A stretch of DNA of 64,000 nucleotides from Absidia repens (Eukaryota > Mucoromycota > Mucoromycetes > Mucorales > Cunninghamellaceae), in NCBI GenBank assembly GCA_002105175.1, contig MCGE01000026.1, forward strand, positions 62,001-126,000. The letters are read 5' to 3'. The position numbers were made by a program, and so were the translations under genes. The notes below the pieces were generated by a model. The model had not been told where the DNA came from. It worked only from the letters and a program-made list of their open reading frames with translations, and searched no databases. Positions 1 through 64,000 of the stretch are shown piece after piece (position 1 is the first letter of the stretch; each line of letters opens with the position of its first letter).

Positions 1-273
1 ATTAATGATTTCAATAAAAAATTTGTTGTTGTTTTTTTAACAAAAAAAAAGATGCCTCATTTGTTTACTGTTGGTTTGTGATACGAAGAAACACCAGAAT
101 TCTCCCACCCTCCTTTTTTTTTGACGTTTATTTCTAAACTTTTATGGCTTGTTTGTGTTCCTGTTTGTGTGTGTGCGTGTGTGCTCAAGTACCGCATCTT
201 CGGCTGAATTTCTCATTTCTCTTTCTTTCAATTTTTTTTTTCCCTTTCCCACACACAGATAAGATCCTGAAAA

Positions 274-408
274 ATGATTCGTGCATCTACACTTGATAAT
301 ATCTATACCTTAGAAGCAGGTTTGACTCCATCTACTGCAACAATGTGCTCTTTCTGTAATGGTGATCACGCTGCCTGGAACTGTCCCAAACGTCATCGGC
401 CTCGATAA
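274..408 (+). CDS. Zinc-knuckle mini-ORF (44 aa) or terminal exon
   Basis: This short frame ends in a zinc-knuckle-like motif, CSFCNGDHAAWNC (CX2CX3HX4C), followed by the basic tail PKRHRPR. The spacing resembles the knuckle in eIF3g-type proteins more than the classic retroviral CX2CX4HX4C form. A pyrimidine-rich stretch ending in CACACAG at about 258 looks like a splice acceptor just upstream. A TGA lies in frame two codons before the ATG, so coding cannot continue in from an upstream exon in this frame. It is therefore either a tiny gene with a 5' UTR intron or the damaged end of a gene lying left of the window. The function is not recognised. Confidence 0.4.
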   Translation: MIRASTLDNIYTLEAGLTPSTATMCSFCNGDHAAWNCPKRHRPR

Positions 409-2758
409 GCCAGGAAGAATCCATGGGCAATACATCATCATCAAAAAGTCAATTTCAATTGTCCCTACAATATACCAACCAACTCCCTTTTCAGCCATCA
501 TACGTCAGAAATAGTCAATTTGTTCAATAGATATATATAAAAAAATCATTTATTTCCATCAATAAAGTCATGTTATTTTCATTTGTATCAACTTTCAACT
601 AGTCCAATATGCCTTGGTTTTATTTTTTATTTCATCACATCAGCTATATTAATATTAGCCTAAATTAACATGTAAACTATTGCGCTAATCCAAACGCCAA
701 CATGTATCTTATAAGCCACAGTCACGATGATCGCCGATTCTTGAAGAGGAGGTACAAAACGCCAAAAATAGGCAGGTGATCCAGAGAGAAAGGGAAGTGC
801 TACCAGATTACATTCTAAAGGAAAAGAAACCAAAGTATCAGCGTTTTCTTCAATTTTTTTTTTTTTTTTTTTCGCATTAAAAGTGTTTTCCTCAATTAGA
901 CCGAATTGCACCATATTGTCTGGAAAGGCATCAAGAGATGAGAATAACCAGGCTGCCGATGTTGAATGATGGCAATTACTGCCATAAGAAGAGAGCCACC
1001 ATGTTGGTGATGCGTATCGTGTTGATGTAAAAAAACAATATAAGGAAAAACGAGTTCGCTTTTTGTATCTAGTGGCCAAATAAAATAATTCAAATCCCGC
1101 CCACGTGAAATATATATTTTCTCTCTTCCGGCTGTTTTATTTTTTCGACTCTCTTTCTTTTTGTTTATTTTTTTTCCCCCCTTTATTTTTTTCTCCACCA
1201 TTCAACTTCTATGGGGTTCTTTTGGACTTAGAATAGCGTTAGGACTAGTTTAGAAGCGTTTTCAGAAAAGGGATTACAAAATGCATGGGGAAATTCTTTC
1301 ATTTTGGATCTAGGATCTGATGTCACCATTAGTCGGCTTTTCGGGACCTCCATTAGCTTAGCTTAGCGTTAGTTTGCTCATAGTTTGTATCTATATCTGA
1401 ATAAATTATGTCTCTTTTACATACTGAATGAAAACTATCCGACTAGTCTCTTTTCATGTCTAAAGCAATAGATCCCTTTTTACGGTTGTCCTTTGATATT
1501 AGTATTGACTATTCTCCAGCTCCCACTTTAGGTCATTACTGAGCATTGTTCTGACCTCACGTTAGTCTCTCCCCCATACTTCATCTACCATACCTTCCAT
1601 TGCATCCCTTGTTAAATGAGTCTCTCACCTTTAGTTTCAGTATATACCAAATACGTTTCAATAAAATATACCTTTTTATTAAAGTACTCTGACACATTTG
1701 ATAAAACAAAGTCTATAATGTAGTTTTTATGTGAGTGTCCTGCAAAACACTATTCTTTAATTCATCCGCTATGACCACTTCCTCATCCGTACGGTAGAAA
1801 CTAGTTGGCAGTGTTAGATCACTTACTATAAAAGGTGACCTTATTCCTCCTCGGCCAACCATATAAATAATTATAGGCTGCTCTGTTGCGTGTAGCTGTC
1901 ACTATAGAATATTCATCATTGCAATCTAGCTTATATATGAATACTCACCTTATCCCTTTTGGATTATTGACCGGTTTGACAGTTTTAAGTGACATGATAT
2001 GAAACGTAGTGGTACTCCCGCTCTATGATTCATATCAAACAACCTAGACCGCGCTGCCAGCGTAACCTCTACCAGAGTGGACATACTGTACATATCCAGC
2101 TCGTTGTTTTTTATTCATTTATTTCAGGTGTGATATTATAATTTCCCTGACATGGAACCGTCTACTAAGGTGCACAATGGCTATAGACTCTTTAACTTTA
2201 TCAAAAGCCACACTTCAACTTTTCCTTCCTGACACCAGCAAATCGTTTTTTGTTTCCTTTTTTTTTTTACATGTGTGGAAATGACTATCACATATATGCG
2301 TGTATGAACACAATGCCAGACTTTACCCTTCCGAAAAACCCACTTTGACACTGTTCCAAACCTCTGGCTCAGTTATTCAATTATAAGTCAGAGCTCAAGC
2401 TCCTGGTAATTTTTTTATAAGCACGGTACGCAAAGTTTATAAATTATATGAATAGGGAGTACAAGATATATACGTATATATAATGACTAATGAATATGAA
2501 TTCAAATACATTTTGTTGTATTTCAAGAGAAATAGGCATGTTTAATTTTCTTACTACTGATGATTTTTCTCGTCCAAGCTTTTTTTGTACACCGCCAATA
2601 AAATTCACATGGTCTTTTTTACTCTCTCTCTCTCTCTTTTTTTTTTTTTACTGTAAACTCGTCTTCATTCATTATTTTTCTTGGTATTAGTACCTCTTCG
2701 ACACTCTTTTTCTTTCACCTTCTCTCCTTTATTCAGCAACAGCAACATACTATTGACA
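409..2758. other. Intergenic region containing a long repeat copy
   Basis: No convincing gene is seen. It holds A/T tracts, copy A of the dispersed repeat (from about 1092) and, at its right end, a pyrimidine-rich leader before the gene starting at 2759. Confidence 0.6.
1092..2110 (+). repeat. Dispersed repeat family, copy A (long)
   Basis: The left edge is marked by AAATCCCGCCCACGTG, followed by an AT-rich TATA-like stretch and a C/T tract to about 1200. The conserved core runs 1200-1420 (GGATTACAAAATGCATGGGG, then CTTTCATTTTGGATC, ending in a variant poly(A)-like motif). The homology with the copy at 39.9 kb continues downstream through the TTAGTCTC...ATAGATCCC block near 1440-1475, the CAATAAAATATA block near 1660 and the ACTATAGAAT block near 1902. 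The right edge is approximate. Confidence 0.8.
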
Positions 2759-3517
2759 ATGCCACCCTCGATCAAACTAGAGGTGAATCATCCTACCTCG
2801 GAACCCGACGACTATACCTCACCACCACCATCTCCCCCTCCAATACATACACTATATACCGACGGATCTATCTATAGAGGAACATACTCATCTCCATTAG
2901 CAGCTCATCTACATACTCGCAACAACAAAGCTGGTCCTGGGTATGAAAAGCCTCCACCTTTCCTCGTCCCGAAACCTGCCCCGTCCGACCAAAACGATGA
3001 TAACAACAATAACAGCAGCAGTAGCAGCAAAAAGCGATCGCCCCGACAACAACAAATGTACGGTTATATGCGGAAGCTGACGATCTACCTGATGAAGCAG
3101 CTGGTGAAAAAGAACAATCTGGCATTAGTGATCAACTTGGTCCATCAAGGGTGGCGTGCACGGTTCTTTGTAGCACGAACGATCCAGCACACACAGCAAG
3201 CATTGACGACGTATCCATTCCATCGCGACTATGTCTATTACCGGAATGCAGCCATGCAAGCTGGGAAACTGTTGCTCTTGTTGGCAAAAAAGGAACAGCG
3301 GCTTTTGGTCAACGAACAGCTGTCGACAGTTGATATACGCACAGTAATGGGATTATACATGACGGTGATCTTTACGCGGATGACGGCTATCGCGCGCTTG
3401 GGCTTCAAGACAGGGATGGGCGCGCTCAAACATCTTGGTGCCTGGGATTCATTAATGATGGCTTTTACCTCTGTTGCTTTAACCCGATCTTTACAAAACC
3501 CTAGTCATTGGATGTGA
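2759..3517 (+). CDS. Unrecognised basic protein, 252 aa
   Basis: This is a single uninterrupted exon. I chose the ATG at 2759 because the frame upstream is pyrimidine-rich and leader-like. The first roughly 95 residues are low-complexity, with a PPPSPPP stretch and Asn/Ser runs ending in KKRSPRQQQ. From about residue 100 the protein is helical and basic (MRKLTIYLMKQLVKKNN, then GWRARFFVARTIQHTQQ), with a hydrophobic C-terminal part (VMGLYMTVIFTRMTAIARLG). No catalytic motif or known domain is recognised. The long, ordered C-terminal part makes it a believable gene. The function is unknown. Confidence 0.6.
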   Translation: MPPSIKLEVNHPTSEPDDYTSPPPSPPPIHTLYTDGSIYRGTYSSPLAAHLHTRNNKAGPGYEKPPPFLVPKPAPSDQNDDNNNNSSSSSKKRSPRQQQMYGYMRKLTIYLMKQLVKKNNLALVINLVHQGWRARFFVARTIQHTQQALTTYPFHRDYVYYRNAAMQAGKLLLLLAKKEQRLLVNEQLSTVDIRTVMGLYMTVIFTRMTAIARLGFKTGMGALKHLGAWDSLMMAFTSVALTRSLQNPSHWM

Positions 3518-4256
3518 TTATATGATCGGGTTTCTGACTTTGAATCGCCTCCCTCTCTCTCTCTCTCTCTCTCTTTATGGTCCCCCCCTCTCTCGTTCCT
3601 CTACTCTTATTGGCTTCCTGATCGGGTATATGTAGTTACTCTTTTGCCCTGGTTTGGTCTTTATGAAAATCTCTTATATTCTTTCTTCCCTTATCTACCC
3701 TTTACGATAGAATATCCCCTCTCCGTTATCTTTATCTATATCCATTATTCGTCTTTATTATTATTATCGTCATTTGTTATTAGTCATTCATGTAGTTTAT
3801 CGATAGTTTAGAATTTGTAGTATACTTTATCTTTTTTTTTTGTCATCATTTTTTATACATTTTATAATAAAGATTTTTTCCCCTTTGCTGTCTGTATGAA
3901 TAGTTTATTGACTCTTTTTAGCTTTAGACAGCGGATCATCATCATCATCATGTGATATGTTTTTTATACACAATGGTTGTATGATGACGCTCAAAGTGCA
4001 GGTGACTTGCGTAGATTATAACCCCTATGTCGCTTATAGTTATATATTTGGTATCACAGAGTCTAGATGGTCTCGGCTTTCTCGATTCGTACAGTGAAAG
4101 TGACAAATAGATTCAACCCCCGCATTTTAGCTTCCATGGCATATTTCCGCCTTTGGAGTTGGTACATTCATTTTATTTTATACTTTTGAGTCGTGATCAA
4201 TTTATATACTATAATCTTTTACACTAAAATCTATTGCGTGTACATTCAGGAACAAA

Positions 4257-4304
<48 letters not shown>

Positions 4305-4812
4305 TGTTGCCTTGGCTCTGATTTATATATCTTTATAGGGTTTAGTATCGTTTTTTTTTTTTATTAACCAGCCATGACGATGATCATCATCTATGAACTA
4401 TCATGAAACGAGAATTATAGTACACTCAGTACTGTAAAAAACAGTCTCGTGGTGTATCCCAATGGAGTCTAAATTATCATCATCATCATCATCATCGTCA
4501 TATACTTCTCTATCGCGCATGAACGATACATCAAAAAAAAAAAAAAAAATCCGGGAGCTTGAAAAAAAATCTAGGAGGCGGAGAAGTGACAACCCCATTT
4601 GGCTAGTGATTAGAATTGACTTGATTTATAGGATCTTATCTGCACCTTTAGTACCCGAGTAAAAAGATAAACCAAAAGAAGCTAAAAAAGTGGTACAATA
4701 AATGTCATTGTCAAGAAAACATATAAATAGGAGCTACTTTTATCGCAGTTACATTTTTTTATTTTATTATACATACATTTACATCAACATTACAAACAGC
4801 CAATCTTCTATT
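3518..4812. other. Intergenic region with a very long poly(A) tract
   Basis: It begins as the 3' UTR of the preceding gene, with a CT microsatellite near 3550 and AATAAAG near 3867. It contains an A-run of more than 40 bases at about 4257-4302 and a CAT/ATC trinucleotide stretch near 4475-4500. No gene is supported. Confidence 0.6.
4722..4729 (+). promoter_or_regulatory. TATA box of the small gene at 4813
   Basis: TATAAATA lies about 90 bases upstream of the ATG at 4813, followed by a pyrimidine-rich and then ACA-rich leader. This is a consensus TATA in a plausible position. Confidence 0.55.
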
Positions 4813-5100
4813 ATGCCTTCGTTTATTACTGGTTTCGTTAAATACTGCAAGCGATCTGTGTCTCCTACTTCTGTTACTGATCAAGATGACCAGGTTGTGA
4901 CTAGAATTCCTACTAACAGTAGCACCACTAGTAGTGATGACAGCCATATTGATCTCTATAAATGCTTCAGCAAACATCTCAATGACCCTATGCGAATCTC
5001 TGATCGTCCTGATATGGTTGGCCAATTCCATGATCCTATGAGTATTGGCAAGAAACATTCCTCCTTGGTGGGCCATGACGTGACCCACACCGGTGCCTAG
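4813..5100 (+). CDS. Small unrecognised soluble protein, 95 aa
   Basis: This is a single-exon frame. The ATG at 4813 is preferred because a TATA box lies about 90 bases upstream. The protein starts MPSFITGFVKYCKRSV, has a Ser/Thr-rich middle and a C-terminal half rich in His, Asp and Met (DPMRISDRPDMVGQFHDPMS, then KKHSSLVGHDVTHTGA). There is no signal peptide or membrane segment. The composition resembles small hydrophilic stress- or sporulation-associated fungal proteins, but no family is recognised. The strong TATA suggests regulated, possibly high, expression. Confidence 0.5.
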   Translation: MPSFITGFVKYCKRSVSPTSVTDQDDQVVTRIPTNSSTTSSDDSHIDLYKCFSKHLNDPMRISDRPDMVGQFHDPMSIGKKHSSLVGHDVTHTGA

Positions 5101-5793
5101 ATTTGACAACCATATACATATGATACATATATATATTTATTATTTACTTATTAGATACCCTCCATCCACCTTTTTTTCTATCTAACCCAAATAATTGTAC
5201 TTTCTTGTGTAAATATTTAACCTTCCCCTTTCAGTTTATTACCTTCCTTCACAATGTATATATTATATCCCGTCTGCCTTCGTGCTTTTTTTTCTCTCAC
5301 TTATGTTTAGCTTAACCCCACTCTCACTTTCTCCCCAATTACCTTCTTTTTTTGAATAACAATCCTTTTTTTTTTATCAGTCAGCTTAATCATGATGAAT
5401 TTCATGATCCAAGTGAAAAAATAATGGAGAGAGGCCTTTTGATTGGTGAGGGAGATATGTTGGTTGTTTGACAGCCGAGATCAATTCAACACCCGTCCAA
5501 GATCGAGGTTTTTTTTTTTTTGGTGCAAACAGCGTGCTTACTTGCCAATGTTTATATTATTAAAAGCCATGTGGGAATTATCTATTAAAATGACTTTATA
5601 AGAGTTATCTTGTATCTTATCGCTGAATTGACAATGACTGCAATTGACGATCGCTTGAAGGTTATAGGCCCTTTCTCTCCTTAGTCGGTGATTAAAAACA
5701 TGACATGGTCAAGAAAAGTATTTATTTTTTCGCTGTTTAGTTTTTTTTTTTCTTTTTCTTTCCGCCTCTTCTCCATTATTTTGATTTATTATC
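5101..5793. other. Intergenic region and DHODH promoter
   Basis: It is AT-rich with several T-runs. The last roughly 70 bases are a pyrimidine-rich leader typical of the genes in this window. No gene or RNA is seen. Confidence 0.5.
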
Positions 5794-6735
5794 ATGGCTG
5801 ATCTTTCAACAACTGTTGCTGGTGTGCATCTTGACAATGTGTTTTTCAATGCTTCTGGTGTATGGTGTCAACATGAAGAAGAACTCAAAGCTTTACTTGA
5901 AAGCGGCTCTGGATCTCTGATCACCAAATCAGCCACTTTTGAACATCGTGAAGGTAACCCCTCTCCTCGATACCTTCCTTTACCTGGTGGTGTGGGTAGC
6001 ATTAACTCCATGGGACTTCCCAATGAAGGTTACGAATACTACTTGAACTATGCTAAGCAATTCGACTACACGCAAGCCAAGCCCTTGTTTATCTCCTTGT
6101 CTGGCTTGTCGCTGGCCGATAATGTCAAGATGGTCACTGCCTTTGTGGAAGCCGATTTGCCTTGTATTTTGGAAGTCAATTTCTCGTGCCCCAACGTGCC
6201 TGGTAAACCTCAACTTGGTTACGATATTGATGCTATGGATGCTGCGCTTGCAACGTTGGCTCCTTTGATCAAGAAGCCTTTTGGTATCAAGTTGCCTCCT
6301 TACTTTGATATTGCTCACTTTGATCAAGTCGCTGCGGTGGTCAACAAGTACGATAATTTGGCCTATGTGACATGTATCAACTCGGTGGGTAATGGTTTGG
6401 CTATTGATCTCGACACGGAAACCGCTTTAATCAAGCCCAAGGATGGATTTGGTGGACTGGGTGGTTTGATGGTGCTCCAAACTGCGTTGGCCAATGTCAA
6501 TGCCTTTTACCGTCGTCTTCCTAACAAGCAAGTGATCGGTGTGGGTGGTGTGGTCTCTGGAAAGGAAGCCTTCTTGCATATCTTGGCTGGTGCCTCTGCG
6601 GTTCAAATCGGAACACAACTCAAGGAAGAAGGTCCTGCTATGTTTGATCGTATCAAGAAGGAATTGCAAGAAATTATGGAAAAGAAGGGATACAAGTCAG
6701 TGAATGATTTCCGCGGCAAGGTCAAGACTCTCTAG
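5794..6735 (+). CDS. URA1: Dihydroorotate dehydrogenase, class 1A (fumarate), cytosolic
   Basis: This enzyme oxidises dihydroorotate to orotate, the fourth step of de novo pyrimidine synthesis. Class 1A enzymes are soluble FMN proteins that use fumarate, unlike the mitochondrial quinone-linked class 2 enzymes of most eukaryotes. The 313 residues match the class 1A length. Family motifs are present: SLITKSAT (Lys45), NSMGLPN (71-77), FSCPNVPGKPQLGYD with the catalytic Cys132, GIKLPPYF (Lys166), INSVGNGL, FGGLGG and the FMN-phosphate loop GVGGVVSG, then QIGTQL. There is no presequence or transmembrane segment. It is intronless, whereas most genes in the window are split. S. cerevisiae URA1 is the same class and is regarded as acquired from bacteria. 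Confidence 0.95.
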   Translation: MADLSTTVAGVHLDNVFFNASGVWCQHEEELKALLESGSGSLITKSATFEHREGNPSPRYLPLPGGVGSINSMGLPNEGYEYYLNYAKQFDYTQAKPLFISLSGLSLADNVKMVTAFVEADLPCILEVNFSCPNVPGKPQLGYDIDAMDAALATLAPLIKKPFGIKLPPYFDIAHFDQVAAVVNKYDNLAYVTCINSVGNGLAIDLDTETALIKPKDGFGGLGGLMVLQTALANVNAFYRRLPNKQVIGVGGVVSGKEAFLHILAGASAVQIGTQLKEEGPAMFDRIKKELQEIMEKKGYKSVNDFRGKVKTL

Positions 6736-6991
6736 GATGACTGATTGTAGTATTATTTTGTAGTTTATTAGATATTGTTTGTTTTGTGAATAAAAAAAAT
6801 CTATCATATCACGTTATACTACTGTTGATTCCCTCTCTAACTTTTGGCGGAGTTTGTTGTGCCAAGTTGCATTTTTTATTGACGGCGGGTACTTTTTCTC
6901 GTCTCTTAATTCTCTCTCTTTTTTGTTTTTGTTTTTGTTTTATTTTTTATTTTTTATTTTTTTATGTGCGTATTTTTTTTCCCTTTTTTAC

Positions 6992-9091
6992 ATGGAAAGG
7001 ATATTTACAAATCAAGACTCATTCCAACGACATACCCTCACTTACTCTCCTCCATTACAAAACACCAAGGATTCAAACCTACCTAATTTATCGCCAGCTA
7101 TTCCATCACCATCACTTACGCCACCTCATTCCGTAACAACTCCCACATCAACAACTCACACACATCCGAAAGACAATACCAATTACACTAAGAAGAATTT
7201 AGCTGATGATACCACTTTGCTGAACAGAACTGATACTGATAATCAACCTTGCGCCGCTCTTGAAACTGTAGCTTCCCTGGACCAGGCCCTGATTCGACGC
7301 TTACCGCCAAGAAAACGAATGCAGTCTTTAAAAAAGCAATTCACCAAACCAAACCTATCTGTACCTGTGTTATCAACTGCACCTTGTCTTACCATGAATT
7401 TAGTCAGCTCAGCAACATCTCCATTACTTCAGGAACACGCTTCCTCTTTACCATCTACAGCAACGATAACAACAACAACAGAAACTATACCTATGCAGTC
7501 TACGTCAAAGACGGATATTAACACAGCTTATCACATCGGTATTAACAGCAGCAGCAGCAGCAGAAACTACAACAACAACAACAACGACAACAAAAATAGC
7601 AGCAGTAGCAGATCCCCTTCACCAATTATCGACATTGAAGATGATAGTGGTGACACTACAGAGACTGATGACGAAGACGACTGGAAATTGCACAGGAAAC
7701 GAAGTATCAGCGAGTCTACTCTTTTAAGCGACGACTTTGGACGACCAAAACACACCGTCATTATACAGCAACAACAGCAACATGAACCACCCTTTTCCAC
7801 TTTTTCGGCATCTTCAGCAAGTCCCATATCTTCCTCAAACCCAAAGTTACCGCCAAAATCTACAAAATCATGGCAACAAAAGTATCAGGAACCCTCTTCC
7901 ATTCGGGTAATAGAAAATACCATCATCGATATCATTGAAACTTGATTATTTACTCACACTTTTTGAAATCTCTAGTCGGCTATCGATCAAAAAGCCTCTA
8001 TTGAATCAACCACTGCTACCCCTTCAACTCTGCTACCTAGGACACTATCTAGCAAAAAGGTAGGTATCCTTAGCATACAATGAAAAATAAAACGCTATTA
8101 CCATACTAAGAAATATTATTACGTTGTAGACAAAGGCAGCCGCTAAAAAGAAACAAGAATCGCCACCTTCCATTACCGCTATGAATACCAAGGAATATCC
8201 GAAGACTACCGATACCACTGCCATCACCGCTAGAAGAGTAAAAAGGCCGGATTTGCCCAAATCAAAAACGAAGAAAACCACGACTCTCTATTGTATTTGT
8301 CAAACACCCTACGATGCTACTAGATTTATGATTGCCTGTGATGAATGTGATCAGTGGTTCCATGGTGAATGTATTGGCATCAGCGAAAAAGATGGTGAAT
8401 TTATTGATCTCTATTTCTGCGGTGTTTGCGGGAAAGGTAAGTTCATATGCATTTATTTATATAGTTGAGAATGTCATTGACCTTTTTTTTTTTTGTATAT
8501 ACAGACACTGGGAAAAAGACATCGTGGAAACTGAAGTGTGAAAATCCAACTTGCCACAAGTCAGCACGGTTAATACGATCGAATAATGGAAGCTCATCGT
8601 TACCGAGATACTGCTCTCATAAATGTGGTGCGGCACAAAGATCAAAACCAGAAACCAAGGAGGTGGAACATCTTGAACAGCAAATCCAACGATGCATGGG
8701 GGTTCTGCGAATGATTGAACAAAAGCAACGGTTTCTTGAAATGACGGAACGCCAAGCACAAAATTACGATATATGTGGATTTGATTCTCGACTGGTATGG
8801 GATAATCACTTATGGATCAAGGTACAACGTGTGGTGGAAACAGAGAAAGATGGAACAGTGATACTACTACTTCAGCAACAAGACAAGTCAAGGAATTCAT
8901 CAACCACGCAACAACAAACAATGACGATGGATTCTCATAGACGATGTCAACATAGACGAAATGACTGCCGACAACATCAACAATGGCCAAAAACCTTGGG
9001 CTTGGAATTAAAAAAGGAACGGAAAGACCAACTGCAAGCAATCAAGGCCCTCGAAAAGGAAATGGATATGGCGGATGCATCAACCTATTAG
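6992..9091 (+). CDS. SPP1: SPP1/CFP1-like PHD-finger protein (Set1/COMPASS subunit)
   Basis: Exons are 6992-7906, 7976-8059, 8130-8436 and 8505-9091, all joining in frame to give 630 aa. The N-terminal half is Ser/Thr/Asn-rich with an acidic patch (DIEDDSGD). A basic stretch RRVKRPDLPKSKTKK precedes a PHD finger at about 386-435 (YCICQ, MIACDECDQWFHGECIG, FCGVC) with the C4HC3 ligands in place. After the third intron comes WKLKCENPTCHKSAR and YCSHKCG, a second Cys/His unit, followed by helical Glu/Gln/Lys-rich sequence. PHD plus this Cys cluster and C-terminal helix is the arrangement of Spp1 and Cfp1, which read H3K4me3 for the Set1 methyltransferase. The internal ATG at 6992 was chosen over an upstream leader of mostly Phe/Leu codons. 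Confidence 0.8.
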
Positions 9092-9406
9092 TTGGTTTTT
9101 ACTTGCCCCCTCTTTTTATTAGTATTATTGTTTTTTTTTATCTCTTTTTTATATTACCTCCTCTCCCTTTCTTTTATGCTCCTTTATATTTGGCACACTT
9201 GAAATTTGAAAATATTTTTTTTTTACTTTTCTCCCTTTCTTCACTTCTTTTTCTCTCTCTCTCCCCCTTCCTTTCCTTTCCTTTTCTTGTAGATATATAT
9301 CAAACTTCCCTCTACTTTACCTTTATACCTCCTCTATACACTTTTACTTTCTTACTAGCTCCAGTATTTGTTTATCCTTTGGCGCCAACTACAATACCTA
9401 GACGCA
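9092..9406. other. KEX2 promoter, pyrimidine-rich
   Basis: The stretch between the SPP1-like stop and the KEX2 ATG is strongly T/C-rich on the plus strand, with a TATTTATT-like patch. No gene is present. Confidence 0.5.
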
Positions 9407-11136
9407 ATGTCAACTTCATTATCCATTATACTCTTCTGTTTATTACTTGTCTCTTCTGTTTCTGGATCCCTCTATGCACGCGACCACCAACATCGGCTTT
9501 ACTACACTATGTATATACCCAATGGAAACCATGCAGCAGCCATGCATGTGGCTCATCAACTGAAGGCAAGATACGAAGGTCCCGTTGGCGAATTACAACA
9601 GTACCATGAAATCAGTACGCTCAAATCACCTCCTCCACTATCACCACGCGGACATACTTTGGACAAACGACACAACCAGGATCTTGATGAATATACTGAT
9701 GCGCACCATACCTTGCTCAAACGGTTTCGACAACTTCAACAGCAGCAAATAGCCAAACGGGATACGGCAACCGCAACGACAAGTCCATTTATTTTGCAGA
9801 TTGACTCCTTAAAACCACAAATCAGACATCGACGTCTGGTCAAACGCGCCCCACCTTCTCCTGACTACATCCATGGACGTTATCGACTAGCATCAAGACA
9901 AAAGAAAGACGATGATGATAACGACGATGATGATGACGATGAAGAGGAAACCGATTCTGCTGTTATTCCGGAACAACACTATCTCGACCCTATCTCCAGC
10001 AAGCATTTCTTAAATCTTACGGATGGCTTCAAGAATTTGAAACAGGCTTTGAACATTGATGATCCAGGATTTGATCGGCAATGGCATTTGGTAAGGAAAA
10101 TAGAATTCCAAAAAGGGGACGAATGCATGAATAATAATAGTGGATATATACACTGCTTGATTTATATAGGTCAACCAGGATCAATACGGTCATGATTTGA
10201 ATGTCACTGGGGTTTGGAGTCAAGGTAAGCATACCACACACATTGTCTGCGAACAAAAAGAGCAACGATAATTTATTTATTTATTTATTTTGTACGATCG
10301 AATAGGAATTACCGGCAAAAATATTGTGGTCGCTATTTTAGATGATGGTCTCGATATGAATAACGACGATTTGACAACCAACTTTGTAAGTACCTTCTCC
10401 CATCCGTCCTCCTTTTTTATTTTAATTGGTTGATGATCACACCCATTCGCCCATATTAATCACTTGAACTCCCCCCCCCTTTTTTTTTATGGCCATAGTT
10501 TGCTGAAGGATCTTATGATTTCAATGATCATACTAGCTTACCTAAACCGCGGCTCGTTGAAGATACCCATGGTACACGATGTGCTGGTGAAATTGCAGCT
10601 GTCAAGAATGGAGTTTGTGGTGTCGGTATGGCTTATGATGCAAAAGTAGCAGGTACAAAAAAAAAAAGTATCCCTTTCAACAGCAGTCAAAACGTTTCTC
10701 ATTCATGTCGTCTTTTTTATTTTATTAATAGGTATTCGCATTCTCTCAGCAGATATCACGGATGAAGATGAAGCCCGCGCACTTAATTACAAATATCAAG
10801 AAAACCACATCTATTCATGCTCCTGGGGTCCTCCTGATTATGGCGAAGTGGCGGAAGCACCTCAAGGCATTGTATTGGACGCTATCAAAAACGGCATTGA
10901 CAAGGGCCGAAATGGAACCGGTACGATCTATGTGTTTGCCTCCGGCAATGGTGGTGGCAATGATGATAACTGTAACTTTGATGGCTATACAAACAGTATT
11001 TATACTATCACTGTGGGCGCTATTGATCGAATGGGAAATCATCCTTATTACTCAGAACGATGCTCGGCACAGCTGGTTGTAGCTTACTCTAGTGGAAGTG
11101 GTGGAAATATCGTAAGTCGTAAGATGAACAGAAAGA

Positions 11137-11170
<34 letters not shown>

Positions 11171-12564
11171 ATACGCTGATGTTCTTTTCTTTTTCGGTTG
11201 GGTTGGAAACGATCATAGTATACTACTGATGTTGGTCAAAATAAATGTACGGATCGCCATGGTGGAACATCAGCAGCAGCACCACTGGCAGCTGGCGTTT
11301 TTGCTTTGGTACTATCGGTGCGACCTGACTTGACATGGCGAGACATGCAGTACTTGTGTGTACAAACTGCCGTTCCTCTCTCTTTGGACGATGGGGATTG
11401 GACTTTATTGCCTTCAGGACGAAAATACAATCACAAGTTTGGGTATGGGAAGCTGGATGCCTATGCCATTGTCGAGGCTGCCAAGACCTTTGAAAAGGTA
11501 GGTCCTCAAACATACCTTCAACTATCAGCACTTCGCAACAAACGACCTATTCCTGATCGATCAGTGGACGCGGATCAAGATTTGACAGACACGATCACTA
11601 TTACACAAGACATGGTGGATGCAGCTGGACTGGCTCGTTTGGAACATGTCACAGCAACCGTTTATATTGAACATGATCGACGTGGTGACCTGGAAGTGTT
11701 ATTGGAGAGCCCGCAAAATGTCTCGAGCCAATTGGGCGCACCAAGAAAATACGATGTTAGCGCGGACGGGTTGATTGATTGGACTTTTATGACAGTGAAG
11801 CACTGGTAAGCAAAACACTATTGGTGTGAAGTGACATACTTACCCTTTTTTAATCTTTCTCTTGTAGGGATGAAGACCCTGTAGGTGAATGGACATTACG
11901 TGTGATCGATTGGAAAAACTCACAATTTACCGGCAGCTTCACTAATTGGACACTGACTTTATACGGCGAAAGGGTAGAAGAGGTAGACGGCGAAATCATC
12001 CATATGCCAACAACAGCAACTACAACAACAACAAACATGGTTGCACCAGCACTCTCATCCGATTGGCAAAATATACATGGTCCATCTTCCTCATTGTCAC
12101 CATCGATTGCAACCTCAGTTCCATCAGTAATATCACTGGACCCCACATCAGCAGCAACTACACCAACATCAGCATCCGCCACTACAATCACGCAAGACGA
12201 TGACGAAGCAGTACCCAACTCTTATGCTGGAGAAATGAATGATACAATGCCATCGTCATCCGAGCCGGAAAAGGACGATGATGACCATGGGTCTTCTACC
12301 GGGACACGCTTTTTCTATGTGATGATGGTCGGAATTACGGTGACTGGATTATTATGGGTGCTCCGCCGACGCATCAAAGGACCACAAAGTGCCAAGGATA
12401 CCACCACATATACAAACGTACCACAATACCAACAACCACACGATCCTTTCATGCACGAATATGGCATGGCATACCAGGACCAACCTTCTCAACACTTCTC
12501 TTCTGAAACAATCAATGATGATCAGCACAAATATGACGGTGGTGGAAGTGGCAAAGAAAGATAG
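9407..12564 (+). CDS. KEX2: Kexin-type proprotein convertase
   Basis: Seven exons (9407-10090, 10170-10224, 10306-10385, 10499-10652, 10732-11111, 11219-11805, 11868-12564) join in frame to 878 aa. This late-Golgi, calcium-dependent subtilase cleaves secretory precursors after KR/RR. Residues 1-24 look like a signal peptide. The prodomain contains KR sites, including HRRLVKR. The catalytic domain carries Asp259 (VVAILDDGLD), His297 (EDTHGTRCAGE), oxyanion Asn397 (FASGNGG) and Ser469 (HGGTSAAAP). A P/Homo B domain follows (about 520-680, ending WTLTLYG). A Ser/Thr-rich acidic stalk, a transmembrane helix at about 795-812 and a cytosolic tail complete the protein. An Asp run near residue 170 is a lineage-specific insert in the prodomain. 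Confidence 0.96.
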
Positions 12565-13273
12565 ATTTTTTTTTATCAAGTAGTTTAGTATTCCCCTCCT
12601 CTATCTCATTAGTATTATACACATACACACATATACACACACTCACACACTACATACCTAGTTTTTATTTTTTATTTTTTATTTATTCAGTTATTTTACT
12701 CACTCAATAAAAAAAACTTTTTTCTGATATGCACGACTTTATTGATATTTGATTTCAGGATCGATTATTATTATTTTTTATATATAATGGGAATGAACGG
12801 GAGCAAGGCATTTTTCATGGTCAGTTATTATAGCTCATGAATCAAACGTTTGGCAATAGTGACAAAGGACGGATACAGTAGGATCCCACATTAACTATTA
12901 TACTAGGAACAACAACAATACAATACTTTTTCTGGAAAACATCGATTGTTGGCTGTGACATGTCGTATAATTCGAATATTGTTTTTGACACCTCCTAGGC
13001 ATCATCCATTTTGAGTGTGGTTGATTACAAAGTTTAGTTGGCGGATCCTCCCCCCCCCACGCTTGCTTTAGAATAGGTGCGTGAGATAGACTCAGAAACT
13101 GATTTCATTTTGAATCCAGTGAGCCGGGATTGGTATGTGCAGTGATATAGGCGGGCTAAACGTAAACAAAATAACTCAAACATTTCAGCGGACTTTTCAA
13201 GCGGTGGAGTGGGGCTCAATAGGGGCCCTAGATGGTGCGTGTGTAAATACAGCATCGACGGCGTATTTTAGGC

Positions 13274-13315
<42 letters not shown>

Positions 13316-14426
13316 GACTTATTAGAGGTAGCATGAGGGAAATAATTGGGGGCGGATCTGAGCAATGATCAACGCTAATCTAAAGGGACAAATGTAAAAA
13401 AGGATCGAAGTATACGGTATGTACAATGTAGACAAGACAAGAGAAAGACTATAAATGGATATTTTTTTATTCAAGCAGAGCAACTGCCAATATTAATCTA
13501 AAGGAGAGATGGTAAAAAGGGGATCTACTGTACAGTACAGTATAGTACATGGCAAGAGAGAGTCTAATGGGACATGTTTCATTGAAGGAAGCAAAAAAAG
13601 AGATATGATTTTATTCAGATGTAGAAGATGGAGATACAAACGATGAACAAACTAATATTAAACTAAGCTAATGATGAGTCCAAAAGACCGACTAATGGGT
13701 GGTCCCAATTCTTAAATCCAAAATGAAAGAGGTTCCCCATGTATGTTGCAATCCCTGAGCTGAAAACGCTTCTAACCTAGTCCTAAAACTAATCTAAATC
13801 CTTCAAAACCTCAAAAAGGTTACAATTGTGAAGAAAAAAAAAAAAAAAAAGAGAGAGAGAGAGGATGAGGAAGAAAGAAAAAAAAAAGGAAAAATCATGT
13901 GGGCGGCATTCCAATATTTTCTGTGGTCCTCGCTGAACTGCAGCTCTGACTATTTCCTTCGATAGCCTTCTTCATTTCTATGAGGTAAAAAAAACCCCCA
14001 AAAGAGCGTTACAGAAGGTCCCTACAGTCGTAAGTTTTTTTTTGCATATCAAGAGTGGATATAAACAAAGATGTGATGAGTATTTTTATTTGGAACAATA
14101 TGGGAAAGAGCAAACATAGCAAGACGAGTATTTGTGCATGGATATCAAAGATTATTTTTTTATTGATACAGAATAATTTTTCACTAATCTAAAATGACAA
14201 AGATTCAAGGAAAGCCACCTAGAATAAAACCAGAATAGGTGTGGACTTGAAAAACAAAAGTCTATACTAATTGATGAGGGAGGGAATGAGCGAAACTAGA
14301 GTGAAAGATTAAGGGGGATGGATACAACAGATGAAGGGAGGCGTAGGCGGGGTTTGGTTAATGATATTATACTAATACCACTAATTTCAATTCTAAAAAT
14401 GATGTAGATATAAACAAATGAGATAT

Positions 14427-14458
<32 letters not shown>

Positions 14459-14482
14459 GGAAGAAGACGGCACCAACTATTT
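12565..14482. other. Intergenic region with repeat copy D and a poly(A) tract
   Basis: It includes the KEX2 3' UTR (AATAAA near 12706), an A-run at about 13276-13314, reverse repeat copy D (about 13340-13912) and a GT microsatellite at about 14430-14458. No gene is supported. Confidence 0.6.
13340..13912 (-). repeat. Dispersed repeat family, copy D (reverse)
   Basis: Read on the minus strand it starts with GCCGCCCACATG, a one-base variant of the family's CCCACGTG box. The purine-rich plus strand (A/G tract 13837-13890) is the complement of the family's pyrimidine tract. The conserved core runs about 13800 down to 13610 (CCAAAATGAAAG, CCCCATGTATG, TTATTCAGATG). The downstream block GTACATGGCAAGAGAGAG is at about 13545-13562. 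The motif GATCAACGCTAATCTAAAGG at 13366-13385 shows that homology continues to at least that point. Confidence 0.75.
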
Positions 14483-15113
14483 CTATAAGACACGTTGACG
14501 TCGGTCCTGATTTTGAATCACATTGAAAATTTGACGCATGGCCTGTGGGTCGCCAACACCACCACGTCTATCCAATAGAAATCGACCAGGAGAGGTATCA
14601 GGATGTCTTGCCAAGTATTTTGGTGTACAGGTCCATGTTAATAAGAATCGTGTGGTTGGTTTGAGATCACCTAATTGCACCGTGGTGTGTTTGGGTCTTG
14701 CAAATATATCCATGGTTTCCAACGTAATCGTCGTTTTTGGTGTGATAGTGTCCTTTTTGCTGTTGATGGATGGTGATGGGTTACCGAGTGCATCGTTATC
14801 GCCATGACTGAATCCAGTATTGCTATTGGAGGCGTTGATCATTTCGACCTGTGGTGGTGTATGTAAATAGATGTTGCTGATGAATGGTGATAAGAGAAAA
14901 TGCAAGGCACCGGTAGAGCAAGTACTGGCGGCTAAGGCTGCAACAAGATAATTCAAAACAATGTATCGGCAAGTGGTTTCTAGTTAATACACACACTCTC
15001 TACTTCAGCAATAGGTAAAACAAATAACGCTTCCCGCTTCTTCTGCTATCAGATCATTTTTTTACCTGTCATAAACATGTATTCATTGATGCCTGTCGCT
15101 TGCACTACAAACC

Positions 15114-15144
<31 letters not shown>

Positions 15145-15425
15145 ATTCAGTCAATGAGGTTTTCTTTTGTTGTTATAGTCGTAGGTATTATACCTGCAGG
15201 AGATTCCCAAAAGTACATGAGTGCTGGTGTGGAGATGGAAGATAACTATAAACCAAAAGTAATGTGTCAGTCGGTCAAATAATGGAAGAGGAAGAGTCTT
15301 ACCGTTAAAGTTGAGACGGAAAACACCTTGGCCATTTTCACTAGAATAGAACTTGGCGTTGAATAGATGAGTCTTTTTACATGTTGAGGAGTAGCAGCGC
15401 TAGCTAATTTGGAAACAGCTGTCAT
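14483..15425 (-). CDS. TMEM70-like mitochondrial membrane protein
   Basis: Exons on the minus strand are 15425-15303, 15245-15194, 15104-15066 and 14937-14483, joining in frame to 222 aa. Residues 1-40 (MTAVSKLASAATPQHVKRLI) resemble a mitochondrial presequence. Two hydrophobic segments follow (LSSISTPALMYFW, then EYMFMTALAASTCSTGALHF), and after them SPFISNIYLHTP and a soluble domain (LETMDIFARPKHTTVQLGDL). The order of presequence, two-helix hairpin and matrix domain fits the TMEM70/TMEM186 family of respiratory-complex assembly factors. The first ATG is inside an exon with an acceptor upstream, implying a 5' UTR intron. An upstream ATG at about 15575 does not join in frame. The family call is moderate and rests on motif impression. 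Confidence 0.55.
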
Positions 15426-15973
15426 TTGGTCGATAACTGGAAAAGATATAGAAAAAAAAAAAAAATAGAAAGGAACAAAATCAAAACAAAAAATAGCAAA
15501 TCTTTTGGAATTGAATGACCGACTTTCACGCTCTGGGGATCTTACCACGATATTCCTAATTTATCATTGGCCATTATTGGATTATTCCTCTTTATGGTTG
15601 AGGCGATATACAAAAGCGGTATAGTTCAGGGTTGAGGGGAGCGATAGTGGAGTTCGACGGGCCGCAAGGCAACACAAGAAAAGTCATTCTCGTATACTAC
15701 TGTTACCTGTTCAGTACAAAAAAAAGAGAAATCCGAACAGGGTTGATGTTAGAAGTTGAGGGGGTGATATTGCAGTTAAAGAAATAGTTTAATAAATTTA
15801 AATGATAAATAATGATAATAATAACAATAATAATAATAATTATAATAATAATAAACAGCAATGAGGGGAATAGTAGAACGATGATGATGAGATAATAATC
15901 GAAGAATGACCTCTCCCCCTCCTGTTATTGGTATCTATAGAGAAGCAGTACACATTTAAATGGCATCTTTCTA
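15426..15973. other. Intergenic region
   Basis: It holds the likely 5' UTR exon/intron of the TMEM70-like gene and an ATA/AAT-rich low-complexity stretch near 15790-15900. Nothing else is recognised. Confidence 0.5.
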
Positions 15974-16276
15974 CTACATTATATTACAGCAAGCCCATTT
16001 CTTCTTCAGAGGGGTAAACGGATCTTCCTTGACTGGACCCCAGATAGATGGTAAGAGTGGATCATGAGTGCCTGAACAAAAATCAATCAATCTAGAAAGT
16101 AGACTCTCTATGAGTATGACCTATATTTATCGTGATTATCATCAAACTTACTCTCGCGAAGCTTCACTGACAGGTAGTCGAGGTACATCCAATTGTGCGT
16201 TCAAGTTTTGGTTATGGATTAGGAGGCGTCGTAGTTTCAGCTCTGCCAGCTCTTCTCTGGTATGTCGTCGTTGCAT
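15974..16276 (-). CDS. STE18: Heterotrimeric G-protein gamma subunit
   Basis: Two exons (16276-16152 and 16091-15974) join in frame to 80 aa. The first gives MQRRHTREELAELKLRRL and continues through LPVSEASR. The second completes ELIDFCSGTHDPLLPSIWG and ends KKKWACCNIM. This is the fungal G-gamma layout: an N-terminal coiled coil that pairs with G-beta, the SEAS...CSGT segment, the DPL.PS.WGP motif and a C-terminal CAAX box (CNIM). The CAAX box is preceded by a second Cys, for prenylation plus palmitoylation at the plasma membrane. Both exons are short, so a simple ORF search does not find the gene. It would act in pheromone or nutrient signalling with G-alpha and G-beta subunits encoded elsewhere. 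Confidence 0.93.
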
Positions 16277-16693
16277 TAATCCCCCTTCCCTTGAGAACGT
16301 ACAATAAATATGTGATAGTAGTTAAAGACAAAAATAAAAGAAAGAAAAAGAAAAGAAAAGAAAAGAAAAGGAAAAAGAAGTAAAGAATGAAGCACAATTA
16401 GAGTATGTACTCTATATAAATGGATGGGTGTACAAATGAAAACAGCCCGCTGAAACCTTAAAAATAGCATGGCTCCACAACAAGACCATCATCTAGTTTT
16501 TCTTGTACACACTTTTACCATCATCAACGTCGTCATCATCATTTTATTACAAAATACGACTACGCATAAACAAGGGCAATAGAAAACAGTAAAAAATCAA
16601 TCAATCATTTATTAAAATCAAATTCAAATAGTATATAGTAAAGCTAACTGGGTAAAAAATATAGTAAAATATGTAGTAGAAGGATAATAAATA
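16277..16693. other. Intergenic region between G-gamma and AFI1
   Basis: It holds a purine-only A/G tract at about 16325-16385 and the probable AFI1 3' UTR. No gene is seen. Confidence 0.5.
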
Positions 16694-18101
16694 CTAAGCT
16701 AGAGGTACACCCATTGTTTGAGTTAATCGTTCAAATGTCATCTTGTGGTATCGAGTCAAATTCTGGATAAACCTATGGCCGGTCTAGATATAGGAATCCA
16801 AAAGAAAATCAGTAAGCTAATTTTCTATTACCGTTTCAAAAATAAAAACTAAAACTTACAGGATTGCGTTCTAAACGTTGGAAAAGTTCCACTGTATATT
16901 GTCGGACAATATTGGATGAATGAAATAATCCAGTCGCAAGAGGACCAAGCCCACCATGATGTTGAGGTAAATGAGATAAAAACTAAAAATCATTCCGTAA
17001 ATAAAAATGAAGAAGAATTCAATTAGTCTACAATTTCCACTAATCTTCCTTTTTTTTTTTGGATAATAGAATAGTGTCTACTTCCGTTTTTTTTACCTCA
17101 ATGATCTGCCGTTCTGTGACAATGTTGTTCAAAAATGCTTCATAGATAGCAATAACTTCATTATCGGGTAGATTGCGCAGCTGCTTCAGTTTGGCTAGTT
17201 GACGATACACATCCAAATTTCTCAGTCCAGATCCTTGTCGCCAAGTTTGGAAATCCTACAAAAATGGAAGGAGGGAGAAAAATAGCCCGTGAATCAGTAC
17301 GCACACACACACACACACACATTAGATCTCTATTCCCACTCCCTCTTTTTCTTGTTTACTTACGCGTTGGAAATACTTGTATGATAAAGATTGTCGCCAA
17401 CCTTCTATCCGACTTGCGTTGGCAGCCAATTCACGCTGCTTTGAGGCATCGTCTGCAAAAACCAATCCAGACCCCAAAAGTCCAGTCGGATCCATTTCAG
17501 CATCAGGTGTCCAGCTAATCTTGCTTTCTTGATAGACTTGATCTTCATACAAGGAGGCTAGTCGGACAAATCTGTAGACGTAATCCTGAAATTTGGCTCG
17601 AATAGATGTTTCACCATAATGTGCGTGAATAGCAGTAAGAACCTAGCAAAAAAAAAAAAAAAAACAAAAAAAAAAAACATTGAGACGTCAAGTTAAACAA
17701 GATGCGCTTTTAGAATATATAGAGGGTGTCAAAAACTAACTTACATCATGCATGAATTCCCAATCATAATCCCGTTCTTTTGTATTCTTATCATCGGTCT
17801 TCAATGGAGATGCAGAGGTTCCGCCCGAAGTACGGCCAATAGAGAGTGAGGCGAACCCTTCTTCAAAGTAGGCCAAGGACTGTTTTCGACCAGGAGGAGC
17901 AACTTGAATATCTTTGCTGACGGTGATTTTCCCAGTATCAATGTTACATAAAACATCCCACCAGGCTGTATGTTCTTCATAAGTAGGATTCGTGACACCA
18001 GCAATAAATCCAGGACTATTTTTAAGAAAGAAAGAAAAGAAAGAATTAGTAAGATGAAAAAGAAGAATGGATCCGTTCCCTTTGTTTCTCCTCCTCCCCC
18101 C

Positions 18102-18136
<35 letters not shown>

Positions 18137-19613
18137 ATTTTAATAAATCATCCACACTTGTCAAGTTAGTGTAAGGAAAAGCCCGTTCGGTAAACCCTCG
18201 TAACACTGTACCGCATCCACTACCCAAAGCACAAGCAGCCAGGACATAATTCGCAACTTCTCCTGAAGGATGGCCATAGCCCAGAAAGATCACACGTTTT
18301 TGCGTCAATAGAGCATTCAATAAAAGCATGATGGGATGTGTGAAAGCACCATTAGAATCCAGATGAGGATGATGAGGATTAGGTGAGCCTGCGTTGGAAG
18401 GTGGTGGTGAGAAGGTGTTAATCAATTTGATCAAAGAGAACTAAACAATGAAAAATAAAAACATCTGTCAGCCTTTTCCAACCCATTCAAATAATAATAA
18501 TAATAATAAATAAATAAAAATTGATGTTAGCAAAGTAACAAAACATACTTACATCGCCTACTTCTTCTGCATTCACAGTCAAAGGTACACGAATCGGTAA
18601 CTTGATGCCATCATAGTCGATTTTGGTCTCATAAAAATGACGATCCTTTCCAAGTGACGCCATGACCTTTTGCCCTGAAGTAAGATCGATATATGTTCCA
18701 CGTCGTAAAAGATGTTGTTGATCCACCGAATACCAATCGTCACTGCCATTGTTATTGCTGTTCCCGTTCAAAGCTGTTTCCATTGTAGGTGTCATTGCAG
18801 TAGGAGACTGTATCTTTTCAGCGTCGATATCGAACATTTCTTCAAACATAGATTTGTCATCAGATGCACGTAATACTTGTCGTTCGTGCCAGTTGAAGTT
18901 GGGCATCCTTGACAGATCCATTGAATTCACCGCTTCGTAGAGTGAGACTAGAATATCTTGTGATGGGTTTTCAAAATATTTTTCCATAGCTAATAGCAAA
19001 ACAGGCTAAACAAGAAATAAATAGCATGTGTGTGAGTATATCACTTGGTGTAGTAGTAGTAGTAGTAATAGTAGTAGTAGGGGCGACGACGACACTACAT
19101 ACCTTGTAAATGTGAAGGAATTGATGTCGTGTACAAATGGCCATGGCTTTGACATGCGCACCTCTAATTCAAACAAACGCAATTCAATATATGTTCACAT
19201 ACAACTCATATAATATATATATATAGAATAGGTTACCTTCTTGCCGTAGCATCATGTTTCGTCCGGACCAAGTTAAGAACATAAAGTAGTGGATTATCAT
19301 CTGTTGACCTGGTCACGACATGATCTTTTTCAGGGTCAGGGATCATTTGATTTAAGCAAAAGATGGTCCAGTCTTCAGCACGTAAATGAGCACCATCAGG
19401 TAACATGAGTTCAGATAAAATACTAAATATATATATATATATATATATAATATAAAAAAAGAGTAAGCAGCTGTGTATGTATGCTATCGATCAAAAGAAC
19501 ACTTACTGTTCATCTGTTCCAGTTTCTCTAGGATACTGATACGTCAAAGATGCACCTTTGTCAATATCAAATTCCGCCAGCAGAATATATTGGACATGTT
19601 GATGTGGTGACAT
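16694..19613 (-). CDS. AFI1: Afi1/SPA-domain (DENN-type) Arf3-interacting polarity protein
   Basis: Ten exons join in frame to 677 aa: 19613-19507, 19422-19237, 19163-19103, 19005-18553, 18440-18136, 18015-17745, 17642-17364, 17255-17097, 16982-16860 and 16783-16694. The N-terminus ([20 protein letters not shown]) is the Afi1 docking domain start typical of DENN proteins. The centre carries the SPA signature: [40 protein letters not shown], then [20 protein letters not shown]. In yeast Afi1 binds Arf3 at the cortex and supports polarised growth. The C-terminal half is helical. It is divergently arranged with the NoxR-like gene, sharing a 446-base intergenic region. Confidence 0.92.
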
Positions 19614-20059
19614 TGATGGGGGGAGAGAAGATTGTGAAGGGGAATGAAATAAAAGAGGGGGAATTTCTTTTCGAAGCTTAATTTTTTATAAAATACCGGG
19701 GTTTCAATTGAAGAGCCATTTTGGAGGTGGTGATCATTTCTTACCGTTGAAGGATAAGCTAAAGTGTGCCTTCATGCATAATTTATGAACTTGCTCCTTA
19801 CACCCGTGATTCAATTTAATTGACTGTAAAAGATGGTGGTGACCATTAATGTGTTGTGTTGGTTAGACTTTGCCACTGTAAAGATTGATATCAAGACGTT
19901 AATCGATATACTTTTACTTGTTCTTTTTTAAATCCCGATAAAGGAAGGAGGGGAAATAAAATGGCAGGTTACAATCGATTCCTCTTTTCTTTTTATTTTT
20001 CTTTCTTCATCCCACTTTTTTTTATTTATTTATTTTATTTTCCACCCACAATTAAGCGC
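19614..20059. other. Shared divergent promoter of AFI1 and the NoxR-like gene
   Basis: This 446-base stretch separates the two divergent start codons. It contains several CAATTGA-type patches and a T-rich tract toward the NoxR-like side. No ORF or RNA is seen. Confidence 0.5.
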
Positions 20060-21577
20060 ATGATGGATTTGAAGGTAAACTAGATAATTGATAACAAATT
20101 AAATGGTTTACTACCTGATATCAATTGAACGTGATTATTTTCTACATGTACTGTATAGATTGATCTCCAACGTTGGCATGATGCATGTCAAGCCTATGAC
20201 GATAAACAATATTTAAAAGCATTGGATATCCTACTGGTAAAACTGTCATATATGCTCCCACTCCTATCTAAAAATTATATATATTATATAAAACATTGAC
20301 TAATTTATTTTACTTGATATAGACCTGTCGACCAAGCTCAAAGACGTTTTTCAACCTTGGGGTGATTTTGGTTACACTCTATGATCACCAACATGCGGTA
20401 AGAAAAGGACAAATTGAAATGATAAAAATATTAGTTAAAATAAACTGACATCTCACCCTCCTTTTCTTTTTTTGTGTCATTGTCACACAAAGCTGACCAT
20501 GTTTGCCAAAGCAATTGAACTTGACCCTTATTTCTCTGCTGCCTACTTTCAGTCTGGTGTATCCAATGTCATGTTAGATAATCTTGATCAAGCCGTTGAA
20601 TGCTTTGACTCTGCTTTCAAAGTAGGTAAACAGAACAAAAAAAAAAACATTATATATGGATGCTTTTATTTATTCCCATGATTTGTATGCATTTATAGAA
20701 TTTACGTGGGAATAAAGCAATCAACTATCGACAATTAGGGCTGGACTTTACACTTTATGCGTGCGAAATACTCTACAATCGAGGCATTTGCCAGGCCTAC
20801 CTAGGAAACACCCAATGCGGAATGGACGATTTGACGCAGGCTCAACAGCTCAAAATGAACCATCAACACGATATTATCGATCGAGCTGCTCAGCATCATG
20901 GTCAGTTCACCTTTGGCGTCTATTCACTTCCTCCGGGTATTATCTATCGTCTCACAAAATGCCAATTACAACTCTTGAACGAAACAGAAGTGCTATCGAT
21001 TTTGTACCATTCTGCTCATGGCATTTTTCTTTTTGATCAGCCACATCACCAACAGAAAGGAATCAATTTCACCACCTCTGCCACCAGTAGAATAGACCAT
21101 CGTGGTATTCCCAAGTATCTGGCAAAGTATCTAACACCATCATCATCATCACCAACAGCCATTAGCACCAAGGCCATACCACCACCTCTACCAAAATATA
21201 TACCACCAACATCTCTTCCGTATCTGTCAATGGCACCAAAACCATCCACATCGCCAGCACCACCTCCATTTATGCAACAACAAAACAACAGCAACAAACT
21301 CAAGCTCAAACTACATTATAAAGATACTCGCATTTTGGTGATGAACTTTGATAGTACATTCCAGGATCTACTCACCAGGACTCAAGAAAAATTAGACATT
21401 CCTGCGGATGACACGCATCAGCTAGGCCTCTATGTCAAGGATCCGGGTAATGCATGGGTACCCATTACAAATGACTCGGATTGGACTTTGGCAAAACGAC
21501 GTCCTTCAACCTCTTCTTGTAATGGTCGAACTCCTATGAATAAGATTGAAATTTGGTGCAAAGCTCTGAAGGACTGA
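20060..21577 (+). CDS. NoxR / p67phox-like TPR-PB1 protein
   Basis: Exons 20060-20074, 20159-20236, 20323-20397, 20493-20621 and 20699-21577 join in frame to 391 aa. The N-terminal half is the p67phox TPR array: RWHDACQAYDDKQYLKALDI, FFNLGVILVTLYDHQHA, KAIELDPYFSAAYFQSGVSN, then ILYNRGICQAYLGNTQCGMD. It is followed by the post-TPR segment FTFGVYSLPPGIIYRLT, which corresponds to the Nox activation segment. A Pro/Ser-rich linker (about 220-295) leads to a PB1 domain (KLKLHYKDTRILVMN onward, then GLYVKDPGNAWVPITNDSDW). In other fungi NoxR activates NADPH oxidase with Rac and Cdc24. No SH3 domain is seen. The first exon (MMDLK) is short and is inferred from splice phase. Confidence 0.85.
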
Positions 21578-23913
21578 AACCGATTGGACTAGATTTAGTT
21601 AGTTTATCTTCTTTTTCTTTTTCTTCTTCTTCTTATCTCCCTCTTTTTTTTTTTTTGTTCATGTTTCGTTTACATGCGTCCATCCCTTCCCAACCTTCCC
21701 GCTATTTTCCTTCCTCCCCTTTTTTTTTTTTTTGATTAATACCGAGTGTTGACCACTTGCTTATACATGTTTATTTATTCTCCCCTGTTTTTTTTTTATT
21801 GTTACTAGTTTGACACGTTAATGATTCAATAAAATATACATTACATTTATTTTTCATACTATTTAACTTGATTTGGAAAAAAAATAAGGGATGTGGGTTA
21901 TATGAAATGCTCTTCTTCTTTTTTGTGTGTGTGTGCGTGTGTTTGTTTGTTAATGCTGCACCCCTTGGTTTTATCATATGACGAATTACTATTAACCCTT
22001 GTCTCTCTCTCTCTTTTTTTTTTTTTTAATTTCTCGCACCTTCATTGTAGCAAATGGTAATAGCCGAAAAAAAAAAAAATCGATCTACAAGTCAATTATA
22101 CAACAAATCATGCTAAAAACAACAGGTACTACCATTGATTCTCGGACATTCAAACCATGACAGAGAGGCCAAAAAATTGACAGCAATAGTATGTTGTTGC
22201 TTTAAAACAGCAATAATAATGATAATGATAATAATAAAAAACCACTGGGCCCCTTTATTTTGATCGAGACTACTGCCTTCTTTAATTACCATGAGCAAGT
22301 TCTGGATACATCTTTTGCGACATCAAACAGTAGCATATCAAAATACTCTCCCCTTTATTGGCATGAACAGCAAACTTTTTCGGCACATGACACATTTTAT
22401 CCTCCCCTGTCCTCTCTCGCTCATTTTGCCTAAAGTCACAAATCGGATGGTTGGCCGATAGGATAACGAATGCATGGATACAAATTGTTACATATGATCA
22501 TCGATCAATCGATCGCTGTTTTTTGATGGTGGTGGTAGTAGGGGAGGGGGAGGGGAAATGTTGTGAGCGCGGTAAGCAAATCACGACTCTTTTTTTTTTA
22601 AAACAAAAAAAAAAAAAATCAATTTATTTCTTTGATGACTTTCTGTATTTGACTGACAATGGTCATGGTTGGCCACCTTCCCCGCCTTCTACTTCTTTTT
22701 TTTTTTGGCAAGGCGATGATAGGGAGAAGGAATCCTTTTATCGCCTTTGTCTCTTTTGCTTGGGGGGGTAGTGGTTTTTGATAGGGTGGTATTAAAAATC
22801 TCTCTGTGATCTCGTGCTCTGGTGGAAGTCAGCTTGGGGTGTGCGAAAAAAAAAAAACAGCTGGGAACTTTTACATTCCGACCTACATGAATTTCTATTT
22901 TTATTTCTTTTCCTCTCCCGCTCCTTTTTTTCCGTTTCTCTTTCTTTTCTGAACATCATCATTGGAGACTTTCATGAAGTGATTGTGTGATCTTGGATTA
23001 GTGGTTAGAACTTGAATCAGAGGCATTAATAATATGCAATATAAACATGCATGGGGATCCCCTTTCATTTTGTATTCGCGATTTGGTGTCATTATAGGAT
23101 TAGCTTAGTCTCTCTTAGCTTGGTAGTCGTCATACTTTATACCTACATCTAAATAAAATGTTTCTTGTCGTTTTCTCCATAATCTCATTTATATGTTTGA
23201 TTGTTTTGTCGAATGGTTGGGTGTATTTGTGTATAGTAATAAAAAACTGATGTGCCTGTAGCTCTCGGTGTAGGGGGAAAAAAAAATGCTGCCCAATTAT
23301 TATCCTCAGTGCTAATGGATATATACTGTATGCGTAAAAAATAGTAGATATGGATGTGTGTAAAAATAAAATATTATGGTCAGCATCCTCTTCAAGACCC
23401 GTTTTGTGGGCTAGAATGATTGATGACTTGATCTAAGGATGAGAAAGAGAAAAGAGTATACGAAGCAACGGTGACATCGTCATTCGGACGGGAGGAGTTA
23501 AAGGATAGATACCCTAATGCCAAATGTCATGTAAAAATGACAGTCTATACTATGAGCTGGAATAAAATATAAAAAGTTATCTCATATGCACCTCGAGAAA
23601 AAAGACAAGGATTGCTGTCTTATGTAAGAATTTTCGGTGATAGATGCGTCGACAACTGGTAAAGAGAAAGAGAAAATAGATGCATAAAGTATGCATTGGC
23701 ATGCATGAACCCTCCTTTTATTATTATTTCTCGAGTATTTGCTTATTTAAAAAAAAAAAAAAAAAGTACATACTTGAAGGAATAACAGGCAATGTACATA
23801 AGAATTTTGATATTGATAGGCAAGGATAATCATGCCGTTTTTTATTATTATATGTATAAAAAAAAAAGAAGGGACATTATTCAAAAAAAAAAAAAAAAAG
23901 ACAGAAAGTTTTT
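21578..23913. other. Intergenic region with degenerate repeat copy F
   Basis: It starts with the NoxR-like 3' UTR (AATAAAATA near 21826). It then holds long T and A tracts, repeat copy F (about 22900-23175), and a run to 23913 with A-runs and no supported gene. Confidence 0.55.
22900..23175 (+). repeat. Dispersed repeat family, copy F (degenerate)
   Basis: It keeps the core order of the family: a C/T tract, CTTGGATTAGTGGTTAGAAC, AAACATGCATGGGGATCCCC, CTTTCATTTTGTATTCGC, then ACCTACATCTAAATAAAATG. The upstream CCCACGTG box is not recognisable and the hairpin arm is altered, so this is the most diverged copy in the window. Confidence 0.6.
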
Positions 23914-24240
23914 TTATGTACAAAAGGGGGATGAAGAATGACAAATTTCGTTCAAAGGGTATTGTTGAAAAGAACGATGTTGATTATATTCAAGTGGTTG
24001 TTGGTACTGGTGTTGATGTTGCTGTTGTAGAGTTTTACGAACATACAAGTGCTGATACGAATCATACACCCAGCATCGTGAGCATTGTTCCATGCCGGTC
24101 AAAAAGCGGTTGCAGAATTCACATTTCTTATGGCAGTCAGCACAGAACCAATCTGATGATAAAGGTTTATCGCATTCACCGCACATGACTTTATCATCAT
24201 TAAGAGTAGGCGACGAAGGTGGAGAAGGGAAAAAGTTCAT
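23914..24240 (-). CDS. Small CxxC-rich zinc-binding-like protein, 108 aa
   Basis: This is a single exon starting MNFFPSPPSSPTLNDDKV. It has a compact Cys array: MCGECDKPL, WFCADCHKKCEFCNRFL, EQCSRCWVYD. This makes five CxxC-type pairs within about 40 residues, enough for two zinc sites. The C-terminal third is Gln/His/Tyr-rich low complexity. There is no signal peptide from the chosen ATG. The Cys pattern suggests a structural zinc-ribbon protein, but no family is recognised. Confidence 0.6.
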   Translation of the reverse strand: MNFFPSPPSSPTLNDDKVMCGECDKPLSSDWFCADCHKKCEFCNRFLTGMEQCSRCWVYDSYQHLYVRKTLQQQHQHQYQQPLEYNQHRSFQQYPLNEICHSSSPFCT

Positions 24241-24985
24241 GGTCAATAAAAGGAAGAGCCGGGAAGTAAAAAAAAAATGGTATAGGCACAAAGGAAAGGA
24301 TAGGAAAGGGAATAAATGAGTGTTTTGGGTAAAATAGATTATGAATAAAAGAATGAAAGAAGAAGAAAAGAAGAGGATGAAAGGGTTGTGTAGCTGTTTT
24401 TATTCACTTCAATATGATTCAATATGCATGATGGGATCTTTCACTTGAACGTTTTTTATTTTTTTGCTTTAATGAATTTCCCGATCTGGTTTCGATAGAT
24501 GCTTCAACTCATGGTTTTTTACTCAATTTTTCAGGTTTTCTGCAATTAAAAATAAGGAAAACGAAAAAACACACAAAAATTAAATGAACAAGTCATTCAA
24601 ATCTAAACGATGCCCTCCCCCCCCCTCCTCATTGCATTGACCTGTTTTATATATAAAGTGAATCAATAAGGTGGATTTTTAAGGGGCCTGTGTAAAAGTC
24701 TTTGATTGCCAGGATTCATGCCGCATCATGCCCGGTTCATAATCGGACATTCAATTTCTCCTCTATGACATTGGAAACAAGTATTAAAGTGGTAAAAAAA
24801 AAAAAAAAAAAAAAGGAGGCATAAGTGGTGGATTCCATTATATGCATATATTTTCTAAGAATAAAAAAATGTAATATGTCGAAGACAACAAAGTCAAATA
24901 CAACAAAGTACACCATGGCAGGTGTAAAACATGTTTTTATTGTAAAATCAAATTCAAAATCAAACCGCAAGTTACAAACAACTAA
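24241..24985. other. Intergenic region
   Basis: AT-rich, with an A-run near 24794-24815 and a C-run near 24616. Nothing else is recognised. Confidence 0.5.
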
Positions 24986-25421
24986 CTACATACTATAAAC
25001 TATAACTGTAGGACCATGGTCACTTGTTTTCCCAATCCGATGTCGTGGATCCCTTGCTTTACCGAGAATTGACAGCTTGTTTTTTCTAAGGCCACGTTGA
25101 TTCATTTCGGTTCCACAAAACCACGGGTGTTCATCAAAGTGAAGTAGATCATCCACCATTGACGTGCGTTCTTCTATACTACATATATTCGTCCAGCGTG
25201 CTGTTTAAAAATCCCAGGGAAGAAAATGTTCTAGGAAATTCAATAAGGAGACCAGTATTTCAGAGCGGACCTTGTCACTACTAGAAAATAAGAATATGAA
25301 AACCTTGTTGCACAATGTGTTGCTAATTTTTTTGGCTGGTACCTTCTTACCTCAGGGACGAGTCATGTCTGTACCTGGCTTGCCACCCATTTAATTCAGG
25401 CGTGAATTCGGTTGTTGCCAT
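24986..25421 (-). pseudogene. Interrupted small gene with one in-frame TAA
   Basis: A minus-strand ATG at 25421 begins MATTEFTPELNGWQARYRHD and ends at a clean donor (exon 25421-25351). An acceptor at 25281/25282 continues the frame (SDKVRSEILVSLLNFLEHFL, then PWDF) to a TAA at 25207-25205. Beyond that stop the same frame stays open for 72 more codons (including CSIEERTSMVDDLLHF, then DEHPWFCGTEMNQRGL and ARDPRHRIGKT) to a TAG at 24988-24986. Both halves look like real protein, and no in-phase intron removes the stop. It may be a recently inactivated gene, a sequence error or a readthrough case. The family is not recognised. Confidence 0.4.
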
Positions 25422-26386
25422 CCTGTATCATTCCTTTAATTTCATCACTAGCAAATTTATCGATTGCTGTCAGATATGTACCACTAAGTTGCTCCTAATT
25501 CAACAATGTCAGTCCAATAGGACAAAATAATACATTCGTAGCTTCTTTTTTCTTTTCCTACCTATTCGACCACATTGATTTTAATACTTTATGCCCCCAC
25601 CTCCAAAGCATACGCTGATTCAACTACCAATTGATCAACTACAGAGACTTGAATATTAATAGGCACATTAATACATACATAAATACTGCTGTTTTACCTT
25701 TTATGAGATGCATAAAATCATTTCACCCATTGATAAGTAATATATGGACCGAGAGAGAGAGGGAGAGTAAGTGCGAGAGGGAGCGAAAGCCAGTAGAGTC
25801 AGTGCCCGGACTTGAATATCACCAGCAGAGTCGATAAATGACCCGAAAAATTCAAAATTGATTGTTTCAAATGCCAACGCTGGCAAATACTAGGTGTGTC
25901 ATCTATAATAATACGCACAATAAAATAGAGTTCGTGAATTAATAGCTTCGCTTTCTTTATACTTGACACCATAATCAGATTAGAGGAGAAGTACTGTACA
26001 TTTTTTTTTTTACCATGCCTGCAAAGAAGATAAGGCAACCGTATATAAAGGAAAATTGCGTTTTTTATAAAAAAAAAATAAAAAAAAGAAAAAGAAAAAG
26101 AAAAAGAAAAAAGAAAAAAAGAAAGAAAAGAATAAAAAGAATAAAAAGAAAAGAAAGAGACCAAAAAAAAGCCCACCGCTCTGTCATCGGCGTTTCAATA
26201 TTTATTTTTTGTTGTTTTCATTTTCCACCTCGTCGCTTATCACCTTCCTTCCACTTTTAATAATTCCCTTTCCTTGCACCCCAACACCTTCAGCATATAT
26301 ACTTCCCTTACCTCATACCAGCCCTCTTCTTTTTTTCACTCTTATATAATACGACTCACTTTTTATAGTGCTGCTTATACAACACC
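25422..26386. other. Intergenic region and REG1 promoter
   Basis: It contains a GAGA-type patch near 25752-25795 and a long A/G-only tract at about 26069-26170. A C/T-rich leader with TATATA-like and TATAATA-like patches sits just upstream of the REG1 ATG. No gene is supported. Confidence 0.5.
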
Positions 26387-28321
26387 ATGGTGAAAAAGCA
26401 AACGGCAGACGACGATAGCGAATCCCAAAAGCGAACAGATGTCCAGTCTCCAGAAGTCTGTGTGGATTATCTTTCCTATACTTTCGACGAAATGGATCTG
26501 GCCGCCTCCTGGAGAGTGATGACAAAACAAAAGAAAGATATCGTTAATGGCATTCGACTGGAAAATGCATCCTGGCGAACTTGGACGAAACAGCGCAACC
26601 ATCTCAAAACCATTAGCCCGGAAACTCTCAACTGGTAAGGTTATGATATACAATACTTATACATCTATTATCATCCATTATTAACTCTTTTTATTTTATT
26701 TTTGATTTGTAGGCTGAAGGATAGCGATGTGACTTGGCTTTATGGACCTCTGCATACAGTGACGAAATCTGATCACCACCATGACCGATATGCGCCCAAA
26801 GAATCTAGTGCTCACGATAAATTAGGTCTCATCCATGCGTCTGATCCGCCTTTGACCGATAAGGATATCACGGGGACATGTTCTGCACCACCATTGGCAT
26901 CAACTACGGTGACACGAATTCCTTCAGATCAATTAGCTGCCGACACAAATATTAACGATCAAGGGGCGATGGCAACAGCAGCAGCAACAGCAACAGCAAC
27001 GCCACCAATTGAACAACAAGAACAGCAGCAACAACAACAACAACAACAACAACAACAGCAACGACCATTGAAATCAGCACTCAAAAAAGTCACCATGTCT
27101 GATATATTACGTCGATCTGCCTCTGAATTCCATGTCAGTGAATTGAACCACCACACAGGGGGATCGGCGATCTCGCTATCGGAAGCTAATCGCCAACTCG
27201 GGGTCTTCTCACCGGCTGTGGTCGCCACTCATCGACAACCAAAGTTACGATTCAACCAGCGTGTGGAACAATATATGGTGATTTCGGACGACGATGGGAG
27301 CAGTGCCAATGGATCTATACACAAAGTGAAGATGACTGCTAATCTGCCCTCTCATTACAATGTGGCTTCTTCTTCTGGTCATCGTGCTTCTACTAGTTCT
27401 GCTGCGGATGAACGACGTTTGGATTCTCACGATGAAGATTCTGACATCGACGACGAAGATGAGGATGATCAAGACGACAATCTGCATGGATATCGTGGCC
27501 GCCGTGACTCGCGCTATATAGTGAACCACCATGAATATGAAGAGGATGATGACAGCGATAACAGCAATGACGACGATGGCGATGACGACGATGATGATGA
27601 TGATGACGATGGAATTATCATGCACCACGACCATCACCATCACAGCACACCTATCCCCCCACGGTTAGCTCCAAGGTCCATCAAACGCATTGAACCCGCT
27701 GTGCTCAAAAGTAGTTCCTATTCCGACGCTTCTGTCGTCTCTTCACGCCGTGGCTCTCTTTCATCGTGGGACGACGACGAAAACGATTCCGATCGACGCT
27801 CAATCCATTTACCCGACTATCAACTCCATCAACCCATAGCGACTCATACACCGGATCAATCATCCATTCAGTGGGAAGGCCAATCCTCTGTGGTTTACGA
27901 CGTGGCACCCTCTGAAACAGAAAGCGATTTTGTGGAGGATGATTGGGATCTTCGACGGGAATCGTTTGACCACCACAATACCATAGACGACGACAATGAT
28001 GACGACTACCACGACCACGATGAGGACGATAATATGGATGATGAAGAGAATCCCGTACCAGACGCCAAGGCTCGACAAAAACTACCCATGCGTCTGGACC
28101 CACCCAACCCAAATCAAGTTATTGAGCCCCCAGCCATTCTTTCACCGGGAAAGGCATCCAAATCACCACCCATTAGCGAACCATCAACCATTGACGCTAC
28201 CCACCAACACCAATCCTCCTCTTCATCTTCCTCAAACGTAGATCAACAGCAAGCCTCTTCCTCACCGTCTGTGTTCAGCAATCTCAGTCAATGGGCATCC
28301 TCTTACTTATGGAAGTCATAG
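26387..28321 (+). CDS. REG1: REG1-like regulatory subunit of protein phosphatase 1
   Basis: Exons 26387-26634 and 26713-28321 join within a Trp codon to give 618 aa. Residues about 25-100 are the conserved DUF1752/GATA-like domain of Reg1 proteins: VDYLSYTFDEMDLAASWRV, then RLENASWRTWTKQRNHLKTI, then SPETLNWLKDSDVTWLYGPL. A PP1-docking RVxF-type motif, KLRF, is at about 260-263 in the context KLRFNQRVEQYMVI, matching the Reg1 docking region. In yeast Reg1 targets Glc7 to Snf1 and glucose-repression targets. The rest is disordered: a poly-Gln run near 185-200, SALKKVTMSDILRRSASEFH, several Asp-rich runs, and a Ser-rich C-terminus ending in a short hydrophobic WASSYLWKS. Confidence 0.9.
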
Positions 28322-28792
28322 TTTGTTTTTTTTAGAAATATCAGTAGTTTATAGTAGTTTAGTTTAGCGTTTACTGGTTGTATCATTCCCTCTCCCTCCT
28401 CCTCTTTATTTCCCCATAGCACTTGCATTTTTAGTTTTTTAGTTCTTTTCTTTTCCTTTTTTTCCCCTACATTTAAAGCAACACAACAATGAAATATCAC
28501 ACACTCACATCACTTTATTAATTTTAATTCTTTTACATGTATATTGTTTTATTGAATAAAAATTACACGACATCATTCATATTTGTCTTATGGAATGCTG
28601 AAATTTGGGGGGCGTAGAATGTGGGCGAATATATTTTTTTTTTGTTGCATGATTCAAAAGGCGGGGATTAAACTGGCTTTTTTGTTTTGAACCTTCCTAA
28701 TATGTAAAACTGCAGAACACAATCAAAAAATTCTAGCCTTTTCACTTTTCCTTTTTTTTTTTTTTTTTTGTCAACAATAACACACACACACG
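28322..28792. other. Intergenic region between REG1 and the formin
   Basis: It includes the REG1 3' UTR with AATAAAAA near 28555 and a T-run directly before the formin start. No gene is seen. Confidence 0.5.
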
Positions 28793-31700
28793 ATGGAATT
28801 ATTTTCCAACATTGGTGGAAGACGAAAAAAGAAACCACCACCAAACCCTCCTCCAACGTCCATCCCCCCTTACTTCCAAACACCATCGTCGTCTTCACAA
28901 CAGCAACCACAACAGCAGCAAGGATTCGCGTCCGGTAGTAACTCTCGTTTCTCTCCTTTGAAAACAAGTGCAAACTACTTCACATCTCGGTCCCCTGATT
29001 CTATATCCCCAACAAGCACAAAAGACTCTTGGACAACTACTGGTAAACAAATCGCACACGCACAATAAGATTTCTCTATTTATGATTGATCCTTTCTTTT
29101 TTTTTTTTTTTTTTTTTGTCTTGTTGTTTATAGCCAACTCCTCGTTAAGAAGTCTTCATTCATTTAACAACAATGACGACAATGGCCACGTCCCAGTAGC
29201 GCAATGGATACCGCAAGAAAACGAAAGGCCTTCCGACCAAACGATTGAATCCCTTTTTGAACAAGCTGCGGTAAACTACAAGGAAATGGATCGCGGGGTG
29301 TATTTTCTTGAATGTACTAACTGATAGGGCCTTTTTTTTTTTTTTCTTTTTAGTCAAGGCTCAATTTGAATCTAGAAAATGCTACCTTGCGTGATCTCAC
29401 TTTGGATAAGAAATGGTGGATTCTTTGTAATGAAAGTCAACTGACGAAACTCGGCAACATGACAAGCAGTGGTGGCAATGGTGGTAGCAACGGCAGCGGT
29501 AGAAGGATATCACCGAGTCAAGGACGGAATAAGCACATGGGACGAAAACAGCATCAACATACTTCACCGCCAAGTCTTTCAGCAGCAACATCAACAGCAG
29601 CAGCAGCAGCAGGACATCATCATCAACAACAACAACAACAACAACATTTTGATTATCAGTCTCAAGACATGGCTTCTCCACTTTATTATATCAATTTATT
29701 CCGACGCAAGGATAGGAAAGATCTTTCTATAAAACTGGTCAGTGACATGGCGGTACGTTTGCGTACAATGCCGTTAAGGTAAGCGGGCGGTGCAGCACTA
29801 GGAAAAAAAAAAAGACAATGGGAGGGAGAATATGTTATTGATGCTTCTATCCTATTTTTCTTTGGTTAGTTGGGTCCGACAATTTGTGGAACATCAAGGC
29901 ATGCAGCTTTTGGCAATGGAACTGGCAAAAACAAACCAATCCTCGAATCGGTAAGATAAAAGGATGAATGTCCAAAAAGATTGCCATATTCATATCCGTA
30001 TTATTTATATATACCGTTTTTTTTTTTTTTTTTTTGTCGTCAAGTAGGAATCAGCGTAATTTTCAACTAGAACTAGAAATCATCAAATGTTTACGCGCTC
30101 TTTTCAACAATGTGGTATGTCAAAGTGAATTTAAAAAAAAAAAACGAATCAATTCAGCAGTCATTCTTAGTTTATGTGTTTGTTTGGTTTATATAGCATG
30201 GCATCAAGGAAGCGCTAAGGGACTCACTCTATATTGATACCTTGACTCATTCTCTACTCTCTCCTTATATGCCGACAAGACGATTGGCGTGCGATACATT
30301 GACGTTTATATGCTACTGCGAACAACCGGTGGGACATTCTATGGTACTACACGGGATGGATGCTTTGAAGGAAAACGGTGATCATCATTCTCGCTTTGGT
30401 GCGTGGTTGAACGACTTTCAAAAATGCTACAAGGTCGTGGGAAAATGGGCTCGATGGTCGGTGCAAGTCATGATATGCGTCAAATGGGCATGTCGGGGAA
30501 TTTAGAGATCCAAATTACGGAATATGCTGTAAGTATTTTATCTAAAAGGGGAGGGGGGGGGAATCTAGACACACACACGAGAAAGAGAACTAATATTGGA
30601 CTTTTTTTTGTGGGGGGAGATAGTCTTCCAACATGTTACTGATATGTGCTATGGTTGATCCTGACACGGTGGAAGATCAAGAAGTACGTATTGCATTACG
30701 GAATCAGCTTTATCAGGGTGGGTTGGGTGCTATTTTACAAGACCTAGGTGAACTGCATAATGAATTGATCAACCGAAAAATTGCCGAGTTTCATGAATTG
30801 GATGATCGCGATACTCAATCTGTCTATGGTGATATGATCCTGAACAACATCCATGAACCTCTGGGACTGGTGGAGGCCATTCTTCCAAGTATTGTGGGGA
30901 CCCGTGCTTATGATTTTTTACAAAGCATTTTACAGCATTTGTTACTGATACAATATGATCCAGAAACCAGGTAAGCGAAAAAAAAAAAAAAAATTAAAGG
31001 TGAATTTATCTACCAAAAAAAAAAAAAAAAAAAAAAAAAAAACGAAGGAAAGCTCATGTTTTTTATTATGAAATCTCAGGAATCGGTATTACCAATTGAT
31101 TGATACGGTAGTAGCCCAAATTGTACTGGATCGAAAAGGATTGCCGAATGACTTCACCGATACCTATGGCTTTTCTATTGGACATCTCCTGGCCAAATTT
31201 TCGGACGAAGATGAATTGGATCAAGCTCTCAAGGATATGTATGAAGAGCGAGAACGGGCGGATCAGGCGACAAAAAGGGAGGCGGAACTCAAACTACTGG
31301 TCAATCGTAAAGCGGATGGATTGGTGGGCGAATTACGCGCGGCAAACCAGTCCTTAGGTGAAAGTGTCCATATTGCCAATCAAACCAATACTGTATTGCA
31401 GCAACGATTAGAGGATCTGGAAGTGGAACACCAACATACTTTGGAGGCGATGGATGCACAGATCAAACGACTTTATGAAACCGTCCAATTATTGACTGAC
31501 AAGAGGCCATCTTCACCGACAGATCAGCAACACACCAAGAAAAGACAGCATTCAATCAATCGTCGTGGTACCAAGAGCGATAAAAGTATCAAAATGTGGA
31601 ACGTACTGGATTCAGACGGCAGTGTAAGTGAAGAAAAAATAAAGGGCGAACAACTTGCTTATCTTCTTTTTTTTTTTTTTTTGGTATATAGCAGGCCAAT

Positions 31701-34700
31701 GTCACGGAATTGAAGCAAACTTTTCGCAATAAGCTTGGCTCTCACTTACCTTCATTAGTACGAAAAGGCTCTGAACACTTCACCAAGTCAGCAAAGTCTC
31801 GGTCTAGTACAGATGGCTCAGTGTCACCAAAATGGAACTCTGGCAGTCCGAAACGAGCATCACCTAGATTGTCGTCTGAACAAAAACTGACTATCTCTCC
31901 TGAAGTAACTATGTCGGAACCGCTGTTATCACCAAATCATCGACCGTCTCCACGTTCCATCGAATCCCCAGGCTTTGAAAATGTGATTACCTCATCACCG
32001 ACATCGTCCATATACCAGGGGTCATCGCTAGATCTGTCCACAGCAACAAACTCCAACACATCTCCTCCTGTATCTCTCCTGAAACCTACAACCAGCACAT
32101 CATCACTCTCTATAGAAATCGAAAACGAAGCTGACTCGCTCTCATCTACACCTTTGAAAGGTAAAATTGTAAAATGAAAATAGAAATGACATGAGTTAAC
32201 GATGTTTCGTTTTTTTTTTTTTGGGATAACTCAATCAGACCAATCACACGATATACCAACTGGAGCGACATCATCAACCTCGGTTACATCGATTCCTCCT
32301 CCTCCCCCGCCTCCTCCAATTATGAATGGTGATATCCCTCCTCCCCCGCCTCCCCCTCCAATTGCAAATAGCGATATTCCTCCTCCCCCGCCTCCCCCTC
32401 CAATTACGAATGGCGATATCCCTCCTCCCCCGCCTCCTCCTCCAATTGCGAACGGCAGTGGTCCTCCCCCTCCCCCTCCACCACCACCGATCCCAGGTCA
32501 ATCAGGTCCCCCTCCTCCTCCTCCGCCAATATCAACATCAAATGCCAGTCAGCCCGTTGGTGCCATTGGAAACGCCAGTAGGAAATCAAGCACTTATCAA
32601 GCAAAACAAAAGCTAAAATTTGTAGAGTGGGAAAAGATGAACTTGGTCAACATTGGACATACAGTGTGGAGTCATCTCGATAAACCAACAACAACAACAT
32701 CATCATCATCATCATCATCATCATCGTCACGACAGTCCTCCCCCGGTTCGAATACAAAAGCTACAACTAGCGAAGATGCAACCGAGCCACCACCACCGAC
32801 ATCATCATTAACTCGTCATGGTACAACATCAAAATCATTTGAAAACTCGTTGGAATATCAGTTGGCAAAAGCAGGGGTGTTTGAAGACATTGAAAAGACA
32901 TTCGCCCAAAAACCAGCTGTGCAAATCAAGGCACCACGGAAAAAGGAACAAGTGTATATTATTGATTCGAAAAAGGCGTATACGTTGAGTAAGTCCCCAT
33001 ATACAAATATATGTAAATATTGTTACTTGGCTGCAACCAACTCACCTTTTTTTTTAATAAAAAAAAAAAAAAATAGACATTTTTTTGACCAGTTTCAGCA
33101 AAAGATTGCCACTGGATCAATTCCGGTCTAGAATGCTTACCATGGATGACGATTTGAATGATGAAGAATTGCTCATGGCCCTCTTGAAATTTGCACCGAC
33201 CAAAGATGAAATCAAAAATTTGACACCCTATGTTAATGCTCCTTCTGAACAAGTCTTGGCGTTGTCTCTACCGGACCAATTCTGCTTACAGGTAAAAGTT
33301 CGAAATCCATACACAATGTTAGAAGACAGATGTTGGTTCTTATTGTATATTTATTTGTTTTATGTGTATTTTCTTTCGAATAGATGATGACAATCCCAAG
33401 GTTTACCGAACGACTAGAATGTATGATTTTCCGGGCTTCCTTCAAAGACAGGCTCCAACGGTTACGCCATCAAATGGATAATGTCAAGCAGGCATCGGTC
33501 TCTTTATATGGTGCATCTAGTTTCAAGGAATTGCTTCAGGTAAAACTGGAAACCATTTTTGTGCTCTGTAGTCAAAGTGAATAACGTGGAATTATGCTTT
33601 TCTGCTCTGTAAAATAGTTGATCCTTCTTCTCGGTAACTTCCTCAATGGCAATACTTATCGTGGCGGGGCATTTGGTGTGCGTATTGGAAGTATCAACAA
33701 GGTAAGTGTATATATATATATATATATAACATGTTTTGATTATCAACCATGTGTGTCTTATCTATCACCTTTTTTTCTTAGCTTGTGGACACTAAAGGAA
33801 CCTCCAATTCGACAACCTTATTGCACTTTCTTGCTGAAACTGTAGAAAAGAATTTCACCAACATCAACGAATTTGTAGACGAATTGCAGCCATGCAAAGA
33901 AGCTTATAAAGGTATGTAAATAAGAAAAGTCTTAAATGAATGCTTGTCGAAGATAGTCATTAACTTTGCTGACTGACTGGTTTTGTTTTGTTTTTTTCCG
34001 TGTATAAAATCTCTTCTAGTATCTTTGGCCGAAATGAATATAGAATTTCAAGACATGGCAACAGGTCTGTCCACTTTGGAAGAAGAACTCAAGATTGGTG
34101 ACTATGATAAGCTCCAAGATGACGAGAAGGATGAAAGACAGCAAGAGCACGCCAAGTTTATGCCGGTCATGTCTGCCTTTTATCAAGATGCGAAGAAGCA
34201 ATACGCAGCATTGAAAGAAACACGAGTCACCATGATCTCAAAGTATGAACGGGTGGTCCGCTACTATGGTGAAGATCCTGGTAAAATGTCACCTGATGAA
34301 TTCTTTGGGATTTTCAATACTTTTGTTACCAGTTGGGAGGTAAGTTTTGATAGGGAAAAAAAGCGGGGCGACGATGTTGGATCACTGATTAATCCATATT
34401 TTGTATATTCTTTTGTGTGATAGAAATGTTCCCTTGATACTCGAACGGCCAAGCAAAAACGAGAAAGGTTGGAAGCACAGCGACTAAGGGAAGCAGAACG
34501 ACGATATAGACACCAGCAACAAAAGCATGCTATCCCAAAATCATCTCCAAAAGGCGTGGATATCAGCAAGTGTAAGCTTCCACAAAAGAAATGATGGGGC
34601 GGCAGTTGGTTTTATAATCAGCTAACAATTTATTTATTTATTTGGGTTACTATTTCTAGATTCTGGAGACCAGGATCATGAAAAAGAAATCATGGATCGA

Positions 34701-35099
34701 TTAATGAAGGAACTACGATCAGGCAGTATGGAAAGTAAAGCCAAGCGGCGCAGCGCTCGACATACCAATGGACAACAACAACAGCAGCAGCACCATCACC
34801 ACCACCAGCATCACCAGCAACATATTACCGACATCAAGCAATATAGTCCAAATTCTCTCTTGGACCCAGTTTCTTTACAAGCACAACAAATGTTATTATC
34901 GATACAAAACGATGAAGATGACGACGATGATGACTTTGAAGACGTAGATCAGCAACCTTATAAGTCATCACCTTCAACGACAGCACAAAGTGGCGGCACC
35001 GGCTCACTCACATTTTCCTCCCGAAAGATTAAAGCTAGAAGAGCTAGGCGAAGGGGTGCTATGGAACGATCGATAAAGTCAAGAAAGAAACCATCATGA
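28793..35099 (+). CDS. Diaphanous-related formin (Bni1/SepA type)
   Basis: I place 17 exons: 28793-29042, 29134-29270, 29354-29778, 29870-29950, 30048-30114, 30197-30528, 30624-30970, 31080-31623, 31692-32160, 32239-32988, 33077-33291, 33384-33539, 33618-33701, 33782-33911, 34020-34339, 34424-34571 and 34660-35099, about 1631 aa. Order: disordered N-terminus; GBD/FH3 (IESLFEQAA, TLDKKWWIL, LACDTLTFICYCEQP, GRGKMGSMVGAS, SSNMLLICAMVDPD); coiled coil; FH1 with four Pro-repeat blocks (32289-32545); FH2 (KLKFVEWEKMN, FLTSFSKRLPLDQFRSRM, LILLLGNFLNGNTYRGGAFG); DAD-like tail. It nucleates unbranched actin at hyphal tips and septa under Rho/Cdc42. Exon 6 needs one extra base in the A-run at 30420-30424 to stay in frame; every other junction is consistent. 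Confidence 0.93.
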
Positions 35100-35429
35100 T
35101 ATTCATGCTCTCTTTGAATGAATGGCCTTGTATCTTTTTTACTTCGGCGGTGTTTGATTTTTCCCTGCCTTTCCCACTCTTTTTTTTTTTTTTTTTTTTT
35201 TTTTTCCTTCTCTCTCTTTCTCTTTCTCTTTGTAAATAAATCATCTCTTTGTCATTATTTTTTTTATCATATATACTCTCCATACCCATATTACTATCGT
35301 CTATTACTCCTTTTTTTTCTACGGAACCAATATTTACAACATCATCACCTAAAAAAAAAAACGACCGACCGAACCACTAGGAACTGACTGACAACTAAAC
35401 AACAACAACAACAACAACAACAACTAAAC
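35100..35429. other. Intergenic region between the formin and gp78-like gene
   Basis: It holds a T-run of about 25 at 35180-35205 followed by a C/T tract. A CAA/ACA repeat (35398-35422) lies immediately before the ATG of the next gene. No gene is seen. Confidence 0.5.
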
Positions 35430-37131
35430 ATGCGGTGCGATGTTCCAACTTATGCATTGGCCTCACTCTTCATGTTTGCATTTACATTTGCACTTACGCT
35501 TAGGTCCTTTCTAAAGTCTGACGTGATCAAATCGGTATCGGATTGTTATACTGCAGATCTGGATGGTGCCTTTGAAGGGCTAAGGTGGTTGGGACCTGAC
35601 TATTTATTTGGGTATTATCGGCAACAACCTCCTATTGTCTCTTGCAGCAATTACATTGGGGCTTTTATTACCTTTGTAGAATCTCAAAAGATGAGTCTTC
35701 TGGTAAGTGTACCCTTTTTGTATTATTGAACTTGACGAAAAAAACAAAGACCTTCTAACAACTAACCTGTCTTGACTTTGCTGTTGTCTCTCAATTTATT
35801 ATCATTAATATTAGTTCCATGTGAACATGCCTATTTGTTGTTCCATTCTTCTGGGTCGTGCGATTATCAAGTCTGTCTTTGGAGAACTTTGGTCAGTGGA
35901 GAGTCAGGTAAGAAGAAGAGACAAGGAAGAAGAGCATAGATAGGGTATGTTGTTTGTTGGTTTTTTCGTTAACATCGGTTTGTTTGTTTGTTTAGCACAT
36001 GTATGATCGCATGCTCAACTTCTTATTATTCAAGGTGATTTTTATTGGTGCAGTGATGGATCCTGTGTGGCGGCATATTTTACGACTCTCCATGTGGATT
36101 GGGATTCTTGGATTTTTACGGATTTTTAGCTTGCTTAGCAGGGACCGGTTTGATAATGTAAGAGAAACAGGATTCAAAAAAAAAAGTTGGTTTTTTAATT
36201 GGACAATGATGACTCACACTCTTATTGAAATATTAGCTTGCCACTGTTGCCTACACTCCTCCAAATGCATATTACAAAATCACGGGTCTACTTTGCGCAA
36301 TCTTTGTCACCAACATTTTCTGGTATTTCGGAAGCATGGTGTTGTTTCCAAGCTCGCTGACATTTTTGACCTTGGAGGTAGGTTTATAAAAGAGGTGGAG
36401 GTGGCATCTTTCATTGTTATACTTACTTTCATTTTCACTATCTTTCTAGTTCCTTCCTGTGGCTCTTGATACAGTTCAAGTCATCATCAAATATTTGGCT
36501 CATCTTATGGAACAATCTCGGGAAAATGGATTCGAAAACAAGTGGCTGATCAATTACTATACCGAAATCAGTGCGGATGTCTTAATTCTTGGGTGTACTC
36601 TACTTCAATATTTACAACTCATGGTAAAGACAACCCCGTCCTCTCCTTCTATGGAAGATGTAGTTGATGAGTTCTCACCACGCCTTTATTTTATATTTTA
36701 TATAGTGGATGCACGGGATCTCATTTGGACTGGTTGATATTGTATTGTTCCTCAATGTCCGAAGTGTGTTGAAGAACCTTCATAGCAAAATTTTGATTCA
36801 TCGGGAACGATGGAGGGCGATGTCATATGTACGTAGTCAATATGTGGATGCTACTGATCAAGAACTTGATGATTATGATGATGATTGTGCCATATGTCGG
36901 GATGAATTAAAAACAGCCAAGAAACTATCATGTGGCCATCTCTTCCATTTGTAAGTTTTTCATGTATAGTATAGGACCTGGGAAAGTGAAAAACATGACC
37001 AACTCACAGGGTACTATTTTGTCTTTTGTTTCCTATATAGACACTGTTTACACTCGTGGATTCAGCATCATGTATCAAAACCAACGTGTCCCACCTGTAG
37101 ACGATCTCTGTCCCCTCCCCAGATGAAATAG
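35430..37131 (+). CDS. AMFR: gp78/AMFR-type RING E3 ubiquitin ligase (ERAD)
   Basis: Exons 35430-35702, 35815-35907, 35996-36157, 36237-36377, 36450-36623, 36706-36950 and 37041-37131 join in frame to 392 aa. A multispanning N-terminal region includes a first helix at residues 8-28 and FHVNMPICCSILLGRAIIKS, then HMYDRMLNFLLFKVIFIGAV. It ends in a C3H2C3 RING: DDCAICRDELKTAKKLSCGH, LFHLHCLHSWIQ, CPTCRRSL. The segment before the RING (RAMSYVRSQYVDATDQEL) matches the AMFR/gp78 pattern better than Hrd1. It would ubiquitinate misfolded ER proteins. As read, it stops soon after the RING with no CUE domain. A one-base change in the C-run near 37111 would open a Pro/Gln-rich tail that splices to 37229-37329. 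Confidence 0.85.
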
Positions 37132-37926
37132 ATAGACAACCAGGTATGCTAAAATAAGTTTGGGCAGGCAAGTGTATCAACGATTATGATACATTATGTA
37201 CTTATATATTTCTAATTTCTATATATAGAGGCACCAACTCTTCCAGGCACCCTTCCACCATCCCCGTCATCTTGTCACCAACCAAGCATAATACATCACC
37301 AACAACAACAACAACAGGAACAGCAATAAACAACAAGAACAAAGGTGAAACTGTCCACAAACCCATTCTTCGCCTGGTGCGTTTGATAGTATATACCCTA
37401 CTCTTCTACCCTTTGAACATACTTCTACACCCATTCATTCGCTAGTATCACATTTATCTTCCCCTTTCCCATATACATTTGTAGTGTAGTTTATGTTATC
37501 GCACATTCATAATAAACCCTTTTTTCCCTTTTTTTTTTTTTTGATTCGCAAAATACCCCATTAACATGTAGCATTGTTTATTTCTATTTTTACGTTCATA
37601 AACAAATAAAATAATTATCAATTATCAACTTTTTTATTGCATATATGTAGACATGTATGTATATATATATATATATAAATGTGTGTGTTCGAGGTGGAAG
37701 AGGGGACTTAAAGAGAATACTATGTATGTGTGTATGTGTGTGTCATTGAATGAAATGGGTCTATAACTAAGTGTTTGATCTGATTTCTACAAAGAGCTGG
37801 AATGATTAGAATTTATAAAGGGGAGAATATCCGAATAGCTGGAGCCAAATCGAGGTGGTAATGGTGACTAAATTGTTGCATGAAGTGTGTGTGTGTGAGA
37901 GAGTATTTATGATCAGGGAAATACAC
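37132..37926. other. 3' region of gp78-like gene, then intergenic
   Basis: A good donor (37144) and acceptor (37228) lie downstream of the gp78-like stop, see findings. Beyond them are AATAAAC near 37511, TA and GT microsatellites (37650-37745, 37885-37900) and no further gene. Confidence 0.5.
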
Positions 37927-38527
37927 CTATTGGCCAGGAGGAGACATCTAAAAAGTAACAACACCCGTTGCATGAATAAAAGAGTAAAAGCATGTGTATC
38001 GTACTAGAAAAAAAAAAAAAAAAACCACTTACTTGCTGACTGAGTTCGGCAAAGCGAGTGCCCACACGTTCAGAGTGTTTCAAGAATTTATCAGCGCACT
38101 TGTTCACACAGGCTTCCTAAAAAAAAAAACAGGTGCAACAGCCATATCAGTATCTGAGAAGACATATCGAATTCAGCTCATTCCGTGTCTTTTGTTCCTT
38201 ACTTCTTTTCCAGTGATTGACTTTGTGGTAAAGTCATTGGCACAATCGTCAAAACAGCGTTGGACTAAACTACTATAGAGACGCAAAAAGTCCTTCATCT
38301 ATGTTTTAGAGTGAGGAAGAGGGATGGGAAAAAAGCATGTTAAACGTGATTGTTCGACGATTCCATTTTTGGCATCAAAATCATTCTATTGAAGCTGCTA
38401 GTTCAGTTTCCACTAAATCTTTTTTTTTTTTTTGAAGGGAGGGGGAGAGGCAAATATATACCTGCTTATGTTCAATCATGGCCGCAATTTGAGTTTGTTC
38501 AGCTTGGTTGAAACGAGAAAAGTCCAT
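37927..38527 (-). CDS. TIM9: Mitochondrial intermembrane-space chaperone Tim9
   Basis: Four exons (38527-38462, 38298-38203, 38116-38033, 37947-37927) join in frame to 88 aa, the usual Tim9 length. The sequence has the twin CX3C motif of small Tims: [11 protein letters not shown] and [11 protein letters not shown], with [13 protein letters not shown] after it. [13 protein letters not shown] in the first helix is diagnostic of Tim9. With Tim10 it forms the hexamer that escorts carrier precursors across the intermembrane space to TIM22. The last exon codes only six residues (MSPPGQ) before the stop and is supported by a T-rich acceptor. Confidence 0.93.
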
Positions 38528-38540
38528 TTTGTAATGATAT

Positions 38541-38574
<34 letters not shown>

Positions 38575-38859
38575 AAGTGAAAGCACCTTTAATTTTTCTG
38601 TAGTCACGGAGTACAACCTAACATGAGTTTCACACTCCGCCAAACGGTGGAATGCCTTGACATATAGATTTATCTCCCTAATCCATGCGACAAATAACAA
38701 TAGAAATTAACCAACTCCAAAAATCAGTGCCCCATGACATGAGGTAAAAGACTATGTTCGCGATTTTCGAGCAATCATACAGAATTGAGCGTATAGCAAC
38801 ACGTGATTTTTGGTTTGCGTTTGTGTTTATATAGTACTTGGAAAACTTCCCATCAGTTA
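38528..38859. other. Region between TIM9 and tRNA-Leu
   Basis: It holds an A-run of about 30 at 38541-38571, then AT-rich sequence with a CACGTG at about 38800, 60 bases upstream of the tRNA. No gene is seen. Confidence 0.5.
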
Positions 38860-38942
38860 AGGCAAGATGGCCGAGTTGGTCTAAGGCGTCACGTTAAGGC
38901 CGTGATCTCTTCGGAGGCGTGGGTTCAAATCCCACTCTTGTC
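38860..38942 (+). tRNA. tRNA-Leu (anticodon AAG), no intron
   Basis: It folds as a type II tRNA. Acceptor GGCAAGA pairs with TCTTGTC, and the D arm carries box A (TGGCCGAGTTGG). The anticodon stem is TCACG/CGTGA around the loop TTAAGGC with anticodon AAG, reading CUU. A long variable arm with a TTCG loop follows. The T arm GTGGG TTCAAAT CCCAC contains box B. The discriminator base is A. A TTTT run follows within about 10 bases as a pol III terminator. No intron is present between positions 37 and 38. Confidence 0.95.
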
Positions 38943-41708
38943 AATCTTTTGCCCAAAATCACCATTTTGCGGAGTTCATTGTGACATTCCTTTTTAATTT
39001 TGGTTGTTAGATCGTAACTGGAAATTCTTTTTGTAGGTTTTTAATTTTTTTCAGTGTGCGCATGAACTTTTTTGGATGAAGTTCAACCGATTGTAGCAAG
39101 TCAAAAAAAATCAGACTCAGCTGTCAAAAGTTTATAAGAAAGGTATTCCAAAAGTTGGAATAAAAGATAAACAACAAGTGTTGGTGGTTTAAAAAAAACC
39201 GTGATAATAAATTTATTGATAAAAATATATATAAAAAAAAAATTCATTTTCTTTTTTTTTTTTTTCTAGTATAGTATTTATACTGTTTTTTAAAAAGATT
39301 TCACTACTATTGAGTTTACATTAAAGCAGAACTCATTACTGGAGTTCTCACTATTGTATATACATTTTATCAAATACCGATATTCCATAGCACAATCAAT
39401 AGACATACACACGTCCCTTTCACTCTACATATGTGTACAGTGGATATGCATTAAAATAATGCACCGAGCACGACGGTTTGATCAAGTCGTCAAATACCCG
39501 ACCATTTGCCATTTTAGGGAAAATAAATTATGACGGCTTTGATCTATCATCATTAAATAATATGCGTTAGTAGGATATAATTCAACTGTATTTCAATTAT
39601 ATTTATCATTGAACTCTGAGCAATAAGATGGTTTGCAACCAATATGGTGCAGCTCAAAACACAATAAAGAATAAATTAACTCTCATGGAAATTCTGTGAA
39701 AAGAACCTTTTATATTGTTTTATAATAAAACCCTTTAACCACAGGATATGATAATCAAGGTGAGAAGTAACCTAGTTACGTGATCAGCCGTTGACTGTAA
39801 TAAAATCACTTGGGCGTTTAAAACAGGTTGGGTTTCGCAGACAAAAATGGCATTTTAAATCCCGCCCACGTGGATTTTATTTACTCCAGGTTTTTTTGTT
39901 TGTGGTCTCTCTCTTTCTTTTCATTTTCATTTTTTCATTTTCAATTTTTTCATTTTTTTTCATCATTCAACTCCTTTGATGTTATATTGGACTTAGATTA
40001 GCGTCAGGTCTAGTTTAGAAGGGTTTCCAGCTTAGGGATTACAAGATGCATGGGGAAACCCTTTCATTTTGGATTCAGGATTTGGGATCACCATTAGTTG
40101 GTTTTTAGGAGCCTTCATTGGCTTGGTTTAGTATTAGTTTGTCCATAGTTTGTATCTACATCTGAATAAAATATTTTTCTTTTTTTTTTAAATGATTTAT
40201 TATAATGAATAGTTAAGTGTCACATTAGTCTCTCGCATGTCATGTGCAATAGATCCCTTGTTTACTGCCATCACCACTTTTGACTGTGACGACAGTTGTT
40301 GTGTTTTCAATAACAAATATCCCTTTAGTCTTTATCATTAATTGTACAGAGTACCTTAGCTCCAATTTTATCTTAGCCTTTTTAGATTAGCGTTGAACAT
40401 TCATCGGTCATCCTCATGCTTTCTGTTATGGGTCCTTCTCGTAGTTTCCTTGTTACAATGACCTTTCTACTTTAGGTTTAATACACCACAATATGCTTCA
40501 ATAAAATATGACAATTAATCAACCATCTTCTGACGCATCGTATATTAAGCAATGTTGCTATTATAGTTGCTTTGTGAGTGAGCTACCAATACTTCCTCCC
40601 ACTGTATGTATATTCTCCCGTGCCCCGCTAACTGGTTGTCATTCTCAGTTCACATACTATTAAACGTAGTCATATTACTGCTTCACCAAACATATAAATA
40701 AATATAGGTCGTGCCATGTAGCTGCACTATAGAATGTTTTGCACTTACACATGATTATTTGCTCCCACACCACATAGGGCTTAGCGGCTTGTTAGCAGTT
40801 GCATGTCACTTACTTTGAAACGTAGCCCTGTTCGGTCACTATCAGTCATATCAAACAATTTAAGCCGTATCATCAGCGTATCTTTCATACTGTCTATATC
40901 CTGCTCTTTTTTTTTATTTTTATTTTTTTCTTTTTTACATGAGGTATACATACTAATAATAGTAAAAGAAGAAGTTTAAACTAAACCCTGTTAAGCCCAA
41001 GGACTCAAAATAGCGGGGAACTTTTGTCTACTTTCATCAAAAACTGCATTTCAACATCGCCCTTACTCCCTTGACCAGGAGATATATGTGAGATTGAATA
41101 TATAAAATTGCGGATTGCTGAATTGTACCATAGAAAGAAAAAACGACGGATCATCGTGACTCCTCATCAGAGCTATACAAATGATGAAATATACATTCCC
41201 ACTCTGCCCAATAATACATAGCGCCACTGCAGAACCTCTCTTTGCACTTGATTCCTCCATTTGGACACAAATATCAATAAAACAAAAATATTTATTTATT
41301 TTACTTTATTTGATGTTTAGATAAAACACAAAAGCCAAGAAAAAAAAAGTAACAAACAAACACCGGAATAAAAGAATCAAATGAAATGATACAAAAAAAA
41401 AAAAAAAAAGGTACTATGGTAGTGGACATAAAATAAAAAAAGAATGATATCAATCTTTGTTTTTGTTTTTTTTTTTTTTTGAAAAAAAATGAGTATGGTA
41501 ATAAAAAAACAATAAAAAAAGTAATAGTAATAATATGTATATAGAAAAAGGGAAACTAAAAAGATGTGTGAGGTGATAATAATAAAGAAGAAATAAAAAT
41601 ATAAGATCAACTAAAGGGAAAGAGAAGCAAAAAGGGAGGGATATACTATACTAGTTCACATTGACACACCAGAAGGGGATAGAGGGGAGCGGCAAACATA
41701 TACACCGC
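38943..41708. other. Large intergenic region holding repeat copy B
   Basis: It contains AT-rich sequence without coding signal, repeat copy B (about 39858-40910), and from 41290 to 41700 A-rich DNA that forms the 3' flank of the LisH/WD40 gene. No gene is supported. Confidence 0.6.
39858..40910 (+). repeat. Dispersed repeat family, copy B (reference copy)
   Basis: This is the best preserved long copy. It has AAATCCCGCCCACGTG at the left edge, TTTTATTTA about 10 bases later, and a C/T tract to 39960. Next comes TTGGACTTAGATTAGCGTC, a perfect-armed hairpin (40018-40028 with 40054-40065), CTTTCATTTTGGATTC, and CATCTGAATAAAATA at about 40160. Downstream blocks shared with copy A include TTAGTCTCTCGCATG...ATAGATCCC, CTTCAATAAAATATG and TAGCTGCACTATAGAATG. 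No ORF fits the conservation. The right edge is approximate. Confidence 0.85.
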
Positions 41709-44700
41709 TTACAGATTCCACAACGTGAGATTCTTTTCCTTGATATGACTAGCAGAAGCCACAATAGTTTGCCCATTGTTGTTGACACAGGCCAAGCCAG
41801 CCACCATGCCTAGCAGCTTAGCTGCGCGTTTTGGTTGTGATCCTTGGACACTGCATTGCCAAACATAAATAGATTCATAGCTGCCATAAACCACACGAAG
41901 CTTTTCAGCACCAGTGACCCCTCCTCCTTGATTTGTCGCTGAATCACCATCACCGGAAGTGGCTGTCGCCGCCGCACCACCATTTCCATTACCACTTGTC
42001 GGCATCACAAACGCACAAGCACCAATCTTATCCGTGGGAGCATACATATTGATCATTTTCCAATGTCCTGTTTCATACATCATCACTGCACTTTCCGAAG
42101 AAGCCACCAAATAATTGCCATCTATGGACCAATCCAAGCTAGAGATATTCTTTGCATTTTCTACATTAATGGTACGCACCGCAGTTGTGTCTGCACTTGT
42201 CGAGTTGTTCTTCGCGGCATCGATATTGATCACAAAGAGTTGATTACCAGCTGCACATGCGAGGATCTTGCCAAGACGGGGATGGAATCGTAATGGATTA
42301 GCAGCGAAAAGTGATTTGGATGCAGACTAATTTTCAGAATTTAAAAAACAGGGGGCACTTAGTACATAAAACGATTTTTTTTTTCTTTTTCACTAAAAAA
42401 AGGACTTACTATTTTCATTGTCTTTTCACTCTTTGATGAAGGAATATGCCACACATTGAGTTCACCTTCTGCATCCAAGGAGCATATGGTATTAGGTCGA
42501 TCGGGAGCGAAATCTACAGCCGTGATTTCCGCTTTGCAGTCAAACTTGGCGATTTGTTTCACATCATTTTGTCCATCCGTGATCGCTTGGCCCAGGTCCC
42601 ATACACGTAATGACTTGTCGTAAGAGCTTGTCACGAGCAGATTCCGTTGATCAGCACTCCAGCGAGCACATGTGATTTGAGACGTGTGACCCTCCAATGT
42701 CCATCGAACGCGCTTTTCTTGAATCGCCCAAATAAGCACTTTCCTGTCATGTCCAGCACTGGCGAGCCATTGACCATCGGGAGAGAACGCCACCGTCGAG
42801 ACTTTGTTGGTATGTCCGGTGAGTTCACTGATAAGAGAAAGGGACGTCGCATTATCTACACCACCAAGGGATGCACCGGCATCGCCACCAAATCCACCAC
42901 CCATACTGGCCAAGAAGCCACCACCAAACATTTCATTGTTATCGCTGCCCGTGAGTAAACTAGGATCGCCACCATCATCGCCGGCAGTGAAGATTTCACC
43001 AAAATCGCCTCCGTCACTCATCATAAATCGCTCCAAATCGAATGACATCATGTTGTTGTTATTGCTGTTGTTGGTGGTGTTATTGCTGCCGCCACCAGGT
43101 CCATTGTTCGCTACCATGCCACCGCCAGGCGTCCCTACTTGTTGTGCTTGTGCTGCTTGTGCTGCTGGAGACTGATCGCCTTCTACTATCCCTGGTGATT
43201 GCATGTCACCGCCTTGTGCTGAGTGATTCCATCCCATTCTTGCGGCCGCTGGTGGTATACCTTGCTGTGGTAATTGTTGAGGTGTTTGCTGTTGCTGTTG
43301 TGGCTGCTGAGATTTGTTCATATTTCGATTCATTTGCGGTGATTGGCTTGGTTTGGCGTCTTGGTTAAAAGGGGATTGTTGTTGTTGTTGCTGCTGCTGC
43401 TGTTGTTGTTGCTGTGAAAGCCGTTGTTGCATTGCCATGACAGGTGACGCTTGAGCTGATCCAGGAAGATTGTTGGTATTTTGTGGAGTCTGAGCTGCGT
43501 TCATAACGTGTGGCGAGCCCATGGCCATTTGGGGAGATTGATTTGCATCTTGAGGTGGTCCACCTCCACTAGCGTTATCGACATCAGGGTTCGGCCTTTG
43601 GCGTTTGGAAGGATGCTGTGCTGGCTGTTGCTGTTGTTGTGGTGGAGTCTGGCCATGTTGCTGTTGCTGACCGTATTGCTGACGTTGTTGATCGTGTTGT
43701 TGCTGTTGCATGATGTAGTGCATTTGTCGACGCTGATATAAAGCCAAACCAGCACGACTCTTTTCTTGGTCCTGTGGTGAGCCGGTGGGATTCATAGGTG
43801 CTGGAGGATTGATATTTCCCATGTTTGGGTTGTTGGGGGGAGTTTGACCGCCTTGTAACTGTTGCTGTTGCTGTTGCTGTTGCATCATCCGCCTTTGATT
43901 AAAGAGCATACGCTGTTGTTGTTGTTGTGCCAAAAACTGAATCAAATGGAATAAAAAAAGTACATTAGTTTGACATTTCTTTTCCTTCTAACTGATCCTT
44001 CTAACTGATCCCATTCCAGAATTCTTACCTGCTGTTGATGCTGCTGCTGCTGTTGAGGAGACATTCCAGCCATCTGACCGTTTTTCATCATTTGTTGTGC
44101 CAACATCATGTTCATAGCTAAGCAATTAGATCGAATAGATAAATAAATCAGTCAACAAAAGCACATATCGTAGTATATCCTCCCCGACCCCTCGCTCTTT
44201 CAGTCTATTTACCTTCACCACCACCACCACCACCAAACTGTCCCGCCATCATATTGGGGTTTTGCATATTGCCAGCCATTTGTTGACCAGGTCCTGCTGA
44301 GGCTGGTACACCGCCAGGGCCTATACTACCCGGTGGCCTTGGACCGTTTCCTATTTTCATATATACACGTCCATTAGTTCCTTCTGACCGAGAATGATCC
44401 ATTTTTCATATTGAATTCTTACCAGGTTGATTATTTGCCACGGGATGTTGACCAGGTTGACCAGGTTGACCCGGCTGACCAGGTTGACCAGGTTGATTCG
44501 GTTGCTGTGGCTGTTGTGGACCTACACCTTGTGGATGGTTTTGTGAGTTTGCCATAGCCTGAGAATTTTGTTGTGGACCAGCGCCTTGTTGAGATGGTAT
44601 AGGAGGCTGTCCAGGCTGATGTTGCTGCTGTGACGGAGGTTGAGATTGTGGTTGTTGCTGCGGTGTTTGGGGTTGTCCTTGTTGCATTTGTTGTTGATGT

Positions 44701-46335
44701 TGTTGATACATTTGCTGATTCATCATTACTTGTTGCTGCATTTGAAGTCTGGCCTGCGTTGGGTTATTAACTCCCATCATATTACTAGAAACAAAAAAAC
44801 GCCATTCAGCACAATAATATATAAATATATTTATATATATTCCTGTTCTTCTTCTGTTCACTACTTACGGGTTTCGCATCATTCCTGCTTGATTCATTTG
44901 CATAGTTTGTCTTCGAATTTGTAATTGCACGGTAGCCTAAGAAATCATGGTTTAATAACAGTGCATTTTGATTAATCTGTTTTTTTTTATTACCCTTTCG
45001 TCTGGTGTCAAAGACTGAGGATCACGGCCACCTAAACCAACGGCATTCATACTACTTGTAATAAGTGCATTGCTGGGATGACCCATATTTGGACGTTGAT
45101 TCATCATCATTTGTTGTTGAGCATTCATCGGCATTCCCTGAGCACTGACCATGGGGGAGTTCATCATACCATCAGGATGACCAGGCATGTTTTCATTCCC
45201 AACGGTATTATTTCCACCAGGTCGTTGCATTTGTTGTGGTGAAAAGGAGGGAGAAGGTGCACCCATTCTACCGGCGGGATGTTGTTGCGGCTGTTGTTGC
45301 TGTGGCAAAGAGGCTGGCATAGATTGAGGGGTGTTGATATTTCCGCCTGCAGGATTATTATTGTTGGGAGGAGCTATGCCACCACTATTAGGTAAAGAAG
45401 CGGTACTACTTGCTGGCGACGGTCGATGGTCCCGTGACTGCCCAGGTTGCTGTTGTTGAGGTTGCTGTTGTTGTTGGGAAGGTACGTGAGGAGGATGTGT
45501 AGAGTGAGGTTGTTGCTGCTGTGCTTGAAGTTGCTGTTGCTGCTGTTGTTGAGAATCTTGCTGTTGCCCATGAAGAGGATGTTGAAGTTGTGGTGATTGC
45601 GCCATACGTTGTACTTCAGAGGCTCTGCGTTGTTGCTGTTGTTGGACTGCTTGTTGCATACTAAAATTTCGTTGCTGCTGGAGCACCTCTTCTTTTCTAC
45701 TACGCAAGAGATCATGATACTAAGAGAAAAAGGTGTTTGTTAATATCCCAACAACCTCACCCCTTTTCTTTAGAGTAACTTACTTCATCGTGTATACCAG
45801 CTTCCTTGGTTGCTTGAGCATCCTTGTTTTTCGCATTGTAAACATCCCAAAAGACACCCCACCAATCAGCTAAAAATCCAGTCGTGATATCAATAGGAGG
45901 TGGTTGGTCAATAGACACATTGGCTTCAGTGGCAAAATGTCGAGCTGCCTGATGAAAGTTGTGTTTCTTGCAATAGTCGTAAATATATACATGTAGAAGT
46001 TCTGTGGCTCTTGCATCCACCACTGATCGACCCGGCGGCCTATATTGGGTTCATAAGTAAAGTGTTCGTTAGTATTTCCGTTTGACCCCCACCTCCTTTT
46101 TTTCACATAAACAAAGCTAAAAGCAAACACATAAAGGGTCTTCAAAGTAAAAGCGAATTCCTTATTGCCTTTGTTGCTATGTTCCAATCCCCACCTTACG
46201 TCAACAATACACATAACCACTCTTTTAACACTTTCTTGGTACTGCTCTTTATTTTTTCAACACACGTCATAAACCATCCACTTGCTATAAAACTTACCCA
46301 TCCCAGGTATTTCTCCTGACTTGTGGCTGCGCCAT
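41709..46335 (-). CDS. LisH / Gln-rich / WD40 transcriptional co-regulator (LEUNIG- and Flo8/Som1-like)
   Basis: Nine exons join in frame to 1273 aa: 46335-46298, 46039-45784, 45719-44994, 44936-44869, 44784-44423, 44350-44213, 44117-44029, 43936-42410 and 42326-41709. The N-terminus holds a LisH/LUFS region: ELLHVYIYDYCKKHNFHQAA, then DITTGFLADWWGVFWDVY. A very long Gln/Pro/Asn/Met/Gly-rich linker covers about residues 100-925. The C-terminus is a WD40 propeller: ELTGHTNKVSTVAFSPDG, then LASAGHDRKVLIW, LEGHTSQITCARW, and a last blade ending NLTLWNL. LUFS plus Q-rich plus WD40 is the plan of plant LEUNIG corepressors. Fungal Flo8/Som1 share only the LisH part. A nuclear role is inferred. Confidence 0.85.
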
Positions 46336-46433
46336 AGTTTGTTTTTGCTGATAAGTTAGTGTGGAAGAGGATAAAGAATGATAGTAATAAAAAGGACAAG
46401 CGAATAAAGATTAGTGGACGTGGATGAATTAAC

Positions 46434-46467
<34 letters not shown>

Positions 46468-47886
46468 AAAAAAAGTGAGGACAAAGCGAAAGAAAAAAGT
46501 CGGGATTGCTCGAAAGGAGGGGGAAATAAAAAAAAAGTGACGTGGGCTTTCAAACAAAAAGCGCCCACAAATCCCGCTTTGACATCCATTTTCTGTATAC
46601 CCCATACTTGACAAAATATTAAACCAGCCTTCCACTTGGAACAGGACCGATATGTCTTTCACGTAAGAAAGAAATCAAAATAAAGACAGGATGATAATAA
46701 TAATAATTATATAGCATACAAACTGTATTGACCAGTTCTATTATTAACCAGCGAGTAGCTTAGACCTTAGTCGGGCCCTTTATGAATATGCCATTAAGAA
46801 TGATGAGCTGAGGATGACCTGACTTGACTTTGTTTTACCATATGTACAGTTACTATGGGAATGAATAAATTTTGGAGCGTGGCAACACCTTGAAAGCTTT
46901 CCGGCTGCTGGCGCTGGTGTATAGTACAGGGATTTATTATTATTATTATTTTTTTTATGCGACCCCGAAACGACGAAACGAGCGGGGATGAATCGGTAGG
47001 TATGGCAAAGACGACGAAGAGGCCACCCAGCCGATATTGATCGCCCTTAACAAATACTGATCCGTCTACTTATATTGATGCTTTGTAGTCAACAGAATAA
47101 GGGTCTTCCCTTTTTTATACTATACTAGTGGGAAAAGCTGAATGATATGAAGAAATGGGCAAATAGTGGGCTGATTCGCAACATACAAGTAAGTTGGTTA
47201 CTCAAAAATTAAAATATTAAGGCATCGTCACTCTTTTATTTTGAATAACCTGTACTGCATTGGGATACATGTCTTTTATTTTTTTATAGGTATCAAATAT
47301 AAGTAAGCCTTCTATTACTCCTGCACTATGTATGGTCATTGGAGCTTCCTTAGTTTATATATCATTAGTAATATATATACCCTTCCATACACACTCTTTC
47401 CCTTAGTTTGATCCCCATTCCCCTCCCATACATTTTTTTTTTTATGAATCGACTTGATAAAATCAGGCATGGTGTTGAAATTATATTCGTATTGTTATGA
47501 AACAATTTTTTTTATTCATGTTACAGTAATTTGCGATACCATTACGACGTATGGCATAGGATATGTTGTATGTCCTGACTTTATCCCGGCAATATGTCCT
47601 ATTTCACCCTTTAATAAAACTGACAAATACATATTGCCCCGTAGCTCTGCCTAATCTTTACCCCACACACAAAGATCACTGCATACTGGCATTACATCGT
47701 ATCCATCAACCATTTCCTTTTTTCATCCCCTTCGAAGTACGAAGACAATTGCGTTTTATTAATATATATATATATATATATATAAAAGATAAGACGATGT
47801 AAAAGAGAGGGTATACAAGTAGCAATGATAATGATAAAACAATAAATTTGTGTATAATATATAATGTACACCTAAACAGCTACAAA
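46336..47886. other. Intergenic region
   Basis: It contains an A-run near 46437-46464 and the GC-richer patch GTGACGTGGGC...GCGCCCAC...AAATCCCGC at about 46536-46580, which resembles the head motif of the dispersed repeat. After that is AT-rich DNA with a TA microsatellite near 47762-47785. No gene is supported. Confidence 0.5.
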
Positions 47887-49624
47887 TCAATCACGGCCAA
47901 ATCCAACATCATTGACCACACGCATATGTTCGACCTGATGGTTAGCATTGTAATCAAGATGCACAAAGGCTCTTTCCACATTATCCATCATTTCCAAGGC
48001 ATTTTGCAAATCTTCCCCAATGTCATGTGCTTCATGTAACTCAAAGTGAGGTGGTAAAATAATGTCGATTTCCACTAGCAATCTATCACCAATATAATAA
48101 GCACGAACCTATGTGCCATAAAAAGCTATATTGTAAGCACAGCAACGCTATAAGATTTTACGAGCAAAATAAACGACTTACTGTATCAACTGCCAGAATC
48201 TTATTGGAAAATCGATATGCAAAATAAGTCAATTGTTTGATATCATCTGTATCGGCAACTTGTCCAGCCAATCTTTGTACATTGCCTATTAGATAACACG
48301 TCCCCCCCAAAAAAAAGCAATCAATAAAAGCATTCCAGGTTGCCTGTCCGGAATTGCATTTACCAAGCAAAGGAATAGACCATTCATAAATGATATAGAG
48401 AGATAAGATGATAGCACCAGTAGGATCCACCCAAGACGCCTTTGTCCAGACAGCTATAATATATATAAAAATGAATAAGCAGAAAGTTCAGTTTTTTCTC
48501 TCTCTCCGTATACCAATACATACCAATGATAGGGAAAATAGCACTGGCACTGTTAAAAACCACATCGTTTCTATGATCTTGAGCCAATACTTGTACACTG
48601 GAACTTCCTTTGACACGAGCACACCAAAGCCATAACGCTGCCTTAATGAAGATGTTCCCCAATAGCAATCCTACACCAAGCGCGTCCAAATGTACTTGTT
48701 GATCTGATTTTGCCGGATTTGTTAGTTGTTGAATAGAAGTGATCAGCACCTGACCGAAAGAGGTTGTAATCACCACAGAGAACACAATAATTCCCAAAGG
48801 TTCCATTCTTGCCTATTCAAAAAAAAAAAAAAAAAAAAAAAAAGAGTATCAGCTTTGCTATCCTATTTTCAGAAAAACATACTCTCTTTTTTTTTTTTTT
48901 TACCTTTCCCACCGGATATTTATAATAATCCCTCTTGCGTATGAATAAGTTGGTGAAAAAGATGATGGCACTACTGAGGATATCCAGGAAACTTTCAAAC
49001 GCTGTCGCAAGGATTGCCATAGAGCCAGAGAAGTACGCCAGTGCCATTTTCACCACAAAAAGGCCAATGTTAACAAGAAATGACACGTTGATGGCTAGTC
49101 TAATAACCCAAGGACGTGATGATGCTGCTGATGATGTTTGTAGTGGTGATGGTAGTGTTGAAGACGGTGATGTGTCAGTAGAAAGCAAGGGAGCCGAAGC
49201 ATTTGAAGTTGACTCGATATCCTGCGGTTTTCTCAATTGTTTTTGGGCAGGCCATTCGATTGTGCCATAGGTTTTAGGATCTTGACCTTCTTGTATTGCC
49301 TCGATGATCCGATCTACCTCTTCGAACCGATCTATAAGCTGGTTTTGATGCTTTTCGGCCCCCCAGAAGTATATATATTAGTATCAAGGTGGTTTCTACT
49401 AGTTTCTAATTTGTTTTTACCTTGTAAAAAGCTCGTAAACGTTTATTGGAGATTTCACGAAGACTTTGTTCGGGAACACGCAAAGCATGAAACCGGATTG
49501 GAGGAAGAATGGATTGGGCGGTTGATATGCTGAGGGAGCGATAACTCGATGTTGATGCTTTTTTTTTTAATGAGCAAGGCTGAGTCGTTGTGCTTGTATT
49601 CAATATGGATCCGTCATTAGACAT
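47887..49624 (-). CDS. Cation diffusion facilitator, Mn-type (MTP-like)
   Basis: Six exons join in frame to 451 aa: 49624-49421, 49350-48904, 48812-48524, 48453-48364, 48285-48182 and 48108-47887. The Mn-CDF N-terminal signature RAFYKHQNQLIDRF is at about 64-77. Helices include AINVSFLVNIGLFVVKMALA and a second helix with E187-x3-D191 (ESFLDILSSA). The fifth helix has D296-H-R-N-D300 (DHRNDVVFNSASA), the DxxxD pattern of the manganese group. A cytosolic domain with LLVEIDIILPPHFELHEAHD follows. It would move Mn2+ or related metals out of the cytosol into an organelle. I took the start MSNDGS. An upstream in-frame ATG at 49729 would add a Phe-rich leader that looks untranslated. Confidence 0.88.
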
Positions 49625-49903
49625 TGAGATTCCCAAGGTGTCCTTTTTTGTTTGAGTAAAAATATAAATAAAGAATAAAAAGAGAAACAAGGGAAATAAA
49701 GATGAAACTGCCGAGAGAGATGATTTCATTAAATGTCGGGATTACAAACCCAAGCCATGTCGCAAAGGGGAAAATTTGCATGAAAAAAATGCCTCCCAGA
49801 ATTAAATATGGTGCAATTATATTTTTTTATTATTTATTATATGATGATGAAAATTATTGTAAAACAAGCAAAAAGAAGAAAAAAAAACCGCTTGTAATTT
49901 TTT

Positions 49904-50457
49904 TTATGCGATGACCACAAGGAAGCTAGCCATGAAGAGAGCTGTCAAGGCGATCATTTCAGTAGGAAGACCACCGAAAGCCACGGCATTGGCAGCACTA
50001 GGAGAGCTAGTGGAAGTAGAAGTGGGTGATGTAGCAGAAGTAGCACCAGAGGTAGCACTGCTTTCAGCTGAGCTGGTCTCGGAGCTCACGCTGCTAGTGC
50101 TAGGTTCCGAGGAAGTAGCGCTTGTTTCCATAGAGCTTGTTTCGCTGGCAGATTCGCTGGCAGTACCTGTCATAGAGGTCATCATGCTAGTGCCAGTGGC
50201 ACCCCCAGCATTCCCAGTGCCGCTATATGAACATACAAAAAGTTGGTCAGAATATTTTATGGTCAGTATGGTGATTACAAAAAAAAAAAAAAAAAAGAGT
50301 ACTTACGTGGGGCCTATACATGACCAAGCGTAGAAGAAACAGAAAAAGAATTAGTCGATAATGAATTTCAGTTATATGATAAAAGAAACTTACTTTCTTG
50401 TTGAGCTTTGACAATGACGGCAAAGATAAGGGCAATGAGAAGAAACTTGAATTGCAT
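49904..50457 (-). CDS. Small Ser/Thr-rich GPI-anchored cell-wall protein, 129 aa
   Basis: Exons are 50457-50394, a 7-nt microexon 50313-50307 and 50222-49904, which join in frame. Exon 1 encodes a signal peptide (MQFKFLLIALIFAVIVKAQQ). The microexon supplies the codons of Ser-Pro-Thr across its junctions. The body is almost only Ser, Thr, Ala, Glu and Gly, as in heavily O-mannosylated wall proteins. The C-terminus (AANAVAFGG, then a hydrophobic tail TALFMASFLVVIA) is a GPI attachment signal. A TATA box lies 65 bases upstream. The gene is divergent from PRO1. No enzymatic domain is present, so a structural or surface role is inferred. Confidence 0.82.
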
Positions 50458-50521
50458 TTTATTAGTTTGTTGTAAAGAAAAAGATGAAAAGTACAAGTAA
50501 AAGAAATATCAAGTTTTGAGC

Positions 50522-50529
50522 TATTTATA
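50522..50529 (-). promoter_or_regulatory. TATA box of the GPI-anchored protein gene
   Basis: On the minus strand TATAAATA lies 65 bases upstream of the ATG at 50457, inside the 328-base intergenic region shared with PRO1. Confidence 0.6.
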
Positions 50530-50785
50530 CACTGAGATTTTTTTTTGTCAGTTTTGCAAGGTTTTCACATTTTTTTGATAGCGATAGAACTAAGACATAA
50601 TGTGAACCTGTTTCTTCGATAATGATATTTTACTTTGAAATTCCGCTTGTCAATGTCGGCGTTTTTGGGTATTTTTTTAGTGACTCACTGTGGATCAACC
50701 AGTTTGATGGTACCTAGAAAAAAAAAACTCTTTTTTTTTTCCTTCTCTTTCTTCCCCACACTTTAAATTCTCTCTTACCTTCTAA

Positions 50786-52218
50786 ATGAAACATACTTCA
50801 AAGTCTTCTCAAGCGAATGGTTTAACCATTGTTATTAAAGTAGGTACCACCTCGATTTGTGATGAAACATCTCACTTCCCCATCCTCTCCAACCTTTCTG
50901 GCCTGGTGGAAACAGTTCTCAAACTCAAATCGCTTTCTCATCGTGTGGTGGTGGTCACCAGTGCTGCGGTGGGTACTGGACTTCGACGGTTGAACATTGC
51001 GGAAAAGCCATCAAAGTTAGCAGCAAGACAGGTAAACGATCAATAACGTAGCGCGGAAGGGTATGTGTGTGTTCCTTTCTAGACTGGGAGACTAACCCTT
51101 CCCTTCTCTTTTTGTATAGGCTGTTGCTGCTGTTGGTCAAGGTCGACTCATGGCTCTATATGATGATCTTTTTGGGCAATTCAATCAACCTGTTGCTCAA
51201 GTATTATTGACCAAGAACGACTTATCTGATGTAAGTTTTGAAGGGGAGGAGGTTGACTCAAAGAGATTGAATATGTGAAAACTCATATATTATAAATTGT
51301 AGCGCTCTCAATACCTCAATGCTGTCAGTTGTTTTGACGAATTACTCTCTATGGGCGTTGTCCCTATTGTGAATGAAAATGATACCATCTCTACGCAAGG
51401 AATTCGATTTGGTGATAATGATACTTTGGCGGCGGTGACTGCGGGGATGATCAAGGCGGATTATTTGTTTTTGATGACAGATGTGGATTGTCTTTATACT
51501 GATAACCCTCGAACCAATCCTGATGCACAACCTGTCTTTTTATGTGACGATGTGTCGGCTTTGAAAGACAAGGGTAAAGAAAAATAAAAAAAAAAGACTG
51601 TAAAAAAATTATCGATATACTCAAAGAATCTTCTTTTATTCTGTGTCTGTGTTAGTGTCTGTTGTGTCTGGTGGATCAGCTTTAGGCACCGGTGGCATGA
51701 TTACAAAATTGGTGGCGGCAGATTTAGCGACCGCGGCAGGTGTAGCAACCATTATCACACACGGATCCAAACCGGGAAATGTTTGCAAACTTATCGGCAC
51801 CAGTGACAACGACACTAACAAACCATTGCACACCAAATTCACAGCGAAGAACAATCCCATGGTGGATAGAAAATGGTGGATTTTACATGGACTGCATACG
51901 GCTGGGACTATTTATGTCGATGCGGGTGCTGCCAAAGCAGTGGTGACGGTGGGCTTGAGAAGTAGTCTCTTTGCGGCTGGGATTGTGGATGTCCAAGGTA
52001 CCTTCAATGCGCATCAAGCTGTCAAAATCTGTCTTCGTAGCGATGAGGGTGATGTTATGATCGGAAAAGGATTGGCCAATTACTCTAGCTCGGAAATCGC
52101 AAGAATCAAACGGTGCAACAGCTCGGAAATTGCTACTGTGTTAGGCTATGTCAATGCGGATTGTGTCATTCATCGGGATAACTTGGTCCGCATTTTGGAA
52201 GAACAACAACTTGATTGA
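50786..52218 (+). CDS. PRO1: Glutamate 5-kinase (gamma-glutamyl kinase)
   Basis: Exons 50786-51031, 51120-51230, 51303-51573 and 51656-52218 join in frame to 396 aa. This is the first step of proline synthesis: ATP-dependent phosphorylation of glutamate to gamma-glutamyl phosphate in the cytosol. The amino-acid kinase fold shows [14 protein letters not shown] near the N-terminus, [50 protein letters not shown] and [19 protein letters not shown]. From about residue 285 a PUA domain follows ([14 protein letters not shown], then [15 protein letters not shown]). Kinase plus PUA is the standard microbial ProB/Pro1 layout. Confidence 0.96.
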
Positions 52219-53829
52219 TTTAGCATATTCCCACATCCCCCACCCCCCCACCCTCCTCTTTGTAGTCTAGTTTTATTATCTCCACTCCCTCCTCTGTTCC
52301 TTTTTATTATAAATATTTTTTTTTTTTTTTTTTTTGATAACCTGCCACGCACACACCTTGTTTTTATTATCCAACACACGCCTTTTCTCTTCCTTAGTTA
52401 CATATACACCCAAATTATCATACGCATATAATAAAAGCAACCATTTATTGTCTTTTTTTTTTTTTTTTTACTGTTTTCTTTGTCAAATAGCAATTCGGCT
52501 GCTTTAATTTAGTCTTCGTAAACTGCAGTTTAATGAGAGACCACAGGGAATTTTCAAATCCCGCCCACGTGAATATTTATTTACACCCAATTTTTATTTT
52601 TTCCCTCTCTTTCTTTTCATTTTCATTTTTGCCCTTTTTTTCTTCACCATTCAACTCATTTGAGGTTATAATGATCTTAGATTAGTGTGAGGACTAGTTT
52701 AGAAGGGGTTTCGGAACAGGGATTACAAGAAACATGGTGAAACCCTTTCATTTAGGATCTAGGATTTGGACTACCATTAATTGGCTTCTTAGCGTTTCCA
52801 TTAGCTTATTTTAGTATTCTAGTTTGTCATAGTTTGTATTTATATATGAATTAATACTGTTCAATAAAATATGTTTCTTTTTACATGCTTCAATGAAAAA
52901 TGACCCATTAGTCTCTCTAATGTGTAGATCCCTAATTACTACTCTAGATTAATGTTGACGGTTGTCACCCTTCAATAAAAGATATCCATTTATAGTGTTT
53001 CTCGTGCGTTGTCTTCCTCGTACTGTATATTATATCTCTTTTTACATTCGTCCCTTTAGATTGTTATTGATTATTCATCAGATCTCCAGTAATCTTCCTC
53101 ATGTGACCTCGAATAGATTCTTTGTAGTGTGTTTTTGCTGTGTATTGCTGGCGTGGGTTTGCCCGTGAGGGGTGAGGTATTTTTTTAGACTATTTTATTG
53201 TTTTTACTGTAAAAATAAAATCCTCTCTTGCATATGATCTATTTCATATATCACTAGCTCAAAACACTATTTCTCACCAATATAATGAGGATCCTCGTAA
53301 TTTGTATCTAACTTCACTCACTTCTCCACCCCCCCCCCCCAAAATTTATGATGCTTAGTAGGCCTCATCCAGCTAAAAATTCATGTTTTCCAGAAAAGTA
53401 TACCCATTTCTGTGATTTATCGTTATTCCAAGTATCATAATACGGATCCCTACTGTATAATGTCTGAACCACGCCTAGCCACATTGGTTTCATTATCATT
53501 CACCACCCCCCTGTTTATCATACATAAAATGAAAAATTCTCATCATCATTTGACTAAAAAAAAGAGGCAACACTAATCAGCATACCCACAAATATATAGT
53601 CTTCGAGGAAAACATACTGTTGCTGTCACTGATAAAAGACGTAATAAGACAAGACTAGACAAAATACTCTAACACACATACACACATACTCTACACATAC
53701 ACATACACATACACATATACGCATTCACAGTACACACACATATATATATATCCCAACCAATATGTAAAATAAGACGAGACAAAGTATACAAGACAAAAAA
53801 AAAATAGATAGAATCTTTATTTTATTTAA
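52219..53829. other. Intergenic region with repeat copy C
   Basis: After the PRO1 3' UTR (T-run 52317-52335) comes repeat copy C (about 52556 to at least 53130). Beyond it is AT-rich sequence with a C-run near 53331-53340 and an ACACAT microsatellite near 53670-53750. No gene is supported. Confidence 0.55.
52556..53130 (+). repeat. Dispersed repeat family, copy C
   Basis: It starts AAATCCCGCCCACGTG, followed by ATATTTATTTA and a C/T tract. The core contains a hairpin (52702-52712 with 52739-52749), ATTACAAGAAACATGG, CTTTCATTTAGGATCTAGG, and at about 52860 TTCAATAAAATATG. The TTAGTCTCTCTAATG...TAGATCCC block follows near 52910. Homology to copies A and B continues weakly to about 53130 or beyond. 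Confidence 0.8.
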
Positions 53830-56800
53830 TTATTGGGCAATGACTTTTTTCAATTCAAACAAACGTTTCGACAAATCATCACGTTCATCTTCACTTTGGG
53901 CATACCGCATTTTGATATCGATGAGAAGGGCTTCGGTGGCGGCAAGTTGGTCTTCCAGATGGGCGTTCCTTTCATTCAGTGAAGCATTTTCGTTACAGAG
54001 GGCGTCGAATTCCGTCTTATAGTTTGCCTCGACCTTGGATGGTAAAGCTGCCGTTTCCGATCGTAACGAATCCACCACCGTTTTCAGAGATGCCTGCTCG
54101 TCTTGCAATTGCTGTCGTTGGTGCTGACTGTCCTGCAGTTGTTCCGTGACGTCCTGATATTCCTTTTGCGAGTCGGTTTTTGATTGGGAAAGCTGATCCA
54201 CCGTGTGCTGAAGACTGGCTTGTTGTGCTTGTAGCGATGTCAATAACTGCACATCTTGCTCGTCCTTCGCCACCTGTGCCTTGTGTTCCTTTTCCAATTG
54301 CACAAGTCGTTTTCGTGGTATGTCCCATTCATTGGCATCGTGGACTAATTGGTGTTCATCATCCTAAGAAAAAAACGAAGAAGACAGAAACCGGCGCGCA
54401 CGCAAGTGAGTGTTGGTTGTTGTATATAAGAGTGTGCGGATTTTTTTTTTTTTTTTTACCTTGTATTCTTCAAATAGTCCGGTTTTCAGGAAATCCAACA
54501 AATGTTCAAAATCCAATTGCAATAGATGAGTCTCGTTCCGTTTGAGTAATGCCAGGGCAAATTTCAGCACTGCCTCGAGACCTTGAGCAAACATCATATC
54601 ATAGATTCGGAAGACAAGCTCCAAGGGGAATTTGTAAGCAAAGAGCGTCATGAACCATTGGGAAGCATACATGGTAGCATCAATATCAAGGCGTTTGAAA
54701 TGACGAGAAATATGGGGTAAATGGTCAGCAACAAGACAATCAAATTGGTATAATCGTAGATGGAGTCCTTCCATGTTGGGGGTAAAATGGCCGCGAAGAC
54801 CATAACTTGACATGAGCCTGATCAATACACAGAACGCTTCTTCATCAGGCATCTGAGTTTTTTTTTTTTTGCCATAAGGAAAAACAATATTTTTTGTTAA
54901 TACACAGGGGGGTTTTTTTTTGATTTTTTTTTTCCTGAAGGACTTACATTCAATAACAGAGGACCTACAATAAAAGCAAGACCTTGGCAATAGCCCACCT
55001 CGGTATCGTAAACGCTGTAGGCTCGGATCACGTTGTACAAGCCTTCTTGCCCCACGCCGCCTTGGTCCTTGAAGTAAGTATGATCGGGGAAAGTACGGGC
55101 CAAATCACGTTGAATCATTTTGTCATAAGGGCTAGAGGTCCGAAGTAAATCAATGTATTGTTCATCCAAGGTTTTGCTATTGGACAGCAATTGCCACACC
55201 ATCCCACGCAGTGGCGGAGGCACCCCTTTTTGCACTTGACTTGGTAAGGTTTTGCTTTTTTGTACTTGATCAAAATCACAAACGACAGAGGTCCAGAATT
55301 CTATTCAAAAATAAAAATAAAAATAAAAAAATTAGTAAAATCCCATCTAGTATCTCACTTGGTTACTCACAGCAACAACACCAACATCACTTACCCCAAT
55401 CATATTCATCATTGTTGTTTGGTTCAGTGCCACCGCCGCCAACGCTGCTAGTGCCAGTACTATTTCCGCCACTGGAAGACGCAAGGACTAGACTTTGTCG
55501 GATGGTTTGACGTTTCAGATTCAATAATCGTTGGGCCTTGGGATCGTTTCCATTGTCGCTGTTTAATTGTTCCATTTGCGCCAAAAGTGATTCCTGAAAC
55601 CCTGGTAATGCACAGCTGGGCGGTCGAGACTGTCGTTTTGTGAAATTGGCGGAAGGGCGGACCACTTTCTTGGCGTTGGATGCTGCTGTTGTGTTGTTGT
55701 TATTGCTGCCAGAGGCGGTTGATTTGAACGGTGACCATAAACCGGAGACAAATCGTTGTGTGGTGCTTGATCGTGATGGTGTCATTGTAGGCGTTGTTGT
55801 TGTTGCTGTTGTTGTGGTACTATGGGATGATACTGGTGTGGGTGATGTCGTATCAATGGGTGTCGGTTTCATGGATCGATCTTTTGGAGGGAGAGGAGGT
55901 AGTTCAGAGGATGCAGTTGTCGGAGATTTGACTGATTTGGTGACAGTGTTGGTCATATTGGATACTGCATTTGTAGCCACTTGTAAAATCGATGATTTGT
56001 TTGTGATGTCTGTTGTTGATTCCACTGGGGTGGTGGCACTGGCATTAGGGTCTTCCAAGAGAGATATTTCGTTGAGATCCGAGGCTGAAACAGCACTGAG
56101 ACGATGTGCGCTTCTGGTGTTGGCGGTGGAATCGGTGGTGGAAAGGTGATGGGGGTGTTCATGATCTGAATTCTCCAAATTCACCGCGCTGTAATCTTCA
56201 TCCATGGCGACTGATTTTTTCAAAGCATCCGTACTGAATTCGTCGCTGTCCAGTTCATCATCCAAGGTTGGTGTAGTGGTACCGGTGTTTGCTGATTGGC
56301 TACGATCCATGACCATAGGCACCTCGTCAAAGCCATCATCCACCGAGGAAGATGAAGGAGATGAGTGGTATGAAGAGACATTGGGATTGTTTGAAGGGGT
56401 CAAAGAGTCAGAAGGTTTGTTATTATCCAAGGAAGTAATTTGATCATGATATTCGGTTTCTTGGGAGGTCCGTTGTAGCTCTGTTTGCTGATCCATCGAA
56501 TCCAAATGGAAGGATTCATTGTCCATATATTCACTTTCGTTGGAATAGACGCTAGAAGAATCGCTATCACTGTCGTTATGGCGAGATTTCGGGGTTGGGG
56601 TTGGGGTTGGTGCTGGATGTTGGTGTTGATGTTGTTGAGAATGGTGAGATTGTGCAGGCTCGAAGTCAGAATCTGAGCCAGAGGTATCATCATCGAGTTC
56701 ATCATCGGTACGGACATGAACAACACAGCCTACATTATCTTCATATCTTGTCTTGTGAGGATTTTCCAGAGGATCTACAGCTGCAATGTAGTCTTTGTGG

Positions 56801-56943
56801 TCGAAAGTATCAGAGGATCGAGTAGAGGCATCAGAATAATAGGCGACATCTTCATCACCATAGTCCGAGACAGAGTAAGTTGAGTGATCAGACTCTAGAC
56901 TTTGCTGCAAAGGTGAAGGTCTATTTTCAGTGAGCGTACTCAT
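53830..56943 (-). CDS. GYP5: TBC-domain RabGAP, Gyp5/EVI5 type
   Basis: Four exons (56943-55395, 55300-54948, 54852-54460, 54363-53830) join in frame to 942 aa. The first roughly 510 residues are acidic, Ser/Thr-rich and disordered. The TBC domain spans about 545-760: GVPPPLRGMVWQLLSNSK, the arginine finger in IQRDLARTFPDH, the glutamine finger in GYCQGLAFIVGPLL, then YASQWFMTLFAYKFPLELVF. A C-terminal coiled coil (LQAQQASLQHTVDQLSQSK to the end) follows, as in Gyp5/Gyl1 and EVI5. Such proteins accelerate GTP hydrolysis on Ypt1/Sec4-type Rabs and act in ER-Golgi or polarised exocytosis. It is divergent from the small membrane protein at 57160, sharing 216 bases. Confidence 0.92.
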
Positions 56944-57159
56944 GGAAGAGCATTAATAACAATAAAAGTGATAAAAGATGAAGGGAAAAAAAAGAGGGGA
57001 AATTGGAAAAAAAAGGAACGAAAATTAAAAAAATATATTTTTTGTACTTGTGCTACTCCTGTTTTAAATATCCGCCCTGGAGTGTCATCAAAAAATGTTG
57101 TCAAGCTTTTTTTTTTTTTTTTTTTTTTTCTCTCTTTCAATATTATATCCAAGCGGACG

Positions 57160-57804
57160 ATGACACTTCCACTCATCCTACTTATTAACGTAAGCAAACA
57201 AAACTGAATGTTGCGGGATTTTATAGAATTCTGTACGTATTTATGGTGTATATTATTTGTATATCCTTGGAAGCTTGGTTTAGGTACGGTGATTCAGGCG
57301 GCCAATCCAATCATGTTTTGCAAGTGTTTTTGCGGGTCAAACAGCACCATCTTTGAACTGCCTGTCATCGAAAAACCTTGTGGTAATTGTACAAAGCAGT
57401 TTTGTTTGGATAATGTTGAAAATGGGATGTGTGATGGTATCGCTGATGAAACATGTCCGAGCAATGACTTCAAAACAGCTTGTTTTGGTAAGGCAGAAAA
57501 AAAGGTCGATCATACACAGGCTAACACTTATATGCTACAGAACTAACTATTTGAATTTTTATTGTAGCACGGGATTCATTCAAGGACGAAATTATAGTGC
57601 GCATCTTTTTGATCACTGTTCTGGGTCTTGTGTTGTTTGCTATCATTATGCCTTTCTATAACCACTGGAACAAGGTAGTAATATATATGCATGTATTTTA
57701 TTAGCACACATATCTTGAAAACTGATTTTGATGAATTCACTTAGAAACGATTACAAAGACAGCAATATACACCAGTAGCGGATCAAGACTCCCCTTCGCA
57801 ATGA
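57160..57804 (+). CDS. Small Cys-rich type I membrane protein, 128 aa
   Basis: Exons 57160-57189, 57298-57487, 57568-57674 and 57745-57804 join in frame. A short hydrophobic start (MTLPLILLIN) is followed by a Cys-rich lumenal or extracellular part: FCKCFCGSNSTIFELP, CGNCTKQFCLDN, CDGIADETCPSNDFKTACF. A transmembrane helix comes next (RIFLITVLGLVLFAIIMPF) and then a basic cytosolic tail (KRLQRQQYTPVADQD). The pattern of paired Cys, then ARDSFKDEIIV and one helix recurs in small uncharacterised fungal membrane proteins. The first intron acceptor was placed at 57297 because it is the only choice that keeps phase. Confidence 0.65.
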
Positions 57805-59766
57805 AAAAATGTGACATTTATACCCCTTCGTCCCTGCCCTTTCTCTTTTTTGATATAGATGTAGTATACGTAGTGCAATTCATTATATTCATTCACATAT
57901 ACACCCCTTCCCCCCATCTTCTTTTTGTATTTATTTTTTAACTTTAATAAATGCTCTAGTGCACCATTGGAGCTTTGAAAAATCATACGTTTACTGGGTA
58001 TCATGGTTTTTTTTTTTTTTTTTTTTTTGAAATTGTTGGAGTCTAGGATGAAACTAAATGTATCTGTCATTCGCAAATTGGTAGACAGTCCTTTGGGATG
58101 TTTGACCTAATATTATTATATATACGCAATGAAAATAGTGAAGCAAATATATGCGTGGGGCTCAGTGTAGTGGAGGCTATAATGTATTGTAGGGAAGGCT
58201 ACGTTGATCAGTATAAATGGCGGAGCAGAAATTACACCAGTGCTTATACTAAGTGACCTTGAAGCCGTCAACTGTCGCTGGGACTAAAGGAAAGTCTGGG
58301 AGGAAATCTTCGCTGTTAAAAGCGAGAAGGCAAGTGAAATATTTACTAAGAGCGTTTCCACTTCCAAAACGACATTGGTCTAGCTCGCAGAAATAGGGTT
58401 ATGATTCGCATTGAATGGCCTAGAATTGTCAGTCGGTGAATTCTAGAGGCCGGGGGGGGGTGGTAGTGCGTAAGTGAAAAAACAGGAGAAATGTCCTTCA
58501 GCGGTTATTACACTCTTGGTTTGGTCTGAGGGGGCTAATGTAGCAAGAATAGGTTCATATTTTCATATCAAGTAACCTAGAACTGCTAGCCAGTCGCTGG
58601 ACTCTGCGGGGGAAAATAGTTACAGTGGGTAGGGTTGAAGAATGGTATTGATAGGACTCTCAAAAAATAGTCGTATTTTTACTCATTATGAATTGGGTCA
58701 GAGAATGGGCAATAAAAAAACATAATTTATTTGAAGGAATACGGTAGATACTGAGCTAAGAGTGCGGGGTTCAATGTAACGAGGGACTAAATGGAATGAT
58801 CTATAGGAGAAAACATGAAATAGACTAATAGGATAGCAGAAGAATGATCAGAACTAATTAATACGAACAATTGTAAAAAAAATAATAATCTATGATATTG
58901 TATAAGGTATGAGACGGGTTAAAATATTGAAGCCAAACAATAGATGCAAAGGGGGAAGGATGCTAAAAAGGAATCTATTGCACAAAACATGAGAGAGACT
59001 AACGGAACATATTCATCATTGAAGCTTGGGAAAGAAAGACATATTTTATTCAGATGGAGACAAAAACTATGGACAAACTAACACTAAACAAAGTTAATGA
59101 AGACGCTAATAAGCCAACTAATGGTAGTCCAAAATCCTAGATCCAAAATGAAAGGGTTTCACCATGCATCTTGTAAGCCTTGTTCTGAAAACCCTTTTAA
59201 ACTAGTCCTGACACTAATCTAAGTCCAACATACCTCATAGAAGTCGAATGGTGAAGAAAAAAAAAGAAAAAAAAAGAAAGTGAAAAAAAAGAAAGGGAAA
59301 GAGGAAAGGAAAAAAAATTGGGAGAAAAAATAAAAAATCCACGTGTGCGGATTCTGAAATATTTTCTAGCGCAACCTCAATCAACGCAAATCAACCACAT
59401 ACAGAAGCAACCCTTATCCCATCAAACATAAAGTGAATACAAGTGAATACATGTCTGCAGTGTAAAACCACCAGAAAAATAAAATAAAATTTATAAATGT
59501 TTGCCCTTTTTATTTACAAAACTGTTTTTTTCTTGTCATTCAAAAATAAAAAATAATAATAGAATGAAATAAAGCGGAAGAGATAAAAGAAGGACGAGGG
59601 GACTATAAATGGTGAGTGAGGATGAAACTAATGTAACATCAGATATAAAGTAAGCTAAAATGAAGATGCTGATAAAAAGGAAGTAAACGGATGAAGAAGG
59701 GGGAAGTGGAATATGTGTTTGTGTATAAGTACCCCACCGCAACTAAACTACAAGTTATTTTATCCT
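57805..59766. other. Intergenic region with reverse repeat copy E
   Basis: After the 3' UTR with AATAAATG near 57946 and a T-run near 58005-58028, most of the space is reverse copy E and its extension (about 58200-59355). The remainder up to 59766 is AT-rich and forms the GFA1 3' flank. No gene is supported. Confidence 0.6.
58200..59355 (-). repeat. Dispersed repeat family, copy E (reverse, long)
   Basis: Read on the minus strand it starts near 59355 with CCGCACACGTGGATTTTTTA and then a C/T tract. The core follows: arms at 59187-59198 and 59151-59162 of the hairpin, CTTACAAGATGCATGG, CTTTCATTTTGGATCTAGG, and ATCTGAATAAAATATG near 59045. The TTAGTCTCTCTCATG...ATAGATTCC block is near 58975-59010. 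A second diverged TTAGTCTATTTCATG...ATAGATC block near 58800-58835 suggests partial duplication. The far end (58200) is approximate. Confidence 0.7.
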
Positions 59767-62433
<2,667 letters not shown>

Positions 62434-63038
62434 ATTTGTTTGTTAAAGATTGAAGTTTGAAGAAAAAGTAAGGAATAAAGACTAAACGCGCCTAAAAAGA
62501 ATGAAGATTGAAAAAGGAGAAGAAAAGAGAGAGAAAAAAAAGGACAATAATTTTCAAGATGAAATTTATATTCACGCCAAAAAAAATAAAAATAAAAAAA
62601 TCCGCGGGCGTTAGTGCTCATCCGAGGAACGTTGCAAGTAGGGGAAAGAAATATTAAACTACCGCTAATCTAGAGTTACCAAAACTATGCACTAGAACCA
62701 AAATCAATGGAATTGATCTATTTTTATCTTTCCCCAAGCAGGGCCATCATGCCTCGTTTATATTTATTGATTGTGCTCCATAAGGCCAATCGTCATCATC
62801 GTCTTAAACCACGAGTTAGTCAATGCATCTTCTTTTTTCGGTAAAACAAACCACAAGAAGCACCATAAAGATACATCGAACATTAAAATCGGGGCTATTT
62901 TCATTTTTGTGTTTGTTTGATTGGTATTAAGATATTTATTTTCTTTTTTTTAAAAAAAAGGGATATTATATAAATAGATACGGATCACGGTCATTGATAA
63001 GACGATTAAACTAATATTAGTGTTGTATGTATGCATGC
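62434..63038. other. GFA1 promoter and chitin deacetylase 3' region
   Basis: The GFA1 side is A-rich on the plus strand (C/T-rich leader on the minus strand), with a GCGGGCG patch near 62603. No gene is recognised in the rest. Confidence 0.5.
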
Positions 63039-64000
63039 TCACAAGAAAAGCATAACTAGTAGAGCAATAGCAGTAAGCATTAAACTAGTCTTCATCAAAG
63101 CAAACGAATCAACACCATCATTTGACGGGGTAGCATTAGGACTAACACTGTTGGGTGATGAAGATGATTGATCTTGGTGTTCTTTGTAAATAGCTTCATG
63201 AGACATATTACCACATTGACTTGTCAGTGTCAAATTGTAGGCCCCTTTTAGCACTGGCAGTGATTGAATAGCAATTTCAACGCCTTTTTCCGTGATATCG
63301 TGTTCCAATGAAATTCCTCCCTGTGTAGCCGTTGATGCATTGGCTGCCCAACCTTTCACGGTGTTTTGGATCGTCGCAACATCAATCGCTCCAGATGCGA
63401 GCTAGATTTAGTTCAAGATAAATAAATAAAAAGTGAGTAAGGCTAATTGGTAATGTAAAAGAAACACTTACTTTCCAATCCGTCGTGTCGGCGCTCCAAA
63501 TCACAGCTACGGTAATTAAATACAGAAAGGCCATTAATGAGTAGGGAAATTTATCATTATTGACCTGATATTTTTACTTACGAATAAATCCAAGTTGCTT
63601 GAGTACTTCTCGAACTCGATCGTCTATATCGCCATAAGGCTAAAAAAAAATTTGTATAAAAAATTAAGATAAAAAAAAAAAAAGGGGGGGAAGCCACAGT
63701 TTAAGGATATTTTACTTACTGGACGCATCAGCCGAGGAGAAACCCCAATCACTTCTTTGACGGCCAGTTCGGTCCATTTTAACTCCGCAATAATTTCTTC
63801 ATTTGTTTGAGATGTCAAAAGCTGGTGAGACCTACATAAGATCAGGGAAGGAAGTTGTTAAGTGATTGTTCCCTTCCGTCCCCCCCTTTTTTTTTATTTA
63901 CTACTATTCTTATTATTACCATGTATGAAGTGCAATTTCATGCCCATCGTCATAAAGACGTTTTAATAAATCTGGATATTGAACGACTTGCCCACCAATA
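63039..64000 (-). CDS. Chitin deacetylase (polysaccharide deacetylase), GPI-anchored, 5' part outside window
   Basis: Five 3' exons are visible (64000-63920, 63831-63720, 63639-63582, 63506-63472, 63401-63039), all in phase. The protein removes acetyl groups from nascent chitin to make chitosan, a main wall polymer in Mucorales. Visible motifs of the NodB fold are GHEIALHTWSH (the metal-binding HxxxH), PRLMRPPYGDIDDRV, and IPVIWSADTTDW. Later come GGISLEHDI, a Ser/Asn-rich linker and a hydrophobic C-terminal tail (MLTAIALLVMLFL) consistent with GPI anchoring. The N-terminal part with the catalytic Asp-Asp motif lies beyond the right edge. Confidence 0.93.

Follow-up and report, generated by a model that had tools for sequence, protein, structure and literature searches.

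Introduction

Tc1/mariner-type MITEs are short non-autonomous elements with terminal inverted repeats (TIRs) and a TA target duplication. SINE families with a conserved central domain also exist (CORE-SINEs and the like), the solo LTRs of fungal Ty3-type retrotransposons combine a promoter and a poly(A) signal in one dispersed repeat, and foldback or long-TIR elements have arms that point apart and repeated units in their outer parts. According to one report (PMC7928374), Tc1/Mariner is the largest transposable element group in the Mucorales genomes that it covered.

The window analysed here, the whole stretch of 64,000 nucleotides of Absidia repens DNA, contains copies of a non-coding repeat, family A, whose module is also present in two other families, B and C. 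Family B resembles the Tc1/mariner MITEs in its length (~883 bp), 32-bp TIRs, TA flanks and many near-identical copies, but it carries a promoter-to-poly(A) module and no transposase was found between its TIRs (DDE_3; 23 pairs among the matches listed); family A differs from such MITEs in having no detected TIR and in being longer, more diverged and far more abundant. As in CORE-SINEs, a short near-invariant core is common to otherwise different element families, whereas the layout of family A is Pol II-like (TATA, pyrimidine tract, AATAAA) and one of the module-bearing families has TIRs. Like the Ty3-type solo LTRs, family A holds a promoter and a poly(A) signal in one dispersed repeat; unlike them it lacks defined ends, has a divergent left arm and showed no internal partner in ~346 kb. 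With foldback elements it shares arms that point apart and repeated units in the outer parts (at locus L020 the arms lie ~32 bp apart and are 89-95% alike in pieces), but the left arm of family A is decayed and found in only 12 of 49 copies, and no target duplication was seen.

We propose, with a probability of about one half, that family A is a non-autonomous repeat of ancient origin that has become largely immobile, and that its transcription module continues to move within the non-autonomous transposons B and C. One copy per ~10 kb affects the reading of intergenic space, of convergent transcription and of repeat annotation in this fungus. Furthermore, a single promoter/core/poly(A) module common to a TIR element, a sharp-ended element and an ancient family without ends is unusual modular non-coding DNA.

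Results and Discussion

Family A in the window and in the genome

The first-pass annotation had described six dispersed copies with the same ordered blocks, and nhmmer recovered all six with E-values from 8e-118 to 7e-20. The first, at 1086..1513 (+; E 2e-109), runs from the promoter-like head (AAATCCCGCCCACGTG, 1092-1107) to the tail block and has its core at 1271-1288 with 1 mismatch. The others of the strong copies lie at 13452..13915 (-; E 2e-100; core at 13737-13754, 3 mismatches), 39835..40738 (+; with tail), 52552..52992 (+; E 1e-106) and 58926..59361 (-; E 4e-107). The extent of the copy at 39835..40738 comes from an all-against-all blastn of the window and the fetched loci, which gave likeness to other loci over 39835-40589 and 40630-40738; its nhmmer match (E 8e-118) covers 39852-40328. 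Among these five copies the 18-mer core has 1, 0, 2, 1 and 3 mismatches. Because the same five, together with L001-L008, were the seeds of the first nhmmer profile, their E-values are partly circular. The sixth copy, at 22872..23166 (+; E 7e-20), lay outside the seed and belongs to a diverged group, being a module copy rather than a full family A copy (78 bits versus 322-378 for the other five).

Four window copies are on the plus and two on the minus strand, and both strands are used genome-wide, in agreement with the described occurrence in both orientations. The copies were also said to lie only between genes, and indeed none overlaps an ORF passing the coding score in the window and 20 10-kb loci, the gene calls being approximate. 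The proposed size of 0.4-1.1 kb was too small, as part of the copies are alike from ~-0.6 kb to ~+1.2 kb around the head.

We then counted the blocks in the genome (47,368,516 bases or 47.4 Mb, 79 contigs), using each pattern read backwards as a control. The core 18-mer GGATTACAAGATGCATGG occurs 3,384 times with ≤2 mismatches (1,669+1,715 on the two strands; control 3), and the best-conserved core 23-mer GGGGAAACCCTTTCATTTTGGAT 4,965 times with ≤3 mismatches (2,460+2,505; control 0), which corresponds to ~one module per 9.5 kb. Counts for the head 18-mer CAAATCCCGCCCACGTGA (≤2 mismatches) and the poly(A) block CATCTGAATAAAATATGTCTC (≤3 mismatches) were 2,143 (1,052+1,091; control 1) and 2,192 (1,093+1,099; control 8), respectively. 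Hence the six window copies are real and the earlier observation understated the abundance: the genome has several thousand copies, where fewer than a handful would have refuted a repeat family. The description of a mobile or amplified, non-coding and unrecognised element holds. The copies do contain pyrimidine tracts, as chance low-complexity likeness would have it, but non-repetitive 18- to 23-mers present thousands of times against 0-8 in the reversed controls refute that explanation genome-wide and leave it a negligible probability. Under a binomial model that assumes 5,500 copies and presumes every copy once to have carried every block, per-site divergence is ~0.08 for the 23-mer, 0.12 for the 18-mer, 0.17 for the head and 0.19 for the poly(A) block.

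A second profile run over 345,761 bases (window and fetched loci) gave 95 matched stretches, of which the 54 above 290 bits were taken as family A. Apparent strand domains, seen as plus-strand runs among the matches listed, are probably an artefact, an exact minus-strand core of L015 being missing there. A 26-mer of the core had 0 matches in IMG/VR, and neither the core 18-mer nor a description of family A was found in the literature searched (most subscription papers and Repbase lay outside the search).

Layout of the module

Judged from its sequence, the family A unit resembles a short Pol II gene in its layout. Its parts are, in order, CCCGCCCACGTG, a TATA-like stretch, a pyrimidine tract, a segment of ~230 nt that includes a near-invariant core of 40 bp, AATAAA followed by a T-rich stretch, and degenerate tail repeats; in letters, the blocks run ATTTCAAATCCCGCCCACGTGAATATTTATTT, C/T tract, TTCACCATTCAACTT, TTAGATTAGTGTCAGGACTAGTTTAGAAGGGTTTTCAG, core GGGATTACAAGATGCATGGGGAAACCCTTTCATTTTGGAT, ...TTTAGTGTTAGTTTGTC..., CTGAATAAAATATGTCTCTTTTTAC and tail units. 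In the copy at 39835..40738, with all parts on the plus strand, the head AAATCCCGCCCACGTG and the TATA-like ATTTTATTTA occupy 39852..39885, the pyrimidine tract, presumed to be the transcription start zone, 39888..39965, the core 40035..40075, and the poly(A)-signal-like block (GAATAAAATAT... with a T-rich stretch) 40164..40190. Head, core and poly(A) block were assigned from the sequence and the genome-wide counts, and the core from its conservation as well. The tail (40225..40738), defined by profile re-matches and the majority letters of 52 tails, is a series of degenerate repeats, in several of which AATAAA-like sites occur; in many copies part of it (profile positions ~325-418) finds a second match further downstream, which in this copy lies at 40306-40397.

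Of 25 family A copies, 21 contain a 40-nt stretch of ≥90% pyrimidines (100-nt region searched). Such a stretch also precedes the first ATG by no more than 150 nt in 8 of 24 ORFs, compared with an occurrence in 3% of 2,000 random 150-nt stretches. The tract therefore resembles the start zones of this genome.

Conservation of the core

As L001-L028 had been fetched for the exact 18-mer core, statistics on the core were obtained from 25 other copies, namely five from the window, two secondary ones (L024, L027) and 18 from a similarity search with L026, the last of which favour whole-module likeness. The majority letters come from the full set of 60 aligned copies, and six diverged copies were excluded from the family A statistics. 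Identity to the majority letter reached 0.91-0.97 within the core, compared with 0.87-0.92 for the head and 0.90 for AATAAA; it was lower across the tail (0.78-0.89) and most of the tract (0.70-0.76). Invariant columns numbered 57 of 230, compared with 13.0 expected for one rate, and the slowest 45-column window coincides with the core, a result equalled by 6 of 5,000 permutations. In the closest pairs among the 25 the core differs by 10.1% and the flanks by 15.0% (Wilcoxon p 6e-5, the pairs not being independent). The core thus evolves more slowly than its flanks, an effect that is clear but moderate.

Conservation above the flanks could mean a host function instead. Family A would then be a very large host non-coding family under selection, of short polyadenylated RNAs or divergent boundary/terminator units, from which B and C merely picked up the module. 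The invariant columns, the slow core window, the differences of 10% in the core and 15% beside it, and flanks that in some copies are colinear at only ~58-63% identity all speak for such a family; the many degenerate copies, however, look like repeat decay, and constraint on source elements before insertion would yield the same pattern. Core conservation cannot by itself separate selection after insertion from selection on the source elements, and with the structural and positional evidence described below we regard a host family as possible but doubtful. If the core is indeed selected after insertion, this would be a very large functional non-coding set in an early-diverging fungus.

Coding capacity and RNA structure

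No ORF follows the conservation, as had been noted: within the core, conservation is about the same at all three codon positions (215/225, 218/224 and 213/225). The ATG in the core is lost in 5 of the 25 copies not picked by core, and stops follow after 10-31 codons. A small peptide from the conserved ATG was rejected on the codon positions and the lost ATGs, and a protein-coding gene family likewise, no conserved reading frame being found.

An ncRNA gene family, also suggested by the first-pass annotation, is still a candidate. The gene-like layout and the slow evolution of the core agree with it, but structural covariation is absent, with compensatory base changes at 0 of 9 predicted pairs and a covariation term of -0.03 (45 of 54 family A copies aligned). 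The fold energy of the module is ordinary (z -0.34). Rfam gave no match on the window copies, tRNA and 5S included, and the nearest matches were sub-threshold and far below the gathering scores. These results also count against the host family.

Neighbouring genes

For the neighbour count we used 30 copies from the window and 19 of 20 ten-kb loci, which are not a random sample, with our own ORF scoring and leaving out the two half copies of L013, diverged copies and short loci. A scored ORF lies downstream of 23 of the 30 copies (7 have none) and is convergent in 18 of the 23 (two-sided binomial p 0.011), or in 16 of 21 without the two face-to-face L024 copies. Of upstream neighbours 6 of 17 are divergent (p 0.33). 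The convergent excess favours host units; it is not predicted by random old insertions and so counts against our preferred explanation.

One window ORF, at 55387-56952 (-), encodes a Rab-GTPase-TBC protein whose best match is from Absidia repens (100% identity over 25% of the query), the next named matches being from Absidia cylindrospora, Halteromyces radiatus and Cunninghamella echinulata. Elsewhere in the window a tRNA gene (38861-38943) adjoins fragments (38995-39097 and 39111-39254) of another repeat, which is found also in L017, L021 and L039.

Divergent left arm and paired copies

The block ending in the poly(A) site was searched against the 1,250 bases upstream of 49 copies, a set without the L015 and L020 pairs (four copies) and one short-flank copy. 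At E < 0.05 we obtained 12 minus-strand matches, in 12 of the 49 copies and always between -220 and -425, as well as 3 plus-strand matches at -1,091 to -1,141; by position, the plus-strand matches represent the left arm of the neighbour copy in L026 (two matches) and a B element in L042 (one match). By reading, the L001 left arm also holds a core-like string. Given the matches at -220 to -425, family A was probably once a head-to-head module pair whose left arm has decayed past detection in most copies (37 of 49). For host units, the divergent arm ending in the same AATAAA block is a favourable point and its absence from detection in those 37 copies an unfavourable one. A fuller version of this idea, in which ~5,000 scattered non-coding Pol II units (about one per 9.5 kb) began as divergent pairs, mostly converge on the neighbouring gene and function for the host under selection (for example as transcription boundaries or short polyadenylated RNAs), their module having been taken up by at least two transposon kinds, appears unlikely to us.

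Each of the loci L015 and L026 has a pair of outward-facing copies, separated by ~2.1 and 1.6 kb and with 98% complementarity over 434 and 360 nt, respectively; the two L020 arms, ~32 bp apart, are 95% complementary over 192 and 98 nt. Such high complementarity (95-98%, compared with ~80% elsewhere) fits recent local conversion or duplication, and one might suppose that ectopic gene conversion among copies has produced the likeness of the core, making selection unnecessary. Distant copies are not homogenised, however, and conservation does not form one peak, being high in the head, low in the pyrimidine tract and then high again; we therefore consider conversion a quite improbable cause. In L020:3727-4751 the back-to-back A arms are 89-95% complementary in three pieces, and a recognisable head is present in only one of them.

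Ends and age of family A

Among the 54 family A copies there is no common end point. Likeness among copies fades gradually both ways, with ~1/3 still matching another at -600 and 1/5 at ~+1,250, and the longest upstream matches between copies have 58-63% identity. No non-repetitive 10-mer was common upstream and inverted downstream in ≥4 of the 54 copies each, a test in which two low-complexity 10-mers were set aside and which short or strongly decayed TIRs would escape; TATGGTGC-like sites, found singly before one window copy and one L025 copy, were judged near chance level. Sharp ends with a TA target duplication were not found on family A, nor were TG..CA ends with a short target duplication in the 54 copies.

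Without sharp ends or detected terminal repeats, the solo LTR suggested by the first-pass annotation is not supported. A TATA-like box and AATAAA in one repeat, with many single copies, would suit the U3-TATA-R-AATAAA-U5 order of a retrotransposon LTR, but the 54 copies share no end, a related module sits inside a TIR element, and the window and fetched loci, ~346 kb in all, showed no direct A copies around an internal region or gag-pol. The only gag-like ORF seen (L021:8418-9647) adjoins a different repeated sequence, and solo LTRs are accordingly very improbable. The region L021:6545-9647, in which two ~490-bp direct repeats (89% identical) precede this gag-like ORF (409 aa, no Pfam match), is by its arrangement probably an LTR-type retroelement.

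With L026:3300-5800 as query, 40 of 3,908 candidates were scored, and the best match outside its own locus was 83% over ~440 bp; with window:39200-41400, 40 of 3,613 were scored, and matches over 300 bp were 71-83%. Young copies were thus not seen for these two queries, and on this evidence family A copies look old.

Families B and C and a model for the module

The comparison of L018:6011-6896(-) with L042:105-980, aligned at 91%, shows inverted ends TATGGTGCGGCTC(A/G)CTTATAATGTCAAAT on both sides and TA flanks. Family B (~883 bp) thus has the TIRs (32 bp) and the TA duplication of a MITE, as seen in L018/L042 and at the ends of L049. The B TIR occurs 198 times genome-wide (102+96; control 0), and by eye at least 23 TIR pairs are present among the matches listed, 18 of them spanning 880-985 bp; a TIR pair of 3.2 kb lies at C14:98905-102118. 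The best 40 of 2,261 candidates (query included) start at query position ~61-65 and reach at least 947, with 88-99% identity (100% for the query itself). The element holds module profile positions ~48-319, without the CCCGCCCACGTG head. DDE_3, the one transposase domain searched, gave 41 matches, none of which lies inside the 23 B TIR pairs (by eye, among the matches listed), so that no DDE_3 gene emerged as an autonomous partner of B within these pairs.

Family C is ~1.35 kb long (L017:~1566-2918) and has sharp ends, since the same end points recur in a set of 40 scored candidates; the better candidates have 82-92% identity. Comparison of its flanks ATAATAAA / ATAGTAAA with uninterrupted sites in L021 and L039 gives an 8-bp duplication with one mismatch. 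In L049 a 1.76-kb TIR pair is a B element with family C inside, some 290 bp of B being missing.

The non-autonomous DNA element that had also been suggested is supported indirectly, in that the related younger TIR/TA family B carries the module, while no TIR was detected on family A itself. Copy number, layout, absence of coding capacity, divergence between copies and presence of the module in B and C were observed directly; the mobility of family A we infer from its relatives, because it has no TIR, target duplication or sharp end. In the model that we prefer, that of an old and largely immobile repeat, family A would comprise a CACGTG/TATA promoter, a pyrimidine-rich start zone, a ~230-nt transcript with the 40-bp core, an AATAAA site, tail repeats and a weaker divergent left arm, and the module would be transcribed by Pol II. 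A Tc1/mariner-type transposase supplied in trans would move B, and family A may have spread long ago as B does and then lost its ends. The core would have been kept alike because it is functional, either for the element (an internal promoter or an RNA needed for spread) or for the host.

Two further features of the younger families were seen. A B variant, 97-99% identical (L018:5495-6896 and 19 places), passes the right TIR by ~400-570 bases into tandem units with variable ends; correspondingly, 20 of the 40 scored B places (query included) run on to 1009-1011 and have a further ~400-570 bases in common. This variant may have been amplified by another route than plain B. In both loci read (L017:1566-2918 and L049) family C lies at AATAAA-like sites; the site in L049 is the AATAAA of the B module, which C directly follows.
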